DNA of 64,000 nucleotides, taken from positions 744,001-808,000 of the forward strand of contig NZ_OU015321.1 of assembly GCF_907163105.1 (NCBI RefSeq). The letters are read 5' to 3'. Origin of the DNA: Cloacibacterium caeni (GTDB taxonomy: Bacteria > Bacteroidota > Bacteroidia > Flavobacteriales > Weeksellaceae). Made by a program: the position numbers and the translations under genes. Positions 1 to 64,000 of the stretch are shown here, piece by piece; the first letter of the stretch is position 1, and every line of letters begins with the position of its first letter. The notes under the pieces are model-generated. The model was not told where the DNA came from, did not search any database, and saw only the letters and a list, made by a program, of their open reading frames with translations.

Positions 1-91
1 AGCAGATTTATTTTATCACTTCTTAATTCTATTGAAAGCTAAAAATTTCAAATTGCAAGACATAGAAGAAGTTTTGAGAGGAAGACATTAA
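1..91 (+). CDS. hisE: 3' end of probable phosphoribosyl-ATP pyrophosphohydrolase (HisE or HisIE C-terminus)
   Basis: Partial gene, cut by the window start. Reading from base 2, an open frame of 29 codons ends in TAA at 89-91. Its residues (DLFYHFLILLKAKNF, then LQDIEEVLRGRH) match the conserved C-terminal helix of HisE, where family members read approximately D-L-x-Y-H-x-L-V-L-L ... L-x-R-x-H at the extreme C-terminus. HisE hydrolyses phosphoribosyl-ATP in histidine synthesis; in Bacteroidota it is commonly fused to HisI, which cannot be seen here. The assignment rests on this short tail only. A trp operon follows on the opposite strand. Confidence 0.65.
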   Translation, partial: ADLFYHFLILLKAKNFKLQDIEEVLRGRH

Positions 92-122
92 GTTTAATTT
101 TTAGTATTTACTGATTTTTTTG

Positions 123-130
123 TATTTTTG
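123..130 (+). promoter_or_regulatory. Candidate -7 promoter element (TAnnTTTG type)
   Basis: TATTTTTG lies 12 bases upstream of the start codon of the small secreted protein and fits the Bacteroidota -7 consensus TAnnTTTG. No clear TTG is seen at the usual -33 distance, so the call is tentative. Confidence 0.4.
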
Positions 131-142
131 TAAAAATAACCA

Positions 143-574
143 ATGAAAAAAATCATTCTTTCTGTCCATCTTTTTTTTGGAATTTTTTGCTTTTCACAAT
201 CAGCACAAGAGTTGATAAATAAGGATATTTATGACAGACAAGTTTCTAATTATGTAGGGGTAAAAGCTCTCAATGATATGCAGGCAAGTGCTAGATCAGG
301 CAATGCTAGTCAACTAAAAGATTTAGATGAAAAGTTTGAATTTAATTTTGCTCAAAAAGAAAAATTAGATGCTAAATTCAAAACATTGAATCAAAAAAAA
401 ATAGAGCTAGAAAAAATGATAATCGCTTCAAAAACTGAGGTGGAAAAAGAAAAATTAAACCGAAAATTGAAACAAATCTTGTCTGAATTTGAGAAAAATC
501 AACAGAAATTGAAAGAGAATGAAGCTGAACTCAAAATTTTACAAGAAAAGTATAATAGTTTACTTGAAAAATAA
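143..574 (+). CDS. Small secreted coiled-coil protein of unknown function
   Basis: 143 residues that I do not recognise as a named family. The N-terminus (about residues 1-20) is a signal peptide: Lys-Lys, a hydrophobic stretch rich in Phe/Leu/Ile, and a cleavage region near SQSAQ. The mature part is very rich in Lys, Glu, Leu and Gln. From about residue 65 to the end it has a heptad-like pattern typical of a long coiled coil. There is no lipobox and no T9SS sorting domain, so a periplasmic location is inferred. It has its own likely promoter and converges on trpA through a shared terminator. Confidence 0.7.
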   Translation: MKKIILSVHLFFGIFCFSQSAQELINKDIYDRQVSNYVGVKALNDMQASARSGNASQLKDLDEKFEFNFAQKEKLDAKFKTLNQKKIELEKMIIASKTEVEKEKLNRKLKQILSEFEKNQQKLKENEAELKILQEKYNSLLEK

Positions 575-603
575 GAAAACAGAGCAATTTGCTCTGTTTT
601 TTA
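575..603. terminator. Bidirectional terminator between the coiled-coil gene and trpA
   Basis: The arms AACAGAGC and GCTCTGTT flank a short AATTT loop. There is an A-run on the left and a T-run on the right, so the hairpin can end transcription from both sides. The T-run overlaps the trpA stop codon. Confidence 0.8.
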
Positions 604-1332
604 TTTAATAGATTTGATGAAAGCTTCCGCTTTTTCTTTCCAATCTTTATTTTCTAGAAGAATTTTCACAAAGGCAGTTCCTATAATTCCGCCTTGTGCT
701 TTTTCTGTAACTTGCTCGAAATCAGATTTATTTATAATTCCGAAACCAATCATTATAGGATTTTCAAGGTTGATGGAAGCTAATTTGTTTAGATATTCAT
801 CATTTTTAACCTCTTTGTTTTCGTTTCCTGTAGTAGAAGAACTAGAAACAGCATACAAAAATCCTGAACTCAAAGAATCTAAATATTGAATGCGTTCTTC
901 CGAAGTTTCTGGAGTCACCAAAAAGGTAAAATTCAATCTATATTTCTCTAAAATAGGTTGATAATTTCTTTCAAACTCAATCGGAGGTAAATCTGGAATA
1001 ATCAGTCCAGAAACTCCAGAATTGGCACATTCTTCGCAGAATTTTTCAAAACCGAAACTTAAAACAGGGTTAATGTAACCCATTAAAATAACAGGAATTT
1101 TGATTTCATCTTTCACCGATTTCAGTTGAGAAAAAAGTTGAGCGATGGTCATTCCGTTAGACAGAGCCAATTCGTGCGCTTCCTGAATTACAGGTCCATC
1201 TGCAACAGGATCAGAATATGGCATCCCAATTTCCATCATATCTGCGCCAGAATTCTGAATGGTTTTCATTATTTCTGTAGTATCTTCCAAAGTGGGAATT
1301 CCCGCAGTAAAATATATATTTAATTTTTTCAT
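601..1332 (-). CDS. trpA: Tryptophan synthase alpha chain
   Basis: 243 residues, close to the usual family length of 250-270. TrpA cleaves indole-3-glycerol phosphate to indole and glyceraldehyde-3-phosphate and passes indole to TrpB. The signature EIGMPYSDPVADGPVIQ places the catalytic acids at Glu34 and Asp45, with the same 11-residue spacing as Glu49/Asp60 of the E. coli enzyme. The phosphate-binding segment GFGI is near residue 197. It is the last gene of the trp operon and starts 10 bases after the PhzF-like gene, so the two are almost certainly co-transcribed. Confidence 0.97.
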   Translation of the reverse strand: MKKLNIYFTAGIPTLEDTTEIMKTIQNSGADMMEIGMPYSDPVADGPVIQEAHELALSNGMTIAQLFSQLKSVKDEIKIPVILMGYINPVLSFGFEKFCEECANSGVSGLIIPDLPPIEFERNYQPILEKYRLNFTFLVTPETSEERIQYLDSLSSGFLYAVSSSSTTGNENKEVKNDEYLNKLASINLENPIMIGFGIINKSDFEQVTEKAQGGIIGTAFVKILLENKDWKEKAEAFIKSIK

Positions 1333-1342
1333 TGTCTTAATT

Positions 1343-2131
1343 TTAATTGATGAATATTTCGCCTTTTAAATAGGTTTTGCACTTTCCGCTGATGAGAACT
1401 CTATCATTTTTGAGTTCACATTCTAAAACCCCACCACGTTTGGAAATTTGTTTTGCAGTAAGTTTAGTTTTGCCCAATTTTTCTGCCCAAAAAGGAGTTA
1501 ATGTAGTATGAGCAGAACCTGTAACAGGATCTTCGTTTACACCGCAATTTGGACCAAAAAATCTAGATACAAAGTCGTAGTTTTCTGAAATAGAACTTAC
1601 AATAACTCCTCTTGCATTAATTTTTGCAATTTCAGGAATGTTGGGTTCTATATTTTGAATTTGATGTTCGTTTTCAAAGATTAACAAATAATCTGTTTTT
1701 CCTTGATATGCTTCAATAGGTTGATACGCAAAACATTTCTCGAAAATAGCTAAATCTTCCACTTTTTGTAAGTTGTCTTTTGGGAAATCTAAAGTTAAAA
1801 AATCTCCGTTTTTGGTTACAGTTAGCGTTCCGCTGTTTCTAGAAAAGAATTTGATTTTTTCCCCCGAAAATCCTTCAAAATTCATCAATGTATAAGCGGA
1901 AGCTAATGTAGCGTGACCGCATAAATCTACTTCTACTTCTGGCGTAAACCAACGAATTTCATAGCCATTTTCTATTGGAACGGTAAATGCAGTTTCTGCC
2001 AAATTATTTTCGGCAGCTATTTTTTGCATTATATCTGTATCTAACCAACTGTCTAACGGACAAACAGCTGCAGGATTTCCCGAAAATAAAGTGTCTGCAA
2101 AAGCGTCTATTTGATATATTTTTTGGCTCAT
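1343..2131 (-). CDS. PhzF-family isomerase-like protein embedded in the trp operon
   Basis: 262 residues of the PhzF/diaminopimelate-epimerase fold. The N-terminal motif QIDAFADTLFSGNPAAVC, the NNLAETAF segment with the family's catalytic Glu, and the C-terminal GVNEDPVTGSAH loop are all present. In phenazine producers PhzF isomerises a chorismate-derived dihydro-hydroxyanthranilate; most relatives are uncharacterised and no other phz gene is here. It sits between trpB and trpA. The start is taken at the ATG at 2131; a TTG two codons upstream is less likely. The real substrate is unknown, although the trp context suggests an aromatic or chorismate-derived compound. Confidence 0.85.
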   Translation of the reverse strand: MSQKIYQIDAFADTLFSGNPAAVCPLDSWLDTDIMQKIAAENNLAETAFTVPIENGYEIRWFTPEVEVDLCGHATLASAYTLMNFEGFSGEKIKFFSRNSGTLTVTKNGDFLTLDFPKDNLQKVEDLAIFEKCFAYQPIEAYQGKTDYLLIFENEHQIQNIEPNIPEIAKINARGVIVSSISENYDFVSRFFGPNCGVNEDPVTGSAHTTLTPFWAEKLGKTKLTAKQISKRGGVLECELKNDRVLISGKCKTYLKGEIFIN

Positions 2132-2182
2132 AATCAATACTTGAGTTTAATTTTATACAAAAATTTCTAATTTTTTCTGAGT

Positions 2183-2279
2183 TGCGCCCCGACTTGAGCG
2201 GAAATCCTTTTTTTTCAATGACAAAAACATTGGCAAAAAAAAGATTGGGAGCGGAAGGCGGAATTTGGCGCTCTAAAAA
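2183..2279. repeat. Imperfect inverted-repeat element in the trpB-phzF spacer
   Basis: GC-rich arms (GCGCCCCGACTTGAGCGG near 2185 and GGAGCGGAAGGCGGAATTTG near 2250) flank an A/T core with T8 and A8 runs that can pair. The arms pair through GCGCC/GGCGC, CCG/CGG and the A/T tracts. The base composition is unlike the surrounding coding sequence. It looks like a mobile palindromic unit or intercistronic hairpin and lies inside an operon. Confidence 0.55.
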
Positions 2280-2281
2280 TA

Positions 2282-3469
2282 TTATTTATCAATTATTTTC
2301 AGGTAGGTTTCCATATCTTTATCACCACGACCACTTAAACAAATCACCACCACATCGTCTTTTTGGAAATTTTTCTTTTTCAAAACTTGTAAAGCGTGAG
2401 AACTTTCCAAAGCAGGAATGATGCCTTCTAATTTGGTGAGTTCAAAAGCAGATTCTAGCGCTTCGTCATCATTAATGCTGAAAAATTCTGCACGATTATT
2501 TTTAAATAGATTCGCGTGAAAAGGCCCTATTCCTGGATAATCTAACCCCGCTGAAATAGAGTGCGGTTCTATCACTTGTCCGTCATTGGTTTGCATCACA
2601 ATACTTTTGCTACCGTGCAAAACGCCTGTTGTTCCCAAGAAAGTTGTAGCTGCAGATTTTCCTGAATTTACACCAAAACCACCAGCTTCAGCAGCAATAA
2701 TTTTCACACTCGGTTCATCTACAAAATGGTAGAAAGTTCCTGCAGCATTGCTTCCGCCACCAACACAAGCGATAACGTAATCAGGATTTTCTCTGCCTAT
2801 TTTCTCTTTCAACTGCCATTTAATTTCCTCAGAAATCACACTCTGGAATCTCGCCACCAAATCAGGAAAAGGATGCGGACCAACTACACTTCCGATGATG
2901 TAATGTGTGGTAGTCGCGTTATTAATCCAATCTCTTAATGCTTCATTTACAGCGTCTTTCAATGTTTTAGAACCCGAAGTTGCAGGTACAACTTTTGCAC
3001 CTAGCATTTTCATTCTGGCAACGTTGGGAGCTTGTCTCGCAATATCGATTTCACCCATATAAACGATGCACTCCAGATTCATTAAAGCGCAAGCTGTGGC
3101 TGTTGCAACACCGTGCTGTCCTGCTCCTGTTTCGGCGATAATGCGTTTTTTTCCTAGTTTTTTGGCGAGAAGAACTTGTCCGAGAGCGTTATTGATTTTA
3201 TGCGCACCAGTATGATTTAAGTCTTCGCGTTTTAGGTAAACGTTTGTGCCGTATTTTTCGCTTAAATTTTTGGCAAAATAAAGTGGAGTAGCTCTTCCTA
3301 CATAATCTTTCAATAAATCGTTGAGTTCTTTTTTGAATTCTTCAGATTCTATAATTTCTATATAATTTTGTTGAAGTTCTTCCACGTTTGGATAGAGCAT
3401 TTCTGGAACAAATGCGCCTCCAAATTCTCCGTAATATCCGTTTTCGTCGGGATTTCTATATGTTGTCAT
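2282..3469 (-). CDS. trpB: Tryptophan synthase beta chain
   Basis: 395 residues, typical length. TrpB condenses indole with L-serine to make tryptophan, using pyridoxal phosphate. The PLP lysine is Lys91 in [13 protein letters not shown], the glutamate-bearing [13 protein letters not shown] segment follows, and the phosphate-binding GGGSNA loop is near residue 235. Its ATG overlaps the trpF stop by four bases (ATGA), giving translational coupling. A 150-base spacer with an inverted repeat separates it from the next gene. Confidence 0.98.
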
Positions 3470-4113
3470 TTCAGTAATGATTTAAATGTTTTTATTGTTT
3501 CTAGGTCTTTAATTCCAGGTTCTGTCTCAAATTTTGAGTTGATGTCTAGCGCCAATGGTTGATGGTTGATGGTTGATAGTTGATGGATGTTTTCCAAAGA
3601 AATTCCGCCGCTTAAAAAATACGGTTTTGGGATTTCTATTTGGTTAAGAATTTGCCAATCAAAGGTTTTTCCTGTTCCGCCAAAAGCTTTGCTGTCTGTG
3701 TCGAAAAGGAAATAATCAACCAAAGAATTGAAAACTGAAAATTGAAAATTGAAAGTTTCTCCAACTCTAAAAACTTTGATAATTTTTATCTTTTCATCTA
3801 AATTTTTTCTCAATTTTGAAATAAAGTTTTCATCTTCATCACCATGTAATTGTATGAAATTCAAATTGGTTTTTTCTGTAATTTTTACAATTTTTTCAAT
3901 CGATTCATTCACAAAAACACCTACTTTTCCTTGATGATTAATTTCTGAAATCTCTTCTAAGCTTAGATGATTTAAAACAAATCTTGGAGATTTTTCATAA
4001 AAGATAAAGCCCAAAAAATCTGTATTCAAAGAAATTAATTCTTGAATTTGATTAATTTTTGTAAGTCCACAAACTTTTAGTTGATAGTTGTTGGTTGATG
4101 GTTGTTGGCTCAT
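3466..4113 (-). CDS. trpF: Phosphoribosylanthranilate isomerase
   Basis: 215 residues, the usual (beta/alpha)8 length. It performs the Amadori rearrangement of PRA to CdRP. The motif KVCGLT carries the catalytic Cys, HGDE lies mid-protein, the catalytic Asp is in LFDTDS, and the phosphate-binding FLSGGIS follows. Two stretches are encoded by the dispersed GTTGATGGTTGATG word: the first residues ([11 protein letters not shown]) and an internal loop ([16 protein letters not shown] 3555-3590). The repeat appears to have been captured into the gene. Confidence 0.95.
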
Positions 4114-4122
4114 TTTAATTTT

Positions 4123-4152
4123 AAAATTATCACATTATCAAATTATCACATC
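4123..4152. repeat. Short CACATTATCA-type direct repeat at the trpC 3' end
   Basis: Units of the type TTATCACA/TTATCAAA run across the trpF-trpC spacer into the last codons of trpC. The same octamer family occurs at 26466-26523 and there also abuts the 3' end of a minus-strand gene. Confidence 0.55.
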
Positions 4153-4914
4153 AACAAATTCTTTGAATTTGTTCCCTGGGTTTTCGTTTTTCATGAAATA
4201 TTCTCCCATCAAAAAAGCATCAAATCCTTTTTCTTTCAAAAATTTAAAGTCTTCCACATTGTAAATTCCACTTTCCGCAACAGATAAAGTTCCTTTTGGA
4301 AGCAGATTTTTCAGATTGACAGAATGTTGTAAATCTACTTTGAAATCTTTCAAATTTCGGTTGTTGATGCCTACCAAATCAATTTCAGAATTGAAGTGTT
4401 CTAATTCTTCTTCGGTGTGAATCTCCAGTAAAACTTCTAAATTCAATTCGTGTGCTAAAGCGGTTAATTCTTGAACTTGAGTTGGCGAAAGACATGCTGC
4501 AATGAGTAAAACAACATCTGCACCTATAGATTTTGCTTCGTAGAATTGATATTCATCAACCATAAAATCTTTCCTTAAAATCGGAATATTCACAGAATTT
4601 CTCACGCTCAAAATATCTTCAAAACTACCTCCAAAAAAGTCTTTATCAGTGAGAATTGAAATTCCACTTGCACCGAATTCTTCATATTTCGTTACCACTT
4701 CTAAAGGTGAAACTTGATTATTGATGATTCCTTTTGAAGGCGATTGTCTCTTGAATTCAGCAATAATTCCGTTTCTGGCTTGTACCGATTCTTTCAAAGA
4801 AAAAGTTTCTCTTCCAAAATATTCCGAATTTTTCAGTTCTTCAACAGAAATTTTACTTTTAGAGAAAGCAATTTCTTCCCTTTTTCGAGCTACTATTTTA
4901 TCTAAAATATTCAT
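4138..4914 (-). CDS. trpC: Indole-3-glycerol phosphate synthase
   Basis: 258 residues, a stand-alone TrpC rather than a TrpCF fusion. It closes the indole ring, converting CdRP to indole-3-glycerol phosphate. Landmarks: the N-terminal ILDKIVARKREE helix, IAEFKRQSPSKG with the catalytic lysine, ILRKDFMVDEYQ, GINNRNLKDF, and the C-terminal SVAESGI phosphate site. The last residues (VDVII) are read through a short CACATCA repeat. It is separated from trpD by a 74-base spacer holding an inverted repeat and from trpF by 24 bases. Confidence 0.97.
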   Translation of the reverse strand: MNILDKIVARKREEIAFSKSKISVEELKNSEYFGRETFSLKESVQARNGIIAEFKRQSPSKGIINNQVSPLEVVTKYEEFGASGISILTDKDFFGGSFEDILSVRNSVNIPILRKDFMVDEYQFYEAKSIGADVVLLIAACLSPTQVQELTALAHELNLEVLLEIHTEEELEHFNSEIDLVGINNRNLKDFKVDLQHSVNLKNLLPKGTLSVAESGIYNVEDFKFLKEKGFDAFLMGEYFMKNENPGNKFKEFVDVII

Positions 4915-4926
4915 GTTTTTTTTTCT

Positions 4927-4986
4927 CTCGCTGATTTCACAGATTAAACAGATTTTTTTATCTACACAATCTGCATAATCCGCGAG
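4927..4986. repeat. CTCGCTGATT-type inverted repeat in the trpD-trpC spacer
   Basis: The arm at 4927-4944 (CTCGCTGATTTCACAGAT) pairs with 4969-4986 (ATCTGCATAATCCGCGAG) over 18 positions with four mismatches, around an A/T-rich loop. Related sequence occurs at 48878-48935 and 51195-51230. It lies within the trp operon without obviously terminating it, because no pure T-run follows on the minus strand. Confidence 0.6.
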
Positions 4987-4988
4987 AC

Positions 4989-5978
4989 TTATTTTATAAT
5001 TAATTTATTCAAACATTCTAGCGCTTTTCCGCTTTCTAAACTCTCTTTTGCATCAGCTAAACTCGTTTCGTAATTCTCAAATTTCCCAGTATTTTGAAGC
5101 GCTTTTGCAGCATTGGAGAGAACTACGGCGTTTTGTTCATACGTTCCTTTTCCTTCTAAAATATTTCTGAAAATTTTGGACGCTTCTTCTTTGGTATTTC
5201 CACCGAAAATGGTTTCTGCTTCTATGTTTTTAAATCCTAATTCTGTTGCAGAGAAAATTTCTTCGCCATTTTTGTTGAAAATTTTGGTGTCGCCAGTCAA
5301 AGAAATCTCGTCGTAACCGTCTAGAGCGTGAACCAACATAAAATTTTCGTTGTTTTTCTGCAAAATATATTGATACAACCTCGCAATTTCTAAACTGTAA
5401 ACACCAATCATTGAAAATTTTGGTTTTGCAGGATTTACCAATGGTCCTAAAAGATTGAAAAACGTTCTCAAACCCAAACCTTTTCTCAAAGGAGCAACCG
5501 ATTTCAACGCTGGATGAAAAAGAGGAGCGTGAAGAAAACAAATGTTGGCTTTTTCTAAATCTTTCTTTAAATCTTCCTGATTATCTTTGAACTGATAGCC
5601 CAATTCTTCTAAAACATTAGACGAACCGGAAATCGCAGAAACACCGTAATTGCCGTGTTTCGCCACTTTTTGTCCGGTTCCGGCCACAATAAAACTTGCC
5701 AAAGTAGAAATATTGAAGGTGTTTTTTCCATCGCCTCCAGTTCCTACAATGTCCACTAAATCATCTATTCCTAAATCAATAGGTTTTGCCAACTGCAACA
5801 GAGCTTCGCGGAAGCCTTGCATTTCTTCCAGCGTAATGCTTCGCATCATAAAAACCGTGATAAACGCCGAAACTTCTGTTTCGTTGAATTTATTTTGTGC
5901 AATTTCAATCATTATTGCCTTTGCTTCGGCTTTGGTCAATGTTTGATGATTGAAAAGGTATTGTAAAATTTGTTTCAT
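4989..5978 (-). CDS. trpD: Anthranilate phosphoribosyltransferase
   Basis: 329 residues, family length. It transfers the phosphoribosyl group of PRPP to anthranilate. The glycine-rich PRPP-binding motif GTGGDGKNTFNIST is near residue 81, followed by KHGNYGVSAISGSSNVLEELG and, later, RTFFNLLGPLVNPA, all diagnostic for TrpD. It starts one base after the trpG stop, so coupling is tight. It is not fused to TrpG, unlike some enterobacterial proteins. Confidence 0.97.
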   Translation of the reverse strand: MKQILQYLFNHQTLTKAEAKAIMIEIAQNKFNETEVSAFITVFMMRSITLEEMQGFREALLQLAKPIDLGIDDLVDIVGTGGDGKNTFNISTLASFIVAGTGQKVAKHGNYGVSAISGSSNVLEELGYQFKDNQEDLKKDLEKANICFLHAPLFHPALKSVAPLRKGLGLRTFFNLLGPLVNPAKPKFSMIGVYSLEIARLYQYILQKNNENFMLVHALDGYDEISLTGDTKIFNKNGEEIFSATELGFKNIEAETIFGGNTKEEASKIFRNILEGKGTYEQNAVVLSNAAKALQNTGKFENYETSLADAKESLESGKALECLNKLIIK

Positions 5979-5979
5979 T

Positions 5980-6546
5980 TTAATTTTTCAAAAAATTGAT
6001 TAAAATTTCTCTTCCTTTTGGAGTTAAAATACTTTCAGGATGATATTGAACAGCGTGAACGTCGTATTCTTTGTGTTTCAGGCTCATAATCATTCCAGAA
6101 TTATCAACAGAAGTAATTTCTAATTGCTCAGGAAAATCTTCGGGATTTACTGCCCAAGAATGATAGCGCCCAACTTCTAAAACTTCGGGTAAATTTTCTA
6201 GAATTTTGTGAGGTTTTACCTGTTTGGCTTCGGTGGCAACTCCGTGATAAATTTCAGAAAGATTGATGAGACTTCCTCCAAAAGCTTCTGCAATCGCTTG
6301 TTGACCAAGACAAACTCCGAAAATAGATTTGGTTGGAGCATATTTTTTTATCACTTCTAATAAAATTCCCGCTTCTTCTGGAATTCCAGGTCCTGGAGAA
6401 AGGATGATTTTATCATATTGATTGATGTCTTCCAAAGGAATTTCGTCATTTCTGAAGACATCTACTTTTTCGCCCAAAATTTGTTCTACAATTTGAACGA
6501 GATTGTAGGTAAAACTATCGTAATTATCGAAAACTAAAACTTTCAT
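5980..6546 (-). CDS. trpG: Anthranilate synthase component II (glutamine amidotransferase)
   Basis: 188 residues, a class I glutamine amidotransferase. The catalytic triad is visible: Cys79 in FGVCLGQQA, and His169 and Glu171 in VQYHPES. The oxyanion region LSPGPGIP is at about residue 49. It supplies ammonia to TrpE. The genome may also use it for para-aminobenzoate synthesis, as some bacteria do, but that cannot be judged here. Its ATG overlaps the trpE stop by four bases (ATGA). Confidence 0.96.
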   Translation of the reverse strand: MKVLVFDNYDSFTYNLVQIVEQILGEKVDVFRNDEIPLEDINQYDKIILSPGPGIPEEAGILLEVIKKYAPTKSIFGVCLGQQAIAEAFGGSLINLSEIYHGVATEAKQVKPHKILENLPEVLEVGRYHSWAVNPEDFPEQLEITSVDNSGMIMSLKHKEYDVHAVQYHPESILTPKGREILINFLKN

Positions 6547-7976
6547 AATTTTTCTGCTTTTTTAACTGCCATTTTCAAGGCGTTTAGTTTGTTATTCACT
6601 TCTTGTAACTCATTTTCTGCGGAAGATTTGGCTACAATTCCAGCGCCAGCCTGATAGAAAAGCGTATTATTTTTGCTTAAAAATGTTCTAATCATAATTG
6701 CTTGGTTACAGCTTCCATCAAAACCTACAAAGCCAATACAACCGCCATAATAACCGCGAGAAGTTTTTTCGTAAGCATCGATGAGTTCAAGAGCTTTATA
6801 TTTTGGAGCGCCACTCAAAGTTCCTTGTGGAAAAGTAGTCGCAATCATTTCAAATGGATTGGTTTTTTCGTCTAATTCTGCGGTGACTTCTGAAACCATG
6901 TGAATCACGTGAGAAAACAACTGAATTTCTTTTAATTTAGAAACCGTTACATTTTTCCCTAGTTTGCTTAAATCGTTTCTGGCTAAATCTACCAACATGG
7001 TGTGTTCTGCGTTTTCTTTTGGGTCTTTTTTTAAGGTTTCTACCGATTTTAAGTCTTTTTCAGTGTCGCCAGTTCTGCGGAAAGTTCCTGCAATTGGATG
7101 AATTACAGCTTTATGATTTTGAATAATCAGCTGACTTTCTGGACTTGAACCCATTAATTTGTAATCGCCGTAATCAAAGAAAAATAGGTAAGGAGAAGGA
7201 TTGATGTTTCGTAAAGCTCGGTAAACATTGAATTCATCACCTTTGAATTTTTGTTCAAATCTTCTGCTTAAAACCAACTGGAAAACATCTCCACGGAAAC
7301 AATGTTTCTTCGCCAATTCTACCAAATCTCTATATTCATCATCACTTAAATTAGAAGTTTCTTCGTCTATTTTTTCGAAAGGGTAGAGTGCAACGTCTTT
7401 ATTTTGAATGATGCTTTCAATTTCTGAAAGCTCTGATTTTAGACCATCAATTTTATTTTCGATGAGAAACATTTCATCATTAAAATGATTAATAGCAATC
7501 ACATATTGATAAAATCTGTAACGTAAAATTGGGATTTCTACTTCCTTGCTTTGAGGTTTGAATTGGATGGTTTCAAAAAACTGTACGGCATCAAAACTGG
7601 TATAACCAAATAAACCTTGAGCCATTTTTTCAACTGGATTTTTTACCTTTTCGCAATCAAAACTTTTAGAAAAATTTTCTAAATATTCAGTGATGTTGAA
7701 ATTTTCTGGAATTTGATGTTTTTCTGGAGCGGTTAATGGAAATTTTACTTCCATTTCCTGTTGGTTTTTAATTTCTACTCCTGCAATTGCATTAATCGCG
7801 ATGTAAGAAAAACTGTTGTTATTTACATTGTGGTCGGCACTTTCCAGTAGAATGGTATCTCTGAATTTATCTCTGAGTTTCAGGTAAATTCCCATCGCTG
7901 TATGAAGGTCTCCCATCAATGATTTGGAGGTGGTTTTTATTTTAGTTGTGGGTTGTTGGTTGTTGGTTGTCAGCAT
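6543..7976 (-). CDS. trpE: Anthranilate synthase component I
   Basis: 477 residues. It converts chorismate plus ammonia to anthranilate. The N-terminal LLESADH motif is the tryptophan feedback-binding element. The C-terminal chorismate-binding domain shows GSSPESQLI, HPIAGTFRRTGD, FPQGTLSGAPKYKALELID and YYGGCIGFVGFDG. The first 10 or so residues (LTTNNQQPTT) are encoded by the dispersed CAACAACCAACAACC word and probably are not an ancient part of the enzyme; no later ATG precedes the conserved region. It is the first structural gene of the operon, behind a Trp attenuator. Confidence 0.96.
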   Translation of the reverse strand: MLTTNNQQPTTKIKTTSKSLMGDLHTAMGIYLKLRDKFRDTILLESADHNVNNNSFSYIAINAIAGVEIKNQQEMEVKFPLTAPEKHQIPENFNITEYLENFSKSFDCEKVKNPVEKMAQGLFGYTSFDAVQFFETIQFKPQSKEVEIPILRYRFYQYVIAINHFNDEMFLIENKIDGLKSELSEIESIIQNKDVALYPFEKIDEETSNLSDDEYRDLVELAKKHCFRGDVFQLVLSRRFEQKFKGDEFNVYRALRNINPSPYLFFFDYGDYKLMGSSPESQLIIQNHKAVIHPIAGTFRRTGDTEKDLKSVETLKKDPKENAEHTMLVDLARNDLSKLGKNVTVSKLKEIQLFSHVIHMVSEVTAELDEKTNPFEMIATTFPQGTLSGAPKYKALELIDAYEKTSRGYYGGCIGFVGFDGSCNQAIMIRTFLSKNNTLFYQAGAGIVAKSSAENELQEVNNKLNALKMAVKKAEKL

Positions 7977-7991
7977 AATTAAAGATTTAAA

Positions 7992-8030
7992 TAAAAAAAA
8001 GACTTCAACGGTATAATCGCTGAAGTCTTC
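7992..8030 (-). terminator. Trp attenuator terminator
   Basis: On the minus strand AAGACTTCA pairs with TGAAGTCTT (plus 8021-8029 and 7999-8007) around a GCGATTATACCGT segment, followed by a run of nine T. It lies between the Trp-rich leader peptide and trpE, so it must be bypassed for the operon to be expressed. Its 5' arm can instead pair with the leader at 8084-8093. Confidence 0.88.
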
Positions 8031-8076
8031 TCATGAAATGAATTTTATTTTATTATAGATTCAAAGCATAGCAGTA

Positions 8077-8139
8077 TTACCTTAGACTCAGCGTAGAGTA
8101 TAAGTGCCACCACCAATTTTTGTTATTATTCATTTTCAT
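8077..8139 (-). CDS. trpL: trp operon leader peptide (attenuator peptide)
   Basis: A 20-codon frame whose middle reads N-W-W-W-H-L-Y: three tandem TGG codons at 8107-8115. It ends at TAA 8077-8079. A second in-frame ATG lies at 8133. The codons after the Trp run contain CGCTGAGTCT (8084-8093), complementary to AGACTTCAGCG of the terminator 5' arm with one bulged base. A ribosome stalled on the Trp codons would leave this segment free to form an antiterminator; a ribosome at the stop codon would mask it. The gene is too short for normal gene finding, but the codon run plus the matched hairpins make it convincing. Confidence 0.88.
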   Translation of the reverse strand: MKMNNNKNWWWHLYSTLSLR

Positions 8140-8144
8140 TGGGG

Positions 8145-8152
8145 CAAATTTA
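8145..8152 (-). promoter_or_regulatory. Candidate -7 element of the trp operon promoter
   Basis: TAAATTTG fits TAnnTTTG exactly and stands only five bases upstream of the first leader-peptide ATG. If used, the transcript would start at or next to that ATG, so the leader would be leaderless or nearly so, or would use the second ATG. Confidence 0.5.
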
Positions 8153-8170
8153 TAAAAGTTTTTGAAATAA

Positions 8171-8200
8171 AAAAATCCTAAACAAAAAAAGTTTAGGATT
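8171..8200 (-). terminator. Terminator of the thrS-infC-rpmI-rplT operon
   Basis: AATCCTAAAC pairs perfectly with GTTTAGGATT around an A7/T7 loop. On the minus strand it is followed by a T-run. It lies just downstream of rplT and upstream of the trp promoter. Confidence 0.88.
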
Positions 8201-8227
8201 TATTATTGATAACAAATTTGTTTTACA

Positions 8228-8572
8228 TTATTTTACTTGATCTACAACAGCTTTGAAAGCTTCTGGATGATTCATTGCAAGGTCTGCAAGAACTTTTCTG
8301 TTTAGCTCGATGTTGTTCTTTTTAAGAGCTCCCATAAATTGAGAGTAAGACATTCCGTGTTCTCTAGTTCCAGCGTTAATTCTGGTAATCCAAAGTCCTC
8401 TGAAGCTTCTTTTCTTCTCTTTTCTACCGCGGTAAGCATATTGCATTGCTTTTTCTACGGCATTTTTAGCAACAGTCCAAACATTTTTTCTTCTACCGAA
8501 AAAACCTTTAGCCTGCTTTAAAACTTTTTTTCTGCGCGCTCTAGACGCTACAGCGTTTACTGATCTTGGCAT
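8228..8572 (-). CDS. rplT: 50S ribosomal protein L20
   Basis: 114 residues, family length. L20 is essential for early 50S assembly. The basic N-terminus ([20 protein letters not shown]) and the [21 protein letters not shown] core are diagnostic. It is the last gene of the infC-rpmI-rplT cluster and is preceded by an unusually long 129-base spacer with GC-rich islands, a possible L20 autoregulatory leader. Confidence 0.98.
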
Positions 8573-8701
8573 AATTTAAATTTTTTGTTTTTTTGAAAAG
8601 GGCGGAACTGCATTTAAAGTTCTCTTATAGGCACCGTTTCAGGGTTAACTTTTAATGAATTTTTTAGGAATTCTTATAAACCGAATATTGATTTATAAAA
8701 A
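8573..8701 (-). promoter_or_regulatory. Candidate structured leader between rpmI and rplT
   Basis: A 129-base spacer inside a ribosomal protein operon. On the minus strand it contains CCCTGAAACGGTGCC and GAACT...AGTTC with GCAGTTCCGCCC, compact GC-rich and complementary segments in otherwise A/T-rich sequence. L20 of other bacteria represses its own operon by binding such a leader; that role here is inference from position and composition. Confidence 0.4.
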
Positions 8702-8899
8702 CTACTTAATTGCTAATTGGCGAAGAACGCTTTTCTCATCCACAGTAGCAACGTAAGAAGTTTGCGTAAGATTTCTCTTTTGCTTCGTTTCTTTTTTAGT
8801 TAAGATGTGGCTTTTGTAAGCATTTTTTCTTTTGATCTTACCTGTACCAGTAAGAGCAAAACGCTTTTTAGCACCTGATTTCGTTTTTAATTTTGGCAT
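8702..8899 (-). CDS. rpmI: 50S ribosomal protein L35
   Basis: 65 residues, the exact family size. The start [25 protein letters not shown] is the conserved L35 N-terminus, and the protein is strongly basic. It lies between infC and rplT in the canonical order. The spacer to infC is 130 bases and shows no clear terminator. Confidence 0.98.
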
Positions 8900-9029
8900 T
8901 GTTTTGCTTTTTATGTATTTGTTATCAATGAGTTTGCAAAATTATAAAAATTTATAATACTCTGCAATAATATAATCAAGAGATTTCAGAGGAGAAATCC
9001 CTTGATGTACAATTATTTCTTTTGAAAGA

Positions 9030-9560
9030 TTATTTTGCCGCTTTTTTAGGGCTCATCATCATAATCATTCTCTTACCTTCCAATTTAGGCATTTGGTCTA
9101 CTTTTCCTACGTGTTCTAGCTCTTGAGCGAGTCTTAGAAGTAAGATTTCACCTTGGTCTTTGAAGATAATAGAACGTCCTTTGAAGAAAACATACGTTTT
9201 CAATTTAGAGCCTTCTTCTAAAAATTTCTCGGCATGTTTTTTCTTGAACTCGAAATCATGATCGTCTGTTTGAGGTCCGAATCTGATTTCTTTTACTACA
9301 ACTTTTACTTGCTTAGCCTTGAGTTCCTTTTGTTTCTTCTTTTGTTCGTAAAGAAATTTTTTGTATTCAAGAACTCTACAGATATAAGGTTCTGCTTTAT
9401 CTGAAATAACGACTAAATCAAGATCTTGTTCCTGAGCAATTGCAATAGCTCTTGCTAAAGGATACACTCCTGGTTCTACATTATCTCCTACTAAACGAAC
9501 TTCCTTTGCGCGGATTTTTTCGTTAATTTGATGTAAGTCTTCTTGTACAGGGCGACGCAT
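9030..9560 (-). CDS. infC: Translation initiation factor IF-3
   Basis: 176 residues from the ATG at 9560. The N-terminal domain ([21 protein letters not shown]), the lysine-rich linker ([14 protein letters not shown]) and the C-terminal domain ([26 protein letters not shown]) are complete. The frame stays open for 16 codons upstream of this ATG. It includes an ATA codon at 9594-9596 followed by a basic, Gly/Asn/Arg-rich stretch like the N-termini of other IF-3 proteins. Because infC often starts at a rare codon for autoregulation, the true start may be that ATA (12 residues longer). Confidence 0.96.
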
Positions 9561-9697
9561 TGGTCCTCTTCCTCTGTTGTTAAATTTCTGTGCTATAGTT
9601 GTATAATTTTAAAGTTAATTCTTTTTAAAAATTTTAAATTATAGATTTTGAATTTTAAATTAAAACAAAATTCTTCTATAATTAAATCTTAAATTTC

Positions 9698-11617
9698 TTA
9701 GATTTTTGCCGCTTCTTTGAAATAGGTTACGAAATCTTCTAATTTCATCGCTCCTAAATCACCTTCTCCACGTCTTCTTACAGAAATGGTGCCGTTTTGT
9801 TCTTCATTTTCTCCTACCACTAACATAAACGGAATTTTCTTCAATTCTGCATCACGAATTTTCTTACCTGTTTTTTCGTTTCTGTCGTCAATTAATCCGC
9901 TAATATCGTGATTTTCTAATAATTGTGAAACTTTTTTAGCATAATCTACATATTTTTCAGAAATAGGCAGAATGATAAATTGGTCTGGACTTAGCCAAAG
10001 TGGGAAATCTCCTGCAGTGTTTTCTAGTAGAATCGCAATGAAACGTTCCATAGAACCAAATGGTGCTCTGTGAATCATTATGGGTCTGTGTTTTTCATTG
10101 TCATTACCAGTGTACCAAAGGTCAAATCTCTCTGGTAAATTGTAATCTACCTGAATGGTTCCTAATTGCCAACTTCTGCCTAAAGCATCTTTTACCATAA
10201 AGTCTAGTTTAGGGCCATAGAATGCAGCTTCTCCGTATTCTACGATGGTTTTAAGACCTTTATTTTGCGCAGCAGTGATGATTGCATTTTCTGCTTTTTC
10301 CCAATTTTCTTCAGAACCGATATATTTAGATCTGTTTTCTTTGTCTCTAAGTGAAACTTGAGTCACGAAATCTTCAAATCCTAAGCTTCTGAAAACGTAA
10401 AGAACCAAGTCAATTACATCTTCAAACTCTTTTAATAATTGGTCTGGTGTACAGAATAAGTGCGCATCATCTTGAGTGAAACCTCTTACTCTGGTTAAAC
10501 CGTGTAATTCACCAGATTGCTCGTATCTGTAAACCGTTCCGAATTCTGCATATCTCTTAGGTAAATCTTTATAAGACCATTGAGAAGTTTTATAAATCTC
10601 GCAGTGATGCGGACAGTTCATTGGTTTTAAGAAAAATTCTTCGCCTTCGTTTGGAGTTTTAATGGATTGGAAAGAATCTGCTCCATATTTTTCGTAGTGA
10701 CCAGAAGTTTTGTACAATTCAATATTCCCAATATGAGGAGTCATTACAAACTCATAACCACCTTTTTTCTGAGCTTCTGAAAGGAAATTTTCTAATTTTT
10801 TTCTTAGTGCAGTTCCTTTTGGCAACCAAAGTGGTAAACCAGCACCTACTTTTTCAGAAAATGCGAAGATTCCTAGTTCTTTTCCTAGTTTTCTGTGGTC
10901 TCTTCTTTTTGCTTCTTCTAATCTATCGAGATATTCTGTCAATTCTTTTTGTTTAGGGAAAGAAATTCCATAAACTCTAGTCAATTGCTTGTTTTTTTCG
11001 TCTCCTCTCCAATATGCTCCCGCTGCATTAAGAATTTTTACAGCTTTTACGATTCCTGTACTTGGAATGTGACCACCTCTACAAAGGTCTGTAAAGTTAT
11101 CATGCGTACAGAAAGTGATTTCGCCGTCTTGTAAATTTTCGATTAATTCAGTTTTGTACGGATTGTCTGCATATTCTTTCAGTGCATCTGCTTTAGAAAC
11201 CGAATAAAGATTGAAAGTCGCATCTTTTTTAGCGTTTTCGAGCATTTTTTTCTCGATTTTTTCAAAATCTTTTTCCGAAAGAGATTCATCACCGAAATCT
11301 ACATCATAATAAAACCCGTTTTCAATTGCAGGACCGATGGTTAATTTAGCATTTGGATAAAAATCTAAAATAGATTGAGCCAAAATGTGTGCTGAAGAAT
11401 GCCAAAAAGCTTTCTTTCCTAAATCATCATTCCACGTGAGCAACGTAAGCGTAGCATCTTCTGTAATTGGCGTCGTGACTTCTACTTGTTTGCCGTTTAC
11501 CACAGCAGAAATAGTGTTTCTAGCCAAACCTTCAGATATAGATTTTGCAACTTCTAGAGGTGTAACTACACCTTCAAACTCACGAATGCTTCCGTCTGGA
11601 AGAGTAATTTTAATCAT
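9698..11617 (-). CDS. thrS: Threonine--tRNA ligase
   Basis: 639 residues, full length. Order: TGS domain (about 1-60), the editing/second additional domain with the [19 protein letters not shown] and [10 protein letters not shown] zinc-type motifs, the class II catalytic core ([11 protein letters not shown]; motif 2 [22 protein letters not shown]; motif 3 [13 protein letters not shown]) and the C-terminal anticodon-binding domain. It is the first gene before infC-rpmI-rplT. The leader has no run of Thr codons and no T-box was recognised. Confidence 0.98.
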
Positions 11618-11643
11618 TTTGGAATCCTAATTTTAATAATGTG

Positions 11644-11651
11644 CAAAAATA
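11644..11651 (-). promoter_or_regulatory. Candidate -7 element upstream of thrS
   Basis: TATTTTTG on the minus strand, 26 bases before the thrS ATG, fits TAnnTTTG. A TTG at the usual -33 distance is not evident. Confidence 0.45.
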
Positions 11652-11705
11652 AGGATTTTTTTTGATGTTTCTTAAATTCAGAGCTAATATTAGAACTTAA
11701 AATAG

Positions 11706-11733
11706 AAAACCGAAGAAATTACGCTTCGGTTTT
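11706..11733 (-). terminator. Terminator overlapping the end of the 65-residue protein gene
   Basis: AAAACCGAAG pairs with CTTCGGTTTT around AAATTACG. The upstream arm on the minus strand forms the last codons and borders the stop codon of the small gene, so coding and termination signals overlap. Confidence 0.7.
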
Positions 11734-11916
11734 ATTTTGTTCGGTATTGTCTGTTCTGCCATCTTGGTGAAGTTTAGAAGTTTTTTTGACTTGTTTTTCT
11801 TCAACTTTAGAAGCGCCTTCTAATCTTGGAGTTTGAGGCAGATTAGGAAAATCTTGATTTTGTTTAGCGTTTTGCGCGTTATTTTCTGCGGTATTTTTTC
11901 TTTTATCTTTTTCCAT
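11719..11916 (-). CDS. Small hydrophilic protein of unknown function
   Basis: 65 residues, extremely rich in Lys, Asn, Gln, Glu and Thr, with no signal peptide or membrane segment and no hydrophobic core. It is therefore probably disordered and cytoplasmic. I do not recognise a family. It begins with MEKDKRKN and ends in codons that also form a terminator arm. Its coding status rests on a clean ATG, a good length for the gap and that terminator. It could be a stress- or nucleic-acid-associated peptide, but nothing in the sequence proves this. Confidence 0.6.
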   Translation of the reverse strand: MEKDKRKNTAENNAQNAKQNQDFPNLPQTPRLEGASKVEEKQVKKTSKLHQDGRTDNTEQNKTEA

Positions 11917-11991
11917 GATTTTTAAATTTTAAGTTATTCAAAATTCTGGAAAATTCTTAGGAAATCTGTTATACAATATTGTGAAAAGTTT

Positions 11992-12603
11992 CTAGAATTT
12001 AGACAAATCAAAACTTTGCGTTTCGTCTACGATTTCATAATTTAATGCTTTCGCTAAAACGAAAATTTCATTCAGATTCGTCATTAATTGTTTTCTGCCT
12101 TCTGTTCTCAATTTATTTTGGTCAACGGTTTTTTCGGCGTTTTTTCTAGCATTATTGGTGATTCTTTTGAAATCTTCTTCGGAGAAACGGTCGAAAAATG
12201 AATCGTCAAGCGAAGTGATTTCCGCATCAGTAAAAATCTTGATGTCAGCATTTGGGATTTCTTTGATAATCAGGTTTTTATCAACAGAATCAACTTCGAT
12301 TTTCATTTTTTTCAAATCATAAGTTACTTGCGCTTTTGCTTTGGTGAAAATCACGATTTCTTTTTCGCTGGAAGGTAAACCTTTAATTCCAAAAAGTTGA
12401 TTGGTGATTTTGGTTTTTTGCAAGTTTGAAAAATCTTGTTCTATCACCACCATTTTATTCATTTTAGAAATTTGGTTGGTGAGCACATAGTAATCTGTAG
12501 AAACTTGGTCGTCATTTTTGCCAATATTTCTAAAAAAATAAACGAGCAATAAAGTAAGGATTACACCTAAGGTAAAACCAATGATTTGTTTAATGTAATT
12601 CAT
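11992..12603 (-). CDS. DUF4230 domain protein, membrane-anchored
   Basis: 203 residues. One N-terminal transmembrane segment (residues 6-24, IIGFTLGVILTLLLVYFF) anchors a soluble domain. The segment KMVVIEQDFSN and the following beta-rich region resemble DUF4230, an uncharacterised family with an N-terminal TM helix. Its ATG overlaps the stop of the upstream thioredoxin-like gene by one base (TAATG), so the two are translationally coupled and may act together in the envelope. No function is known. Confidence 0.75.
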   Translation of the reverse strand: MNYIKQIIGFTLGVILTLLLVYFFRNIGKNDDQVSTDYYVLTNQISKMNKMVVIEQDFSNLQKTKITNQLFGIKGLPSSEKEIVIFTKAKAQVTYDLKKMKIEVDSVDKNLIIKEIPNADIKIFTDAEITSLDDSFFDRFSEEDFKRITNNARKNAEKTVDQNKLRTEGRKQLMTNLNEIFVLAKALNYEIVDETQSFDLSKF

Positions 12604-13118
12604 TATTTTTTGATAATGTTCAATAAATCTTTTTCAATAAAACCAGTTTCTGGTTCTTCGGTTATTCTACCAATTTCCTTGCCATATTTTTCTACAATTA
12701 TGGTAGGAACGTGCGTAATGTTATATTTTACTTCTTCGCCATCTGGAGCTTGTTTCTGTCTGTTTACCCCAATGATTTGGAGTTTGCTTTCAGGGAATTT
12801 GGTTTCTTCTAAAATTTTCATCAATCTAGGGAAATTTCTTTTGCTGTCTCCGCACCAAGTTCCTAGAAATACAATGATATTATATGAATTGATTTTTTCT
12901 TTCTTTAAACTTTCAAGAGCAGTTTTATCGATAGGATAAATGGTGTAATTTTCATCATACCAAGCTTTATAAGGTTCTTTTTGAAATTGGTCTAAAGATT
13001 GGTTTCCTAGAAGCATTTTTCCGTATTCTGGAGTATCAATTTCTCTATTGATGATTACTTTTTGAGCGCAAGAATTAAGTGCCATACCTAAAATAATTAA
13101 TGTGATTATTTTTTTCAT
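12603..13118 (-). CDS. Thioredoxin-fold lipoprotein
   Basis: 171 residues. The signal peptide ends in a lipobox (LNSC), so this is a lipoprotein of the periplasmic face. The active-site region reads GTWCGDSKRNFPRLM: WCGDS instead of WCGPC. Only the first redox Cys is present, so it is unlikely to be a dithiol oxidase and may be a monothiol reductase or a binding protein. A cis-Pro region (THVPTIIV) is present. The start is taken at the ATG at 13118; a TTG three codons upstream is less likely. It is coupled to the DUF4230 gene downstream. Confidence 0.85.
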   Translation of the reverse strand: MKKIITLIILGMALNSCAQKVIINREIDTPEYGKMLLGNQSLDQFQKEPYKAWYDENYTIYPIDKTALESLKKEKINSYNIIVFLGTWCGDSKRNFPRLMKILEETKFPESKLQIIGVNRQKQAPDGEEVKYNITHVPTIIVEKYGKEIGRITEEPETGFIEKDLLNIIKK

Positions 13119-13137
13119 TTTTTTCAAAATTTTGTGT

Positions 13138-13605
13138 TTATTTTTCTAATATACTTTTGAGATTTGCACTAGAATAGTACTTATTTTTTAAAACTTTATT
13201 GTCTGAAACTCTGTGTACATTATATTTATCTCCAGATTTTTCGTAATAAGCTTCTTCTCCTCTTGAAGTGTAATATTCTACAGTTTCTTGGGCTTGTTCT
13301 TCTGTATCACAAGCTTTTGACATGTTAGAACGTTGCACTTCATTAAACAAATCTACAAATTTTTCGCCTAAACCAAATTCAAGAACTGCGCCAGAAAGTA
13401 CATATTGTAAATCACAAAGTGCATCTGCAATTTCTACGATGTCTTGGTCTTCAATGGCTTGTTTCAGTTCGTTTAATTCTTCCTGAAGTAAAGCTATTCT
13501 TAGGTTGCATCTTTCTGCAGAAGGAATCTGTGGATTTTCTAAAATAGGTGCGTTAAAAGTTCTGTGAAATTCTGCAACTTGGTTTAAACTGTCAATTTTT
13601 TTCAT
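13138..13605 (-). CDS. MazG-like (all-alpha NTP-pyrophosphohydrolase) protein
   Basis: 155 residues. LLQEELNELKQAI and EIADALCDLQYVLSGAVLEFG give the EExxE...ExxD metal-binding pattern of the MazG/HisE all-alpha pyrophosphohydrolase superfamily. The C-terminal third (TVEYYTSRGEEAYYEK...) is a family-specific extension. The likely role is hydrolysis of non-canonical or excess nucleoside triphosphates; the substrate cannot be told from sequence. It lies 19 bases upstream of the thioredoxin-like gene and is probably co-transcribed with it. Confidence 0.85.
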   Translation of the reverse strand: MKKIDSLNQVAEFHRTFNAPILENPQIPSAERCNLRIALLQEELNELKQAIEDQDIVEIADALCDLQYVLSGAVLEFGLGEKFVDLFNEVQRSNMSKACDTEEQAQETVEYYTSRGEEAYYEKSGDKYNVHRVSDNKVLKNKYYSSANLKSILEK

Positions 13606-13638
13606 TTGGGGAAACTTATTTTTTTCAAAAGTAATAAA

Positions 13639-13666
13639 TAAAAAAAGCAGAGAAAAATATCTCTGC
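13639..13666 (-). terminator. Terminator downstream of the acyl-CoA dehydrogenase
   Basis: GCAGAGA (13647-13653) pairs with TCTCTGC (13660-13666), and on the minus strand the hairpin is followed by a T-run. Confidence 0.8.
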
Positions 13667-13689
13667 GATTTTATAAATGATTTTAATAA

Positions 13690-14829
13690 TTATCTTGTAA
13701 TTTCTCTACCAATGACTAATCTTTGGATTTCAGAAGTTCCTTCTCCTATGGTGCAAAGTTTAGAATCTCTGTAGTATTTTTCCGCTGGGAAGTCTTTAGT
13801 ATAGCCGTAACCACCAAAAATCTGAAGGGCATTATTCGCAATTCTTACACAAGCTTCAGAAGCATAAAGTTTTGCCATAGCGCCTTCTTTGGTCATTTTT
13901 TGCTTATTATTTTTAAGTTCTGATGCTCTTTGGATGAGTAATTCTGCAGCATCTATTTCTGTTGCCATATCAGCCAGCATAAAGTTTACTGCTTGGAAAC
14001 TAGAAATAGATTTTCCGAATTGATGTCTTTCTTGAGCATATTTCAGAGCGGCTTTATAAGCACCTCTTGCAATTCCTAAACTCAGTGCTGCAATAGAGAT
14101 TCTACCTCCATCAAGGATTTTCATAGCTTGTTTAAAACCATCACCTACTTCTCCTAATCTATGAGAATCTGGAATTCTTACATTGTCAAAAATCAATTCT
14201 GCAGTTTCAGAAGCTCGCATTCCTAATTTATTTTCTTTTCTACCAGATGTAAATCCTTGCATTCCTTTTTCTAGAACGAAAGCAGTAGAATTGTTAGGAG
14301 CTCCTTTATCGCCAGTTCTGGTCATTACTACGGCAATATCTCCAGAAATAGCATGAGTGATGAAGTTTTTAGCACCATTGATAATCCATTCATCACCATT
14401 TTTAACAGCGGTGGTAGACATTCCTCCTGCATCAGAACCTGTATTATGCTCTGTTAAACCCCAAGCTCCAATCACTTGACCACTCGCTAATTTTGGTAAC
14501 CATTTTTTTCTTTGTTCTTCATTTCCAAATTCATAGATATGATTGGTGCAAAGTGAATTATGAGCAGCTACAGAAAGACCAATAGAAGGGTCTACTTGTG
14601 AAATTTCATCTAAAATAGTTACGTATTCATGATAGCCCAATCCAGAACCTCCATATTCTTCTGGAATGATGATTCCCATAAATCCCATTTCGCCTAATTT
14701 ATGGAATAAATCTACGGGGAAAGTTTGACTTTCGTCCCATTCCATAATGTGAGGTCTAATGTTTACTTCTGCAAAATCTCTTGCAGTTTCGGCTATCATT
14801 TTGAGATTATTTAATATTTCTGTGTTCAT
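13690..14829 (-). CDS. Acyl-CoA dehydrogenase
   Basis: 379 residues from the ATG at 14829. It is an FAD enzyme that introduces the alpha-beta double bond in acyl-CoA. Signatures: GAWGLTEHNTGSDAGG (FAD/substrate region), GRISIAALSLGIARGAYKAAL, and the C-terminal QIFGGYGYTKDFPAEKYYRD and GEGTSEIQRLVIGR with the catalytic Glu region. The frame extends 14 codons further to an ATG at 14871, but a good promoter (-7 at 14845-14852) lies between the two, so the inner start is chosen. Chain-length preference is not evident. Confidence 0.93.
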   Translation of the reverse strand: MNTEILNNLKMIAETARDFAEVNIRPHIMEWDESQTFPVDLFHKLGEMGFMGIIIPEEYGGSGLGYHEYVTILDEISQVDPSIGLSVAAHNSLCTNHIYEFGNEEQRKKWLPKLASGQVIGAWGLTEHNTGSDAGGMSTTAVKNGDEWIINGAKNFITHAISGDIAVVMTRTGDKGAPNNSTAFVLEKGMQGFTSGRKENKLGMRASETAELIFDNVRIPDSHRLGEVGDGFKQAMKILDGGRISIAALSLGIARGAYKAALKYAQERHQFGKSISSFQAVNFMLADMATEIDAAELLIQRASELKNNKQKMTKEGAMAKLYASEACVRIANNALQIFGGYGYTKDFPAEKYYRDSKLCTIGEGTSEIQRLVIGREITR

Positions 14830-14844
14830 AAATTTTTGTTTGCT

Positions 14845-14873
14845 CAAATATAATTTAAAAACTTTATGCACAA
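14845..14873 (-). promoter_or_regulatory. Promoter of the acyl-CoA dehydrogenase
   Basis: TTG, then 18 bases, then TATATTTG, matching the Bacteroidota TTG/TAnnTTTG promoter, 15 bases upstream of the chosen ATG. It excludes the longer annotated start. Confidence 0.65.
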
Positions 14874-14964
14874 AAGAGTTTTTTTTGAAGGAATTTTAAA
14901 AATAGAAAATTTTTATCATGTTGTTTTTTAACATGTTGATTGTCAGGTTTTATAAAGGTGAAAT

Positions 14965-14998
14965 TTGTTTTTTTATGTTAAATAAAGTAGTACCTTTG
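14965..14998 (+). promoter_or_regulatory. Promoter of the secreted endonuclease
   Basis: TTG (14965-14967), a 23-base spacer, then TACCTTTG (14991-14998), 20 bases upstream of the ATG. Confidence 0.55.
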
Positions 14999-15018
14999 TA
15001 GCCCCCTATTTAATTAAG

Positions 15019-16905
15019 ATGAAGAAGTTTTTACTATTTTTATTTATCGTGCCAATAAGTTATTGTGCACAGATTCCTGTTGGTTATTATAACGGAACTG
15101 AAGGATTAACTGGATATGCATTAAAAAGTAAAGTGCATGAAATTATTTCACAAAAAATATTTTCTTACAGTTATAGTCAAATAGGACCGCTGTATGCTTA
15201 TACAGATTTAGATAAATATTATGAAAATGATAATACCGTTTTAGATATTTATTCTGAAAAACCAACGGAAGCAGACAGTTATAATTATAATTTAACACAG
15301 AATATAAGTACTGCAACAGCTGAAGGGCAAGGCTGGAATAGAGAGCATGGAATGCCACAAAGTACATTTTATGGAATTTATCCTATGTATTCTGATATTC
15401 ATTACTTGGTTCCAGCAGATGCATACATTAACCAAAGAAGAAGTAATTTTCCTTATGCTAGAAATAATGGCGAAAATATAACATTTACTAATGGTAGTAA
15501 ACTAGGTAAATCTACTACACCAGGATATACCAATACGGTTTATGAACCCATAGATGAATTCAAAGGAGATGTGGCGAGATATTTATTGTATTTTGCAGTA
15601 AGATACGAAGGAAATCTGAACCTTTATAATCATCAACTTTCTACTATGCCTCTTGATGGAAGCGAAGAAAAAGCTTTTGAAGGTTGGTACATTACTATGC
15701 TTAAAGATTGGAATGAACTAGACCCTGTTTCTCAGAAAGAAAGAGATAGAAATAATGCAGTATTTGCTATTCAAAAAATAAGAAATCCTTTTATAGACCA
15801 TCCAGAATGGGTAAATATGATTTGGAGTGAGACACCAGATGCAATAGCTCCTCAAGCTCCCACTAATTTGTCGATTTCGCAAGTAGGCAAGAATTTTTTT
15901 ACCTTTTCGTGGACGCCAAGTTCAGATACAGATGTATTAGGATATAAAGTTTATGTAAATGGAACTTATGTAAAATATTCTAAAACCAATTCGGTTACCA
16001 TTGATAGATTATCTCCTTCTACGGCATATAATGTGACTGTAAAAGCTTATGATAAAGGATATTTACTTTCTCCAGATAGTAATCAAGTTTCTGCAACTAC
16101 TTTGTCGAGTGATAATTTTGCTAAAGATTTAATGATTACCAAATATATAGAAGGAACTACAAGTAGTACTTCTGATGTTTACAATACTGCTATTGAAATT
16201 ACTAATCTTACTGGTCACGATGTGAATTTAGGTAACTATTATTTAAATATAGAATTTAAAAGTTCTACATCTTATTATTTATCAGATCCTTATCAATTAG
16301 AAGGGAAAATTGCTCACGGTGAAAGTATTGTGATTATTAATCCTAAATCTAATTTTGATGCAGTAGATGTTAATCAATATAAATTTGTGACCAATTCTAC
16401 ACCATTAACCTTTACGGGAAGTCAATATGTAGAACTTTCTTATGGTATCAAAACTATTAAAACCGTTTCTACCAATAATTATCAAATGCTATTTGAAACG
16501 GTAGATGCTATAGGTTCTAGAGGAATTTCTAATACGAATGCCAATAAATCACTTTACAGAAATACTAATGTAAATAATCCTAATAGTACATTTACTGCTT
16601 CTGAATGGACAGAATACGGAATGAATTATGCAACAGGATTAGGTAGTTTCTTAGCTGCAAATGAACCTGAAAAAGTAGAATTAGCGTTTGCAATTTATCC
16701 AAATCCAGTTTCTGAAAAGCTCTATGCAACTGGTAAAAATCTTTCTAAAGTTTCAAAAGTAGAAGTGTATGATATTTCAGGAAAACTTCTACAAATTATT
16801 CCAAAAGCTTTTGAAAATAATAACTATATAGATGTTTCTTCCTACAGATCAGGAGTGTATTTTATAGTAATAGACGGTGTCTCTTATAAGTTCATAAAGA
16901 ATTAA
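15019..16905 (+). CDS. Secreted endonuclease I with fibronectin III and T9SS sorting domains
   Basis: 628 residues. The signal peptide ends near SYCAQ. An endonuclease I (EndA/NucM-type) catalytic domain spans about 20-270, with the core GWNREHGMPQSTF and DIHYLVPADAYINQRRSNF; the His and Asn of the beta-beta-alpha-metal site are present. A fibronectin type III domain (about 275-365) and a lamin-tail-like beta domain (about 370-510) follow. A type A T9SS C-terminal domain (FAIYPNPVSEKLY ... VYDISGKLLQ ... YRSGVYFIVI) ends the protein. The likely role is an extracellular or surface nuclease for DNA scavenging. It is a single gene with its own promoter. Confidence 0.94.
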   Translation: MKKFLLFLFIVPISYCAQIPVGYYNGTEGLTGYALKSKVHEIISQKIFSYSYSQIGPLYAYTDLDKYYENDNTVLDIYSEKPTEADSYNYNLTQNISTATAEGQGWNREHGMPQSTFYGIYPMYSDIHYLVPADAYINQRRSNFPYARNNGENITFTNGSKLGKSTTPGYTNTVYEPIDEFKGDVARYLLYFAVRYEGNLNLYNHQLSTMPLDGSEEKAFEGWYITMLKDWNELDPVSQKERDRNNAVFAIQKIRNPFIDHPEWVNMIWSETPDAIAPQAPTNLSISQVGKNFFTFSWTPSSDTDVLGYKVYVNGTYVKYSKTNSVTIDRLSPSTAYNVTVKAYDKGYLLSPDSNQVSATTLSSDNFAKDLMITKYIEGTTSSTSDVYNTAIEITNLTGHDVNLGNYYLNIEFKSSTSYYLSDPYQLEGKIAHGESIVIINPKSNFDAVDVNQYKFVTNSTPLTFTGSQYVELSYGIKTIKTVSTNNYQMLFETVDAIGSRGISNTNANKSLYRNTNVNNPNSTFTASEWTEYGMNYATGLGSFLAANEPEKVELAFAIYPNPVSEKLYATGKNLSKVSKVEVYDISGKLLQIIPKAFENNNYIDVSSYRSGVYFIVIDGVSYKFIKN

Positions 16906-17233
16906 AGTTAAAGAAAATATCTTATAAAACCATCCATTTTTTGGGTGTTTTTTTTATTGTTTATAAAAATACGTAATCCAACGTATTGATAAGTTACTAT
17001 TTAAAAATGATATTTGTAATATTAAAATTCTTATTAAAAAAAATTTTGAACATCTTAGTTTTCGACTTATATAAAGGAGAATAAAGATTGTTTTTATTGG
17101 TTTTGATTATAGAATAGTTACAATTTATTGTGACTATTCTTTTTATTAATTACGCTGAATTACGTATTGTGTTTTTTTCAAAAAAGCATTAATTTTACGC
17201 CATCAGATTTCTTGTCTGAACACAAACACACAA
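16906..17233 (+). other. 328-base intergenic region with hairpins, no gene recognised
   Basis: It contains a weak hairpin (CCATCC/GGGTG) plus T-run after the nuclease gene; a perfect 7-bp inverted repeat AATACGT/ACGTATT at 16968-16987; an isolated terminator at 17111-17143; a second TTACGTATTG near 17160; and a TAATTTTA element around 17189 with TTG 20 bases upstream, a likely promoter for the next operon. No coding frame or known RNA was recognised. The terminator more than 200 bases from the preceding gene leaves room for a short transcript. Confidence 0.5.
17111..17145 (+). terminator. Isolated intrinsic terminator
   Basis: AGAATAGT pairs with ACTATTCT with further inner pairs (ACAA/TTGT), followed by TTTTTATT. 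It lies 205 bases after the nuclease stop and 90 bases before the next start, so it either ends a long 3' UTR or a small RNA, or acts in the leader of the following genes. Confidence 0.7.
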
Positions 17234-18040
17234 ATGATGAAAAAACTATATTCTGCTGTAGCAATACTCTTTATTGCTATGGTTAATGCACAGCATGTAG
17301 GAGTAGGGACAGAAACGTTCAGTCCTTCAGAAGTTTTTAAAGTCGTCTCTAATAATAGAGGTGTTCTATTGCCGAATGTTAATATTACAGATCTTAATAT
17401 TTCTTTACCTATATTAAACCCTGCAAATTCTTTACTTGTTTATAATAATAATATAAACACAGGGAAAGGATTTTATTATTGGAAAGACAATAAATGGAAT
17501 CCTATCATAGATTCTTCTAATATTTATAAATTATTAGGAATTACAAGATCCGAAAGTGCCGTATCTACTTCTTCATTTACAGATACCTCTTATAATGGTG
17601 CAAATTCTTATACAATGGGAGAGTTACCATCAGCTCATGATTGGCAATTAATTCCTGGTTTAACAAAGAATTTTAGCGTGTTTTCTGCTAATAATAATCT
17701 TGCAGTTAGTTCTAGTGGTATCATACAAGTAAATTCTACCGGTAATTCTTTAACCTATATTTCTTATGCTATAGGAATTTTTGTAGATGGAAAACTAGCA
17801 GGGGTGAAAAACTTTATTATTTATGGAACAGCAAATTGCTTGTTTAATGATTATAACGTATTCTTTACTCTTAATAATTTAACGCCAGGAAATCATACTA
17901 TAGCTTTATATGCAACAAGTAGAGTGAATTTTGGAAGTTCTTCAGAGTATATTACTTATGGAAGTAAAGTTTCTTCTTGTACTAATATCAATAGTAGTAT
18001 GGATAAATCTATTCTAAACATTCAAATTTCTGAAAAATAA
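17234..18040 (+). CDS. Secreted protein of unknown function, tandem paralog 1
   Basis: 268 residues, no named family recognised. Signal peptide residues 1-20 (ending NAQ). The N-terminal module begins VGVGTETFSPSEVFKV and carries GVLLPNVNI, a pattern (G-x-G/N-T-x-x-x-x-S, then G-x-x-x-P) shared with many Flavobacteriia surface proteins. The C-terminal module has IGIFVDGKLAGVK, then C-x-F...NLTPGNH, ITYGSKVSSCTNIN. The two Cys in this module are conserved in both following genes. No T9SS domain or lipobox. First of three tandem paralogs (spacings 8 and 3 bases), so one operon. Confidence 0.75.
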   Translation: MMKKLYSAVAILFIAMVNAQHVGVGTETFSPSEVFKVVSNNRGVLLPNVNITDLNISLPILNPANSLLVYNNNINTGKGFYYWKDNKWNPIIDSSNIYKLLGITRSESAVSTSSFTDTSYNGANSYTMGELPSAHDWQLIPGLTKNFSVFSANNNLAVSSSGIIQVNSTGNSLTYISYAIGIFVDGKLAGVKNFIIYGTANCLFNDYNVFFTLNNLTPGNHTIALYATSRVNFGSSSEYITYGSKVSSCTNINSSMDKSILNIQISEK

Positions 18041-18048
18041 AAAATAAA

Positions 18049-18888
18049 ATGAAAACTCTATACTCTTTTTTACTCACAGGATTTTTCTACTTAGGATTTT
18101 TTTCTCAAGTAGGAATTAATACTGAAACTCCAGATCCATCATCTACATTAGAGATTTACAGTAATAATATGGGAATTAGTTTTCCAAACATTAATTTACT
18201 CAGTAAAAATGACACTTCTATAATTAATAATCCGAAGGAGTCTCTAATGGTCTATAATACCAATAATAATTTGCTCGGGAAAAAAGGTTATTATTTTTGG
18301 AATGGTACTAGATGGGATTATTTTGTAAGTGATACTAACGTAGATAATCTTAAAAATCATACTAGATATTATTCTGCAATATCTCAAAATAAATACACTT
18401 TTTATAAATCTAATAATGAATTTTATGGAGATACTAATCATACAATAGGTGAAAACATAACTGCAAATCCTTCATGGACTGTAATTTCCAATCTTACTAA
18501 AAATATTACTATTGATAGAGCAAATAATCAACTGCTCATTACCATTACAGGAATGGTGCATGCAAATAATGCAAATGTTAGTGGGAGAGCAGTGACGAGT
18601 TTTGGTTTTTTTATAGATGATAAACTTGTAGATATTAAACCTATTTCTATAGATTTTGATCAATCTTGTACATATAGAGGATTTACTATTTATGCTACTG
18701 CTTCTAATCTAGCAGTAGGTTCACATGTTTTCAAATTTGCAATAAGAAATAGATCTACTTCTTCTACCGAAAATGGTTTAAGTATAACCTTCGGAGGCAA
18801 AAATCCATCTGCATCATGTACCAATATTTCAGATGATGAAGCTAAGTTAAGTGGTACAATTTTTGTTAATCAACCCTATGAATTTTAA
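18049..18888 (+). CDS. Secreted protein of unknown function, tandem paralog 2
   Basis: 279 residues. The signal peptide ends near FFSQ, then VGINTETPDPSSTLEIYSNNMGISFPNINL repeats the N-terminal pattern of paralog 1. GYYFWNGTRWDYF corresponds to GFYYWKDNKWNPI of paralog 1. The C-terminal module keeps FGFFIDDKLVDIK, SCTYRGF, NLAVGSH, ITFGGKNPSASCTNIS. Identity to its neighbours is moderate, so the duplications are not recent. Same operon; function not known. Confidence 0.75.
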   Translation: MKTLYSFLLTGFFYLGFFSQVGINTETPDPSSTLEIYSNNMGISFPNINLLSKNDTSIINNPKESLMVYNTNNNLLGKKGYYFWNGTRWDYFVSDTNVDNLKNHTRYYSAISQNKYTFYKSNNEFYGDTNHTIGENITANPSWTVISNLTKNITIDRANNQLLITITGMVHANNANVSGRAVTSFGFFIDDKLVDIKPISIDFDQSCTYRGFTIYATASNLAVGSHVFKFAIRNRSTSSTENGLSITFGGKNPSASCTNISDDEAKLSGTIFVNQPYEF

Positions 18889-18891
18889 GTC

Positions 18892-19677
18892 ATGAAAAGA
18901 AATTTATTATTTATCGCATTATTTATCTCTATTTATAATTTTTCACAAGTTTTAATAACTACCAATTCATCTGTTTACAATGAACCAGATAATTCCTCTG
19001 TTTTACAAATTGCAGACAATGATAAGGGATTCTTGATGCCTAGAATTGCTAATGAAAATGTGATTTCACAACCTACAGAAAGTTTGACTTTTTATAAAAG
19101 TAGTACAGGTAAATTTAATTTCTATTCGGGTTCTCAGTGGAGTAAAATTTATGAACAAGAAGACGCCGCACAAGTCATTGATGTAACTAAAAATTTTGTT
19201 GCTAATTCTTCAGGGAAAACTACTATTACCAATTTCCCTTCTTCTATTCCAAATTTTACAATTGGTTCTGGAACTACGGGTTGGACAGATTTAAACGTTT
19301 ATACAACTATTAATATTACTAAATCCACTAATATGAATTTAGTAACCGTAGAAGGTATGTCACAGATTAATAATACATCCAATGCATCATCTTATCAATT
19401 TGCAGTAGGTATTTTTGTAGATAATGAATTAAAAGTCGTGAGAAAATTTTATGGATATTCTACCAATGCAACATGTCTTTGGAAAAAATTCAATGTTTCT
19501 GGAGTCTTTGAAAATCTGTCTGTAGGAAGTCATGTAGTAAAAGTATATGCTTATAATTTGCCAAAATTGTCTAACAATTATTCTAATATTACTTACGGTG
19601 GTGCTGCTTCTACTTCATGTAATAATTTAAATGAAGAGATGGCGAGAATATTCCTCACTGCGCAAGTTGCAGAGTAA
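18892..19677 (+). CDS. Secreted protein of unknown function, tandem paralog 3
   Basis: 261 residues. The signal peptide ends near NFSQ. The N-terminal module is more diverged (VLITTNSSVYNEPDNSSVLQI, then GFLMPRI and KFNFYSGSQWSKIY). The C-terminal module is well kept: VGIFVDNELKVVRKFYGY, ATCLWKKFNVSG, NLSVGSHVVKVYAY, ITYGGAASTSCNNLN. Its stop codon (19675-19677) directly touches the stop of the convergent helix-hairpin-helix gene (19678-19680), leaving no room for a terminator. Confidence 0.75.
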   Translation: MKRNLLFIALFISIYNFSQVLITTNSSVYNEPDNSSVLQIADNDKGFLMPRIANENVISQPTESLTFYKSSTGKFNFYSGSQWSKIYEQEDAAQVIDVTKNFVANSSGKTTITNFPSSIPNFTIGSGTTGWTDLNVYTTINITKSTNMNLVTVEGMSQINNTSNASSYQFAVGIFVDNELKVVRKFYGYSTNATCLWKKFNVSGVFENLSVGSHVVKVYAYNLPKLSNNYSNITYGGAASTSCNNLNEEMARIFLTAQVAE

Positions 19678-21009
19678 TTATTTTAGGTATAATCGCATTT
19701 TAGCTTCATCTTCGGGTTTTGCTTTCATCTTTTCAAAAATGACAGATTCTTTCGGGAAACTAATTCTGTAATAGATGATTTTATTGGCATAATATCTGAA
19801 ATAAGGATGGTTTTTCAACCAATCTTCTGGAGCATCTAATAAACTAAACTTTTGAACATTCATATTATTTAGCGGAGAGGCATTGATAAGTTTCTCCGCT
19901 AAATTTTTGTCAATATTATACGTTTCTAAAATCTGACTACTTTTCATAAAACCACCCAGTTTATTTCTAAAACCAATGAAACTTGCAGCAGATTTTTCAT
20001 CAAAACCAAATTCTATAAGTTGCTGAAACGTTATTTTATTCAAATCAGTTTTACTGAAATCAGTAGTTGGTTTAGCCTTTTCAGGAAGGTTTTGTGCTGT
20101 ATTTTCTGAAGTTTTTTGAATGAAATTCAATTTAATATAAGGTTTTAATTCATTAAATTTTTCCTCTGAAATCACAAAACATTTCTTTATGTCTTCTAGT
20201 GATTTAAAACTGCCTTTTAGATTTCGCTCTCTATAATTTACAATAACTAAAGCCTGTTTTTCGCTAAAACCTAATTTTTGCCAACCATTTGTATCTAAAG
20301 TGTTTGGGTCAAATTCGAAATATTGAATTTTCGGTTTTTCGGAAGCTATATTTTGGTATTTTCTTTCAAAATTTTCGGGTGTTTTTTCTGGAAGAAGCAA
20401 GAAAGGAGAGAGTTTTTGGTAATTTTCTGGACTGATGATGAAGCATTCTTTAAATTTTTCTTTACTCACAAAACTTCCTCCTAAATATTGCTTGTACTTA
20501 ATGATTGCAGCAGCTTGTTTCTCCGAAAAACCTAATTTTGCCCAATCTTTTTGAGAATATTCGTCTGGATTGAATTTACCTTTAATTTGGAGCTCTTTAT
20601 GCTCAAATTTCGTAAAATTTTTTTGTGAATTTTTAGAATTGTTTTCTGGTAAAAGAATGTAAGGTTCTAGTTCTGCAAACTTTTCTTCGGAGATAGAATA
20701 ACACTTTTTCAGTTGTTCTTTAGAAGTGAAATTTCCGCCAACAATTTCCTTATATTTTAAAATAGTTTTTACTTGTTTGCCAGTAAAACCTAAGTTTTTC
20801 CATTGTTTTTCATTGAGCTGATTTGGGTCAAATTCTGTAAGAAAAATTTGAGGTTCGTTGCTATTTGTAAAATGAATTTCAGGGAATTTTGTTTCTTGTT
20901 TTCCTTTGTAAACAAGATAGCTTAATTGAAATATAACAATGAAAATTCCGAGTAAAGAGAGAGCATAGAATTGTTTTTTCCTTATTTCAAAAGGTAATTT
21001 GGGTTTCAT
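19678..21009 (-). CDS. Membrane-anchored protein with four helix-hairpin-helix units
   Basis: 443 residues from the ATG at 21009. One TM helix near the N-terminus (FYALSLLGIFIVIFQLSYLVYKG) is followed by repeats of about 85 residues reading F-D-P-N-x-L ... W-x-x-L-G-F-S-E-K-Q-A-x-x-I-x-x-Y-x-x-x-x-G-G-x-F-x-S-x-E-x-x-K-K-C-F-x-I-S. Three units are clear and a fourth is degenerate. These are ComEA-type HhH units, non-specific DNA-binding folds. The chosen start follows a TATATTTG promoter element at 21025-21032 that overlaps the longer TTG start. A role in DNA uptake is a family-based possibility only. Confidence 0.85.
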   Translation of the reverse strand: MKPKLPFEIRKKQFYALSLLGIFIVIFQLSYLVYKGKQETKFPEIHFTNSNEPQIFLTEFDPNQLNEKQWKNLGFTGKQVKTILKYKEIVGGNFTSKEQLKKCYSISEEKFAELEPYILLPENNSKNSQKNFTKFEHKELQIKGKFNPDEYSQKDWAKLGFSEKQAAAIIKYKQYLGGSFVSKEKFKECFIISPENYQKLSPFLLLPEKTPENFERKYQNIASEKPKIQYFEFDPNTLDTNGWQKLGFSEKQALVIVNYRERNLKGSFKSLEDIKKCFVISEEKFNELKPYIKLNFIQKTSENTAQNLPEKAKPTTDFSKTDLNKITFQQLIEFGFDEKSAASFIGFRNKLGGFMKSSQILETYNIDKNLAEKLINASPLNNMNVQKFSLLDAPEDWLKNHPYFRYYANKIIYYRISFPKESVIFEKMKAKPEDEAKMRLYLK

Positions 21010-21024
21010 GGTGTTTGTTTTACC

Positions 21025-21032
21025 CAAATATA
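21025..21032 (-). promoter_or_regulatory. Candidate -7 element of the helix-hairpin-helix gene
   Basis: TATATTTG, 15 bases upstream of the ATG at 21009. It decides against the longer TTG start at 21027. Confidence 0.5.
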
Positions 21033-21063
21033 GGAATTTTTAGAAAAAAACTAAATAAAATTT

Positions 21064-21411
21064 TTAAACGGCTTCGTCTCTATCCAATAAAGAGTTTTTG
21101 AGTTTCAAAAGTTCAGATTTTACAAATTCTAAACGGTCTAAAACTTCTACCGTTTCATTGATTTTTTGATTGGTAGTAAGTGCAATTCTGGCTCCGTCTA
21201 AAGTATAACCCTTTTCTTTTACGAGATGATAAATGATTTTAAGATTTTTGATGTCTTCTGGAGTAAAATAACGGTTTCCTTTTTTGTTTTTCTTAGGTTT
21301 TATAATAGGAAATTCTTGCTCCCAATATCTGATTAAGGAAGCATTTACACCGAAAGCTTTTGAAACTTCTCCTATAGAATAGTATAATTTGTCTGGTAAA
21401 TTGAGTTTCAT
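21064..21411 (-). CDS. MerR-family transcriptional regulator
   Basis: 115 residues. The N-terminal winged helix-turn-helix YYSIGEVSKAFGVNASLIRYWEQEFPIIKPKKNKKGNRYFTPEDIKNL is a classic MerR DNA-binding domain, followed by a helical region (KEKGYTLDGARIAL). There is no Cys-rich metal-binding tail and the effector domain is short, so the ligand, if any, is unknown. It is followed after 54 bases by the helix-hairpin-helix gene on the same strand and is divergent from the SMP-30-like gene. Confidence 0.9.
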   Translation of the reverse strand: MKLNLPDKLYYSIGEVSKAFGVNASLIRYWEQEFPIIKPKKNKKGNRYFTPEDIKNLKIIYHLVKEKGYTLDGARIALTTNQKINETVEVLDRLEFVKSELLKLKNSLLDRDEAV

Positions 21412-21430
21412 AGTCTATAAAATCGAATTT

Positions 21431-21438
21431 CAAAGATA
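21431..21438 (-). promoter_or_regulatory. Candidate -7 element of the MerR gene
   Basis: TATCTTTG, 19 bases upstream of the MerR ATG; fits TAnnTTTG. No clear -33 TTG. Confidence 0.45.
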
Positions 21439-21491
21439 GAAATTTTTTTGTTTTAAAGCGCTATCGTAACTTGCCAAGAAATTTAAATCTC

Positions 21492-22391
21492 ATGTTTAAA
21501 AAAATCACTGCACTTTTCTTCGCTTTCTTACTGATTGTAAATTGTACTTCTAAAAAATCCATAATATCAAACAATTTGGTTCAAAAAAATGCAGAAATAG
21601 AGCTTATTTCCAGCCAATTTAGCTTCACAGAAGGTCCAGCTGCTGATGCATTTGGAAATGTTTATTTTACAGACCAACCAAATGATAAAATTTATGTTTG
21701 GAACTGGAAAACCAATCAAATTGAAGAATTTCTAGATAAAACAGGAAGAGCAAATGGAACTTTTTTTGACCAAAAAGGAAATTTACTGACGTGTTCTGAT
21801 GAAAACGGAGAAATTTGGAAAATCAACGAAGATGGAGTAGCAGAAGTGTTAACCACCAATTTTGAAGGCAAAAGATTAAATGGTCCTAATGATTTATGGG
21901 TAGATGAAAACAACGGAATTTACTTTACAGACCCTTTATATGTGAGAGATTATTGGAAAAATTTCAAACAAGAAATTCAAGAAAAAAACTTGTATTACAG
22001 AAATTCTGATGGTAAAATTACCAAATTAGATACTTTTACTCAACCCAATGGAATTGTAGGAAGTCAGGTATTGAAAAAATTGTACGTTTCTGATATTGAT
22101 GCTCATAAAACTTATGTGTATGACATTCAAGGAGATGGGAAATTAACAAATAAAAAATTATTTTGTAATTTAGGTTCAGACGGAATGACTTTAGATAATC
22201 TAGGAAATCTTTATATTACTGGAAATGGTGTGACGGTTTTTAATAATAATGGAGAACAAATTCATCATATTTCTGTGCCAGAAAATTGGACGGCAAATGT
22301 AACTTTCGGTGGCGAAAATTTCTCTACTCTGTTTATAACCGCTTCAAAATCAGTTTACACGTTGAAAATGAATGTTTCAGGAATTAAATAA
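21492..22391 (+). CDS. SMP-30/gluconolactonase-like lipoprotein
   Basis: 299 residues from the ATG at 21492. That start gives a lipoprotein signal peptide ending in the lipobox LIVNC; the longer start at 21471 would add a charged prefix. The six-bladed beta-propeller of the SMP-30/LRE family is recognisable by FTEGPAADAFGNVYFTDQPNDKIYVW, LNGPNDLWVDENNGIYFTDP and QPNGIVGS, with the Glu, Asn and Asp metal-site positions. Family members hydrolyse sugar lactones in the periplasm; the substrate is not evident here. It ends at a strong bidirectional terminator. Confidence 0.88.
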   Translation: MFKKITALFFAFLLIVNCTSKKSIISNNLVQKNAEIELISSQFSFTEGPAADAFGNVYFTDQPNDKIYVWNWKTNQIEEFLDKTGRANGTFFDQKGNLLTCSDENGEIWKINEDGVAEVLTTNFEGKRLNGPNDLWVDENNGIYFTDPLYVRDYWKNFKQEIQEKNLYYRNSDGKITKLDTFTQPNGIVGSQVLKKLYVSDIDAHKTYVYDIQGDGKLTNKKLFCNLGSDGMTLDNLGNLYITGNGVTVFNNNGEQIHHISVPENWTANVTFGGENFSTLFITASKSVYTLKMNVSGIK

Positions 22392-22402
22392 AAACTTAAT
22401 AA

Positions 22403-22437
22403 AAATGCCAAAGATTAATTTCTTTGGCATTTATTTT
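22403..22437. terminator. Bidirectional terminator
   Basis: AAATGCCAAAG pairs with CTTTGGCATTT (11 bp) around an 8-base loop. It lies between the convergent SMP-30-like and RNA helicase genes, with T- and A-rich flanks on both sides. Confidence 0.88.
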
Positions 22438-23743
22438 AATAAGCAATTTCCATTTTTATTTTCTTGCCTTTTAGCTTTTCATTGGCAAGTTTTTTCAGAA
22501 CATCCTTTACTTTATTCCTCGCAACTGCAACGTAAGAAGTGGTGTCTTTTACTTCAATAATACCGACATCTTCTTTGGCTAATTCTCCTTTTTTGATAAG
22601 GTAACCTACAATATCTACTTTGTTGACTTTATCTTTTTTTCCTGCGCTTATATAAATCGTTTGGAAAGGAGTTTTTGCAGGAATTCTGTAATTTTCAGTG
22701 ATGTTTTCTTCTGGCGTATTTCCTTTAATGAAAGGGAAATTTTCTTCCTCAGTCATAATTAAATACGCAAAACCTTTAGCGTGCATTCTTGCAGTTCTTC
22801 CGTTTCTGTGGATAAAAGCATCTTCTTTTGGTGGCAACTGATAATGTACAATAGATTCTACTTCGGGAATATCTAAACCTCTGGAAGCCAAGTCTGTAGT
22901 AATTAAAATTCGGGTAGAATCGTTTCTGAATTTTAGCAAAGCGCGTTCTCTTTCGTCTTGTTCCATACCACCGTGAAACGTTTCTCTATCGATGCCTTTT
23001 TCCCTTAAAAGTTCAGAAATTCTATCCACAGCATCTCTGTGATTGCAGAAAATTAGCGTTCTTTTGTTCCCGATTTTGCAAATGAGTTTAAAAAGTGTTT
23101 CCAGTTTTTCTTCTGGAATCGTCATCACTTTTTTTAATTGAATATTAGGTTTTGCTTCGCCTAATTTTAAAAAGTTGATGGTCTTTTCATTTTCTAATCC
23201 TACAAATTTTGGGATATTATCCATCGCAGTAGCAGAAGTAAGAAAACGCTGAGAAATGTTTTTTAAAGAATTGATAATGAAATTCATGTCTTCTTCAAAG
23301 CCTAATTCTAAAGCTTTGTCAAATTCATCTAAAACCAAAGTTTTAATGGTTTTCGGCTCGAAATTATTATTTTTGAGGTGATAAGCAATTCTTCCTGGCG
23401 TCCCAATTAAAACAGCAGGAGCCTGAGTAAGATTATTGATTTCAATTTTTTTATCGTGACCGCCATAACAAATAGTTACCTTAAAATCAGTTCCCATATT
23501 TTTGAAAACTTGTTCTATTTGCAGTGCCAATTCTCTTGCCGGAACCAGAATAATCGCTTGAATTCCCGAAATGTCTTTTTGTAAATTTCTAAGCATAGGA
23601 AACAAAAATGCGAGCGTTTTTCCCGAACCTGTTGGGGAAAGCAAAATGATATCTTGTTCGTTTTCAGATGCTTGAAAGGTAGATTTCTGCATTTGATTCA
23701 TTTCCTGAATCTGCAGTTTTTCATAAATTGGTTGTAATTCCAT
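22436..23743 (-). CDS. DEAD-box-family RNA helicase with DbpA-type RNA-binding domain
   Basis: 435 residues. Motifs in order: Q motif (EMNQMQKST), Walker A SPTGSGKT, VLVPAREL, GTPGR, VLDEFDKAL, LTSATA, then the second RecA domain with FCNHRDAV, TDLASRGLD and HRNGRTARM. The Walker B box reads DEFD rather than DEAD. The C-terminal about 75 residues (TIYISAGKKDKVNKVDIVGYL...) are a DbpA RNA-binding domain, which in DbpA targets 23S rRNA helix 92. A role in 50S assembly is therefore likely. A TAAATTTG element ends only four bases before the ATG, so the mRNA may be leaderless. Confidence 0.92.
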   Translation of the reverse strand: MELQPIYEKLQIQEMNQMQKSTFQASENEQDIILLSPTGSGKTLAFLFPMLRNLQKDISGIQAIILVPARELALQIEQVFKNMGTDFKVTICYGGHDKKIEINNLTQAPAVLIGTPGRIAYHLKNNNFEPKTIKTLVLDEFDKALELGFEEDMNFIINSLKNISQRFLTSATAMDNIPKFVGLENEKTINFLKLGEAKPNIQLKKVMTIPEEKLETLFKLICKIGNKRTLIFCNHRDAVDRISELLREKGIDRETFHGGMEQDERERALLKFRNDSTRILITTDLASRGLDIPEVESIVHYQLPPKEDAFIHRNGRTARMHAKGFAYLIMTEEENFPFIKGNTPEENITENYRIPAKTPFQTIYISAGKKDKVNKVDIVGYLIKKGELAKEDVGIIEVKDTTSYVAVARNKVKDVLKKLANEKLKGKKIKMEIAY

Positions 23744-23747
23744 TTTG

Positions 23748-23755
23748 CAAATTTA
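23748..23755 (-). promoter_or_regulatory. Candidate -7 element of the RNA helicase gene
   Basis: TAAATTTG immediately upstream (four bases) of the helicase ATG; fits TAnnTTTG and implies a leaderless or near-leaderless transcript. Confidence 0.45.
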
Positions 23756-23864
23756 AGGTAAAGGTTTGGGTTTATCAGAAACTTATTGATAATGCATTAA
23801 ATTAAGGTCTTGATTAAGTATATTTTAAGTGGAATAATTCTTTGAAAATTAGCAGAAAAAGCCA

Positions 23865-23894
23865 TTGCTATTTTGTAAAAAGTTTGTATTTTTG
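23865..23894 (+). promoter_or_regulatory. Promoter of rpsA
   Basis: TTG (23865-23867), 19-base spacer, TATTTTTG (23887-23894): an ideal Bacteroidota promoter. It gives a 5' UTR of about 110 bases that contains complementary segments (TGTGGA 23904-23909 with TCCACA 23965-23970; TTTGGC 23916-23921 with GCCAAA 23975-23980). Confidence 0.8.
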
Positions 23895-24012
23895 CACCAC
23901 TTTTGTGGAAGTAGTTTTGGCGAAGTAAAACATTAGTAATTAACATCTTCCGTATTTTTTAGAATCCACATTATGCCAAAGCTAAAAAAGAAGGAATACA
24001 AATTTTTTTATT

Positions 24013-25791
24013 ATGTCTGAATTGACAAACCAAGAAGCATTATTAAATGCAAACGTAGCACCAGAACAATTTGATTGGGATTCTTTTGAATCAGGTCTTG
24101 ACGCTGATGCAAGAAAAGAAAAAAATGATTTAGAAGAAATCTACAAAGGTTCTCTTAATGATCTTTCTGAAACTGATGTAATCATCGGTAAAGTAGTAAG
24201 ATTAACTGATAAAGAAGCGATTGTAGATATCAATTTCAAATCTGAAGGTGTAATTTCTCTTAACGAATTCCGTTACAACCAAGGTTTACAAGTAGGTGAT
24301 GAAGTAGAAGTAATGGTAGACAGAAGAGAAGACAAATCTGGTCAATTACAATTATCTCACAAAAAAGCTAGAACGCTTAAAGCTTGGGATAGAGTAAATG
24401 AATACCATGAGTCTGGAGAAATCGTAAACGGTTTCGTAAAATCTAGAACTAAAGGTGGTATGATTGTAGATGTTTTCGGTATCGAAGCATTCTTACCAGG
24501 TTCTCAAATTGATGTTAAACCAATCAAAGATTACGATCAATTCGTAGGTAAAACTATGGAATTCAAAGTTGTGAAAATCAACCCTGAATTCAAAAACGTA
24601 GTAGTATCTCACAAAGCGTTAATCGAAGCTGATATCGAAGGTCAGAAAAAAGAAATCATCGCTCAATTAGAGAAAGGTCAAGTTCTTGAAGGAACAGTTA
24701 AGAACATTACTTCTTACGGTGTATTCATCGATTTAGGAGGTGTAGATGGTCTTATCCACATTACAGATCTTTCTTGGTCTAGAGTTAACCATCCATCAGA
24801 AATCCTTTCAGACGGACAAGTGGTGAAAGTGGTTATCCTTGATTTCGATGATGAAAAAACTAGAATCCAATTAGGTATGAAGCAATTAGAAGCTCATCCT
24901 TGGGATGCTCTTTCTGCTGACTTAAAAGTAGGTGACAAAGTAAAAGGAAAAGTAGTAGTTCTTGCTGACTATGGTGCATTCGTAGAAGTTGCTCCAGGTG
25001 TAGAAGGTCTTATCCACGTTTCTGAAATGTCTTGGTCTACTCACTTAAGATCTGCTGGTGATTTCGTGAAAATTGGTGACGAAGTAGAAGCTGTAGTTCT
25101 TACTTTAGATAGAGAAGAAAGAAAAATTTCTTTAGGAATTAAACAATTAACTCCAGATCCATGGGCTGATATCCAAACTAAATATCCAGTTGGTTCTCAA
25201 CACGTTGGTACTGTAAGAAACTTCACTAACTTTGGTGTATTCGTAGAACTAGAAGAAGGAATTGATGGTCTAATCTACATTTCTGATCTTTCTTGGACTA
25301 AGAAAATCAAGCATCCATCTGAGTTCTGTGCTGTAGGTGATAAACTAGACGTAATCGTTCTAGAATTAGATACTGAAGCTAGAAGACTTTCTTTAGGTCA
25401 CAAACAATTGACTGAAAATCCTTGGGATAAATTCGAAACTAAATATGCAGAAGGAACTGTTCACTCAGGAAAAGCTACAGATGTTTTCGATAAAGGTGCT
25501 CAAGTACAGTTCGAAGATGCTGAAGTAGAAGCTTTTGCTCCTTCTAGATTATTAGAAAAAGAAGATGGTTCTAAAATCAAAAAAGGTGAAACTGCTGATT
25601 TCAAAGTAATCGAGTTCAACAAAGAATTCAAAAGAGTAGTTGTATCTCACACTGGTATCTTCAGAGATGAAGAGAAAAAAGCTGCAAAGGAATCTAAACC
25701 AACTGCATCTTCTTCAGGTGAAGAAAAATCTACACTTGGTGATATTGATGCTTTAGCAGAATTAAAGAAAAGAATGGAAGAAGGTAAATAA
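24013..25791 (+). CDS. rpsA: 30S ribosomal protein S1
   Basis: 592 residues. Six S1 (OB-fold) repeats can be counted, beginning at about residues 50, 130, 217, 304, 390 and 480. The central ones share the G-x-V-x-x-x-x-x-x-G-x-F-V/I...G-L-I-H-x-S/T-x-L/M-S-W pattern. S1 binds mRNA at the 30S platform. The last 35 or so residues are Lys/Ser/Glu-rich and probably disordered. Codon use is strongly biased compared with neighbours, as for a highly expressed gene. Strong own promoter and terminator, so a single-gene unit. Confidence 0.97.
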   Translation: MSELTNQEALLNANVAPEQFDWDSFESGLDADARKEKNDLEEIYKGSLNDLSETDVIIGKVVRLTDKEAIVDINFKSEGVISLNEFRYNQGLQVGDEVEVMVDRREDKSGQLQLSHKKARTLKAWDRVNEYHESGEIVNGFVKSRTKGGMIVDVFGIEAFLPGSQIDVKPIKDYDQFVGKTMEFKVVKINPEFKNVVVSHKALIEADIEGQKKEIIAQLEKGQVLEGTVKNITSYGVFIDLGGVDGLIHITDLSWSRVNHPSEILSDGQVVKVVILDFDDEKTRIQLGMKQLEAHPWDALSADLKVGDKVKGKVVVLADYGAFVEVAPGVEGLIHVSEMSWSTHLRSAGDFVKIGDEVEAVVLTLDREERKISLGIKQLTPDPWADIQTKYPVGSQHVGTVRNFTNFGVFVELEEGIDGLIYISDLSWTKKIKHPSEFCAVGDKLDVIVLELDTEARRLSLGHKQLTENPWDKFETKYAEGTVHSGKATDVFDKGAQVQFEDAEVEAFAPSRLLEKEDGSKIKKGETADFKVIEFNKEFKRVVVSHTGIFRDEEKKAAKESKPTASSSGEEKSTLGDIDALAELKKRMEEGK

Positions 25792-25815
25792 TCTTCCTGA
25801 GATTTCATAAATTTT

Positions 25816-25848
25816 AAACCGTCTCATTTTATAAATGAGGCGGTTTTT
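25816..25848 (+). terminator. rpsA terminator
   Basis: AAACCGTCTCATTT pairs with AATGAGGCGGTTT (one G-T pair), followed by T-rich sequence. Confidence 0.9.
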
Positions 25849-25922
25849 TGTGTTTAACCTATAACTCATTGATTTACTTGTTATTGATTTAAGTTTTTAT
25901 CAATAAAAATTGCAAAAGATAT

Positions 25923-25953
25923 TTGCTTGTTTCAAAGAAAATTAATAATTTTG
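25923..25953 (+). promoter_or_regulatory. Promoter of rplS
   Basis: TTG (25923-25925), 20-base spacer, TAATTTTG (25946-25953), about 70 bases upstream of the rplS ATG. Confidence 0.75.
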
Positions 25954-26024
25954 CAACCTGTTAATCAACCTCTGACGAAAGCCGTGAATGTTGTTTAGCT
26001 TTCCAAAAATTATTTTTATAAAAA

Positions 26025-26378
26025 ATGGATTTATTAAAGTACGTACAAGACAAGTACATTGCTAAAAAAGAATTCCCAGAATTCAAAGCTGGTGATACCA
26101 TTACTGTGTATTACGAAATTAAAGAAGGTAACAAAACGAGAACTCAGTTCTTCAAAGGAGTTGTAATCCAATTGAGAGGAACAGGTGCTACTAAAACTTT
26201 CACCATCAGAAAAATGAGCGGTGATGTAGGTGTAGAAAGAGTTTTCCCAATCAACATGCCTGCTTTACAAAAAATTGAAGTAGATAGAAGAGGAAAAGTT
26301 AGAAGATCTAGAATTTTCTACTTCAGAGATCTTAGAGGTAAGAGAGCAAGAATCAAAGATGCTGCTTACAAAAAGTAA
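26025..26378 (+). CDS. rplS: 50S ribosomal protein L19
   Basis: 117 residues, family length. L19 sits at the 30S-50S interface. FKAGDTITVYYEIKEGNKTRTQFFKGVVIQLRG and the basic C-terminus VRRSRIFYFRDLRGKRARIKD are diagnostic. Monocistronic: it has its own promoter and a strong terminator, and it is not in the usual rimM-trmD-rplS cluster, which is absent from this window. Confidence 0.98.
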   Translation: MDLLKYVQDKYIAKKEFPEFKAGDTITVYYEIKEGNKTRTQFFKGVVIQLRGTGATKTFTIRKMSGDVGVERVFPINMPALQKIEVDRRGKVRRSRIFYFRDLRGKRARIKDAAYKK

Positions 26379-26400
26379 TCACCTCTCTAGAAAAAAGAAT

Positions 26401-26437
26401 AAAAGCATTCCAAAAATTTTTGGAATGCTTTTTTATT
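26401..26437 (+). terminator. rplS terminator
   Basis: AAAAGCATTCCAAAAA pairs perfectly with TTTTTGGAATGCTTTT, followed by T-rich sequence. Confidence 0.92.
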
Positions 26438-26465
26438 TTATGGAATCTAAGAATTTTTAATTTCT

Positions 26466-26523
26466 ATTCATCACATCATCAATCACATTATCACATTATC
26501 ACATTATCACATCATCACATCAA
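26466..26523. repeat. CACATTAT/CACATCAT octamer tandem repeat
   Basis: About seven 8-base units, three CACATTAT followed by CACATCAT variants, fill the space between rplS and the XRE gene and end exactly at the XRE stop codon. The same unit appears at the 3' end of trpC. Too short and spacer-free to be a CRISPR array. Confidence 0.75.
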
Positions 26524-27069
26524 CTATGGTTCAAAAGCCTCGAATTTTCCGTTTTCGTAGAAAAAAACAATTCTTTTAATCTTGTTTTCAGTAGTTGAAT
26601 TTGTAATTGATTGATTTACAATATTTTGAACTTCTGAAATGTCTTCCTGAACTTCTAATCGCTGAGAATCGCTTATTTTTTCTTTTTTTGGAGTAGGGAA
26701 AGATGTATTAGATTCTCGCGGCGTTTCTTTTTGAAGATTTTCTTGAATAAAAATTTCATTTTTATAATCTTCATCAATTAATGTAAAAAGATCAGGCGAA
26801 GAATTTTCTTCCTCTAGATTTAATTTTGATTCACTAGTGGATAGAGCAGAATTATTTTGTAGCATTTCTCCCTGGCCTAAAATAATCCAATCCCAACTGA
26901 TTTCAGGAAATCTATTTTTTATCTTGACAATGAATTCTAGGGAGGGTTTATTTCTCCCCGAAATGATATGTGAAATACTGGAACGCTGAACATCTATTTC
27001 GTCTGCAAATTCTGATGCGGTAAATCCAGAATATTCTAAAATTTTAGTAAATCTGTCATTTATATTCAT
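26524..27069 (-). CDS. XRE-family transcriptional regulator
   Basis: 181 residues from the ATG at 27069. The N-terminal 65 residues are a Cro/C1-type helix-turn-helix (FTASEFADEIDVQRSSISHIISGRNKPSLEFIVKIKNRFP). The rest is acidic, Ser/Glu-rich and probably flexible, ending in a short hydrophobic strand (IKRIVFFYENGKFEAF). The 17-codon longer frame is rejected because its extra residues are encoded by the operator region. Upstream are several TTACA/TGTAA palindromes that also overlap a TACATTTG promoter element, so autoregulation is likely. No prophage surrounds it. Confidence 0.88.
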   Translation of the reverse strand: MNINDRFTKILEYSGFTASEFADEIDVQRSSISHIISGRNKPSLEFIVKIKNRFPEISWDWIILGQGEMLQNNSALSTSESKLNLEEENSSPDLFTLIDEDYKNEIFIQENLQKETPRESNTSFPTPKKEKISDSQRLEVQEDISEVQNIVNQSITNSTTENKIKRIVFFYENGKFEAFEP

Positions 27070-27070
27070 G

Positions 27071-27202
27071 TTACAAATGTAATAATTATAATTTACATAA
27101 GTAAATACAAATGTAAACAAAGGGAAAGTTTACAATTTTACATTTGTATAAGTACAACTAAAACCATTATGAATAAAGGATTTATTGTAATTTACAATAT
27201 TA
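27071..27202. promoter_or_regulatory. Cluster of TTACA-N2-TGTAA operator-like palindromes
   Basis: TTACAAATGTAA at 27071-27082, TTTACATAAGTAAA at 27092-27105, TACAAATGTAA at 27106-27116, TTACATTTGTA at 27138-27148, and TTGTAATTTACAA around 27185-27197. On the minus strand two of them read TACATTTG and fit the -7 promoter element. One has TTG 17 bases upstream. A repressor bound here would block transcription of the XRE gene. The same palindrome recurs upstream of the TerC gene at 28420-28431. Confidence 0.6.
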
Positions 27203-27233
27203 AAATTCTAAAATATTTTTCTAATAAAGCACA

Positions 27234-27258
27234 AAAAAAACTCTCATTACTGAGAGTT
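27234..27258 (-). terminator. Terminator of the TerC-family gene
   Basis: AACTCTCA pairs with TGAGAGTT around a TTAC loop; on the minus strand a run of T follows. Confidence 0.85.
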
Positions 27259-27268
27259 TAAATTTTTA

Positions 27269-28363
27269 TTAGTGATGATGAAGATGCTTTTCATCGTCTG
27301 GATTAAATTTCAGTTTCCTGTCTTTTTTCTTCTCTGGAAAAAGTAATGAGAAGAATACACTTGCTCCTAAAATGCTTACAATGATTAACAAGGAATGCGT
27401 AGTAGTAAAGCCCCATTCTTCTAGATAACTATGTCCTAGCATTTTTAAACCAATAAATGTGAGTAATGCCGCTAAACCTATTTTTAAGAATCTAAACTTA
27501 TCAATAATTCCTGCTAATAGGAAGAACATAGAACGAAGTCCGATAATCGCAAAAATGTTCGAAAAGAAGACGATATAAGGATCTTTAGTCACCGAAAATA
27601 TTGCAGGAATAGAATCTACTGCAAAAATCAAATCGGTAAATTCTATGATGATAAGAACTAAGAATAATGGCGTAAGTTTCTTAACTCCATCAATCGTTAC
27701 AAAGAATTTACTGCCTACAAAATGTGGATGAACTTTAAAATATTTATTGGCAAATCTTACAACTGGGTGGTTTTGAGTATCTATTTTCTCATCTTTATCT
27801 TTATCCACAAACATTTTAATACCTGTAAACACTAAAAATGCTCCAAATACATACATTATCCAGCTGAATTTCTCAATTAAAGCTGCTCCTACAAAGATGA
27901 AGATGAAACGCATAACGATAGCGCCTAAAATGCCCCAAAAAAGAACTCTGTGGTAATTTCTTTGTGCCACTCCGAAAGCCGTAAATACTAATACGATTAC
28001 AAATATATTATCTACAGATAATGCATATTCTACTACATAACCTGTAAGATATTCTAATCCTAAATTCTGATTATAAATAGCAATACTGTGCTCTAAATCA
28101 TTTGGAATTACCGTAATAGGATGGTGATGTTTGTTAATCACCGTTTGTAATTTCTCAATACTATCAATTCCATGGAGCATATGTCCATAAGTAATTAACA
28201 GAAAATAAAAGCCTAAAGATAGACAAACTACAAAAAAACTCATTAATCCAGCTTGTTTCAGTGAGATGGTGTCTGATTTTTTGTGCAATAGCCCTAAGTC
28301 TAAAGCTAATATGAAAAAGATAAATACTACAAAGGATAGTAGAAATAAGGTCTCGTTTGACAT
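27269..28363 (-). CDS. TerC/Alx-family membrane protein
   Basis: 364 residues, about nine TM helices, inner membrane. The TerC signature EYALSVDNIFVIVLVFTAFGV and the second half EFTDLIFAVDSIPAIFSVTKDPYIVFFSNIFAIIGLRSMFF carry the paired acidic residues typical of this family, which is linked to metal (often manganese) homeostasis and tellurite resistance. The C-terminal tail ends in a His cluster (KHLHHH), a possible metal-sensing or binding tail. A second, frameshifted TerC relative is at 52441-53198. Its promoter is flanked by the palindrome found upstream of the adjacent XRE gene. Confidence 0.92.
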   Translation of the reverse strand: MSNETLFLLSFVVFIFFILALDLGLLHKKSDTISLKQAGLMSFFVVCLSLGFYFLLITYGHMLHGIDSIEKLQTVINKHHHPITVIPNDLEHSIAIYNQNLGLEYLTGYVVEYALSVDNIFVIVLVFTAFGVAQRNYHRVLFWGILGAIVMRFIFIFVGAALIEKFSWIMYVFGAFLVFTGIKMFVDKDKDEKIDTQNHPVVRFANKYFKVHPHFVGSKFFVTIDGVKKLTPLFLVLIIIEFTDLIFAVDSIPAIFSVTKDPYIVFFSNIFAIIGLRSMFFLLAGIIDKFRFLKIGLAALLTFIGLKMLGHSYLEEWGFTTTHSLLIIVSILGASVFFSLLFPEKKKDRKLKFNPDDEKHLHHH

Positions 28364-28722
28364 AAATTTTAAAATTTTAAGTGGTCAAAGATAACTATAA
28401 TTAAGAAAATTTCAACATTTTACATTTGTAAATATATGAAATCTGAAAACTTTATTAACATTAAAAATGTTTAATGATATAACTCTACAAATGGCTTTAC
28501 TAACAGGATTTAAGTATTAAAGTATATTTATAAATTAGCTTTATATAAATTTCATAAAATACTGATTTTGTATATTTTATATTTTTTAATTATGAAAAAT
28601 GTAATTAACAATTTTTTCCACAGACATTATGTCTTTTTTTATTGTTTAAATAATTTACAAATGTTAATTAGGAGATTAATTCTTTTTATAGTATTTTTGA
28701 ATCGTCAAAATTTATCCACATT
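28364..28722. other. 359-base divergent intergenic region
   Basis: It holds the TerC promoter and palindrome at 28386-28431 (minus strand) and, on the plus strand, a TATTTTTG element at 28692-28699 that may serve the M14 peptidase. Between them the sequence is more than 75% A/T. A TTACAAATGTTAA near 28646 is one base away from the shared palindrome. No RNA gene recognised. An 88-codon plus-strand frame here (28568-28834) overlaps the peptidase start and is not believed. Confidence 0.5.
28386..28431 (-). promoter_or_regulatory. Promoter and operator of the TerC-family gene
   Basis: TTG (28413-28415 region), 19-base spacer, TATCTTTG (28386-28393). Directly upstream of the -33 element is a perfect TTACA-N2-TGTAA palindrome (28420-28431) identical in arms to the sites before the XRE gene. 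Confidence 0.65.
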
Positions 28723-29829
28723 ATGCATTCTACTTTTCAGTATCAGAAAAACCCTAATTTCCCAAATCGTTATATTTCGCCTAAAAGCCTTCAAAATTTT
28801 CTACAAGAGAATCTCAGCGATTATATTACTTTAATTGGTACTTCTACTCTAGGTGAGCCTATTTATCAATTTTCTTATGGTTCTGGTGATATTAAGGTCT
28901 TGGCTTGGTCTCAGATGCACGGAAATGAGAGTAATTCTACTCACTGTATGCTGGATTTGTGGTATTCTTTAGAATCTCAACCTCAACTCAAAGAAAAATT
29001 ATTCCAAAATATATCTTTAGATTTCATTTTTATGCTCAATCCAGATGGTTCTAAAGTTTGGTCGCGCAGAAATTCTCTTGATATAGACATGAATAGAGAC
29101 TATTTACAGAATGCAAGCTGCGAAATGAAGCTCTTAAAAGAAATTGCGTTTTCTAAAAAATATGACTATGCATTGAATTTACACGAACAGAGAACTATTT
29201 TTTCTACAGATGGTAAAAATCCCGCTACTTTATCATTTTTAGCACCTTCAGAAGATTATGACAGAACTGTTACCGAAAATCGTAAAAAAAGTATGGCGGT
29301 TATCGCTAGTATATATAATGTATTAAGAATGCAAATTCCTAATCAGATTGCAAGGTATTCTGATGAGTTTTACCCAACTTCTACTGGTGATAATTTCATG
29401 AGAGCGGGAATTCCAGTAATTTTATTTGAAGGTGGTCATTTTCCTGATGATTATCAACGTTTTGGGACTAGAAAATATTACACAATTGCTTTATATACAG
29501 CGCTTTCTAGTATTGGATTGTTAGATAGAAAAACGTTTGGTTATGAAACATATTTCGAAATTCCAGAAAACAAAGAATCGCATTTTGATGTTATTTATAG
29601 AAATGTGAAACTTAATACAGATTTTGAATGTGTATTAGATGTTGCGGTTCAATATAAAGAAGAAATTAGAGAAGGAGAAGAAGAAATATCTTTCGTTCCG
29701 ATTGTAGTAGAGGTAGGAGATCTGCACAGAAAAAAAGGTTGGAAAGAAATAGATTGTACAGGAAAGAAATTTATTTCAGATAATAAATTCCCTAAACTAG
29801 AAGCCATTCAGAACTTTACTATTGAATAA
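28723..29829 (+). CDS. M14-family zinc carboxypeptidase-like protein
   Basis: 368 residues without a signal peptide, so cytoplasmic. The zinc site is visible as SQMHGNESNSTHC (His-x-x-Glu), with the third ligand in ALNLHEQRT and the general base Glu in IPVILFEGGHFPDDY. NPDGSKVWSRRNSLDIDMNRDY is the substrate-carboxylate binding region (Asn-Arg). The about 90-residue C-terminal extension is beta-rich and of unknown role. The substrate (peptide, peptidoglycan stem or deacylation) cannot be decided. Confidence 0.88.
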   Translation: MHSTFQYQKNPNFPNRYISPKSLQNFLQENLSDYITLIGTSTLGEPIYQFSYGSGDIKVLAWSQMHGNESNSTHCMLDLWYSLESQPQLKEKLFQNISLDFIFMLNPDGSKVWSRRNSLDIDMNRDYLQNASCEMKLLKEIAFSKKYDYALNLHEQRTIFSTDGKNPATLSFLAPSEDYDRTVTENRKKSMAVIASIYNVLRMQIPNQIARYSDEFYPTSTGDNFMRAGIPVILFEGGHFPDDYQRFGTRKYYTIALYTALSSIGLLDRKTFGYETYFEIPENKESHFDVIYRNVKLNTDFECVLDVAVQYKEEIREGEEEISFVPIVVEVGDLHRKKGWKEIDCTGKKFISDNKFPKLEAIQNFTIE

Positions 29830-29860
29830 ATTAACAATTTTATTCTTTATATGATAGATT

Positions 29861-29900
29861 TAGCCTATTAATTTTTGAAAAATTATTAGGCTTTTTTATT
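29861..29900 (+). terminator. Terminator of the M14 peptidase gene
   Basis: AGCCTATTAATTTTT pairs with AAAAATTATTAGGCT (14 of 15 positions), followed by TTTTTTATTTT. Confidence 0.9.
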
Positions 29901-30106
29901 TTCCAAATTTTATTTTATAAAAAACTTGTTTCTTGATTTATATCATAAAAGCTTACAAATTTTTTGATTTAAATAATTGATTTTAAGTATTTTAATATTT
30001 TTAAATTTTCAAAAAGTTTACAAAAATGAAAATTTATTTTAAAAATTAATATTGAGGATTTAATTTTTTGTCTAATTTTATTGTATCAAAAAATTAATTA
30101 TCTGCC

Positions 30107-32647
30107 ATGGAGAAAACAACCAACCAACAAGCGTATGAAGAAACTTTAAACTATTTCAAAGGAGACGATTTAGCAGCCAGAGTTTGGGTAACCAAATATG
30201 CACTGAAAGATTCTGATGGGAATATTTATGAAAAAACACCTGATGATATGCACCAAAGAATTGCTTCTGAGGTTGCGAGAATAGAAAAAAAATATCCCAA
30301 TCCGCTTTCCGAAGCAGAAATTTTTGATCTAATAAAAGACTTTAAATATATCATTCCGCAAGGAAGTCCAATGACGGGAATTGGTAATAATTTCCAGATA
30401 GCTTCGCTTTCTAACTGTTTTGTAATTGGTAACGGAACCAATAGCGATTCTTACGGAAGTATTATGAAGATAGACGAAGAGCAAGTTCAACTCATGAAAC
30501 GTAGAGGTGGAGTTGGTCATGATTTGTCTTACATTCGTCCAAAAGGTTCTGCGGTGAAGAATTCTGCGCTTACTTCTACAGGTTTAGCGCCGTTTATGGA
30601 GCGTTATTCTAATTCTACAAGAGAAGTAGCTCAAGACGGAAGAAGAGGCGCTTTAATGCTTTCTGTGTCGATAAATCATCCAGATTCTGAGGATTTTATC
30701 AATGCTAAATTAGAGCAAGGAAAAGTAACTGGAGCTAATATTTCTGTAAAAATAGATGATAAATTCATGAAAGCGGTAAAAACTAACAGTGAATATCAAC
30801 AGAAATATCCTATTTACAGCAAAAATCCTAAATATACCAAGACTATTTTTGCAGATGAAATTTGGAAAAAAATCGTACATAACGCTTGGAAATCTGCTGA
30901 GCCAGGAATTCTATTCTGGGATACGATTATCAGAGAATCCATTCCAGATTGTTATGCAGATTTAGGCTTTGAAACGGTTTCTACCAATCCTTGCGGCGAA
31001 ATTCCCCTTTGTCCTTATGATTCTTGTAGATTAATTGCGATAAATCTTTATTCTTACGTAGAAAATCCATTTACCAAAAAAGCGAAATTCAATTTTGAAT
31101 TATTCAAAAAACACGCTGGTTTTGCACAAAGAATGATGGATGACATCATTGATTTGGAAATGGAGAAAATTGATGCAATTTTAGCTAAAATTGAAAAAGA
31201 CCCAGAAAACGAAGAAATAAAACATACTGAAAGACAACTTTGGGAAAAAATCCGCAAGAAAACCCTTCAAGGAAGAAGAACAGGAGTAGGAATTACGGCA
31301 GAAGGTGATATGTTGGCGGCTTTAAATTTAAGATATGGAAGCAAAGAAGCCAATGAGTTTTCAGTGGAAGTTCACAAAAATTTGGCACTTTCTGCATATC
31401 GTTCTTCAGTAGAAATGGCGAAAGAAAGAGGAGCTTTTGAAGTTTTTAATGCAGAAAAAGAAAAAAATAATCCTTTTATTTTGAGATTAAAAGAAGCAGA
31501 TGAGAGTCTGTATCAAGATATGGTGGAATATGGCAGAAGAAATATCGCTTTATTAACCATTGCACCAACTGGAAGTACCAGTTTGATGTCTCAGACTACT
31601 TCTGGAATTGAACCGGTGTTTTTGCCTGTTTACAAGCGTAGGAGAAAGGTAAATCCTAATGATAAAGATGTAAGAGTAGATTTTGTAGATGAAGTGGGAG
31701 ATTCTTGGGAAGAGTATATTGTTTTCCATCATCATTTTAAAACTTGGATGGAAGTGAATGGTTATGATATTTCTAAAAATTATTCGAACGAAGAAGTTCA
31801 AGATTTAATCGAGAAATCTCCGTATTACAAAGCCACTTCTAATGATATTGATTGGCTCAGCAAAGTGGAAATGCAAGGTGCGATTCAAAAATGGGTAGAT
31901 CATTCTATTTCGGTGACCATTAACATTCCTAATGAAGCTACAGAAGAATTGGTGAATCAATTATACATCAAAGCTTGGGAAGTGGGTTGCAAAGGCGTTA
32001 CGGTTTACAGAGACGGTTCTAGAAGTGGAGTTTTAGTTTCTGCTGATGATAAAAAAGAAGAAAAAGATGAGGAAGAAACTACTTCATCTTTAGAAGCTTT
32101 CCCTACAAAAAGACCTCAGATTTTAGAAGCTGATGTGGTGAGATTCCAAAATAATAAAGAAAAATGGATTGCTTTTGTAGGCTTGGTTAATGGTAGACCT
32201 TATGAAATTTTTACAGGTTTGGCAGATGATGAAGAGGGAATTATGCTTCCACGTTGGGTAAATGAAGGTTTGATCATTAAAAATAGAGACGAAAACGGTG
32301 TTTCTAGATATGATTTCCAATTCAAGAATTTAAGAGGTTATAAAACAACTATTGAAGGACTTTCTCATAAATTTAATCCAGAATTCTGGAATTATGCGAA
32401 ACTCATTTCTGGAACTTTAAGACACGGAATGCCAATTGAAAACGTGGTAGAATTAATCAACAGATTAGAATTAGATTCAGAATCTATCAATACTTGGAAA
32501 GCAGGTGTTGCAAGAGCTTTAAAACGCTATATTCCTGATGGAACTGAAGTTGACGGACACAAGTGTAGCAATTGTGGTTCTGACCAAGTCGTTTATCAAG
32601 AAGGTTGCCTGATTTGTAAAAATTGTGGAAATTCTAAATGTGGGTAA
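30107..32647 (+). CDS. nrdJ: Adenosylcobalamin-dependent (class II) ribonucleotide reductase
   Basis: 846 residues. It reduces ribonucleotides to deoxyribonucleotides using coenzyme B12 as radical source. Active-site residues: Cys104 in SNCFVIGNG, and Asn294, Cys296, Glu298 in NPCGEIPL. An ATP-cone-like N-terminus is not obvious. The C-terminus is a zinc-ribbon-like CSNCGS...GCLICKNCGNSKC that carries the redox cysteines. The 277-base upstream region is A/T-rich with no cobalamin riboswitch recognised. Requires B12 uptake or synthesis elsewhere in the genome. Confidence 0.95.
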   Translation: MEKTTNQQAYEETLNYFKGDDLAARVWVTKYALKDSDGNIYEKTPDDMHQRIASEVARIEKKYPNPLSEAEIFDLIKDFKYIIPQGSPMTGIGNNFQIASLSNCFVIGNGTNSDSYGSIMKIDEEQVQLMKRRGGVGHDLSYIRPKGSAVKNSALTSTGLAPFMERYSNSTREVAQDGRRGALMLSVSINHPDSEDFINAKLEQGKVTGANISVKIDDKFMKAVKTNSEYQQKYPIYSKNPKYTKTIFADEIWKKIVHNAWKSAEPGILFWDTIIRESIPDCYADLGFETVSTNPCGEIPLCPYDSCRLIAINLYSYVENPFTKKAKFNFELFKKHAGFAQRMMDDIIDLEMEKIDAILAKIEKDPENEEIKHTERQLWEKIRKKTLQGRRTGVGITAEGDMLAALNLRYGSKEANEFSVEVHKNLALSAYRSSVEMAKERGAFEVFNAEKEKNNPFILRLKEADESLYQDMVEYGRRNIALLTIAPTGSTSLMSQTTSGIEPVFLPVYKRRRKVNPNDKDVRVDFVDEVGDSWEEYIVFHHHFKTWMEVNGYDISKNYSNEEVQDLIEKSPYYKATSNDIDWLSKVEMQGAIQKWVDHSISVTINIPNEATEELVNQLYIKAWEVGCKGVTVYRDGSRSGVLVSADDKKEEKDEEETTSSLEAFPTKRPQILEADVVRFQNNKEKWIAFVGLVNGRPYEIFTGLADDEEGIMLPRWVNEGLIIKNRDENGVSRYDFQFKNLRGYKTTIEGLSHKFNPEFWNYAKLISGTLRHGMPIENVVELINRLELDSESINTWKAGVARALKRYIPDGTEVDGHKCSNCGSDQVVYQEGCLICKNCGNSKCG

Positions 32648-32649
32648 GA

Positions 32650-32745
32650 GTCGGAAGATGGAAGACGGAAGTCCGAAGATTAAAAAGTTGACGTTTATTT
32701 GTCATGGACTTCGTCTAATCTTCTATTTCCGAAGGAATCTAAATA
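32650..32745. repeat. GGAAGA/TCTTC-rich repeat after nrdJ
   Basis: GTCGGAAGATGGAAGACGG and GTCCGAAGATTA are followed by complementary GGACTTC and TAATCTTC segments. The complementary pairs come in A-B-A'-B' order, so they do not nest into one hairpin. The GC content is well above local background. Appears to be another dispersed intergenic unit. Confidence 0.5.
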
Positions 32746-32769
32746 ATTTTACTTAATTTATAAACAATG

Positions 32770-32799
32770 AGCCACAAATCTTTGTGGCTTTTTAATTTT
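32770..32799 (+). terminator. nrdJ terminator
   Basis: AGCCACAAA pairs with TTTGTGGCT around a two-base spacer, followed by a T-run. Its downstream arm contains the TTG that serves as the -33 element of the next promoter. Confidence 0.85.
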
Positions 32800-32811
32800 C
32801 TAATATCTTTG
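32782..32811 (+). promoter_or_regulatory. Promoter of the APC permease gene
   Basis: TTG (32782-32784, inside the terminator arm), 19-base spacer, TATCTTTG (32804-32811), 23 bases before the ATG. Confidence 0.7.
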
Positions 32812-32834
32812 ATAGTCTTTACTAAAAATAAACT

Positions 32835-34247
32835 ATGAATAAAAAATTAAAACTTTGGGACGCAACCATGCTCGTGATGGGTTCCATGATTGGAAGCGGA
32901 ATTTTCATTGTTTCTGCGGATATGATGAGAAATCTCGGTTCTGGATATTGGCTCATCGTCGTGTGGATTATTACCGGAATTATGACGGTTGCAGCCGCTT
33001 TAAGCTATGGCGAACTTTCGGCAATGTTTCCAAAAGCAGGTGGACAATACACTTACATTACAGAAATTTTCGGGAAAAGACTCGGATTTTTGTACGGTTG
33101 GGGAATGTTTACTGTGATTCAAACAGGTACCATTGCAGCAGTTGCGGTAGCTTTTGGGAAATTTTCGGCGTATCTTTTTCCAGCGCTCAATGATGCGGCT
33201 CCGCTTTTCCAAAGTGGCGAATTTAAAATTACTTGGATTCAAATCCTTGGTATTGCGGTGATTTTGTTGCTCACTTACATCAATACTCGAGGTGTAGAAA
33301 GTGGAAAACTCCTTCAAAATATCTTTACAGGTTCTAAAATTGTCGCGCTTTTAGGGTTGATTTTTTTAGGTTTTATATTGGTTAAAGAATCTTTTTGGAA
33401 CGGAAATATGAATTTTGGTTGGGATTCTTTCAATAATTTGGTCAAAGATGACAAAGGAAATTATCTGAAACTCGGTTGGGAATCTATTTCTGGAGCTACG
33501 CTTTTCGGAGGAATTGCTGCAGCAATGGTTGGTTCCGTTTTTAGTTCGGTAGCATGGGAAAACGTGACTTTCGTTTCTGGTGAAATAGAAAATCCGCAAA
33601 AAAATGTGGTAAAAGCGATGGTTTTAGGTACAATTTCGGTGATGTTGCTTTATTTGTTGGTGAATTTCGTTTATCTGAATGCTTTAGACAGAGATTCCAT
33701 CGCATTTGCAGCGAATGATAGAGTAGCAGTTGCTGCTTCGGAAAAGATGTTTGGAAGTGTAGGAACGATTATTATGGCAGTTCTGGTGATGATTTCTACT
33801 TTTGGTTGTGTGAACGGAATTGTTTTGGCGGGAGCTAGAGTTTTTCAAACGATGGCAAAAGATGGACTTTTCTTAAAATCTGCTATCGAAAATAATAAAA
33901 ATGGCGTTCCCGAAAAATCTCTTTGGATGCAGGGAATTTGGGCTTCACTTCTCGCTTTGAGTGGACAATACGGTGATTTATTGGATATGATTTCTTTTGT
34001 GATTGTGTTGTTTTACATGATTACGGTTTTTGGCGTGATTTACATGAGAATAAAACAACCGAATGCAGAAAGAAGCTACAAAACGTGGTTATATCCTGTA
34101 ACTCCTATCATTTATCTATTGATAGGAACAGCGTTTTGTGTATTGTTATTCATTTACAAACCAAATTACACTTGGCCAGGATTGCTTCTTATTTTGATAG
34201 GTTTGCCAGTATATTATTTGATTAATAGTAGAAAAACGGAAGAATAA
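32835..34247 (+). CDS. APC-superfamily amino acid permease
   Basis: 470 residues with 12 predicted TM helices, inner membrane. The N-terminal MGSMIGSGIFIVSADMMRNLGSGYWLIVVW is the conserved APC/LAT substrate-binding loop (G-S-G-I-F). Gly-rich AGGQYTYITEIFGKRLGFLYGWGMF and FSSVAWENVTFVSGEIENPQKN are further family motifs. It probably exchanges or takes up amino acids by proton symport or antiport; specificity is not readable. Single gene. Confidence 0.9.
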   Translation: MNKKLKLWDATMLVMGSMIGSGIFIVSADMMRNLGSGYWLIVVWIITGIMTVAAALSYGELSAMFPKAGGQYTYITEIFGKRLGFLYGWGMFTVIQTGTIAAVAVAFGKFSAYLFPALNDAAPLFQSGEFKITWIQILGIAVILLLTYINTRGVESGKLLQNIFTGSKIVALLGLIFLGFILVKESFWNGNMNFGWDSFNNLVKDDKGNYLKLGWESISGATLFGGIAAAMVGSVFSSVAWENVTFVSGEIENPQKNVVKAMVLGTISVMLLYLLVNFVYLNALDRDSIAFAANDRVAVAASEKMFGSVGTIIMAVLVMISTFGCVNGIVLAGARVFQTMAKDGLFLKSAIENNKNGVPEKSLWMQGIWASLLALSGQYGDLLDMISFVIVLFYMITVFGVIYMRIKQPNAERSYKTWLYPVTPIIYLLIGTAFCVLLFIYKPNYTWPGLLLILIGLPVYYLINSRKTEE

Positions 34248-34269
34248 AATTTAGAATTTTTTTATCAAT

Positions 34270-34332
34270 AGGAACGGGCTAAAGCCCGTTTTTTTATTTG
34301 GAAAATTCATTTGGCTTTAGCCGAAAAATTTA
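34270..34332. repeat. GGGCTAAAGCCC palindrome pair, also acting as terminator
   Basis: AACGGGCT/AGCCCGTT (34273-34290) is a perfect hairpin with T-run and terminates the permease gene. It is followed by a second palindromic core TTGGCTTTAGCCG (34311-34323) sharing the GGCT(T/A)AAGCC theme. Two related palindromes in tandem look like a REP-type unit. Confidence 0.65.
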
Positions 34333-34423
34333 TTTTAGAGATTTTAAATTTATTATAAATTTTTAGTCTTCATCTTTTATAGTTATTACATAATTCCATT
34401 GTCTGAAATTAAAAAGAATAAGG

Positions 34424-35023
34424 TTAATTATCAATTATAAATTGTTGAATTTTACAATGAAAATTATCAATTTCTTTGCTTAAATCTTTAATGTGTGGAA
34501 TTTTACTTACATCTATAACATCATTGTTAGAAACATATTTATGTATTTCACTAAATATATCACTTAATTTTTTGAATTCATTTTTATTTAATATTGGAAA
34601 TAAATGTTTTTTATATTTAATAAAACTGTAAAAATTATTATCAAGAAAATATAATTCATTAATCCTAGAGCTTTTATCTTGTTTAACTAAAATAATCCAT
34701 ATTTTATCAATTTCTTGACTAATATTATTATATTCATTTTCTCTTAACTGTCTAATAAATCTACGATTTTCTTCAAATATTATTTTGTTATTTCTGTTAT
34801 CATCAATTTTACTTATGTAAAAGGCTATAAATATTGTAGTAATTAGGGTTAAAAAAGAAATTAAAGTATTTATAACTCCACCAATATAATCACCAAAGGC
34901 TCCCCAGTCGGAAATGTTATCAGAAATTTTCTGATTTTTAAAATTAGTGTAAAATAAGAGCAAAAAAGGAATAATAAATAAAAGTATTGATAAAGTAAGA
35001 ATGATTATTTTTTTTGTTTTCAC
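34424..35023 (-). CDS. Two-TM membrane protein resembling putative phage abortive infection proteins (putAbiC-like)
   Basis: 199 residues with a GTG start (35021-35023). Two N-terminal TM helices (about 7-27 and 50-72) bracket the segment ISDWGAFGDYIGGVINTLISFLTLITTI. That matches the W-G-x-F-G-D-x-x-G-G-x-x-N hallmark of putAbiC-type proteins. A coiled, charged cytoplasmic tail follows. Very A/T-rich with Asn/Ile/Lys-rich codons compared with neighbours, which suggests acquisition. No toxin partner, retron or restriction gene is adjacent. Function in phage exclusion is family-based inference. Confidence 0.6.
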   Translation of the reverse strand: MKTKKIIILTLSILLFIIPFLLLFYTNFKNQKISDNISDWGAFGDYIGGVINTLISFLTLITTIFIAFYISKIDDNRNNKIIFEENRRFIRQLRENEYNNISQEIDKIWIILVKQDKSSRINELYFLDNNFYSFIKYKKHLFPILNKNEFKKLSDIFSEIHKYVSNNDVIDVSKIPHIKDLSKEIDNFHCKIQQFIIDN

Positions 35024-35114
35024 AATGTTTAATATTTATGTAAATCTAATAAATTAAAAACCATCAAATCAATTTTCTCAAAAAAAATCCCGAAATTTGG
35101 ATAAAATTTCTTTC

Positions 35115-36041
35115 ATGTCGCATTCTCACGATCACGGTCATAGTCACGTTCCGGCGCTAGATTTAAACTCTAAAAAACTAAGAAACGCTTTTTACATTGG
35201 GATTTTCCTTAATTCTGTTTTTGTTATTATAGAAGCAGCGGTAGGTTGGTCTCAGAATTCATTGGCGTTGCTTTCAGATGCGGGGCATAATCTCAGTGAT
35301 GTAGTGAGTTTGATTTTGGCTCTCATTGCCTTTAAATTAATGTATTCTAAAGCTACACAATCTTATACTTACGGTTACAAGAAAGTGACGGTTTTGGTGG
35401 CTTTGCTTAATGCTTTAATCCTTTTTGCGGCAGTTGGCGGAATTATTTTCGAAGCGGTTTTTAGATTTTACAATCCTCAACCTTTGCAAGGAAAAGTAAT
35501 GGCAATTGTTGCGTTTATTGGGATTATCATCAATGCGTTGACTGCTTATTTTTTCATGAAAGATAAAGACAAAGACCTCAATATTAAAGGTGCTTATTTA
35601 CACATGGCTGCAGATGCTTTGGTGAGTTTGGGTGTGGTAATTGCAGGTGTTGTGATTATCTTTACCAATTGGTTTTGGTTAGATTCTGTGATGAGTATTG
35701 TGATTGCTTTGGTTATTCTCTACGGAACTTGGAGTTTGTTTACTCAAAGTCTAAAATTGGCTCTTGATGGAGTTCCGGAAGGAGTAGATTTCAATAAATT
35801 AAAGGAACAAATACTAGGAATAGAAGGGGTAAAAGATTTTAAGCATCTTCATATTTGGGCATTAAGTACCACAGAAAATGCGCTTACTGCACATCTTCAA
35901 GTAGATAAAAGTCTTTCTCTAGACCAGATTGAAAATCTAAAAGATAAAGTAAAACACGAGCTAGAACATTATAATGTACACCATTCTACTTTAGAAATTT
36001 ATTTTAATGATAGAGAATTCAAAGAAGAGGAAATGCTGTAA
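35115..36041 (+). CDS. Cation diffusion facilitator (zinc-type) transporter
   Basis: 308 residues from the ATG at 35115; a TTG six codons upstream is rejected. It begins with a His-rich metal-binding tail (SHSHDHGHSHVP). Six TM helices follow with the metal-site motif LLSDAGHNLSDVVSL in TM2 and HMAADALVSLGVV in TM5 (the H-x-x-x-D and D-x-x-x-D ligands). The C-terminal cytoplasmic domain has VKDFKHLHIWALST. Exports Zn2+ or similar divalent metal against proton. Single gene with strong terminator. Confidence 0.94.
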   Translation: MSHSHDHGHSHVPALDLNSKKLRNAFYIGIFLNSVFVIIEAAVGWSQNSLALLSDAGHNLSDVVSLILALIAFKLMYSKATQSYTYGYKKVTVLVALLNALILFAAVGGIIFEAVFRFYNPQPLQGKVMAIVAFIGIIINALTAYFFMKDKDKDLNIKGAYLHMAADALVSLGVVIAGVVIIFTNWFWLDSVMSIVIALVILYGTWSLFTQSLKLALDGVPEGVDFNKLKEQILGIEGVKDFKHLHIWALSTTENALTAHLQVDKSLSLDQIENLKDKVKHELEHYNVHHSTLEIYFNDREFKEEEML

Positions 36042-36093
36042 ATGTTATAAATTATTAGTTTTGAGTTATGAGTTGAAGTTTTGATTTAATCAT

Positions 36094-36130
36094 AAAAAAT
36101 CCTGTTCAGATTTGAACAGGATTTTTGTTT
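36094..36130. terminator. Bidirectional terminator
   Basis: AAAATCCTGTTCA pairs with TGAACAGGATTTT (13 bp) with A- and T-rich flanks. It lies between the CDF gene and pntB, which converge. Confidence 0.88.
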
Positions 36131-36176
36131 TTATAGTTTATATAAGTTGAAGATTTTCCTTCCTTTAGGATTTATT

Positions 36177-37583
36177 TTACAGATTTTTAATCTCAGAGAT
36201 TAGGTCTTGTAAAACTTTTTTCGCATCTCCGAAAAGCATTGAAGTTTTTGGTCTGTAGAATAATTCATTTTCAATTCCTGCGTAACCAGGCTTCATACTA
36301 CGTTTGTTTACGATAACGTTTTTAGCCAATTCAACTTCTAAAATAGGCATTCCGTAAATAGGAGAGGATGTGTCTTCTTTTGCAGCAGGGTTTACTACGT
36401 CATTTGCTCCTAAAATGAGCACTACATCTGCAGTTGAGAATTCTTCATTGGCTTGTTCCATTTCCATTAATTTTTCATAAGGAACATCGGTTTCTGCCAA
36501 AAGTACGTTCATGTGTCCCGGCATTCTACCAGCAACTGGGTGTATCGCGTAGAAAACATCTACACCTTTGCTTTCTAATAATTTTTCTAATTCATGACAA
36601 GCGTGTTGAGCTTGAGCTACTGCTAAACCATAACCAGGAACAATCATTACTTTGCTGGCATAAGTCATGAGAACTGCTGTATCGCTCAACGTGATTTCTT
36701 TCACAGTTCCACCAGAAGGAGAAGTTCCGCCAGAAGATTTTGCGCCACCTCCAAATGAACCAATCAATACATTCAATAAAGAACGATTCATGGCGTTGCA
36801 CATTAAAATGGTTAATAAAGTTCCAGCTGCTCCTACCAAAATACCACCAGTTAACATTACTTTGTTGTCATACAAAAATCCTCCACAAGCTGCGGCAACT
36901 CCCGTAAATGAATTTAACAAAGAAATTACAACAGGCATATCTGCGCCACCAATTGGGAATACGAAAAGTAATCCGTAAAGCGTAGATAATCCAAAAATAA
37001 CATAGAATAAATAAGCGTTTTCTGGACTGAGAGTCATTACCAAATACACTGATAATCCTAAAATAGCCAATAGAATAGCGATATTCACGAATTGCTGACC
37101 AGGAAAAGCAAAATCTTTTTTAATGTTTCCATTCAGTTTTCCCCAAGCAATCATACTTCCTGCAAATGATACAGAACCAATGATTAATCCTAAAAGGATA
37201 ATAGAAAGTGTTCCTAAATTTACTTCGCCAGTAGTATTGTGTGATAAATGATTGAATTCAACCAAAGAAATTAAAGCGGCACAAGCTCCTCCCATTCCGT
37301 TGAAAAGGCTCACCATTTGTGGCATTGCTGTCATTTTCACTTTTTTGGCAGCTAGTGCTCCCACGATTGTTCCGATGAGGATTCCGCCAAAAATCCAACC
37401 GTAATTTCCTAATTTTTGACCTTCTTCATCTTGATAAAGAAAAATAGTTCCTAAAATGGCTACTACCATTCCTGCTGCTGCTAATAAATTTCCTTTTCTA
37501 GCAGTAGCTGGATTCGAGAGCATTTTTAACCCTAAAATAAAGGTTACTGAACCAATGAGGTATAATATTGTAAGTAGTCCCAT
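36177..37583 (-). CDS. pntB: NAD(P) transhydrogenase subunit beta
   Basis: 468 residues: eight or nine TM helices (1 to about 270), a Ser/Gly-rich linker, then the NADP(H)-binding domain III (VMIVPGYGLAVAQAQHACHELEKLL, HPVAGRMPGHMNVLLAE, ILGANDVVNPAA, KRSMKPGYAGIENELFY). It couples hydride transfer between NAD(H) and NADP(H) to proton translocation across the inner membrane. It lies six bases after pntAB; last gene of a three-gene operon. Confidence 0.97.
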   Translation of the reverse strand: MGLLTILYLIGSVTFILGLKMLSNPATARKGNLLAAAGMVVAILGTIFLYQDEEGQKLGNYGWIFGGILIGTIVGALAAKKVKMTAMPQMVSLFNGMGGACAALISLVEFNHLSHNTTGEVNLGTLSIILLGLIIGSVSFAGSMIAWGKLNGNIKKDFAFPGQQFVNIAILLAILGLSVYLVMTLSPENAYLFYVIFGLSTLYGLLFVFPIGGADMPVVISLLNSFTGVAAACGGFLYDNKVMLTGGILVGAAGTLLTILMCNAMNRSLLNVLIGSFGGGAKSSGGTSPSGGTVKEITLSDTAVLMTYASKVMIVPGYGLAVAQAQHACHELEKLLESKGVDVFYAIHPVAGRMPGHMNVLLAETDVPYEKLMEMEQANEEFSTADVVLILGANDVVNPAAKEDTSSPIYGMPILEVELAKNVIVNKRSMKPGYAGIENELFYRPKTSMLFGDAKKVLQDLISEIKNL

Positions 37584-37589
37584 GATTTT

Positions 37590-37898
37590 CTATTTTTTCT
37601 TTTTACTAAACATTTCCAGCATTCGGTCTGTTACTACAAAACCTCCTACCACATTAAGTGTTCCTAAAATCACTCCTAGAAAACCTAAAACTAATGCCAA
37701 ATAATTGTCTGGTTCGGCTTTTCCCATTACAATAATTGCCCCAATAATCACTACTCCGTGAATCGCATTTGCGCCACTCATTAGAGGAGTGTGTAGTACA
37801 CTAGGTACATGACCTATCACTTCAATTCCTACAAAAATCATCAGAATTACAATGTAGATGATTTGTTGGTATTGAGAAATCCACTCTATAATATTCAT
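37590..37898 (-). CDS. pntAB: NAD(P) transhydrogenase subunit alpha, membrane part
   Basis: 102 residues forming three TM helices, equivalent to the C-terminal membrane segment of E. coli PntA. FVGIEVIGHVPSVLHTPLMSGANAIHGVVIIGAIIV is highly conserved. The separate gene means a three-subunit enzyme (PntAA, PntAB, PntB). Spacing is 12 bases to pntAA and 6 to pntB. Confidence 0.95.
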   Translation of the reverse strand: MNIIEWISQYQQIIYIVILMIFVGIEVIGHVPSVLHTPLMSGANAIHGVVIIGAIIVMGKAEPDNYLALVLGFLGVILGTLNVVGGFVVTDRMLEMFSKKKK

Positions 37899-37910
37899 AA
37901 AAATTTTGTT

Positions 37911-39047
37911 TTAGTTATTCATTGAAGGAGAAAGGATAGATTTTACTCTATCGTTAATAATTTCGCCATTGTGTGTGATACAAGCGCCTTTTACCAAATC
38001 GTCTTCCCAGTTGAGGTTAAGGTTTGCGTCTTTGTCAATGATGAGTTGTAAGAAGTTCACCATATTTTTTCCGTACAATTTACTTGCGTCTGAAGGCATG
38101 GTAGATTGTAGAGAAGAATTTCCTATAATAAAAACACCGTTATAATTTACCGTTTCGTTATTTTTAGTAAATGGAGTATTACCACCAGTAGAAGCAGCTA
38201 AATCTATAATTACAGAGCCATTTCTCATAGAATTGAGCATTTCTTCGGTAATTAAAATCGGAGCTTTTTTTCCAGGAATTTGTGCTGTGGTGATGATAAT
38301 ATCCGATTTTGTAACACTTTCAGCGATTCGTTGTTGTTGCTTTTGTTTGTATTCTTCGGTTTGTTCTACTGCATAACCACCAGCTGTACTGGCATCTGCA
38401 GCGCCTTCCACTTCTACAAATTTAGCACCTAAGCTCATTACTTCTTCTTTTACAGCAGGTCTTGTATCGAAAACCTCTACTACAGCGCCTAATCTTTTTG
38501 CGGTAGCAATTGCTTGTAAACCAGCAACTCCAGCTCCTAAAATAAGAACTTTAGCAGGAGCAATGCTTCCAGCAGCGGTCATAAACATTGGGAAATATCT
38601 TCCGTAAGAATTAGCGGCGAGTAAAACTGCTTTGTAACCTGCAATATTAGCTTGAGAACTTAATACGTCCATTGCTTGTGCTCTGGTCGTTCTAGGAAGC
38701 ATGTCAAGAGAAAAAGTGGTAATTTTTCTTTCAATAGATTTAATAACGTTTTCTCCGTTAGCAAGGGGTTGATAAACTCCCAAGAGAATTTTAGAACTAA
38801 TTTTAGGAAAATCTTCATCTTGAAGAGGATGAATAGACAATAAAATGTCTGCTTGTTCTAATACTTCGGCTCTAGATTTAATTTCTGCGCCAACTTTTTC
38901 ATATTCTTGGTTATTATTAAAGGATTTATCACCTGCGCCAGATTCTACTATGAGTTTATTTCCTTTTTTAATGAGTGCTGCTGCAGATTCTGCAAGTAAA
39001 GAAACTCTTGTTTCGAAAGAAGGTTCTTTTAATACACCTATAATCAT
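37911..39047 (-). CDS. pntAA: NAD(P) transhydrogenase subunit alpha, NAD-binding part
   Basis: 378 residues from the ATG at 39047. Two Rossmann-type halves as in alanine dehydrogenase: VLKEPSFETRVSLLAESAAALIKKG at the N-terminus and the NAD-binding VLILGAGVAGLQAIATAKRLGAVVEVFDTRPAVKEEV in the middle, plus IITTAQIPGKKAPILI. The start at 39071 is rejected because a TATATTTG promoter element covers 39069-39076. First gene of the pnt operon. Confidence 0.95.
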   Translation of the reverse strand: MIIGVLKEPSFETRVSLLAESAAALIKKGNKLIVESGAGDKSFNNNQEYEKVGAEIKSRAEVLEQADILLSIHPLQDEDFPKISSKILLGVYQPLANGENVIKSIERKITTFSLDMLPRTTRAQAMDVLSSQANIAGYKAVLLAANSYGRYFPMFMTAAGSIAPAKVLILGAGVAGLQAIATAKRLGAVVEVFDTRPAVKEEVMSLGAKFVEVEGAADASTAGGYAVEQTEEYKQKQQQRIAESVTKSDIIITTAQIPGKKAPILITEEMLNSMRNGSVIIDLAASTGGNTPFTKNNETVNYNGVFIIGNSSLQSTMPSDASKLYGKNMVNFLQLIIDKDANLNLNWEDDLVKGACITHNGEIINDRVKSILSPSMNN

Positions 39048-39068
39048 TTTATTAATTTTAAATATCTT

Positions 39069-39076
39069 CAAATATA
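39069..39076 (-). promoter_or_regulatory. Candidate -7 element of the pnt operon
   Basis: TATATTTG, 21 bases upstream of the pntAA ATG; fits TAnnTTTG. The nearest TTG gives a short spacer of 14. Confidence 0.5.
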
Positions 39077-39259
39077 AACCTATTTTTTGACAATCAGAAA
39101 ATGATTTATTTCATGTATAAGTTATTATTGTGAATGAATGGTATTAAAAATTATTAAATTCATAATCATTATGTAACATATATTACATTAACATTTCTAA
39201 ATTTTTATTCTGCACCTTTTTTTCAAAAATAGTATCTTTACCAGCAAATTTTTTGAAAT

Positions 39260-40099
39260 ATGAATATAGATTGGAAAACGGCTAAAGAATACGAAGATAT
39301 CACGTACAAAAAGTGCAATGGAGTAGCGAGAATTGCTATCAACAGACCAGAAGTAAGAAATGCTTTTCGTCCTAAAACTACTTCAGAATTGTATGATGCT
39401 TTTTATGATGCTTATGAAGATTCTAGCATTGGTGTAGTTTTATTAACGGGTGAAGGTCCAAGTCCTAAAGATGGCGGTCATGCGTTCTGTAGTGGTGGCG
39501 ACCAGAAAGCTCGTGGTCATCAAGGTTATGTAGGTGATGATGGAAGACATCGTCTCAATATTTTAGAAGTTCAAAGATTGATTCGTTTCATGCCAAAAGT
39601 AGTGATTGCTGTGGTAAACGGTTGGGCAGTTGGTGGTGGTCACTCACTTCATGTGGTTTGTGATTTGACTTTAGCAAGTGAAGAACATGCAATTTTCAAA
39701 CAAACCGATGCAGATGTTACCAGCTTCGATGGTGGTTACGGTTCAGCATATTTAGCAAAAATGGTAGGTCAGAAAAAAGCTAGAGAAATTTTCTTTTTAG
39801 GAAGAAATTATTCTGCCAAAGAAGCCGAAGATATGGGAATGGTAAATGCGGTGATTCCTCACGCTGAGTTAGAAGAAACTTCTTATCAATGGGCGCAAGA
39901 AATCTTAGCAAAATCGCCAACATCTATCAGAATGCTGAAATTTGCGATGAATCTTACGGATGACGGAATGGTTGGTCAACAAGTTTTCGCGGGTGAAGCA
40001 ACCAGATTAGCTTATATGACTGAAGAAGCCAAAGAAGGCAGAAACGCATTTTTAGAAAAACGTAAACCAGATTTCGGAGATAATCAGTGGATTTCATAA
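39260..40099 (+). CDS. menB: 1,4-dihydroxy-2-naphthoyl-CoA synthase
   Basis: 279 residues of the crotonase fold. It closes the second ring of menaquinone from o-succinylbenzoyl-CoA. MenB-specific features: GGHAFCSGGDQKARGHQGYVGDDG, GWAVGGGHSLHVVCDLTLAS (oxyanion hole), DADVTSFDGGYGSAYLAKMVGQKKAREIFFLGR and the C-terminal KRKPDF. Menaquinone is consistent with a Bacteroidota respiratory chain. menA follows 83 bases later across a hairpin-forming repeat. Confidence 0.97.
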   Translation: MNIDWKTAKEYEDITYKKCNGVARIAINRPEVRNAFRPKTTSELYDAFYDAYEDSSIGVVLLTGEGPSPKDGGHAFCSGGDQKARGHQGYVGDDGRHRLNILEVQRLIRFMPKVVIAVVNGWAVGGGHSLHVVCDLTLASEEHAIFKQTDADVTSFDGGYGSAYLAKMVGQKKAREIFFLGRNYSAKEAEDMGMVNAVIPHAELEETSYQWAQEILAKSPTSIRMLKFAMNLTDDGMVGQQVFAGEATRLAYMTEEAKEGRNAFLEKRKPDFGDNQWIS

Positions 40100-40110
40100 T
40101 TTGGTTGACG

Positions 40111-40178
40111 GTTGTTAGTTGATAGTTGTCAGTTTTCTGAAATTATTTGCAAACAACCAACAACTGATAACTAACAAC
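40111..40178. repeat. CAACAACTAAC-type inverted repeat between menB and menA
   Basis: GTTGTTAGTTGATAGTTGTC (40111-40130) is complementary, with a short insertion, to the sequence at 40160-40178 (AACTGATAACTAACAAC). The same CAACAACCAACAACC word forms the start of trpE and trpF and a loop within trpF. Confidence 0.65.
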
Positions 40179-40182
40179 TAAA

Positions 40183-41112
40183 ATGATTGATTGGATAAAA
40201 GCAGCTCGTCTGCGTACTTTACCGCTTTCTATTAGCGGAATTATTATGGGTTCTTTCATTGCAAGATGGAAACTCCTAGAACAAGGAAAAACTTGGGACT
40301 GGACTATTTTTGCTTTGGCACTTTTGGTGACTTTACTGTATCAAGTTTTGTCGAATTTCGCCAATGATTATGGAGATGGTGTAAAAGGAACCGACCAAAA
40401 CAGAATAGGAGAGGCAGAACAACGTGCGGTAGCTTCTGGTAAAATTTCTGCAAAGCAAATGCGAAACGCTATGTTTTTGTTTGCCTTTTTATCATTGGTG
40501 GCGACTTTAGTTTTGTTGTACAAAGCATTTTTCCCTGATTTTATTAATGAATTTTACACTTTTATAGGATTGGGAGTTGCTTGTATTTTAGCGGCAATTG
40601 GTTATACTGTTGGCAAAAAACCTTATGGTTATCTTGGTTTAGGAGATCTAATGGTTTTTATCTTTTTCGGGCTGGTTTCTGTGTGCGGAAGTTACTTTCT
40701 ATTCACTAAAACTTTTGATTGGGATATGCTTTTACCAGCTTCTGCAATAGGTTTGCTTAGTGGTGCCGTTCTTAATCTCAACAATATGAGAGATATTGAA
40801 AATGACGAAAAATCTGGTAAAAAAACGCTTGCATTAAGATTAGGTTTTAAAAATGCGATGATTTATGAAATGGTTATTTTGATGCTTCCACCGATTTTGG
40901 TTTTGATTTATATGATGATGAATGGTTTACAAGAACAAGGAAAATATTACGCTTTTATTTTCTTTATTACTGTTTTTCCTTTGACTGCTATGCGCAGAAA
41001 AATGATGGAAGTAAAAGAACCAAAAGAATTAGACCCATTCTTAAAACAATTAGGAATCATTACTTTATTAATGAGTGTTTTGGTAGCTTTTGGATTGAAT
41101 TATTTTGCGTAA
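40183..41112 (+). CDS. menA: 1,4-dihydroxy-2-naphthoate polyprenyltransferase
   Basis: 309 residues, about nine TM helices, UbiA superfamily. It attaches the polyprenyl chain to DHNA. The first Asp-rich motif is NFANDYGDGVKGTDQNR (N-D-x-x-D), the second LNNMRDIENDEKSGKKTLALRLG, both needed for Mg-diphosphate binding. The N-terminal WIKAARLRTLPLSISGIIMGS is typical of MenA. It follows menB and is probably co-transcribed with it. Confidence 0.95.
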   Translation: MIDWIKAARLRTLPLSISGIIMGSFIARWKLLEQGKTWDWTIFALALLVTLLYQVLSNFANDYGDGVKGTDQNRIGEAEQRAVASGKISAKQMRNAMFLFAFLSLVATLVLLYKAFFPDFINEFYTFIGLGVACILAAIGYTVGKKPYGYLGLGDLMVFIFFGLVSVCGSYFLFTKTFDWDMLLPASAIGLLSGAVLNLNNMRDIENDEKSGKKTLALRLGFKNAMIYEMVILMLPPILVLIYMMMNGLQEQGKYYAFIFFITVFPLTAMRRKMMEVKEPKELDPFLKQLGIITLLMSVLVAFGLNYFA

Positions 41113-41140
41113 GCTGGAAGATAAAAGGTTGAAATTTTTT

Positions 41141-41203
41141 GTTCCGTAGGAACGAAATGTGTGTAGTAAAAAAGTATCACAAAAAAAGCGTTCCGTAGGA
41201 ACG
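41141..41203. repeat. Two GTTCCGTAGGAACG palindromic units
   Basis: Units at 41141-41154 (GTTCCGTAGGAACG) and 41188-41203 (GCGTTCCGTAGGAACGC), each followed by AAATGT/CAATGT. The same unit occurs three more times at 44791-44925. It flanks the unrecognised membrane protein gene. Confidence 0.8.
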
Positions 41204-41222
41204 CAATGTAAGAATAATAATC

Positions 41223-41783
41223 ATGTTTATAGATTTTAAAAACAAAAAATGGCAATCAGTAAGTAGAATTTTATTAATTCTTTGTTTAATTGCTATTGCT
41301 TTAGGATTATTTTTTTATGATAAAGAATTTACTTATCATTTTCAACCAGATTACTATAATCATTTAAATAAAATAAAATTTTCTTTAGTCTTTGGTTTTA
41401 TTTTAGCGATATTATTTACTGGTGCTATATCAGAAGAAAAGTATATATTTAGCATATCTAGTATATTTTTAATATTACTTTTTTGGGTAGTTTTTTTTCC
41501 AAGTTTATTATTTTTGAATAACAAATATGCTCTTGTTTACCATTTTGATAGTATTTTTAAAAAAGAAATTTCTAAAGATGAGATTCACATTAAGCTAGAT
41601 AAAATAAATTCTGAAAATCCATGGACAACTTATTTATTTAAAATTAAAAATGAAAATAAGATTGATTCGGTTTATTTTACTCAAAAACCAACTTGGGGAA
41701 AAGTCTTAAATAAAAATGAAGTTGAAAAACTAAAAGTGTATAGAACAATCTGGCGAAAAAGATATATTTTAAAAGATAATTAA
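41223..41783 (+). CDS. Membrane protein of unknown function
   Basis: 186 residues with three TM helices in the first 100 residues (about 15-32, 50-68, 75-97), then a charged C-terminal domain of 85 residues rich in Lys, Asn and Ile. No family recognised. More A/T-rich than its neighbours and bounded upstream by two palindromic repeats, so possibly an accessory gene. The C-terminal domain (IHIKLDKINSENPWTTYLFKI...DSVYFTQKPTWG) looks beta-rich. Only two bases separate it from the UPF0173 gene. Confidence 0.65.
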   Translation: MFIDFKNKKWQSVSRILLILCLIAIALGLFFYDKEFTYHFQPDYYNHLNKIKFSLVFGFILAILFTGAISEEKYIFSISSIFLILLFWVVFFPSLLFLNNKYALVYHFDSIFKKEISKDEIHIKLDKINSENPWTTYLFKIKNENKIDSVYFTQKPTWGKVLNKNEVEKLKVYRTIWRKRYILKDN

Positions 41784-41785
41784 TC

Positions 41786-42466
41786 ATGAAAATAAAATTC
41801 CTCGGACAAAACTGTTTTTTGTTCACCTATAACGGTAAAAACATCCTTTCTGATCCTTTTTATAATTTTCAGAAAGAGCAAACAGGATTTGATATTTCCG
41901 CACAAAAAATTGATTATGTGCTCATTACTCACGCTCATGGCGATCATGTTGCAGATGTAAGAGAAGTATTGCAACATCATCCAGATGCTACGGTAATTGG
42001 TCAACCAGAAATTTGTGGTTATTTCAATCACCCGAATTCTATTGACATTAATTACGGAGGTTCTGCAAAGTTCGATAACCTAAAAATTTCTATGGTTCCT
42101 GCGCATCACACATCAAGTTTTCCAGATGGAACTTATGGCGGTCAACCTTGCGGATATATGTTTAGATTCCAAGGTAAAAACTTATATTTTGCGGGAGATA
42201 CAGGTGTAATGGCAGATATGGAGTTATTTCCAAGACTTTTTGGGGAAATTACAGCAGCTATTCTTCCAATTGGTTCACATTATACCATGTGTGCAAGAAA
42301 AGCGAGTTTTGCAGCAGCAGAATTATTGAAAACCAAAAGAGTGATTGGTTGTCATTTTGATACTTTCGAGCCGATAAAAATTAATCACGATTCGGCAAAA
42401 CAATTGTTTACAGAGAGAAATATTGAGTTTTCGATTCCAGAATTGGGAGAAGAATTTAAAGTATAA
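41786..42466 (+). CDS. UPF0173 metal-dependent hydrolase
   Basis: 226 residues, metallo-beta-lactamase fold. The zinc motif is THAHGDHVADV (H-x-H-x-D-H), followed by MVPAHHTSS, LYFAGDTGVMADMELF (Asp ligand) and the C-terminal GCHFDTF. UPF0173 members are widely conserved but uncharacterised, and cytoplasmic. No neighbour in a shared pathway gives its substrate. Confidence 0.93.
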   Translation: MKIKFLGQNCFLFTYNGKNILSDPFYNFQKEQTGFDISAQKIDYVLITHAHGDHVADVREVLQHHPDATVIGQPEICGYFNHPNSIDINYGGSAKFDNLKISMVPAHHTSSFPDGTYGGQPCGYMFRFQGKNLYFAGDTGVMADMELFPRLFGEITAAILPIGSHYTMCARKASFAAAELLKTKRVIGCHFDTFEPIKINHDSAKQLFTERNIEFSIPELGEEFKV

Positions 42467-42499
42467 TTTTTTGAAGAATTTCAAAAAAAGACATAAAAA

Positions 42500-42596
42500 A
42501 ATGGCAAGCTACCTAAATCACACCGCTACGACCGATTACCTTTGCTGCGTTCCCACCCTGGAGGATTCTCAGGAGCTGGTTGTTTAGGACTTGCCG
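42500..42596 (-). ncRNA. ffs: Signal recognition particle RNA (small bacterial type)
   Basis: On the minus strand the apical domain reads CCAGGGTGGGAACGCAGCA, with the GGAA-type tetraloop and the symmetric and asymmetric internal loops bound by Ffh. The ends pair as GGCAAG/CTTGCC. The order and size (about 95 nt) match the small SRP RNA lacking an Alu domain. It ends at a T-run (plus 42494-42500) and converges on the UPF0173 gene. Together with Ffh it targets nascent membrane proteins. Confidence 0.92.
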
Positions 42597-42599
42597 GTG

Positions 42600-42628
42600 C
42601 AAAAATACTGAATTAATTTAAAATTCAA
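42600..42628 (-). promoter_or_regulatory. SRP RNA promoter
   Basis: TTG (42626-42628), 18-base spacer, TATTTTTG (42600-42607), placing the start a few bases before the CCGGCAAG 5' end of the RNA. Confidence 0.75.
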
Positions 42629-42669
42629 AATCTAATCTCGTATTTTCGAGAAAAATTTTTAAAAATAAA

Positions 42670-43248
42670 ATGAGTAAAAACGTTTATACATTTGGTTTTC
42701 TGATATTTATCGCGACCATGTTAGTGTTCTTTGGAGTGTATTTTTTTGGTTATAATACCAATTATTTTAACACGAGTATGCTTCTTAATGCATTTTTAAT
42801 GCCTGCGCTTTATACTTTAGGTGCTTATTTTTCGGTGTCAACTTACAAAAAAGAAGTAAAAGAAATAGGATTTAGAGATGCTTTTGGTAGAGCTTTTAAA
42901 CCGATGTTTATTGGTGGTTTTCTTTCTATGTTCAGCATTTTTGCATTTCTGAATTATGTAGATACAGATGCTAAAGATTTATTGAATCACCAATATGTTG
43001 AGCGTCAAAAAACAGAGCTTGACAATGAATATAATAAGGCAAAACAAATTTTAGCTAAAAAAGAAGACAAAGAAGAACTGGATAAAAAATATCAAGAAAG
43101 ATTGCAAAGTTTTGCGCCAGAATTGGTAAAAGATAAAGATATGTTTACCTTCAGAAACTTCACGTATTTTTTCGCTGCAGTTTTGGTATTTTATACCATT
43201 CTGTCTACATTCTTCGGAACTTTCTTTAGAAATAAAACTTTAGAATAA
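42670..43248 (+). CDS. DUF4199 membrane protein
   Basis: 192 residues, four TM helices: a pair near 8-55, one at about 78-98 and one at about 163-185. A charged coiled segment between TM3 and TM4 (YVERQKTELDNEYNKAKQILAKKEDKEE) is typical of DUF4199, a Bacteroidota membrane family of unknown function. The stop overlaps the start of the next gene by one base (TAATG). Then follows a glycosyltransferase, so these three genes form an operon probably concerned with an envelope polymer or lipid. Confidence 0.85.
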   Translation: MSKNVYTFGFLIFIATMLVFFGVYFFGYNTNYFNTSMLLNAFLMPALYTLGAYFSVSTYKKEVKEIGFRDAFGRAFKPMFIGGFLSMFSIFAFLNYVDTDAKDLLNHQYVERQKTELDNEYNKAKQILAKKEDKEELDKKYQERLQSFAPELVKDKDMFTFRNFTYFFAAVLVFYTILSTFFGTFFRNKTLE

Positions 43249-43793
43249 TGAGCTTAAAAACTACTGTTTCCAGAAATTTGACGGGCAAAAAAGTTCTTAC
43301 TTTTTTTGTGTTGTCAAGTGTGGTTTATTTTGCCATGATTTTTTTTACGATTCCAAAATTGACTGATTTTGCGAATGGTTTACAGATTTTTGACATGAAA
43401 CCAAATGGTTACAGTTTTACTTATTCCAAAGAACTTTTAGGAAATCTAGGGAAGAGTGGCAGAAATTTTTATCTGTTTTGTCAGTTGCCATTAGATTTCG
43501 TATATCCTCTCTTGTTTATGATGAGTAATGTGCTGATTTTGAGTTTCTTTCTTAAGAAAATTAGCAAATTAGAATCTTGGTTTCTTTTGGTTTTATTTCC
43601 TGTAATTGCTGGAGTTTTCGATTATTTAGAGAATTTCGGTCTTATTTATTTACTCACTTCTTACCCTAAAATCTCAGAAATAGGCGTGAGAATAATCAGC
43701 ACATTTACTGTAATAAAAAGTCTATTTACAAGCTTATATTTTGTAATTTTGCTGTTCGTTTTAGCGATATTAATTTTCAAAAAAATAAAATAA
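43248..43793 (+). CDS. Four-TM membrane protein of unknown function
   Basis: 181 residues with four TM helices (about 17-36, 80-105, 112-135, 150-178). No family recognised. PLDFVYPLLFMMSNVLILSFFLKKI and FPVIAGVFDYLENFGLIYLL contain acidic and aromatic residues within predicted membrane segments, which suggests ligand binding rather than pure anchoring. Translationally coupled to DUF4199 (TAATG) and six bases from the GT2 gene. Confidence 0.75.
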   Translation: MSLKTTVSRNLTGKKVLTFFVLSSVVYFAMIFFTIPKLTDFANGLQIFDMKPNGYSFTYSKELLGNLGKSGRNFYLFCQLPLDFVYPLLFMMSNVLILSFFLKKISKLESWFLLVLFPVIAGVFDYLENFGLIYLLTSYPKISEIGVRIISTFTVIKSLFTSLYFVILLFVLAILIFKKIK

Positions 43794-43799
43794 TTTTTA

Positions 43800-44753
43800 A
43801 TGAATTTATCCGTTGTAGTTCCTTTATTAAACGAAGAAGAATCTTTGCACGAACTTTATGCAAGAATAAATAAAGTGTGCCAAGAAAACCAATTGTCTTA
43901 CGAAATTTGGTTCGTAGATGATGGAAGTACAGATTCTTCGTGGCAAATTATAGAAAATTTATCCAAAGAAAATCATCATGTTCACGGCATTAAATTTTCT
44001 AGAAATTATGGGAAATCTCAAGCGTTACATGCCGCTTTTGAAAAAGTTCAAGGCGATGTAGTGATTACAATGGATGCAGATTTGCAAGATTTTCCAGAAG
44101 AAATTCCTGAATTATACAACAAAATTGCAGTCGAAAAATACGACTTGGTTTCTGGTTGGAAGAAAAAACGTTTTGACAATGTGATGACCAAAAATCTTCC
44201 GTCAAAATTGTTCAATTCTGCGGCAAGAAATCTTTCTGGAGTAGAATTACACGATTTTAACTGTGGTCTGAAAGCGTATAGAAAACAAGTGGTAAAATCG
44301 GTAGATGTTTATGGCGATTTACACCGATGGATTCCTGTTTTGGTAGCCAATGCAGGTTTTAAAAAAATTACCGAAAAACCAGTTCAGCACCAAGCAAGAC
44401 CTTACGGAACTTCTAAATTTGGTACCGAAAGATTTATCCGAGGTTTTCTGGATTTAATTACGCTTTGGTTCGTAAGCAAATTCGGAGGAAGACCAATGCA
44501 CTTCTTCGGAGCAGTAGGAACTTTAATGTTTATTTTCGGTTTTTTCTCAGCATTTTGGTTGGGTGCAACCAAATTAATTGACGTGTATTATTATCACGTT
44601 TATGGTAATTTAATCGCCGAAAATCCTTGGTTTTACATAGCATTAACCATGATGTTGATGGGAACATTACTGTTTGTAGCAGGATTTTTAGGAGAACTCA
44701 TTATCAGACAAAGTAGAGGTCATAAGAATTACCATATTGAAGAGGTAATTTAA
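43800..44753 (+). CDS. GT2 glycosyltransferase with C-terminal membrane anchor (DPM1/GtrB-like)
   Basis: 317 residues. An N-terminal GT-A domain: VVVPLLNEEESLHELY, the nucleotide-binding VDDGSTDSSW and the metal motif MDADLQDFPEEIPEL, then SGWKKKR. Two C-terminal TM helices (about 228-255 and 270-297) precede a short tail. This is the layout of polyprenyl-phosphate glycosyltransferases that make membrane-linked sugar donors. Acceptor and sugar are not readable. Last gene of the DUF4199 operon. Confidence 0.9.
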   Translation: MNLSVVVPLLNEEESLHELYARINKVCQENQLSYEIWFVDDGSTDSSWQIIENLSKENHHVHGIKFSRNYGKSQALHAAFEKVQGDVVITMDADLQDFPEEIPELYNKIAVEKYDLVSGWKKKRFDNVMTKNLPSKLFNSAARNLSGVELHDFNCGLKAYRKQVVKSVDVYGDLHRWIPVLVANAGFKKITEKPVQHQARPYGTSKFGTERFIRGFLDLITLWFVSKFGGRPMHFFGAVGTLMFIFGFFSAFWLGATKLIDVYYYHVYGNLIAENPWFYIALTMMLMGTLLFVAGFLGELIIRQSRGHKNYHIEEVI

Positions 44754-44790
44754 TTTGAAAGTGTGCTAATTTGAAAATTTGAAAATTAAA

Positions 44791-44925
44791 AGTTCCGTAG
44801 GAACGAAACGTTTGTAGAAATAATAAAATAAATAGCAGAGTTCCGTAGGAACGACAGATATTATAACGTTGGAATTTATTCCAACGAAAAAATGAAAAAT
44901 AAAATCATTCCGTAGAAACGCAATG
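44791..44925. repeat. Cluster of GTTCCGTAGGAACG units plus a GTTGGAAT palindrome
   Basis: GTTCCGTAGGAACG-type units at 44792-44805, 44839-44853 and a degenerate one at 44907-44920. Between them is the perfect palindrome CGTTGGAATTTATTCCAACG (44867-44886). The last unit ends in CAATGT, supplying a spurious ATG just upstream of the GIN-domain gene. Confidence 0.8.
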
Positions 44926-44931
44926 TTAAAA

Positions 44932-45645
44932 ATGAAAAATATCACAAAACTTTTCCTTTACCTAAACCTTTGCCTTACTCTTTTGGCTTGCTCTAAAATT
45001 TCTCCAAAAGGGGAAATAGAAGTGAAAGATGTAACCGTAGAAAATTTCACTAAATTGAATCTTAAAGGAGATTTCAAAGTGTTTTTTGCGAAAGGAAATC
45101 AGAATTTGGTAAGCGTAGAAACCTATCCTAATGTCTACAAAAATCTAGATATAGCAGTAGAAAACGGAATTTTAACCATCGAAGAAAATCGAAAAACAGA
45201 CCAAGTAGATTTTTACAATATCACTATTTTTGGTAAAAACGATTTAAATGAGGTTTCGCTTTCTGATAAAGTAGAAATGAATGTTTCTGGACAGGTAAAA
45301 ACGCCAGAATTTTTACTTTATCTAAAAGGAAATTCTAAATTTATGGGAGCGGTAATTGCACCAAAAAGCAAAATAGAAATGGCAGAGAAATCTAATGCAA
45401 ACATTCTTGGAGAAACCAAAAATTTGAATTTAAAATTATCAGATTCAGCAAGTATTATGGCGCCGTATTTTTATGTGGAAAATTTAGAATTAAATGCTAA
45501 AAATAACGCTTCGGCAGGATTAAATATTGATAATGAAATGAAAGGAACGCTAGAAAATACCTCAAAACTCATTTTCTACGGAGAACCGCTCAATAAATTA
45601 ACAAAAAAAGACAAAGCTTCTGTGGAAAACAGAAAATTGAAATAA
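44932..45645 (+). CDS. GIN-domain (DUF2807) lipoprotein
   Basis: 237 residues from the ATG at 44932; the ATG at 44923 lies in the preceding repeat. The signal peptide ends with the lipobox LLACS. The mature protein is a right-handed beta-helix-like GIN domain: VTVENFTKLNLKGDFKVFFAKGNQNLVSVETYPNVYKNLDIAVENGILTIEE, then repeated short strands rich in Asn/Ser. Such proteins are surface or periplasmic in Bacteroidota with unknown ligand. No T9SS signal. Confidence 0.88.
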   Translation: MKNITKLFLYLNLCLTLLACSKISPKGEIEVKDVTVENFTKLNLKGDFKVFFAKGNQNLVSVETYPNVYKNLDIAVENGILTIEENRKTDQVDFYNITIFGKNDLNEVSLSDKVEMNVSGQVKTPEFLLYLKGNSKFMGAVIAPKSKIEMAEKSNANILGETKNLNLKLSDSASIMAPYFYVENLELNAKNNASAGLNIDNEMKGTLENTSKLIFYGEPLNKLTKKDKASVENRKLK

Positions 45646-45656
45646 GCATTAGTGAT

Positions 45657-45741
45657 TTGTCATTCTGAGCGAAACAAAGTGTAGCGAAGAATCTATTTTA
45701 AGTGATTCTTCATTCCGTTTCACTACATTCAGAATGACAGA
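45657..45741. repeat. Long GTCATTCTGAGCGAAAC inverted repeat
   Basis: GTCATTCTGAGCGAAAC...GAAGAATCT at the left is complementary to GATTCTTCATTCCGTTTCACTACATTCAGAATGAC at the right, about 84 bases in total. One arm of the same family is inserted in frame in the radical SAM gene at 57586-57611. The right arm supplies an ATG that artificially lengthens the following gene. Confidence 0.85.
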
Positions 45742-45778
45742 ACATTTAAAAATTAAAAAAAACAAAAAATTTAAATAT

Positions 45779-47491
45779 ATGACAACTTTGGAAAAAGCAA
45801 AACTTTGGTTATCAGATACTTTTGATGCAGAAACCAGAGCAACAGTTCAGAATTGGATTGATACCAATTCTCCAGAATTAGAAGACAGTTTTTACAGAGA
45901 ATTAGAATTCGGGACTGGCGGAATGCGAGGAATTATGGGAGTAGGAACCAATCGTCTCAATAAATATACATTGGGTCAAGCTACTCAAGGTTTGGCAAAT
46001 TATCTTCATCAGCAATTTCCTAATCAGGAAATAAAAGTGGCGATTGCTTATGACGTGAGAAATAATTCTAAGGAATTTGGAAAAATGTGTGCCGATGTTT
46101 TAACTGCAAACGGAATTAAAGTGTTGCTTTTCAAAGAACACAGACCAACTCCAGAACTTTCTTTCACAGTTCGTGACAAGAAATGTAATGCAGGAATCGT
46201 TTTGACGGCTTCTCACAATCCGCCAGAATACAACGGTTACAAAGTATATTGGAATGATGGAGCGCAAGTAGTTCCACCAAATGACGAAAACATCATCAAA
46301 GAAGTTTATGCTACAAAATTCGACGAAATTAAATTTAACGGAAATGATGATTTAATCGAATGGATTGGCGAAGAGCAAGATGATGTGTACATCGATACTT
46401 GTATGGAAAATTCATTGTACCAAAACATTGGAAGAGATAATGTAAACATCGTTTTCACTTCTATTCACGGTACTACTTATACTACGATTCCTAAAGCTTT
46501 AGCAAAAGCAGGTTTCACCAAAGTAGATTTGGTAAAAGAACAAATGATTCCTTCTGGAAATTTCCCAACGGTAGAATCTCCGAATCCTGAAGAACCTGCT
46601 GCATTAACAATGGCAGTAGATTTAGCAAATATTACCAATGGCGATATTGTTATCGGTTGTGATCCAGATGGCGACAGATTAGGAATTGCGGTTAGAAATC
46701 TAGATGGCGAAATTCAGTTATTGAATGGTAACCAAACCAATATGATTTTAACGTATTACATTCTTGACCAATGGAAAAAAGCTGGTAAAATTACAGGAAA
46801 AGAGTTCATCGGTTCTACGATTGTAACTTCTGACTGTTTCTTTGATGTAGCTGAAAAATTCGGAGTAGATTGCAAAGTAGGATTAACTGGTTTCAAATGG
46901 ATTGGTAAAATGATTCGTGATGTAGAAGGTCAAGAAAAATTCATTTGCGGTGGCGAAGAATCTTTCGGATTTATGACGGGAGATTTCGTGAGAGATAAAG
47001 ACAGTTGTGGTTCTATTTTATTAGCTTGTGAAATTGCAGCTGTTTGCAAAGCACAAGGAAAAACCATGTATCAGTACATGATTGATATTTACAAAGAAAT
47101 TGGTATGTATCAAGAAGGTTTGGTAAACGTGGTAAGAAAAGGAAGAACTGGTGCCGAAGAAATTGCTCAAATGATGGTAGATTTCAGAGAAAATCCTGTA
47201 AAAGAATTGGCAGGTTCTAAAGTTCTAGAAGTGAAAGATTTCCAAGAACAAACTTGTCTTAATGTAATTACAGGAGAGAGAAAAGTAATGAATGATATTC
47301 CGAAATCTAATGTGTTAATCTATTACACAGAAGACGGAACTAAAGTTTGTATCAGACCTTCAGGAACCGAGCCGAAGATTAAATTCTATTTTTCTGTGAA
47401 AGATAAAATTGAAAACGAAGCAGATTTCAAAGCTAAACAAGCTTCTCTAGAACAAAAAATCAATGAAGTAAAAAAAGATTTAAAACTATAA
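45779..47491 (+). CDS. Phosphosugar mutase (phosphoglucomutase/phosphomannomutase family)
   Basis: 570 residues from the ATG at 45779; the earlier ATG (45734) lies in an inverted repeat. The four-domain alpha-D-phosphohexomutase fold is complete: phosphoserine loop TASHNPPEYNGYKVYW, metal loop DPDGDRLGIAV, sugar-binding loop GGEESFGFMTGDFVRDKD and phosphate-binding RPSGTEPKIKFY. It interconverts hexose 1- and 6-phosphates (or pentose equivalents) in the cytoplasm. The length fits the long bacterial PGM2-like subgroup. Confidence 0.94.
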   Translation: MTTLEKAKLWLSDTFDAETRATVQNWIDTNSPELEDSFYRELEFGTGGMRGIMGVGTNRLNKYTLGQATQGLANYLHQQFPNQEIKVAIAYDVRNNSKEFGKMCADVLTANGIKVLLFKEHRPTPELSFTVRDKKCNAGIVLTASHNPPEYNGYKVYWNDGAQVVPPNDENIIKEVYATKFDEIKFNGNDDLIEWIGEEQDDVYIDTCMENSLYQNIGRDNVNIVFTSIHGTTYTTIPKALAKAGFTKVDLVKEQMIPSGNFPTVESPNPEEPAALTMAVDLANITNGDIVIGCDPDGDRLGIAVRNLDGEIQLLNGNQTNMILTYYILDQWKKAGKITGKEFIGSTIVTSDCFFDVAEKFGVDCKVGLTGFKWIGKMIRDVEGQEKFICGGEESFGFMTGDFVRDKDSCGSILLACEIAAVCKAQGKTMYQYMIDIYKEIGMYQEGLVNVVRKGRTGAEEIAQMMVDFRENPVKELAGSKVLEVKDFQEQTCLNVITGERKVMNDIPKSNVLIYYTEDGTKVCIRPSGTEPKIKFYFSVKDKIENEADFKAKQASLEQKINEVKKDLKL

Positions 47492-47615
47492 ATATTTTAA
47501 TCTAATGCTTTTAAGTTCGCAGAAGTTTAACAAATCTTTAGGTTTTTAATCTTTTGTGAACTTTTTTATTTTATTTAAATTTGAAAAATCATTAACAACA
47601 AAATCTTAATAAAAA

Positions 47616-48869
47616 GTGGTTTCAAAACTCGCTCAAAACCTTATCGGTTCAGAAATTATTAAAATCGGTAATCAAGTAAACGAACTCAAAGCTCAAGGAG
47701 CTGAAATTGCCAACCTTACCATCGGTGATTTAGATTCTAACATTTATCCTATTCCTGCAGGATTAAAACAAAATATTCAGAAAGCTTACGCGGATAATTT
47801 AACCAATTATCCTCCTGCAAATGGTTTGCTTTCATTAAGAAAAGCAGTTGCAAAAGACATAAAATCTCGTTGGAATTTAGACTATTCTCCAGAAGATATT
47901 TTGGTTTCTGGTGGTTCTAGACCTTTAATTTACGCTACTTTTAAAACCATTGTTGACGAAGGCGACAAAGTAGTTTATGCTGTTCCTTCTTGGAATAATA
48001 ACCATTACGCTTACTTAACTTCAGCCAATGCAGTAGAACTAGAAGTTTCTCCAGAAGATAATTTTTTGCCGACAGCTGATGTAATTACACCACATTTAGA
48101 AGGTGCAGTTTTATTGGCGCTTTGCTCTCCGCTAAACCCAACTGGAACCATGTTTACCAAAGAACAACTTTCAGAAATTTGTGAGGCGGTAATTGCAGAA
48201 AATAAAAAAAGAGGAGAAGGCGAAAAGCCACTTTACTTAATGTACGACCAAATTTATGCAATGCTTACGTTTGGTGATTCAGAACATTTTAATCCAGTTT
48301 CTCTTTATCCAGAACTTAGAGATTACACCATTTATATCGATGGAACTTCTAAATGTTTTGCAGCAACTGGAGTTAGAGTAGGATGGAGTTTTGGACCAAC
48401 TAAGGTGATTGATAGAATGAAAGCGCTATTAACACACGTTGGAGCTTGGGCGCCAAAACCAGAACAACAAGCCGTAGCAGAGTTTTTAGATAATACACCA
48501 GCTGTAAATGAATTTGTGAATGATTTTAAAGGTAAAATTGCGCACAGTTTAGAAGTTCTACATGCTGGAATTCAAGAAATGAAATCTAAAAATTTCGCAG
48601 TAGATAGCATTAAACCAATGGGTGCCTTATATTTAACCATTAAATTAGATTATGTAGGAAAAACCACTGAAGACGGTAAAGTTCTGAAAGATTCTACAGA
48701 TTTAGTTTTCTATTTAATCGAAAAAGCAGGAGTAGCATTAGTGCCATTTTCAGCATTTGGAAATTCTAGAGAAATGCCTTGGTTTAGAGCATCAGTTGGC
48801 GCTTGTTCAGTAGAAGATTTACAAAAAATGTTCCCGAAATTAGAAGCTGCTTTAGCTAAATTAAAATAA
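47616..48869 (+). CDS. PLP-dependent class I/II aminotransferase
   Basis: 417 residues with a GTG start; no in-frame ATG lies near the conserved N-terminus (KLAQNLIGSEIIKIGNQV). Fold type I features: SGGSRPLIYATFKTI, YAVPSWNNNHY, CSPLNPTGTMF (Asn), YDQIYAMLTF (Asp-x-x-Tyr), DGTSKCFAATGVRVGW with the PLP lysine, and a C-terminal WFRASVGA arginine. Substrate unknown; related proteins are annotated as aspartate-type aminotransferases. Single gene ending in a repeat-derived hairpin. Confidence 0.9.
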   Translation: MVSKLAQNLIGSEIIKIGNQVNELKAQGAEIANLTIGDLDSNIYPIPAGLKQNIQKAYADNLTNYPPANGLLSLRKAVAKDIKSRWNLDYSPEDILVSGGSRPLIYATFKTIVDEGDKVVYAVPSWNNNHYAYLTSANAVELEVSPEDNFLPTADVITPHLEGAVLLALCSPLNPTGTMFTKEQLSEICEAVIAENKKRGEGEKPLYLMYDQIYAMLTFGDSEHFNPVSLYPELRDYTIYIDGTSKCFAATGVRVGWSFGPTKVIDRMKALLTHVGAWAPKPEQQAVAEFLDNTPAVNEFVNDFKGKIAHSLEVLHAGIQEMKSKNFAVDSIKPMGALYLTIKLDYVGKTTEDGKVLKDSTDLVFYLIEKAGVALVPFSAFGNSREMPWFRASVGACSVEDLQKMFPKLEAALAKLK

Positions 48870-48877
48870 ATTTATCT

Positions 48878-48943
48878 CTCGCTGATTGAGCAAATTTAGA
48901 GGATTTTGATCTGCTAAATCAGTTCAATCAGCGAGCTTTTTTA
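48878..48943 (+). terminator. Repeat-derived terminator (CTCGCTGATTGA arms)
   Basis: CTCGCTGATTGA (48878-48889) pairs perfectly with TCAATCAGCGAG (48924-48935) across a 34-base loop that itself has GATCTGCTAAATC, followed by CTTTTTT. It is the second member of the family seen in the trpD-trpC spacer. Confidence 0.75.
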
Positions 48944-49001
48944 AATAAAATTATCAAAGTCAATAATGAATAATCTCGGAACCAGAAACTCGGAACTCGA
49001 A

Positions 49002-49742
49002 ATGCTTAAAATAATCGCTGTCATTCCAGCTCGTTATGCTGCAAGTAGATTTCCAGGGAAATTAATGCAGATTTTAGGCGACAAAACCGTGATTGCTACT
49101 ACTTATCAAAACGTTTTGGAAACTCAGCTATTTGATGAGGTTTTCGTGGCGACAGATTCTGAAATTATCTTTGAAGAAATTACCAAAATCGGCGGAAAAG
49201 CAGTAATGACAGGTGAACACGAAACGGGAAGCGACAGAATAGCAGAAGCGGTTCAAAATATTGATTGTGATATTGTCATCAATGTTCAAGGTGATGAACC
49301 TTTCCTGAAAAATGATCCTTTGAAACAATTAATTGAAGTTTTTGAAAATGATGTTGATAAAGAAATTTCATTAGCTTCGCTTAAAATCAGGTTAAAGGAA
49401 AAGGAAGAAATAGAAAATCCGAATAATGTAAAAGTCATTACTAATTTACAGAATTTTGCGATGTATTTCAGTCGTTCTGTGATTCCTTATCCTAGAGAAA
49501 CCTCTGTAGAACACTTGTATTACAAGCATATTGGTGTTTATGCTTTCAGAAAAGAAGCATTGTTGAAATTTGCAAATTTGGCGATGACTCCGCTGGAAAT
49601 TTCAGAAAAAATAGAAGCCATTCGTTATTTGGAAAACGGAATGAAAATCAAAATGATAGAAACAGATTTCATTGGCGTAGGAATAGATGTTCCCGAAGAT
49701 TTAGAAAAAGCGAAAGCAATTTTAAGTAGGGACAAGTCGTGA
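49002..49742 (+). CDS. kdsB: 3-deoxy-manno-octulosonate cytidylyltransferase
   Basis: 246 residues from the ATG at 49002. It activates Kdo as CMP-Kdo for lipid A-core. Motifs: [16 protein letters not shown] (nucleotide-binding), [26 protein letters not shown]-like [14 protein letters not shown], and [12 protein letters not shown]. An upstream ATG at 48966 would add 12 residues encoded by the intergenic word GGAACCAGAAACTCGG and is not favoured. The last codons (SRDKS-stop) lie in the palindrome GGACAAGTCGTGACTTGTCC, so the repeat supplies the stop codon. Confidence 0.95.
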
Positions 49743-49752
49743 CTTGTCCAAA
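49731..49752. repeat. GGACAAGTC/GACTTGTCC palindrome spanning the kdsB stop codon
   Basis: A 20-base near-perfect palindrome with two central bases. The kdsB TGA (49740-49742) is at its centre. No T-run follows, so it is a repeat rather than a terminator. Confidence 0.7.
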
Positions 49753-49788
49753 AAGAAGAAAATTAATTTGAAAATTTGAAAATTTAAG

Positions 49789-49817
49789 TTGGTTTTCGTT
49801 TCAAAATCATATATTTG
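49789..49817 (+). promoter_or_regulatory. Promoter of the LolA-like protein gene
   Basis: TTG (49789-49791), 18-base spacer, TATATTTG (49810-49817), 21 bases before the ATG. Confidence 0.7.
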
Positions 49818-49838
49818 GAATCTCGAAAAAAAGATTGA

Positions 49839-50501
49839 ATGAAAAAGATACTATTAATCGTAACAATTCTAGTAACCACAATATATTCGGCGCAAACTGC
49901 TAAACAAATTATTGATAAAAATATTGAGTTAACAGGAGGCTTAACCAACTGGAAACTGCTGAATTCTATTATTCTACAAGGAAAAGTAATTCTGGGCGTA
50001 AATGATGAATATCCTATGAGAATTTATCAGCAAAGACCTAATCTTACGAAAACAGTAGTATTCATCGGTAATAAAGAAAATGTAATCGAAGGTTATGATG
50101 GTAAAAATGGTTACGCGATGAATTACGTGGTGAATAAACTTCAGGTTCAAAAAAATTACGTTGCAGAAAGCTTTGACACAGATTTCATCGATTATGAGAA
50201 CAAAGGTTTTACTGCACAAGTTCTAGGGAAAGAAAAAGTAGGAGAAAGAGACTGTTATAAGGTAGAACTCACCAAAAATGTGAATAAAACTGTTTATTAT
50301 TTTGATGTTCAGAACTTTTTACTGTTAAAAGAAGAAAAGAAAGACGAAACATTGGTTTATTCTGATTTCAAAAAAGTGAATAATTTGGTAATGCCTTTCA
50401 GAATTGAAGCAACTACGCCGAAAAAAGAAGGAGATTACGTGATGATTCTTTATAAAATTGAAGTCAACAAAGCATTTCCAGCCAATACTTTTAAGTTCTA
50501 A
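49839..50501 (+). CDS. Periplasmic protein, LolA/outer-membrane-lipoprotein-sorting-like
   Basis: 220 residues. The signal peptide ends at YSAQ. The mature part is beta-rich with AKQIIDKNIELTGGLTNWKLLNSIILQGKVIL at the start and repeated antiparallel strands (VQKNYVAESFDT, KVELTKNVNKTVYYFDVQNFLLLKEEKKDE). That pattern resembles the LolA/LolB half-barrel used to carry lipids or lipoproteins across the periplasm. Similarity is by pattern only; true lolA function is not claimed. Monocistronic: own promoter and terminator. Confidence 0.7.
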   Translation: MKKILLIVTILVTTIYSAQTAKQIIDKNIELTGGLTNWKLLNSIILQGKVILGVNDEYPMRIYQQRPNLTKTVVFIGNKENVIEGYDGKNGYAMNYVVNKLQVQKNYVAESFDTDFIDYENKGFTAQVLGKEKVGERDCYKVELTKNVNKTVYYFDVQNFLLLKEEKKDETLVYSDFKKVNNLVMPFRIEATTPKKEGDYVMILYKIEVNKAFPANTFKF

Positions 50502-50529
50502 TAAAACTTTACGATAAAAAATTTCTATT

Positions 50530-50562
50530 ACTGCAATTTCTTAGGATTTTGCAGTTTTTTTA
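50530..50562 (+). terminator. Terminator after the LolA-like gene
   Basis: ACTGCAA pairs with TTGCAGT across an 11- to 13-base loop, followed by T7. The TTG inside the second arm lies upstream of the next gene's -7 element. Confidence 0.75.
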
Positions 50563-50566
50563 TGCC

Positions 50567-50574
50567 TAAATTTG
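50567..50574 (+). promoter_or_regulatory. Candidate -7 element of the glutathione peroxidase gene
   Basis: TAAATTTG, 18 bases upstream of the ATG at 50593. It overlaps and so disfavours the longer TTG start at 50572. Confidence 0.5.
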
Positions 50575-50592
50575 AAATCAAATAAAATCAAA

Positions 50593-51129
50593 ATGAAAAA
50601 AATATTATTTATTCTTATGGCATTTTTTGGACTTTTTTCTTCGCAGGCGCAACAAGCAAAATCCATTCATTCTTTTAAAGTGAAAGCTTTAGACGGTAAA
50701 ACGATTTATTTTTCTAAGTTTAAAGGCAAGAAGATTCTAATTGTAAATACAGCGTCAGAATGTGGTTTTACATCGCAGTATGAAGGTTTACAGAAGTTGT
50801 ACGAAACGTATAAAGACCAATTGGTGATTGTAGGTTTCCCTGCAAACAATTTTGGTGGACAAGAACCTGGAAGCAATGAAGAAATTGGTGCTTTTTGCAA
50901 AAAAAATTACGGCGTTACCTTTCCGATGGCGGCTAAAGTATCTGTGAAAGGAAAAGATATTGCTCCCATTTTTAAATTTTTAACAGACAAAAAACTAAAC
51001 GGAGTAAAAAGTACTACCATTCTTTGGAACTTCGAGAAATTTTTGCTCAATGAAAAAGGGGAGTTAATCGATACTTTTGTAAGTACTACGAAACCTACTT
51101 CTGAATCTATTACGAAATATTTTAAATAA
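50593..51129 (+). CDS. Glutathione peroxidase-family thiol peroxidase, secreted
   Basis: 178 residues from the ATG at 50593. The signal peptide ends near SSQAQ, so it is periplasmic. The active-site motif is NTASECGFTSQYEGLQKLY with Cys in place of selenocysteine. PANNFGGQEPGSNEEI (Gln of the tetrad) and ILWNFEKFLLNEKGE (Trp, Asn) complete the site. Such Cys-type enzymes usually use thioredoxin rather than glutathione. Likely role: reduction of peroxides in the envelope. Confidence 0.92.
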   Translation: MKKILFILMAFFGLFSSQAQQAKSIHSFKVKALDGKTIYFSKFKGKKILIVNTASECGFTSQYEGLQKLYETYKDQLVIVGFPANNFGGQEPGSNEEIGAFCKKNYGVTFPMAAKVSVKGKDIAPIFKFLTDKKLNGVKSTTILWNFEKFLLNEKGELIDTFVSTTKPTSESITKYFK

Positions 51130-51161
51130 AGAATCAAGAATAAAGGCAAAAGATAAAAGTT

Positions 51162-51190
51162 AACCGCAAAGTAATTTTTGCGGTTTTTTA
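51162..51190 (+). terminator. Terminator of the glutathione peroxidase gene
   Basis: AACCGCAAA pairs with TTTGCGGTT around GTAATT, followed by TTTTATTTT. Confidence 0.85.
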
Positions 51191-51194
51191 TTTT

Positions 51195-51230
51195 AAATCT
51201 GCATAATCAGCGAAATCTGCGGGAAATAGA
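51195..51230. repeat. AATCTGCATAATCAGCGAAATCTGCGGG repeat
   Basis: Shares AATCTGCATAATC and CAGCG with the trpD-trpC spacer repeat (4927-4986) and the 48878-48935 unit. Partial copy lacking the second arm. Confidence 0.5.
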
Positions 51231-51259
51231 TAATAAAATTTGTGTATTCGTGGCAAAAA

Positions 51260-51916
51260 CTATTCTTTTCCTTTTTCTGCAAAACTGAAAATACTGCCTA
51301 ATTTTATTTTAGAATATCCGTAAGATTTTATTTTAGAAGAATTCACCAAAGCTTGTGCTAAAATGTCTGTTGGCAATGGTTTTTGAGATTCTAAAACGCC
51401 AAATTTATTGGCAAATTTTATAATTCTAGCTCCTAAAACTTCACCAGTTCTGTCGGTGTTTTTTCGATCGAGCATTCCAGGTTGGAAAATGGTAATTTTA
51501 TTAAAATGAAGTTTTTTTACTTCTTCTTCTAATTCGCCCTTCATTCTAGAGTAGAAAATTTTAGAATTAGGATTGGCTCCATAAGCAGAAACCAAAACGA
51601 AATCTTCCACGCCATTTTCTTTGGCAGTTTTGGCAAATTGCAATTGATAATCAAAATCTACTTTTCGCTGTGCTTCCTTGCTTCCTGCGTCTTTCAAGGT
51701 CGTTCCGAGGCAAGAAAAAGCGACATCACCTTGTACCAAATCTTTCCATTCTTCTGGCTTTTCGAAATTTACTACATGAAATTTCACTTTCTCAGAAGTA
51801 GATTCTACAGGTTTTCTTACAAAAGCATGAATTTCTTCGAAATCTTTGTCTTGATTTAATTTTTGAACCAAATCTTTTCCTGTAGCGCCAGTTGCTCCTA
51901 TAATTAAAGCCTTCAT
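51260..51916 (-). CDS. NAD(P)-binding oxidoreductase (atypical SDR, HTATIP2-like)
   Basis: 218 residues. N-terminal Rossmann motif KALIIGATGATGKDLVQKL (G-x-x-G-x-x-G), then VAFSCLGTTLKDAGSKEAQRKVDFDYQLQFAKTAKENGV and VLVSAYGANPNSKIFYSRMKGELEEEVKKL, which places the Tyr-x-x-x-Lys pair (YSRMK) as in atypical short-chain reductases. Cytoplasmic; substrate unknown. Upstream is an A/T-rich spacer, with no operon partner on the same strand. Confidence 0.88.
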   Translation of the reverse strand: MKALIIGATGATGKDLVQKLNQDKDFEEIHAFVRKPVESTSEKVKFHVVNFEKPEEWKDLVQGDVAFSCLGTTLKDAGSKEAQRKVDFDYQLQFAKTAKENGVEDFVLVSAYGANPNSKIFYSRMKGELEEEVKKLHFNKITIFQPGMLDRKNTDRTGEVLGARIIKFANKFGVLESQKPLPTDILAQALVNSSKIKSYGYSKIKLGSIFSFAEKGKE

Positions 51917-52051
51917 AACAAAATTTTTAAAGGGATTGATAAAGTGATAAATATTACTTTAAAATTAAGAAAAAATTGAATATGATTTATTATTTTTGTT
52001 AAAACTAATAACAACATTGTCACTTATTATTCCCAATCATGATTTACGCTA

Positions 52052-52405
52052 ATGGAAGCTGAAGAAATCCGTAATTATTGTCTCAACAAAAAAGGAGTTA
52101 CGGAAGGTTTTCCGTTTGACGAAACTACTTTAGTCTTTAAAGTAGGTGGTAAAATGTTTCTATTAATGGCATTAGAAAAGCAACCATTGGTCTTTTCGGC
52201 AAAAAACACTGCAGATTATAACGAAGAACTCCGAGAGCAATATTACCAAATTTCTGGAGCTTATCACATGAATAAAACGCATTGGAATTCTGTAATTTGC
52301 GAAGGATTGAAGCCAGAATTCATTAAAAAACTCATTGATGATTCTTATCAATTGGTGTATAAAAGTTTAACGAAGAAAATAAAATTAGAAATTTTAAATT
52401 CATAA
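52052..52405 (+). CDS. MmcQ/YjbR-family protein
   Basis: 117 residues, family length. IRNYCLNKKGVTEGFPFDETTLVFKVGGKMFLLMALEKQPLVFSAK and HMNKTHWNSVICEG...IKKLIDDSYQLVYKSL are diagnostic for the YjbR cyclic-fold family. A DNA-binding-like fold has been shown for relatives; physiological role not established. Single gene, ends at a hairpin shared with the convergent terC. Confidence 0.93.
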   Translation: MEAEEIRNYCLNKKGVTEGFPFDETTLVFKVGGKMFLLMALEKQPLVFSAKNTADYNEELREQYYQISGAYHMNKTHWNSVICEGLKPEFIKKLIDDSYQLVYKSLTKKIKLEILNS

Positions 52406-52440
52406 AAAAAAGCATTCAGAATTTCTGAATGCTTTGTGCT
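52406..52440. terminator. Bidirectional terminator
   Basis: AAAGCATTCAGAA pairs with TTCTGAATGCTTT. An A-run on the left gives T's for the minus-strand terC transcript. The right side (GTGC) is less T-rich, so it is stronger for terC. Confidence 0.78.
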
Positions 52441-53198
52441 TTATAAAACATCTTTATCAAGGTGCTGTTCTTCTTCTTTGTAATGTTCGCGAAGATGTAC
52501 AGGTTCAGATTTTTTGGTCGTTTTCATTTGAATAATATCTACCAAAAGCGAAAATGCCATAGCGAAATAAATATAACCTTTCGGAATTTCTTTGCCAAAA
52601 CCTTCCACGATTAAAGAGAAACCAATCAATAGCAAGAATGAAAGTGCTAAAATTTTAAAAGCAGGGTGTTTATTCACAAAATTGCTGATAGGTTCTGCTG
52701 CAAAAAGCATGATAATTACCGTTACAATCACCGCTACATACATTACCCAAACTTCTTTTACCATTCCTACTGCCGTAATAATGGAATCAATAGAGAACAC
52801 CAAATCCATTAATAAAATTTGGAATATCACTTGCCCGAAACTCGTTACAATCATGGTTTTAGTTACATCGCCATCTTCGCCTTCCATTTTATGATAAATT
52901 TCGGCGGTGCTTTTGTAAAGTAGGAATAAACCTCCTAGAATTAAAATCAAATCTTTACCTGAGATTCCCGTTTCGAAAACGGTAAATAAATCTTGGTCTA
53001 GTTTCATGATTTGACTAATCAAAAGTAATAAACCAAGTCTCATCACTCCGGCAAGAATAAGCCCGATTCTTCTGGCTTTTTTTGTTGGTTTACAGGTAAT
53101 TTATTCGCCAATATAGAAATGAAAATAACATTGTCTATTCCTAGAACGGTTTCTAGTGCGATAAGAGTAAGTAAAGAAATAATAATTTCTGCTTCCAT
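52441..53198 (-). pseudogene. TerC-family membrane protein gene, frameshifted at an A7 tract
   Basis: The frame from the ATG at 53198 begins EIIISLLTLIALETVLGIDNVIFISILANKLP, the normal TerC start with its acidic TM residues, then stops after about 50 codons. The rest of the protein (GVMRLGLLLLISQIM ... DLVFSIDSIITAVGMV) is in another frame. Conserved sequence is restored across the shift (QQKKARRIGLILAGVMRLG) if one base is re-read at 53078-53084 (A7 on the minus strand, in phase as A-AAA-AAG). One-base deletion, homopolymer sequencing error and programmed -1 frameshifting are all possible. Expected full product about 252 residues, eight TM helices. Confidence 0.85.
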
Positions 53199-53286
53199 AG
53201 TTTTATTTTATGATTTTCACAAAACTATAGAAACTTATGAATCTAATTTTATAAAATCTGATTGAAAATTTATATGATTCTAACTT

Positions 53287-54213
53287 TTAACTAAAGTTAA
53301 AATTTTCGGTCAAAATCTTGTCTTCATCTAATCTTTCGATAAGTTTTTCTAACGATTCGAATTTAATTTCTTCGTGTAAAAAATCTCTGAATTTTACTGT
53401 GATAACTTCGCCATAAATATCTTGATTGAAGTCTAAAATGTACACTTCTGCAGTCAATTTATCACCATTTACAGTAGGATTAGTGCCAATGCTCATCATG
53501 CCTTTGTAAAATTGGTCTTTCACGAAAACTTCTACAATGTAAGCTCCTTTTTTAGGCAAGAGTTTCAGTTCGTCTATTTCTAGATTTGCAGTAGGGTAAC
53601 CAATTGTTCTTCCCAGTTTTTTCCCGTCAATTACTTTTCCAGAAAGAGAGTAGGAATATCCCAGCATTTTATTGGCACCCGCGATGTTCCCGTTTCCTAA
53701 GCAATTTCTGATTTTAGTAGAACTGATATTGAAATCGTCGTCATTTTTGATGGCTTGTAATTGCTCTACAGTAAAATCTAATTCGGTAGAAAGCTTTTGA
53801 AGCAATTCAAAGTTTCCAGATTTATTTTTCCCGAAAACGTGGTCGTGACCTATGATAATGTGTTTTACATTCAGTTTTTTGATAAGAATTTCACGAATAA
53901 ATTCTTCACCAGTTAAGTTTCTGAAATGTTCATCAAATTTTTGTAAAAATAAAACGTCAATTCCAGCCTTTTCTAGTAAAAAAAGTTTTTCTTCTAAAGT
54001 GTTAAGCAGTTTAAGGTCATCATTTGGGTTAAAAATTTTCCTAGGATGTGGCCAAAAGGTGAGCAAAGAAGTCTCTAAATTATTTTTTTTTGCTTTGTCT
54101 TTCAATTGATTGATGATAGAAATATGACCGAGGTGAACTCCGTCAAACATTCCTAAAGAAAGAACTTTAGGAGATTTTTCGTGATAAAAATTTAAATCTT
54201 CTATGAGTTTCAA
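53287..54213 (-). CDS. ribF: Bifunctional riboflavin kinase / FAD synthetase
   Basis: 308 residues with a TTG start (54211-54213); a stop codon lies three codons upstream and no ATG fits. The N-terminal FMN adenylyltransferase domain: LGMFDGVHLGHISII and IIGHDHVFGKNKSGNFELL, NISSTKIRNCL. The C-terminal riboflavin kinase domain: GKVIDGKKLGRTIGYPTANL and MSIGTNPTVNG...EVYILDF. Makes FMN and FAD. Divergent from atpD. Confidence 0.95.
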   Translation of the reverse strand: MKLIEDLNFYHEKSPKVLSLGMFDGVHLGHISIINQLKDKAKKNNLETSLLTFWPHPRKIFNPNDDLKLLNTLEEKLFLLEKAGIDVLFLQKFDEHFRNLTGEEFIREILIKKLNVKHIIIGHDHVFGKNKSGNFELLQKLSTELDFTVEQLQAIKNDDDFNISSTKIRNCLGNGNIAGANKMLGYSYSLSGKVIDGKKLGRTIGYPTANLEIDELKLLPKKGAYIVEVFVKDQFYKGMMSIGTNPTVNGDKLTAEVYILDFNQDIYGEVITVKFRDFLHEEIKFESLEKLIERLDEDKILTENFNFS

Positions 54214-54257
54214 AACCGCTTACATTTTCTGTGTGCAAAGATGAAAAAAAATATTGA

Positions 54258-55826
<1,569 letters not shown>

Positions 55827-55911
55827 TAAATTTTAAATGTTAAATTTTAGATTTTAGATTTGATTTCAACAATTTAAAATTTAAAATCTATAATCTATAA
55901 TTTGAAAAGAA

Positions 55912-56196
55912 ATGAATATTAAAATATTAACTCCGGAATTTGTAGTTTTTGATGGCGAAGTAGATTCAGTCCTTCTTCCTGGAAAAAATGGTGATTTCCA
56001 TATCATGAAAAACCACGCCGCTATTGTTTCTTCTTTAGTGAATGGTAAAGTAAGAGTTTTCACGAATGCAATTCAGAATGAAAATTTTGCAAAATTCTTT
56101 ACCAAAGAAAACGAAAAGAACAGTGTTTTTTCTTATTCAATAAACAGTGGTGTAGTAGAATTTAGTAATGATAAAGGAATTATCCTTTGTGATTAA
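55912..56196 (+). CDS. atpC: F1F0 ATP synthase subunit epsilon
   Basis: 94 residues, the short form with only the beta-sandwich domain (ILTPEFVVFDGEVDSVLLPGKNGDFHIMKNHAAIVSSLVNGKVRV) plus a brief tail. The long C-terminal helical hairpin that inhibits the enzyme in E. coli is missing, as is common in Bacteroidota. It links the central stalk to the ring. Co-transcribed with atpD across an 85-base A/T-rich spacer; ends at a strong terminator. Confidence 0.93.
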   Translation: MNIKILTPEFVVFDGEVDSVLLPGKNGDFHIMKNHAAIVSSLVNGKVRVFTNAIQNENFAKFFTKENEKNSVFSYSINSGVVEFSNDKGIILCD

Positions 56197-56215
56197 AATT
56201 CTTCACAATAAATTA

Positions 56216-56247
56216 AAAACTCGAGCAATTTTGTTCGAGTTTTTTGT
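56216..56247. terminator. Bidirectional terminator
   Basis: AAAACTCGA and TCGAGTTTT pair with extra inner pairs (CAA/TTG), and T's follow. It lies between atpC and the convergent radical SAM gene. Confidence 0.88.
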
Positions 56248-56249
56248 TT

Positions 56250-58439
56250 TTATAAGGTTAGGATGACTCCGTTTTCTTTTAAAATTTGCATCGGCTTAGA
56301 ATACCAAAACAATTCGAAATCATCAAAATCTAACTCATATTTCGCTTTTAACTGATTAAATGTTAGATTTTTTTCAGAATGAATAGAAATTTCATCAATG
56401 GTTTCAAGAAGCCAAACTGCTTTTTCTTTTTCTAAATTGATACTAAAAACATTGGTCTTTTCATGGAACGTAAGTGTTGCCATTTCCCAAGAATTTCCTT
56501 TCTTGGTTTTAGTATAAAATTCAACTAACGGTTTTACACTTGTCCAAATGATTTTAGCATTCGGTTTGGAGCTAAAGTGGTCTTCTTCTAAAAGACAATC
56601 GTGAATATAATCAGGATGAATAGTGGTTTTAGGAATTTTAAATTCAAACCATTCTTGCAGCGGATTTTCAAAACAAATTCCGTGCATATAATTAAACAGA
56701 GATTTCTTTAAGCCAAAACTAAATTTGCTATGGTCAATTCCGGTTTTATCTTGAAATTCTACATCGTTGTTGGCAAAAGTAATCTCTTTCAAATGAGGAA
56801 CTACACCAAATTCTTCAGGATTTTTCCCAACAGGAGAATGTGCGGTCATGGCAAATTGATGCCAAAAACCACTTTGTAAAATCCCCATTTCGAACATTTG
56901 ACGAACCATTTCCAGAGAATCGATGGTTTCTTGTTCTGTTTGAGTAGGATAACCGTACATTAAATAGGAGTGAACCATAATTCCTGCTTCAGTAAAATTT
57001 CTGGTGACTTTGGCAACTTGAGAAACAGAAACTCCTTTGTTGATGAGTTTCAATAATCTGTCAGATGCTACTTCTAAACCCCCAGAAACTGCTACACAAC
57101 CAGAAAGTTTCAATAAAAAGCATAAATCTCGGGTAAAACTTTTTTCAAATCGAATATTGGTCCACCAAGTTACCACGAGTTTTCTTCTCAAAATTTCAAG
57201 AGCCACTTCTCGCATTAAAGCTGGTGGTGCTGCTTCATCTACAAAATGGAAACCGTTTTCTCCTGTTTTTTCAATGAGTTCTTCCATTCTGTCTACCAAA
57301 ATTTTAGCAGCAATAGGCTCATAAATTTTGATATAATCAAGTGATATATCGCAAAAAGTACATTTTCCCCAATAGCAACCATGAGCCATTGTAAGTTTAT
57401 TCCATCTTCCATCACTCCACAAACTGTGCATAGGATTGGCGATTTCTATTACAGAAATGTATTGGTCTAAAGGTAAATCTGTGTAATCTGGCGTCCCAAT
57501 TTCGGCTTGTTTATAATCGTGTTTTTCGGAATTGTTTTTATATACAACTTCTCCGTTTTCTAATAGGAAAGTGCGTTTGAATAAAGATTCTTCACTCTGC
57601 TCAGAATGACAGACGTTTTCAAAAAGTAATTCTATCGGAAGTTCACCATCGTCTAATGTGATATAATTAAAAAATTCAAAAACTCTTTTGTCTTTTAAAT
57701 CTCGGAGTTCTGTATTGGCAAAACCACCACCAAAAGCCGTTTTAATGTTTGGATAATGATTTTTGATATATTGAGCGCATCTAAATGCCGAATACAAATT
57801 ACCGGGAAACGGAACGGAAAAACAAACCAGTTTCGGCTGCGTTTCAGTAAGTTTTTTATCTAAAATTTCAACTGTAAAGTTATCTACAAAAGTTTTGTCT
57901 GATTGGAGTTTTTGATATAACTCGTCAAATGAATTAGCGCTTCTTCCTAGTCGTTCTGCATATCTGCTAAATCCAAAATTTTCATCAATATTTTCTACAA
58001 TATAATCTGATAAATCTTCTAAATAAAGGGTAGCGAGATGTTTTGCTTTGTCTTGCAGTCCCATGTTTCCAAAAGCGTATTCCATATCATCTAATTGATT
58101 AAATCTGGAAGCTTCTGGCAAGAAATTCATACTGCAAATTTGTCTTGCAAGTGTTGGTTTTTTGTTTTGAAGAAAAGCAATGACTTCATCTATGGTTTTG
58201 ATGTATTGTTCTTTTAACGCGAAAATTCTCTGAGCGTTTTCAGATAAATTTTCAGGCTTTACATTAAAAATTTCACTAACTCCTTTTTTGGAAAATATTT
58301 CTAAGATGACTTCAATTCCCAAATCGATTTGATAATTCGAAATATTTTTGGTATTAAGAAATCCTTTCAAGTACACAGTTGCAGGATACGGCGTATTGAG
58401 TTGGGTAAATGGAGGAGTGATGAGCAGTAAATCTTTCAA
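56250..58439 (-). CDS. B12-binding-type radical SAM protein
   Basis: 729 residues with a TTG start (58437-58439), behind a TACCTTTG promoter element at 58454-58461. The N-terminal about 270 residues (LLLITPPFTQLNTPYPATVYLKGFL ... FGGGFANTEL) resemble a B12-binding Rossmann domain. The radical SAM core begins with AHGCYWGKCTFCDISLDY, whose cysteine spacing is CX4CX2C, not the canonical CX3CX2C, followed by GGLEVASDRLL. Residues near 278-290 (CHSEQSEES) are encoded by an inserted dispersed repeat. Substrate unknown. Confidence 0.85.
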   Translation of the reverse strand: MKDLLLITPPFTQLNTPYPATVYLKGFLNTKNISNYQIDLGIEVILEIFSKKGVSEIFNVKPENLSENAQRIFALKEQYIKTIDEVIAFLQNKKPTLARQICSMNFLPEASRFNQLDDMEYAFGNMGLQDKAKHLATLYLEDLSDYIVENIDENFGFSRYAERLGRSANSFDELYQKLQSDKTFVDNFTVEILDKKLTETQPKLVCFSVPFPGNLYSAFRCAQYIKNHYPNIKTAFGGGFANTELRDLKDKRVFEFFNYITLDDGELPIELLFENVCHSEQSEESLFKRTFLLENGEVVYKNNSEKHDYKQAEIGTPDYTDLPLDQYISVIEIANPMHSLWSDGRWNKLTMAHGCYWGKCTFCDISLDYIKIYEPIAAKILVDRMEELIEKTGENGFHFVDEAAPPALMREVALEILRRKLVVTWWTNIRFEKSFTRDLCFLLKLSGCVAVSGGLEVASDRLLKLINKGVSVSQVAKVTRNFTEAGIMVHSYLMYGYPTQTEQETIDSLEMVRQMFEMGILQSGFWHQFAMTAHSPVGKNPEEFGVVPHLKEITFANNDVEFQDKTGIDHSKFSFGLKKSLFNYMHGICFENPLQEWFEFKIPKTTIHPDYIHDCLLEEDHFSSKPNAKIIWTSVKPLVEFYTKTKKGNSWEMATLTFHEKTNVFSINLEKEKAVWLLETIDEISIHSEKNLTFNQLKAKYELDFDDFELFWYSKPMQILKENGVILTL
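57586..57611. repeat. Arm of the GTCATTCTGAGC repeat inside the radical SAM gene
   Basis: GATTCTTCACTCTGCTCAGA and following bases match, on the reverse strand, the arms of the inverted repeat at 45657-45741. It is read in frame as CHSEQSEES. A single arm, not the full palindrome, has been captured in the gene. Confidence 0.75.
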
Positions 58440-58453
58440 AAAATGAATTTTTG

Positions 58454-58461
58454 CAAAGGTA
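58454..58461 (-). promoter_or_regulatory. Candidate -7 element of the radical SAM gene
   Basis: TACCTTTG, 14 bases upstream of the TTG start; fits TAnnTTTG and supports the TTG rather than a more distant start. Confidence 0.5.
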
Positions 58462-58487
58462 TGATTTTCCTATAGATTTTTGGAATA

Positions 58488-58519
58488 AAAAAATCCGTCA
58501 GAAGAGTTTCTAACGGATT
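58488..58519 (-). terminator. Terminator of the Rnk-like gene
   Basis: ATCCGTCAGAA pairs with TTCTAACGGAT (one mismatch); T-run follows on the minus strand. Confidence 0.82.
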
Positions 58520-58534
58520 ATAATTCATTGAATT

Positions 58535-58945
58535 TTATAAATCAAAATCTCCAGCTGCTTCTGGCTGATAAATAAGGTCTACAATTTTTATTTTGGTCAT
58601 TCCGCCAGGAACAATCCATTCTATTTCGTCACCGATTTTGTAACCGATTAATGCTGTAGCAATAGGTGAAAAAATGGAGATTTTATTTTCTTTTAGATTG
58701 GCATCTTGTGGATATACAATTTTAAAGGATTGCTCTTTTTGAGTGTTTTCAAAAAAAAGTTTTACTTCAGAATTCATAGTCACTACATCCTTATCAATCT
58801 TTTCTGAAGGTACAATTTCTGCTTTACTTAGCTCAGACAAAAGCTTTTCGGCCTCATTGCTGTTAATGGTTTTAGAATTTTTAGCATCAGTGATGGCTTT
58901 GTAAATTCTAGTGTAATCATTCTTAGTTAAAGTTACTTTTTTCAT
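58535..58945 (-). CDS. GreA/GreB-family C-terminal domain protein (Rnk-like)
   Basis: 136 residues. A short helical N-terminus (TRIYKAITDAKNSKTINSNEAEKLLSELSKAEIV) replaces the long GreA coiled coil. The FKBP-like C-terminal domain shows VVTMNSEVKLFFENTQKEQSFKIVYPQDANLKENKISIFSPIATALIGYKIGDEIEWIVPGG, the Rnk/Gre signature. Rnk-type proteins bind RNA polymerase but lack transcript-cleavage activity because the acidic coiled-coil tip is missing. Gene symbol rnk not asserted. Confidence 0.88.
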   Translation of the reverse strand: MKKVTLTKNDYTRIYKAITDAKNSKTINSNEAEKLLSELSKAEIVPSEKIDKDVVTMNSEVKLFFENTQKEQSFKIVYPQDANLKENKISIFSPIATALIGYKIGDEIEWIVPGGMTKIKIVDLIYQPEAAGDFDL

Positions 58946-59011
58946 AATATTTATGCATTAAAAAAACCGTTTGGAGTTCCAAACGGTTTCAATTTTTTAT
59001 TTTAATAAAAA

Positions 59012-60286
59012 TTAAAGCGGTTTAAAACTCAAATTTTGTTCTTCTAATAATTTTTCAGCTTGTTGCTTGTAAACACCATTCACTAATTTATCGTGAATCG
59101 CTTCAAAAGCAGCAAGAGTTTCATTGATTTCAGCATCTGTGTGAGAAGCTGTAGGAATTAATCTTAGAAGAATGCTTCCTTTTGGAATTACTGGATATAC
59201 TACTACAGAAGTGAATATTCCGAAGTTTTCTCTTAAATCTTTAACTAGAAGAGTAGCTTCTACTGGTGTCCCTTGCATGAAAACAGGGGTTACACAAGTG
59301 TTAGAATTTCCTAAGTTGAAACCTCTTTCTAATAAACCATTTTGTAGTTTTTCTACATTTTCCCAAAGTTTAGCTTTGATTTCTGGTCTTGTTCTTAAAA
59401 GTTCTAATCTTTTTAAACCTCCAATTACCATTGGCATCGTCAATGATTTTGCGAAAATTTGTGAACGAAGATTGAATTTTAAATATCTGATGATTTCTTT
59501 GTTTCCAGCGATAAATGCACCGAAACCAGCCATAGATTTAGCAAAAGTAGAGAAGTAAACATCAATTTGGTCTTGGCAACCTTGCTCTTCTCCAGCTCCA
59601 GCTCCAGTTTTTCCTAAAGTACCGAAACCATGAGCATCATCTACTAATAAACGGAAACTGTATTGTTTTTTGAACTCAGCAATTTCTTTAAGCTTACCTT
59701 GTTGACCAGTCATCCCGAAAACTCCTTCAGTGATAACTAAAATACCGCCACCGTTTTCTTCTGCAACTTTAGTCGCTCTTTTTATATTTTTTTCGAAGCT
59801 ATCCATGTCGTTATGACGGAACATGAAGCTTTTTCCCATGTGAAGACGAACTCCATCTACAATACAAGCGTGAGAATTAGAATCATAAACAATTACATCA
59901 TGTCTAGAAACCAATGCATCAATTGTAGATAGCATTCCTTGGTAACCAAAATTCAATAAATAAGCAGATTCTTTTCCTACGAAATCAGCTAATTCTCTTT
60001 CTAATTGTAAGTGTTGTTCTGTTTCACCAGACATTGCTCTAGCTCCCATAGGATAGAACATACCATATTCAGCAGCAGCTTTAGCATCAGCTTCTAAAAC
60101 TTCTGGGTGATTACAAAGTCCTAAATAATCATTTGCGCTCCAAAAAATGACTTCTTTTCCTTGGAATTTCATTCTAGGGCCAATTGGACCTTCCAATCTT
60201 GGAAAAATGAAATAACCTTCACCATAATCTGCAAATTGACCTAGAGGACCAGGATTTTCTTTAATTCTTTCAAAAATATCTTTCAT
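59012..60286 (-). CDS. Alpha-oxoamine synthase, probable cysteate-C-fatty acyltransferase (CapB-like) or serine palmitoyltransferase-like
   Basis: 424 residues, PLP fold type I. Signatures: SANDYLGLCNHPEVLEADAKAAAEYGMFYPMGARAMSGET, NFGYQGMLSTIDALV, SNSHACIVDGVRL, LLVDDAHGFGTLGKTGAG and the PLP lysine region STFAKSMAGFGAFIAG. It condenses an acyl-CoA with an amino acid. In Flavobacteriia the close homologues make the sulfonolipid base capnine from cysteate. Presence of a cysteine-synthase-like gene directly upstream favours that role, with serine palmitoyltransferase as the alternative. A terminator hairpin separates the two genes. Confidence 0.85.
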   Translation of the reverse strand: MKDIFERIKENPGPLGQFADYGEGYFIFPRLEGPIGPRMKFQGKEVIFWSANDYLGLCNHPEVLEADAKAAAEYGMFYPMGARAMSGETEQHLQLERELADFVGKESAYLLNFGYQGMLSTIDALVSRHDVIVYDSNSHACIVDGVRLHMGKSFMFRHNDMDSFEKNIKRATKVAEENGGGILVITEGVFGMTGQQGKLKEIAEFKKQYSFRLLVDDAHGFGTLGKTGAGAGEEQGCQDQIDVYFSTFAKSMAGFGAFIAGNKEIIRYLKFNLRSQIFAKSLTMPMVIGGLKRLELLRTRPEIKAKLWENVEKLQNGLLERGFNLGNSNTCVTPVFMQGTPVEATLLVKDLRENFGIFTSVVVYPVIPKGSILLRLIPTASHTDAEINETLAAFEAIHDKLVNGVYKQQAEKLLEEQNLSFKPL

Positions 60287-60324
60287 TTCGATGATATTGT
60301 AGATTTGTATTTTAAATTTTAAAA

Positions 60325-60352
60325 AAATCAGATGCCAAGAAGGACATCTGAA
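60325..60352 (-). terminator. Intrinsic terminator inside the two-gene capnine-like unit
   Basis: TCAGATG pairs with CATCTGA, and on the minus strand T7 follows. It lies between the cysteine-synthase-like gene and the acyltransferase gene, so expression of the second gene may be attenuated. Confidence 0.8.
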
Positions 60353-60360
60353 TTCTATTT

Positions 60361-61407
60361 TTATTTAATGTATTCTGTTTTAAAAACTTCTTCGTAATTA
60401 TGGACACAATTATTGATGAATCCTTGTTCTTCCATCCATTTATCACTGTATACTTTGGTGATATATCTAGAGCCATGGTCAGGGAAAATTAATACTACTA
60501 AATCGTTTTCTGAGAAAGGATTTGCATGAGCATATTGTCTAAGGGCTTGTAAAACAGCTCCTGTAGTATAACCACCCATAATCGCTTCTTTAAGAGCAAT
60601 TTCTCTAGTACAATAAGCACTCATTTCATCATTTACTCTCACAAAATGGTCTATTCTGTCAAAAAGTAAAGCGGATGGAATAAGATTTTTTCCTAATCCT
60701 TCAATTTGGTATGAATGAATTTCAGAAGGGTCTATTTCACCTGTTTCGTGATAGGTTTTTAGGATAGAACCATCTGCATCTACACCAATAATTTTGATAT
60801 CAGGATTTTTTTCTTTTAAAAATTTAGCAGAACCAGAAAGTGTTCCACCAGTTCCTGTACAAGCAAAAAGATGAGTGATTTTTCCTTTTGTCTGTTCCCA
60901 AATTTCTGGACCAGTAGAAGAATAATGTGCGTCTATATTCAGCTCGTTAAAATATTGATTGATGTAAATAGAATTTGGTGTTTCTGCTGCAATTTTTTTC
61001 GCTACTTCATAATAAGAGCGAGGATCGTCTGCAGGAACAGAAGCAGGACAAACGTATACAGTAGCACCCAAAGCTTTAAGATAAGCAATTTTTTCTGGCT
61101 TGGTTTTATCACTTACAGAAAGAATACATTTGTATCCTTTTATAATACTTACCATAGCGATAGAAAAGCCCGTATTTCCAGAAGTGGTTTCTACGATAGT
61201 AGCACCAGGAGTTAAAAGACCTTTTCTTTCGGCAGCTTCTATAATGTGAAGCGCGATTCTATCTTTAGTAGAATGCCCCGGATTAAAAGATTCTATTTTA
61301 GCATAAACTTTTGCTGGAATATCCTTAGTTACTTCATTAAGTTTCACCATTGGAGTATTACCAATTAACCCGAGAATATTATCAAAAACGTTCGTCATTT
61401 TCTTCAT
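60361..61407 (-). CDS. Cysteine-synthase/cystathionine beta-synthase-like enzyme, probable cysteate synthase (CapA-like)
   Basis: 348 residues, PLP fold type II. Lys in NPGHSTKDRIALHII (canonical O-acetylserine sulfhydrylases have NPGGSVKDR), the asparagine loop TTSGNTGFSIAMVS and the phosphate-binding CTGTGGTLSG. The C-terminal about 35 residues extend beyond the minimal enzyme; no CBS domain. In capnine producers a fold II enzyme makes cysteate from phosphoserine and sulfite; the adjacency to an oxoamine synthase supports this. Alternatives: cysteine synthase or cystathionine beta-synthase. Confidence 0.85.
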   Translation of the reverse strand: MKKMTNVFDNILGLIGNTPMVKLNEVTKDIPAKVYAKIESFNPGHSTKDRIALHIIEAAERKGLLTPGATIVETTSGNTGFSIAMVSIIKGYKCILSVSDKTKPEKIAYLKALGATVYVCPASVPADDPRSYYEVAKKIAAETPNSIYINQYFNELNIDAHYSSTGPEIWEQTKGKITHLFACTGTGGTLSGSAKFLKEKNPDIKIIGVDADGSILKTYHETGEIDPSEIHSYQIEGLGKNLIPSALLFDRIDHFVRVNDEMSAYCTREIALKEAIMGGYTTGAVLQALRQYAHANPFSENDLVVLIFPDHGSRYITKVYSDKWMEEQGFINNCVHNYEEVFKTEYIK

Positions 61408-61428
61408 TTTTCTCTAAAAAACCGATTG

Positions 61429-61436
61429 CAAAAATA
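61429..61436 (-). promoter_or_regulatory. Candidate -7 element of the cysteine-synthase-like gene
   Basis: TATTTTTG, 21 bases before the ATG at 61407; fits TAnnTTTG. No good -33 TTG. Confidence 0.45.
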
Positions 61437-61669
61437 AGAAAAAAATCAAATAAATTTATCATTTTGTCCTAACATTTTGAACGGAAAGCAAATAGAAATG
61501 ATTTTTTTCATGTTTTTTGTTCAATTCTTTACCAAATTTTAAGCCAAACAAATGTTTAAATTTATTTTTTCATTTTTTTTCTTAAAATATTCTTAATAAA
61601 TCTATGTTTTAGAAAATATCAGAATAAAAAAACTTAATTTCGCAACATTGTAAATTTTTAAAAATTTCT

Positions 61670-64000
61670 ATGAAGAATTGGACTTTCAAAAAATGGAATA
61701 CCATTTTAGGTTGGGTGGTTTTTGCAATCGCATTTTTCACCTATTTATCTACTATTGAACCTAATTTTAGTTTTTGGGATTGTGGAGAATACATTTCATC
61801 TGCTGTAAAATTAGAAGTTACTCACGCTCCTGGTGCTGCATTATTTCAATTAATGGGTGCTGTTGCAGCTATTTTTGGCTTCGGAGATGGTTCTAAATAT
61901 TCTGTAATTATCAATGCTATGTCTGCACTATTTAGTGCATTCACCATATTATTTTTATTTTGGACAATTACGCATTTTGTAAGAAGACTTTTAAATAAAG
62001 ACTTCGAAGACGTAACTGTTTCAGACGAAATTGCCATTCTATTTGCTGGTGTCATTGGTGCTTTAGCTTTTACTTTTTCAGATACCTTTTGGTTTTCTGC
62101 GGTAGAAGGAGAGGTTTATTCTATGTCATCTATGTTTATTGCACTTTTGGTTTGGCTCATTACGAAATGGGAAAACGAATATCATGACAGTGATAATGAA
62201 CGTTGGCTCATTCTAATTTTCTTCATTACAGGACTTTCTGTAGGAGTTCACATGATGGTGATGTTAGCAGTTCCAGCCGTTTGTTTGATGTATTACGCTA
62301 GAAATTATGAATTTACATGGAAGAGTTTTATCATCGCTAATTTGGTGACACTTTTCATTCTAGCAGTAGTTTTCAAAGGGATTTTCCCAATTATCATGAG
62401 TCTTTTCGGTAAATCTGAAATTTTCTTTGTTAATGGGTTAGGTTTACCTTTCCATTCAGGAACAATTGCAGCATTTATCATTTTGTTTGCTCTAATGTAT
62501 GTAGGAATTTCTTATGCTAGAAAATCTAAAAGCAAATTATATCAAACCATCGCACTATCAGTAATTTATATGATTATTGGTTTTTCTTGTTGGTTAGTCA
62601 TTCCGATTAGAGCGAACGCAAATCCGCCAATGAACCTTAATGATCCAGATAACGCCATCGGAATGCTAGATTATTACAATCGTGAACAATACGGAGATTG
62701 GCCAACTTCTTACGGACAAAACTATACTGCATATTTAGACAATTATGGTATTGAAAAAAATGATGATGGTAGTTATAAAACGCAAAAAACAGGTGATGTT
62801 TACGAAAAAAATGAAAAAACTGGTCGTTATGATATCGTAGGAGAGCGTTTCAATTATGTTTATTCTAAAGAACATGTAAGCATTATGCCGAGAATGTTCA
62901 ATGAAGATGAAACCGTGATGAGCAATTACATTTCTATGTATGGAGCGCCAGATTTTGAATTCAATTATGACAATCAAGATATTGCAGATAATCCTCAAGC
63001 TAAAGAAGTTTTTGACCAATTAAGACAAAAATTTGAAAACGGAAGTATCACGCTTGATGATTACAAACAAGCCAGAGAATATGATTTAATCAAGGTTCAT
63101 AGACCTACATTAGCACAGAATCTTACCTATTTTGTAGAATTTCAAATTGGATATTATTTTGTAAGATATCTCATGTGGAATTTTGTAGGAAGACAGAATG
63201 ATTTAGAAGGTCACATGGAAAATACCAATGGAAACTGGGTTTCTGGTATTCCTGCAATTGATGACAATTTATGGGGAAGTCAAAAAGATATGCCTGCAAA
63301 ATTCAAAAATGAAAGTACGGTTTATTTCTTCTTTTTACCATTGATTTTAGGACTTTTGGGAGCATTTTTCCAGTTCAACAAAGATTTTGGAAGATTTTGG
63401 GCAATTCTTTCTTTATTCGTGTTAACCAGTTTTGGAATTATTTTCTATACTGGTGTAAAACCTTTTGAACCAAGAGAAAGAGATTATGCAATGGTAGGAA
63501 GTTTTTACGCCTTTGCAATTTGGATAGGTTTCGGAGCTGCAGCAATTCTTTGGTATTTACAAGAAAAAATTAAATCAAATGCAGCTACTTGGATTACTGG
63601 AATTGTTTTATTAGGAGTTCCATTAATGATGGGCTTCCAGAATTATAATTCTCACGATAGAAGTGAACGTTATGCTGCTTATGATTTCGCTTATTCTTCA
63701 TTAAAATCTCTTCCAAAAAATGATATTTTCTTCGTTTATGGTGATAATGATACGTATCCAATTTGGGGATTACAAGAAACAGAGCAATTCAGAGATGATG
63801 TAAAAGTGGTGAATTTCACGCTTCTAGGAACACCTTGGAATATTGACCAAGTAAAACGCAGAACATACAATTCAATGCCAGTTCCGTCAGTTCTTACGCA
63901 TGAAGAATACAGAGATGGAACCAATGATCAAGTAGTTTTACTTTCTGCAGAAGATTGGAAAAATTTTATTCAGAATAATGTAGATGCTGGTGTTCCAGAG
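61670..64000 (+). CDS. DUF2723 membrane protein (protein O-mannosyltransferase-like), 5' part
   Basis: 777 codons are visible and the gene runs off the window end without a stop, so it is partial at its 3' end. N-terminal membrane domain with many TM helices; the conserved FFTYLSTIEPNFSFWDCGEYISSAVKLEVTHAPGAALFQLMGA carries the acidic pair Asp-x-x-Glu typical of GT-C glycosyltransferases. A large periplasmic loop (about 315-530) follows, then more TM helices with FYTGVKPFEPRERDYAMVGSFYAF. DUF2723 proteins of Bacteroidota are implicated in O-glycosylation. The soluble C-terminal domain begins near FFVYGDNDTYPIWGLQE. Confidence 0.9.
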   Translation, partial: MKNWTFKKWNTILGWVVFAIAFFTYLSTIEPNFSFWDCGEYISSAVKLEVTHAPGAALFQLMGAVAAIFGFGDGSKYSVIINAMSALFSAFTILFLFWTITHFVRRLLNKDFEDVTVSDEIAILFAGVIGALAFTFSDTFWFSAVEGEVYSMSSMFIALLVWLITKWENEYHDSDNERWLILIFFITGLSVGVHMMVMLAVPAVCLMYYARNYEFTWKSFIIANLVTLFILAVVFKGIFPIIMSLFGKSEIFFVNGLGLPFHSGTIAAFIILFALMYVGISYARKSKSKLYQTIALSVIYMIIGFSCWLVIPIRANANPPMNLNDPDNAIGMLDYYNREQYGDWPTSYGQNYTAYLDNYGIEKNDDGSYKTQKTGDVYEKNEKTGRYDIVGERFNYVYSKEHVSIMPRMFNEDETVMSNYISMYGAPDFEFNYDNQDIADNPQAKEVFDQLRQKFENGSITLDDYKQAREYDLIKVHRPTLAQNLTYFVEFQIGYYFVRYLMWNFVGRQNDLEGHMENTNGNWVSGIPAIDDNLWGSQKDMPAKFKNESTVYFFFLPLILGLLGAFFQFNKDFGRFWAILSLFVLTSFGIIFYTGVKPFEPRERDYAMVGSFYAFAIWIGFGAAAILWYLQEKIKSNAATWITGIVLLGVPLMMGFQNYNSHDRSERYAAYDFAYSSLKSLPKNDIFFVYGDNDTYPIWGLQETEQFRDDVKVVNFTLLGTPWNIDQVKRRTYNSMPVPSVLTHEEYRDGTNDQVVLLSAEDWKNFIQNNVDAGVPE

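Follow-up and report, generated by a model that had tools for sequence, protein, structure and literature searches.

The trp attenuator of Escherichia coli is built from four leader segments, with two Trp codons before segment 1, competing helices 1:2, 2:3 and 3:4, and a U-run. In the Bacteroidota, a Trp leader RNA was published in 2010 as RF01692 (Bacteroid-trp) by Weinberg et al. (PMC2864571). For Flavobacterium psychrophilum, an E. coli-like Trp leader has been discussed (PMC6414381) and indications that amino-acid operons are attenuated through leader peptides were described (PMC9723704), as far as the accessible text of these papers goes. Leaderless initiation is discussed for ilvBNC of C. 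glutamicum in the available part of the source, and leaderless attenuators are, according to the accessible literature, already known in Sinorhizobium and actinobacteria. Among the matches listed from the open-access literature, available in part, no report of a leaderless attenuator in Bacteroidota was found. An initial annotation of the locus described here, made from the sequence alone, had called Trp attenuation little described in this phylum. This is partly right, and is qualified by the precedents of RF01692, PMC6414381 and PMC9723704. Trp attenuation in Bacteroidota is already known; the leaderless design is what stands out.

We analyzed a stretch of 64,000 nucleotides from Cloacibacterium caeni, referred to as the window. 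On its minus strand we found, in this order, rplT, an inverted repeat with a T-run, the leader, trpEGDCFB, a phzF-like gene and trpA (Table 1). Between rplT and trpE lies a leader of 20 codons, MKMNNNKNWWWHLYSTLSLR, followed by an intrinsic terminator. The trp genes probably form one transcript. A PhzF-family gene sits between trpB and trpA inside the operon. The TrpE of the window is 97% identical to the TrpE of the related genome G080. We conclude that the interval is very probably a ribosome-mediated trp operon attenuator of the E. coli four-segment type, read from an essentially leaderless mRNA. Its anatomy and conservation, three helices with compensatory changes and the promoter spacing are shown by the comparison of related sequences.

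Table 1. Features of the trp locus in the window, in the direction of transcription.
Feature	Position	Strand	Basis
-7 promoter element TAAATTTG	8145-8152	-	sequence; Bacteroidota sigma-A consensus TAnnTTTG (PMC9723704, accessible part)
Predicted transcription start, A, fifth nt after TTTG, 1-nt 5' UTR	8140	-	deduced from spacing
Leader peptide ORF MKMNNNKNWWWHLYSTLSLR, 20 codons and TAA	8077-8139	-	ORF reading
Three consecutive Trp codons (TGG TGG TGG), codons 9-11	8107-8115	-	sequence
Segment 1, partner of 8089-8081 (1:2 hairpin)	8096-8104	-	alignment pairing and covariation
Segment 2 (8093-8084, CGCTGAGTCT, partner of segment 3; 8089-8081, partner of segment 1)	8081-8093	-	alignment pairing
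Segment 3 AGACTTCAGCG, terminator 5' arm and antiterminator target	8018-8028	-	alignment, duplex energy
Segment 4 CGTTGAAGTCT, terminator 3' arm	8000-8010	-	alignment pairing
Terminator U-run, 8 T, first T shared with segment 4	7993-8000	-	sequence
trpE, first gene of the operon	6543-7976	-	TIGR00564 best match, 408 bits, under curated cut-off 517.7
trpG	5980-6546	-	NCBIfam match
trpD	4989-5978	-	NCBIfam match
trpC	4138-4914	-	NCBIfam match
trpF	3466-4113	-	NCBIfam match
trpB	2282-3469	-	NCBIfam match
phzF-like gene	1343-2137	-	NCBIfam match
trpA	601-1332	-	NCBIfam match

Most of the anatomy had been recognized in the initial annotation. The 20-codon leader with three consecutive TGG codons is present. 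The terminator was also found, with a loop of 7 nt between AGACTTCAGCG and CGTTGAAGTCT; its U-run, given before as nine T, consists of eight. The alternative pairing with the terminator 5' arm, described with one bulge, is the helix of CGCTGAGTCT with segment 3, in which one U is bulged. This arm had been placed about 14 bases past the last Trp codon, and we counted 13 nt. A third helix, 1:2, was absent from that annotation. The 161-nt leader of the window folds with -40.2 kcal/mol, against -23.3 ± 3.3 kcal/mol for 200 dinucleotide shuffles (z = -5.1). The duplex of segment 2 and segment 3 reached -14.3 kcal/mol compared with -7.7 ± 1.8 kcal/mol for shuffles, and none of 100 shuffles matched it. 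When the footprint of a stalled ribosome was removed and only the exposed RNA was folded, helix 2:3 was the predicted minimum free energy structure in the window genome (-14.5 kcal/mol) and also in G186, a genome of the Chryseobacterium group.

Conservation was analyzed in a family set of 197 genomes, 193 of which had some TrpE match, paralogues such as PabB included. We read 157 upstream regions, taken from the TrpE loci among the matches listed and from 30 loci of an RF01692 search. Three leaders of genus g16 (L012, L020 and L027) are RF01692-type W leaders before a trpB-like gene, recognized by eye from its likeness to the TrpB of the window. They were excluded, leaving a trpE set of 154. 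A Trp-rich leader ORF was found in all 154 trpE upstream regions read (among the matches listed) and in 157/157 leaders overall, with three W in 144 and two W within six codons in 13; both the choice of the ORF (the best candidate holding two or more W codons close together) and the selection of RF01692 loci by a model that contains W codons tilt toward a match. The usual motif is NWWW, with the first UGG 24 nt past the start codon. Despite the tilt in selection, this constant place and context leaves little room for chance. A terminator was present in 153 of the 154 trpE leaders (156/157 of all); the exception, in genome G156, was later matched by the covariance model R1 described below.

The competing helices were evaluated in an alignment, A1, in which 86 non-redundant leaders were thinned by hand to 50, mostly from Chryseobacterium and Kaistella. 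Genera g10, g16, g18, g21, g28 and g29 were left out and g15 was dropped, and the following pair counts are valid for A1 only. In the terminator helix 3:4, 99.3% of 549 cells were paired and the covariation was 0.299 versus 0.210 in shuffles. Helix 1:2 was paired in 92.7% of 398 cells, with 28 cells changed on both sides. Its covariation was 0.353 versus 0.212 in shuffles and was reached by 0/500 of them; the count of pairs with two-sided change was not above shuffles (245/500 reach it). For the antiterminator helix 2:3, 88.5% of 479 cells were paired, and 19 two-sided cells were counted versus 8.8 in shuffles (reached by 0/500). Covariation here was 0.232 versus 0.206, with 3/500 shuffles reaching the score and 4/500 the percentage, and neither the two-sided pair count nor the pair-type count was above shuffles (429/500 and 444/500 reach them). 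Helix 2:3 thus has the weakest covariation of the three, and its case is carried mainly by the 19 two-sided cells and the slid controls. All three helices exceed every slid control in cells paired and in covariation score. Since the structures were drawn from the A1 sequences themselves, the percentages of paired cells lean in their favor, and related sequences can beat shuffles even without structure. Compensatory changes are exemplified in A1 by CGCTGAGTCT/AGACTTCAGCG in Cloacibacterium versus CGTCGGGTCT/AGACTTTGACG in Chryseobacterium for helix 2:3, and by CTTA/TAAG versus TTCA/TGAA for helix 1:2. The alignment of trpE leaders from Chryseobacterium, Cloacibacterium and relatives, which the initial annotation had proposed, therefore found the W-run, the terminator and the alternative pairing conserved with compensatory changes, and the classical E. 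coli-type logic claimed there appears to hold at the level of sequence.

Across the family, the duplex of segments 2 and 3 was reached by at most 5/100 dinucleotide shuffles in 98 of 153 trpE leaders (98/156 with three non-trpE leaders). None of the 19 trpE leaders of genera g10, g21 and g28 showed a 2:3 pairing above shuffles (0/22 with g16 included), and the attenuator model is therefore unfit for the leaders of these three genera. Setting g10, g16, g21 and g28 aside, which was done after the result had been seen, leaves 98/134 leaders that pass, and the remaining 36/134 also fail. Folds of six of the 22 leaders revealed other hairpins. Three leaders of g21 and g28 (L005, L008 and L033) carry a GGCTTGTCG/CGACAAGCC terminator and RF01692 matches without a 2:3 pairing above shuffles. 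Judged by their sequences, these appear to be a second architecture within the family.

The leader in the window might be simply another RF01692 RNA with the structure of that model. RF01692 aligns over positions 8159-8035 upstream of trpE, with the leader AUG and the UGG run in register, and it matches 41/197 family genomes at E ≤ 0.001. However, its score in the window is 33.1 bits, under the gathering score of 49, five of the model pairs are non-standard there, and none of the seven genomes of the window's genus was matched at E ≤ 0.001 under strict filters. The helices that are conserved are different ones, namely 1:2, 2:3 and 3:4. Model R1, which contains helices 1:2 and 3:4, matched 131/197 family genomes at E ≤ 1e-5, source rows included, and 141/197 at E ≤ 0.01. 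We consider it unlikely that the RF01692 structure describes this leader. Other Rfam matches at the leader (STnc180, ohsC, PyrR, Phe_leader and others) were far under their cut-offs and were taken as chance.

Outside the family, with three genomes of the window's own family set aside, R1 matched 10/295 class genomes at E ≤ 0.01, all with E of at least 2e-4. Only the match in G305 (family f36) was seen at its trpE. In the locus of G409, the best other match beyond the family, neither TrpE nor a W leader was seen. The remaining matches are likely chance. Of 198 class genomes searched, 64 had a TrpE match, and 62 of these lie outside the family, two being members of it. From 59 genomes 60 upstream regions were obtained, of which 58 were usable (in L202 and L206, at contig ends, the slice lay inside trpE). 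A W leader was present in 45/58, and among these 45 the box gap was 4-6 nt in 12 and at most 8 nt in 22, with ATG or GTG starts. A tally of 46/60 that allowed TTG starts was discarded; it misclassified some leadered genes, among them genes of family f2, as leaderless. Because R1 matches most family genomes, yet beyond the family only G305 at trpE, the four-segment architecture looks largely like a family feature, with W leaders class-wide.

The initial annotation had placed a -7 element five bases from the leader ATG and raised the possibility of a leaderless mRNA. Indeed, 5 nt separate TAAATTTG from the ATG, and the promoter spacing of the family supports a leaderless message. In Flavobacterium the -7 box lies at -12 to -5 (PMC9723704), and promoters with 4 or 5 nt from box to start have been accepted (PMC9723704, PMC6847099), according to the accessible parts of these papers. 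With this spacing, the predicted +1 of the window coincides with the start codon or lies no more than two nucleotides from it. A TAnnTTTG box, matching in five or more of its six letters, ends 4-6 nt before the in-frame start in 132/154 trpE leaders, and leaderless leaders form the majority in 15 of the 19 trpE-leader genera; the genomes are related and these counts are therefore not independent. Among 133 of all 157 leaders the gap was 4 nt in 61, 5 nt in 68 and 6 nt in 4. When the stricter rule used for his leaders was applied, which demands a perfect box, takes the first in-frame ATG inside 15 codons and allows a gap of at most 8, 119/155 trp leaders were leaderless, with g16 leaders still in the set. 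Of 50 ORFs of at least 150 aa in the window, 14 have a box at a gap of 3-30 nt, two of them at 3-6 nt. Published leaderless shares in Bacteroidota are low. In the available text they amount to 5.5% in F. psychrophilum (PMC9723704), transcripts with a leader under 10 nt to about 3.7% in B. thetaiotaomicron, and leaders of more than 10 nt to 87% in F. johnsoniae (PMC6847099).

An attenuator of this kind could also be read from a leadered mRNA that starts further upstream, at a distal promoter or by readthrough from rplT, with the near box being incidental. The gene rplT lies directly upstream, and in 22/154 trpE leaders the nearest perfect box was at least 10 nt away or none was found. Against this, only two of the 132 leaderless trpE leaders have an imperfect near box, the spacing of the box is nearly fixed, and the fifth base after it, the expected +1, is A in 121/132. 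At a gap of 4 this base is the A of the AUG; at a gap of 5 it is usually the A preceding the AUG. In the window, the inverted repeat with its T-run separates rplT from the box. A leadered message is therefore quite improbable here.

In eight genomes of Epilithonimonas (g9) and Kaistella (g26), the ATG 5 nt from the box heads another ORF and the W leader lies further on. In G118 the box-proximal ORF and the W leader share a reading frame; in G068 and G114 the end of this ORF and the start of the leader overlap in an ATGA. In three Epilithonimonas leaders (L061, L088 and L131), the promoter-proximal ATG is directly followed by a stretch with an imperfect palindrome, gacagttacatctgtc; the ORF of this ATG forms an in-frame fusion with the W leader in L131 and shows the ATGA overlap in L061 and L088. 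An in-frame stop inside the TrpE match was observed in two genomes, TAA in G120 and TAG in G065 (genus g29). These trpE genes are possibly pseudogenes or contain sequence errors.

As a control for the leaderless start, leaders before hisG were used. In 60 family genomes hisG was found in 28, and 26 of these 28 have a His-run leader. By the rule applied to trp, none of the 26 His-run leaders before hisG was leaderless. A perfect box was present within 120 nt in 23/26, with the nearest gap at 12-23 nt. A looser scan flagged 2/26 as leaderless (G29 and G6), both via TTG starts. In 17 genomes a leaderless trp leader was accompanied by a leadered his leader, and the reverse combination occurred in none. 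The window genome itself has a His-run leader, MKNLNLIHHHHHLI, before hisG (L343, contig C1 at about 737 kb, outside the window), 19 nt from a box. It is a candidate for a second, leadered attenuator of this genome. Such leaderless trp and leadered his leaders offer a natural pair in one genome for studying how ribosomes start on Bacteroidota messages without Shine-Dalgarno (SD) sequences, and the same pair bears on whether leaderless starts matter for the timing of attenuation. Two further controls were tried and rejected. Upstream of pheA (PF00800), F-rich ORFs were found before 9/30 loci, mutually unlike except in sister genomes, and were given no weight. Upstream of ilvD (PF00920), I/L/V-rich ORFs were found before 10/21 loci, one at a leaderless-like gap of 8; the [ILV] pattern was too loose. 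One ilvD locus (L400, genome G056) has an I/V/L-rich leader, MKNYFNIIITLIIVIIGLQ, upstream. No ilvD match was found in the window's own genome.

From these data we infer a transcription start, ribosome positions and a Trp response as follows. RNA polymerase would start at the leader AUG or at the A that precedes it, and a ribosome would load on this 5'-terminal AUG. When Trp-tRNA is scarce, the ribosome would stall on the UGG triplet and cover segment 1, leaving segment 2 free. Helix 2:3 could then form, the terminator would be blocked and trpE transcribed. With plentiful Trp-tRNA the ribosome would proceed as far as the stop codon, which in Cloacibacterium adjoins segment 2; a ribosome waiting there should mask this segment. 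The initial annotation had claimed such masking, and for Cloacibacterium the claim seems to apply. It does not extend to a general rule, since only 34/134 leaders have a stop inside segment 2 or at most 5 nt from it. In 98/134, among them each of the 49 leaders counted for g20 (Chryseobacterium), the stop is at least 15 nt beyond segment 2. A ribosome at so distant a stop must leave part of segment 2 uncovered, and in these species the 1:2 hairpin would instead re-form behind the ribosome. With segment 2 masked or helix 1:2 re-formed, helix 3:4 would form and transcription would end.

Tentatively, the leaderless start might be more than an accident. It is possible, and to us somewhat doubtful, that selection has made this start a functional component of the trp attenuator in Weeksellaceae and in scattered other Bacteroidota, where it would replace 5'-UTR-based loading. 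If so, the emerging 5' end would immediately receive a ribosome, in a phylum that lacks Shine-Dalgarno sequences, and in the his leaders of these genomes a 5' UTR of about 15 nt would serve the same purpose of loading. The expression of trp would then be coupled to whatever alters leaderless translation, such as the state of an initiation factor or of the ribosome.

By analogy with rnTrpL/peTrpL of Sinorhizobium meliloti, the terminated leaderless RNA or its peptide could in addition act in trans. The anatomy is similar as far as the accessible text describes it, with an AUG at the 5' end, a Trp leader peptide and attenuation (PMC7298713). Outside the W-run, however, the peptide differs between genera and so does not suggest a conserved peptide function. 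An action in trans seems very unlikely. That the terminator is an ordinary intrinsic one with the W-run as a by-product, and control lies with a Trp-binding protein or a T-box, is hardly credible: intrinsic terminators and short ORFs are common, but a W-rich ORF is present in all 154 trpE upstream regions read, the antiterminator pairing is conserved, and no T-box was among the nine covariance-model matches at E ≤ 5 in positions 7800-8400 (601 bases).

The leaderless four-segment attenuator has known relatives. With the attenuator of the E. coli trp operon it has in common the four segments, the position of the Trp codons ahead of segment 1, the competing helices and the U-run. The leader described here differs in having three Trp codons instead of two, hardly any 5' UTR and a stop codon that often lies well past segment 2. 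With RF01692 it shares the character of a Bacteroidota Trp leader RNA with AUG and UGG run in register; of the 30 RF01692 family loci examined, 27 lie upstream of trpE and three upstream of a trpB-like gene. It departs from RF01692 in its score below gathering, its non-standard pairs and the conserved helices it has instead. Where the literature found, in its accessible parts, offered a covariance model and general remarks, the family comparison provides a complete four-segment attenuator with comparative support. A leaderless start had been regarded as unusual for attenuation, and two cases described in the available text qualify this view. In Sinorhizobium meliloti, the trpL/rnTrpL transcript begins at the trpL ATG and trpE(G) is subject to attenuation; in contrast to our locus, this is an Alphaproteobacterium. 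Trans activity has been reported there (PMC7298713). Streptomyces lividans trpL1 also encodes a leaderless leader peptide with WWW (MFAHSTRNWWWTAHPAAH) before trpE, but there trpE is monocistronic and the genus has 17% leaderless transcripts (PMC8079986).
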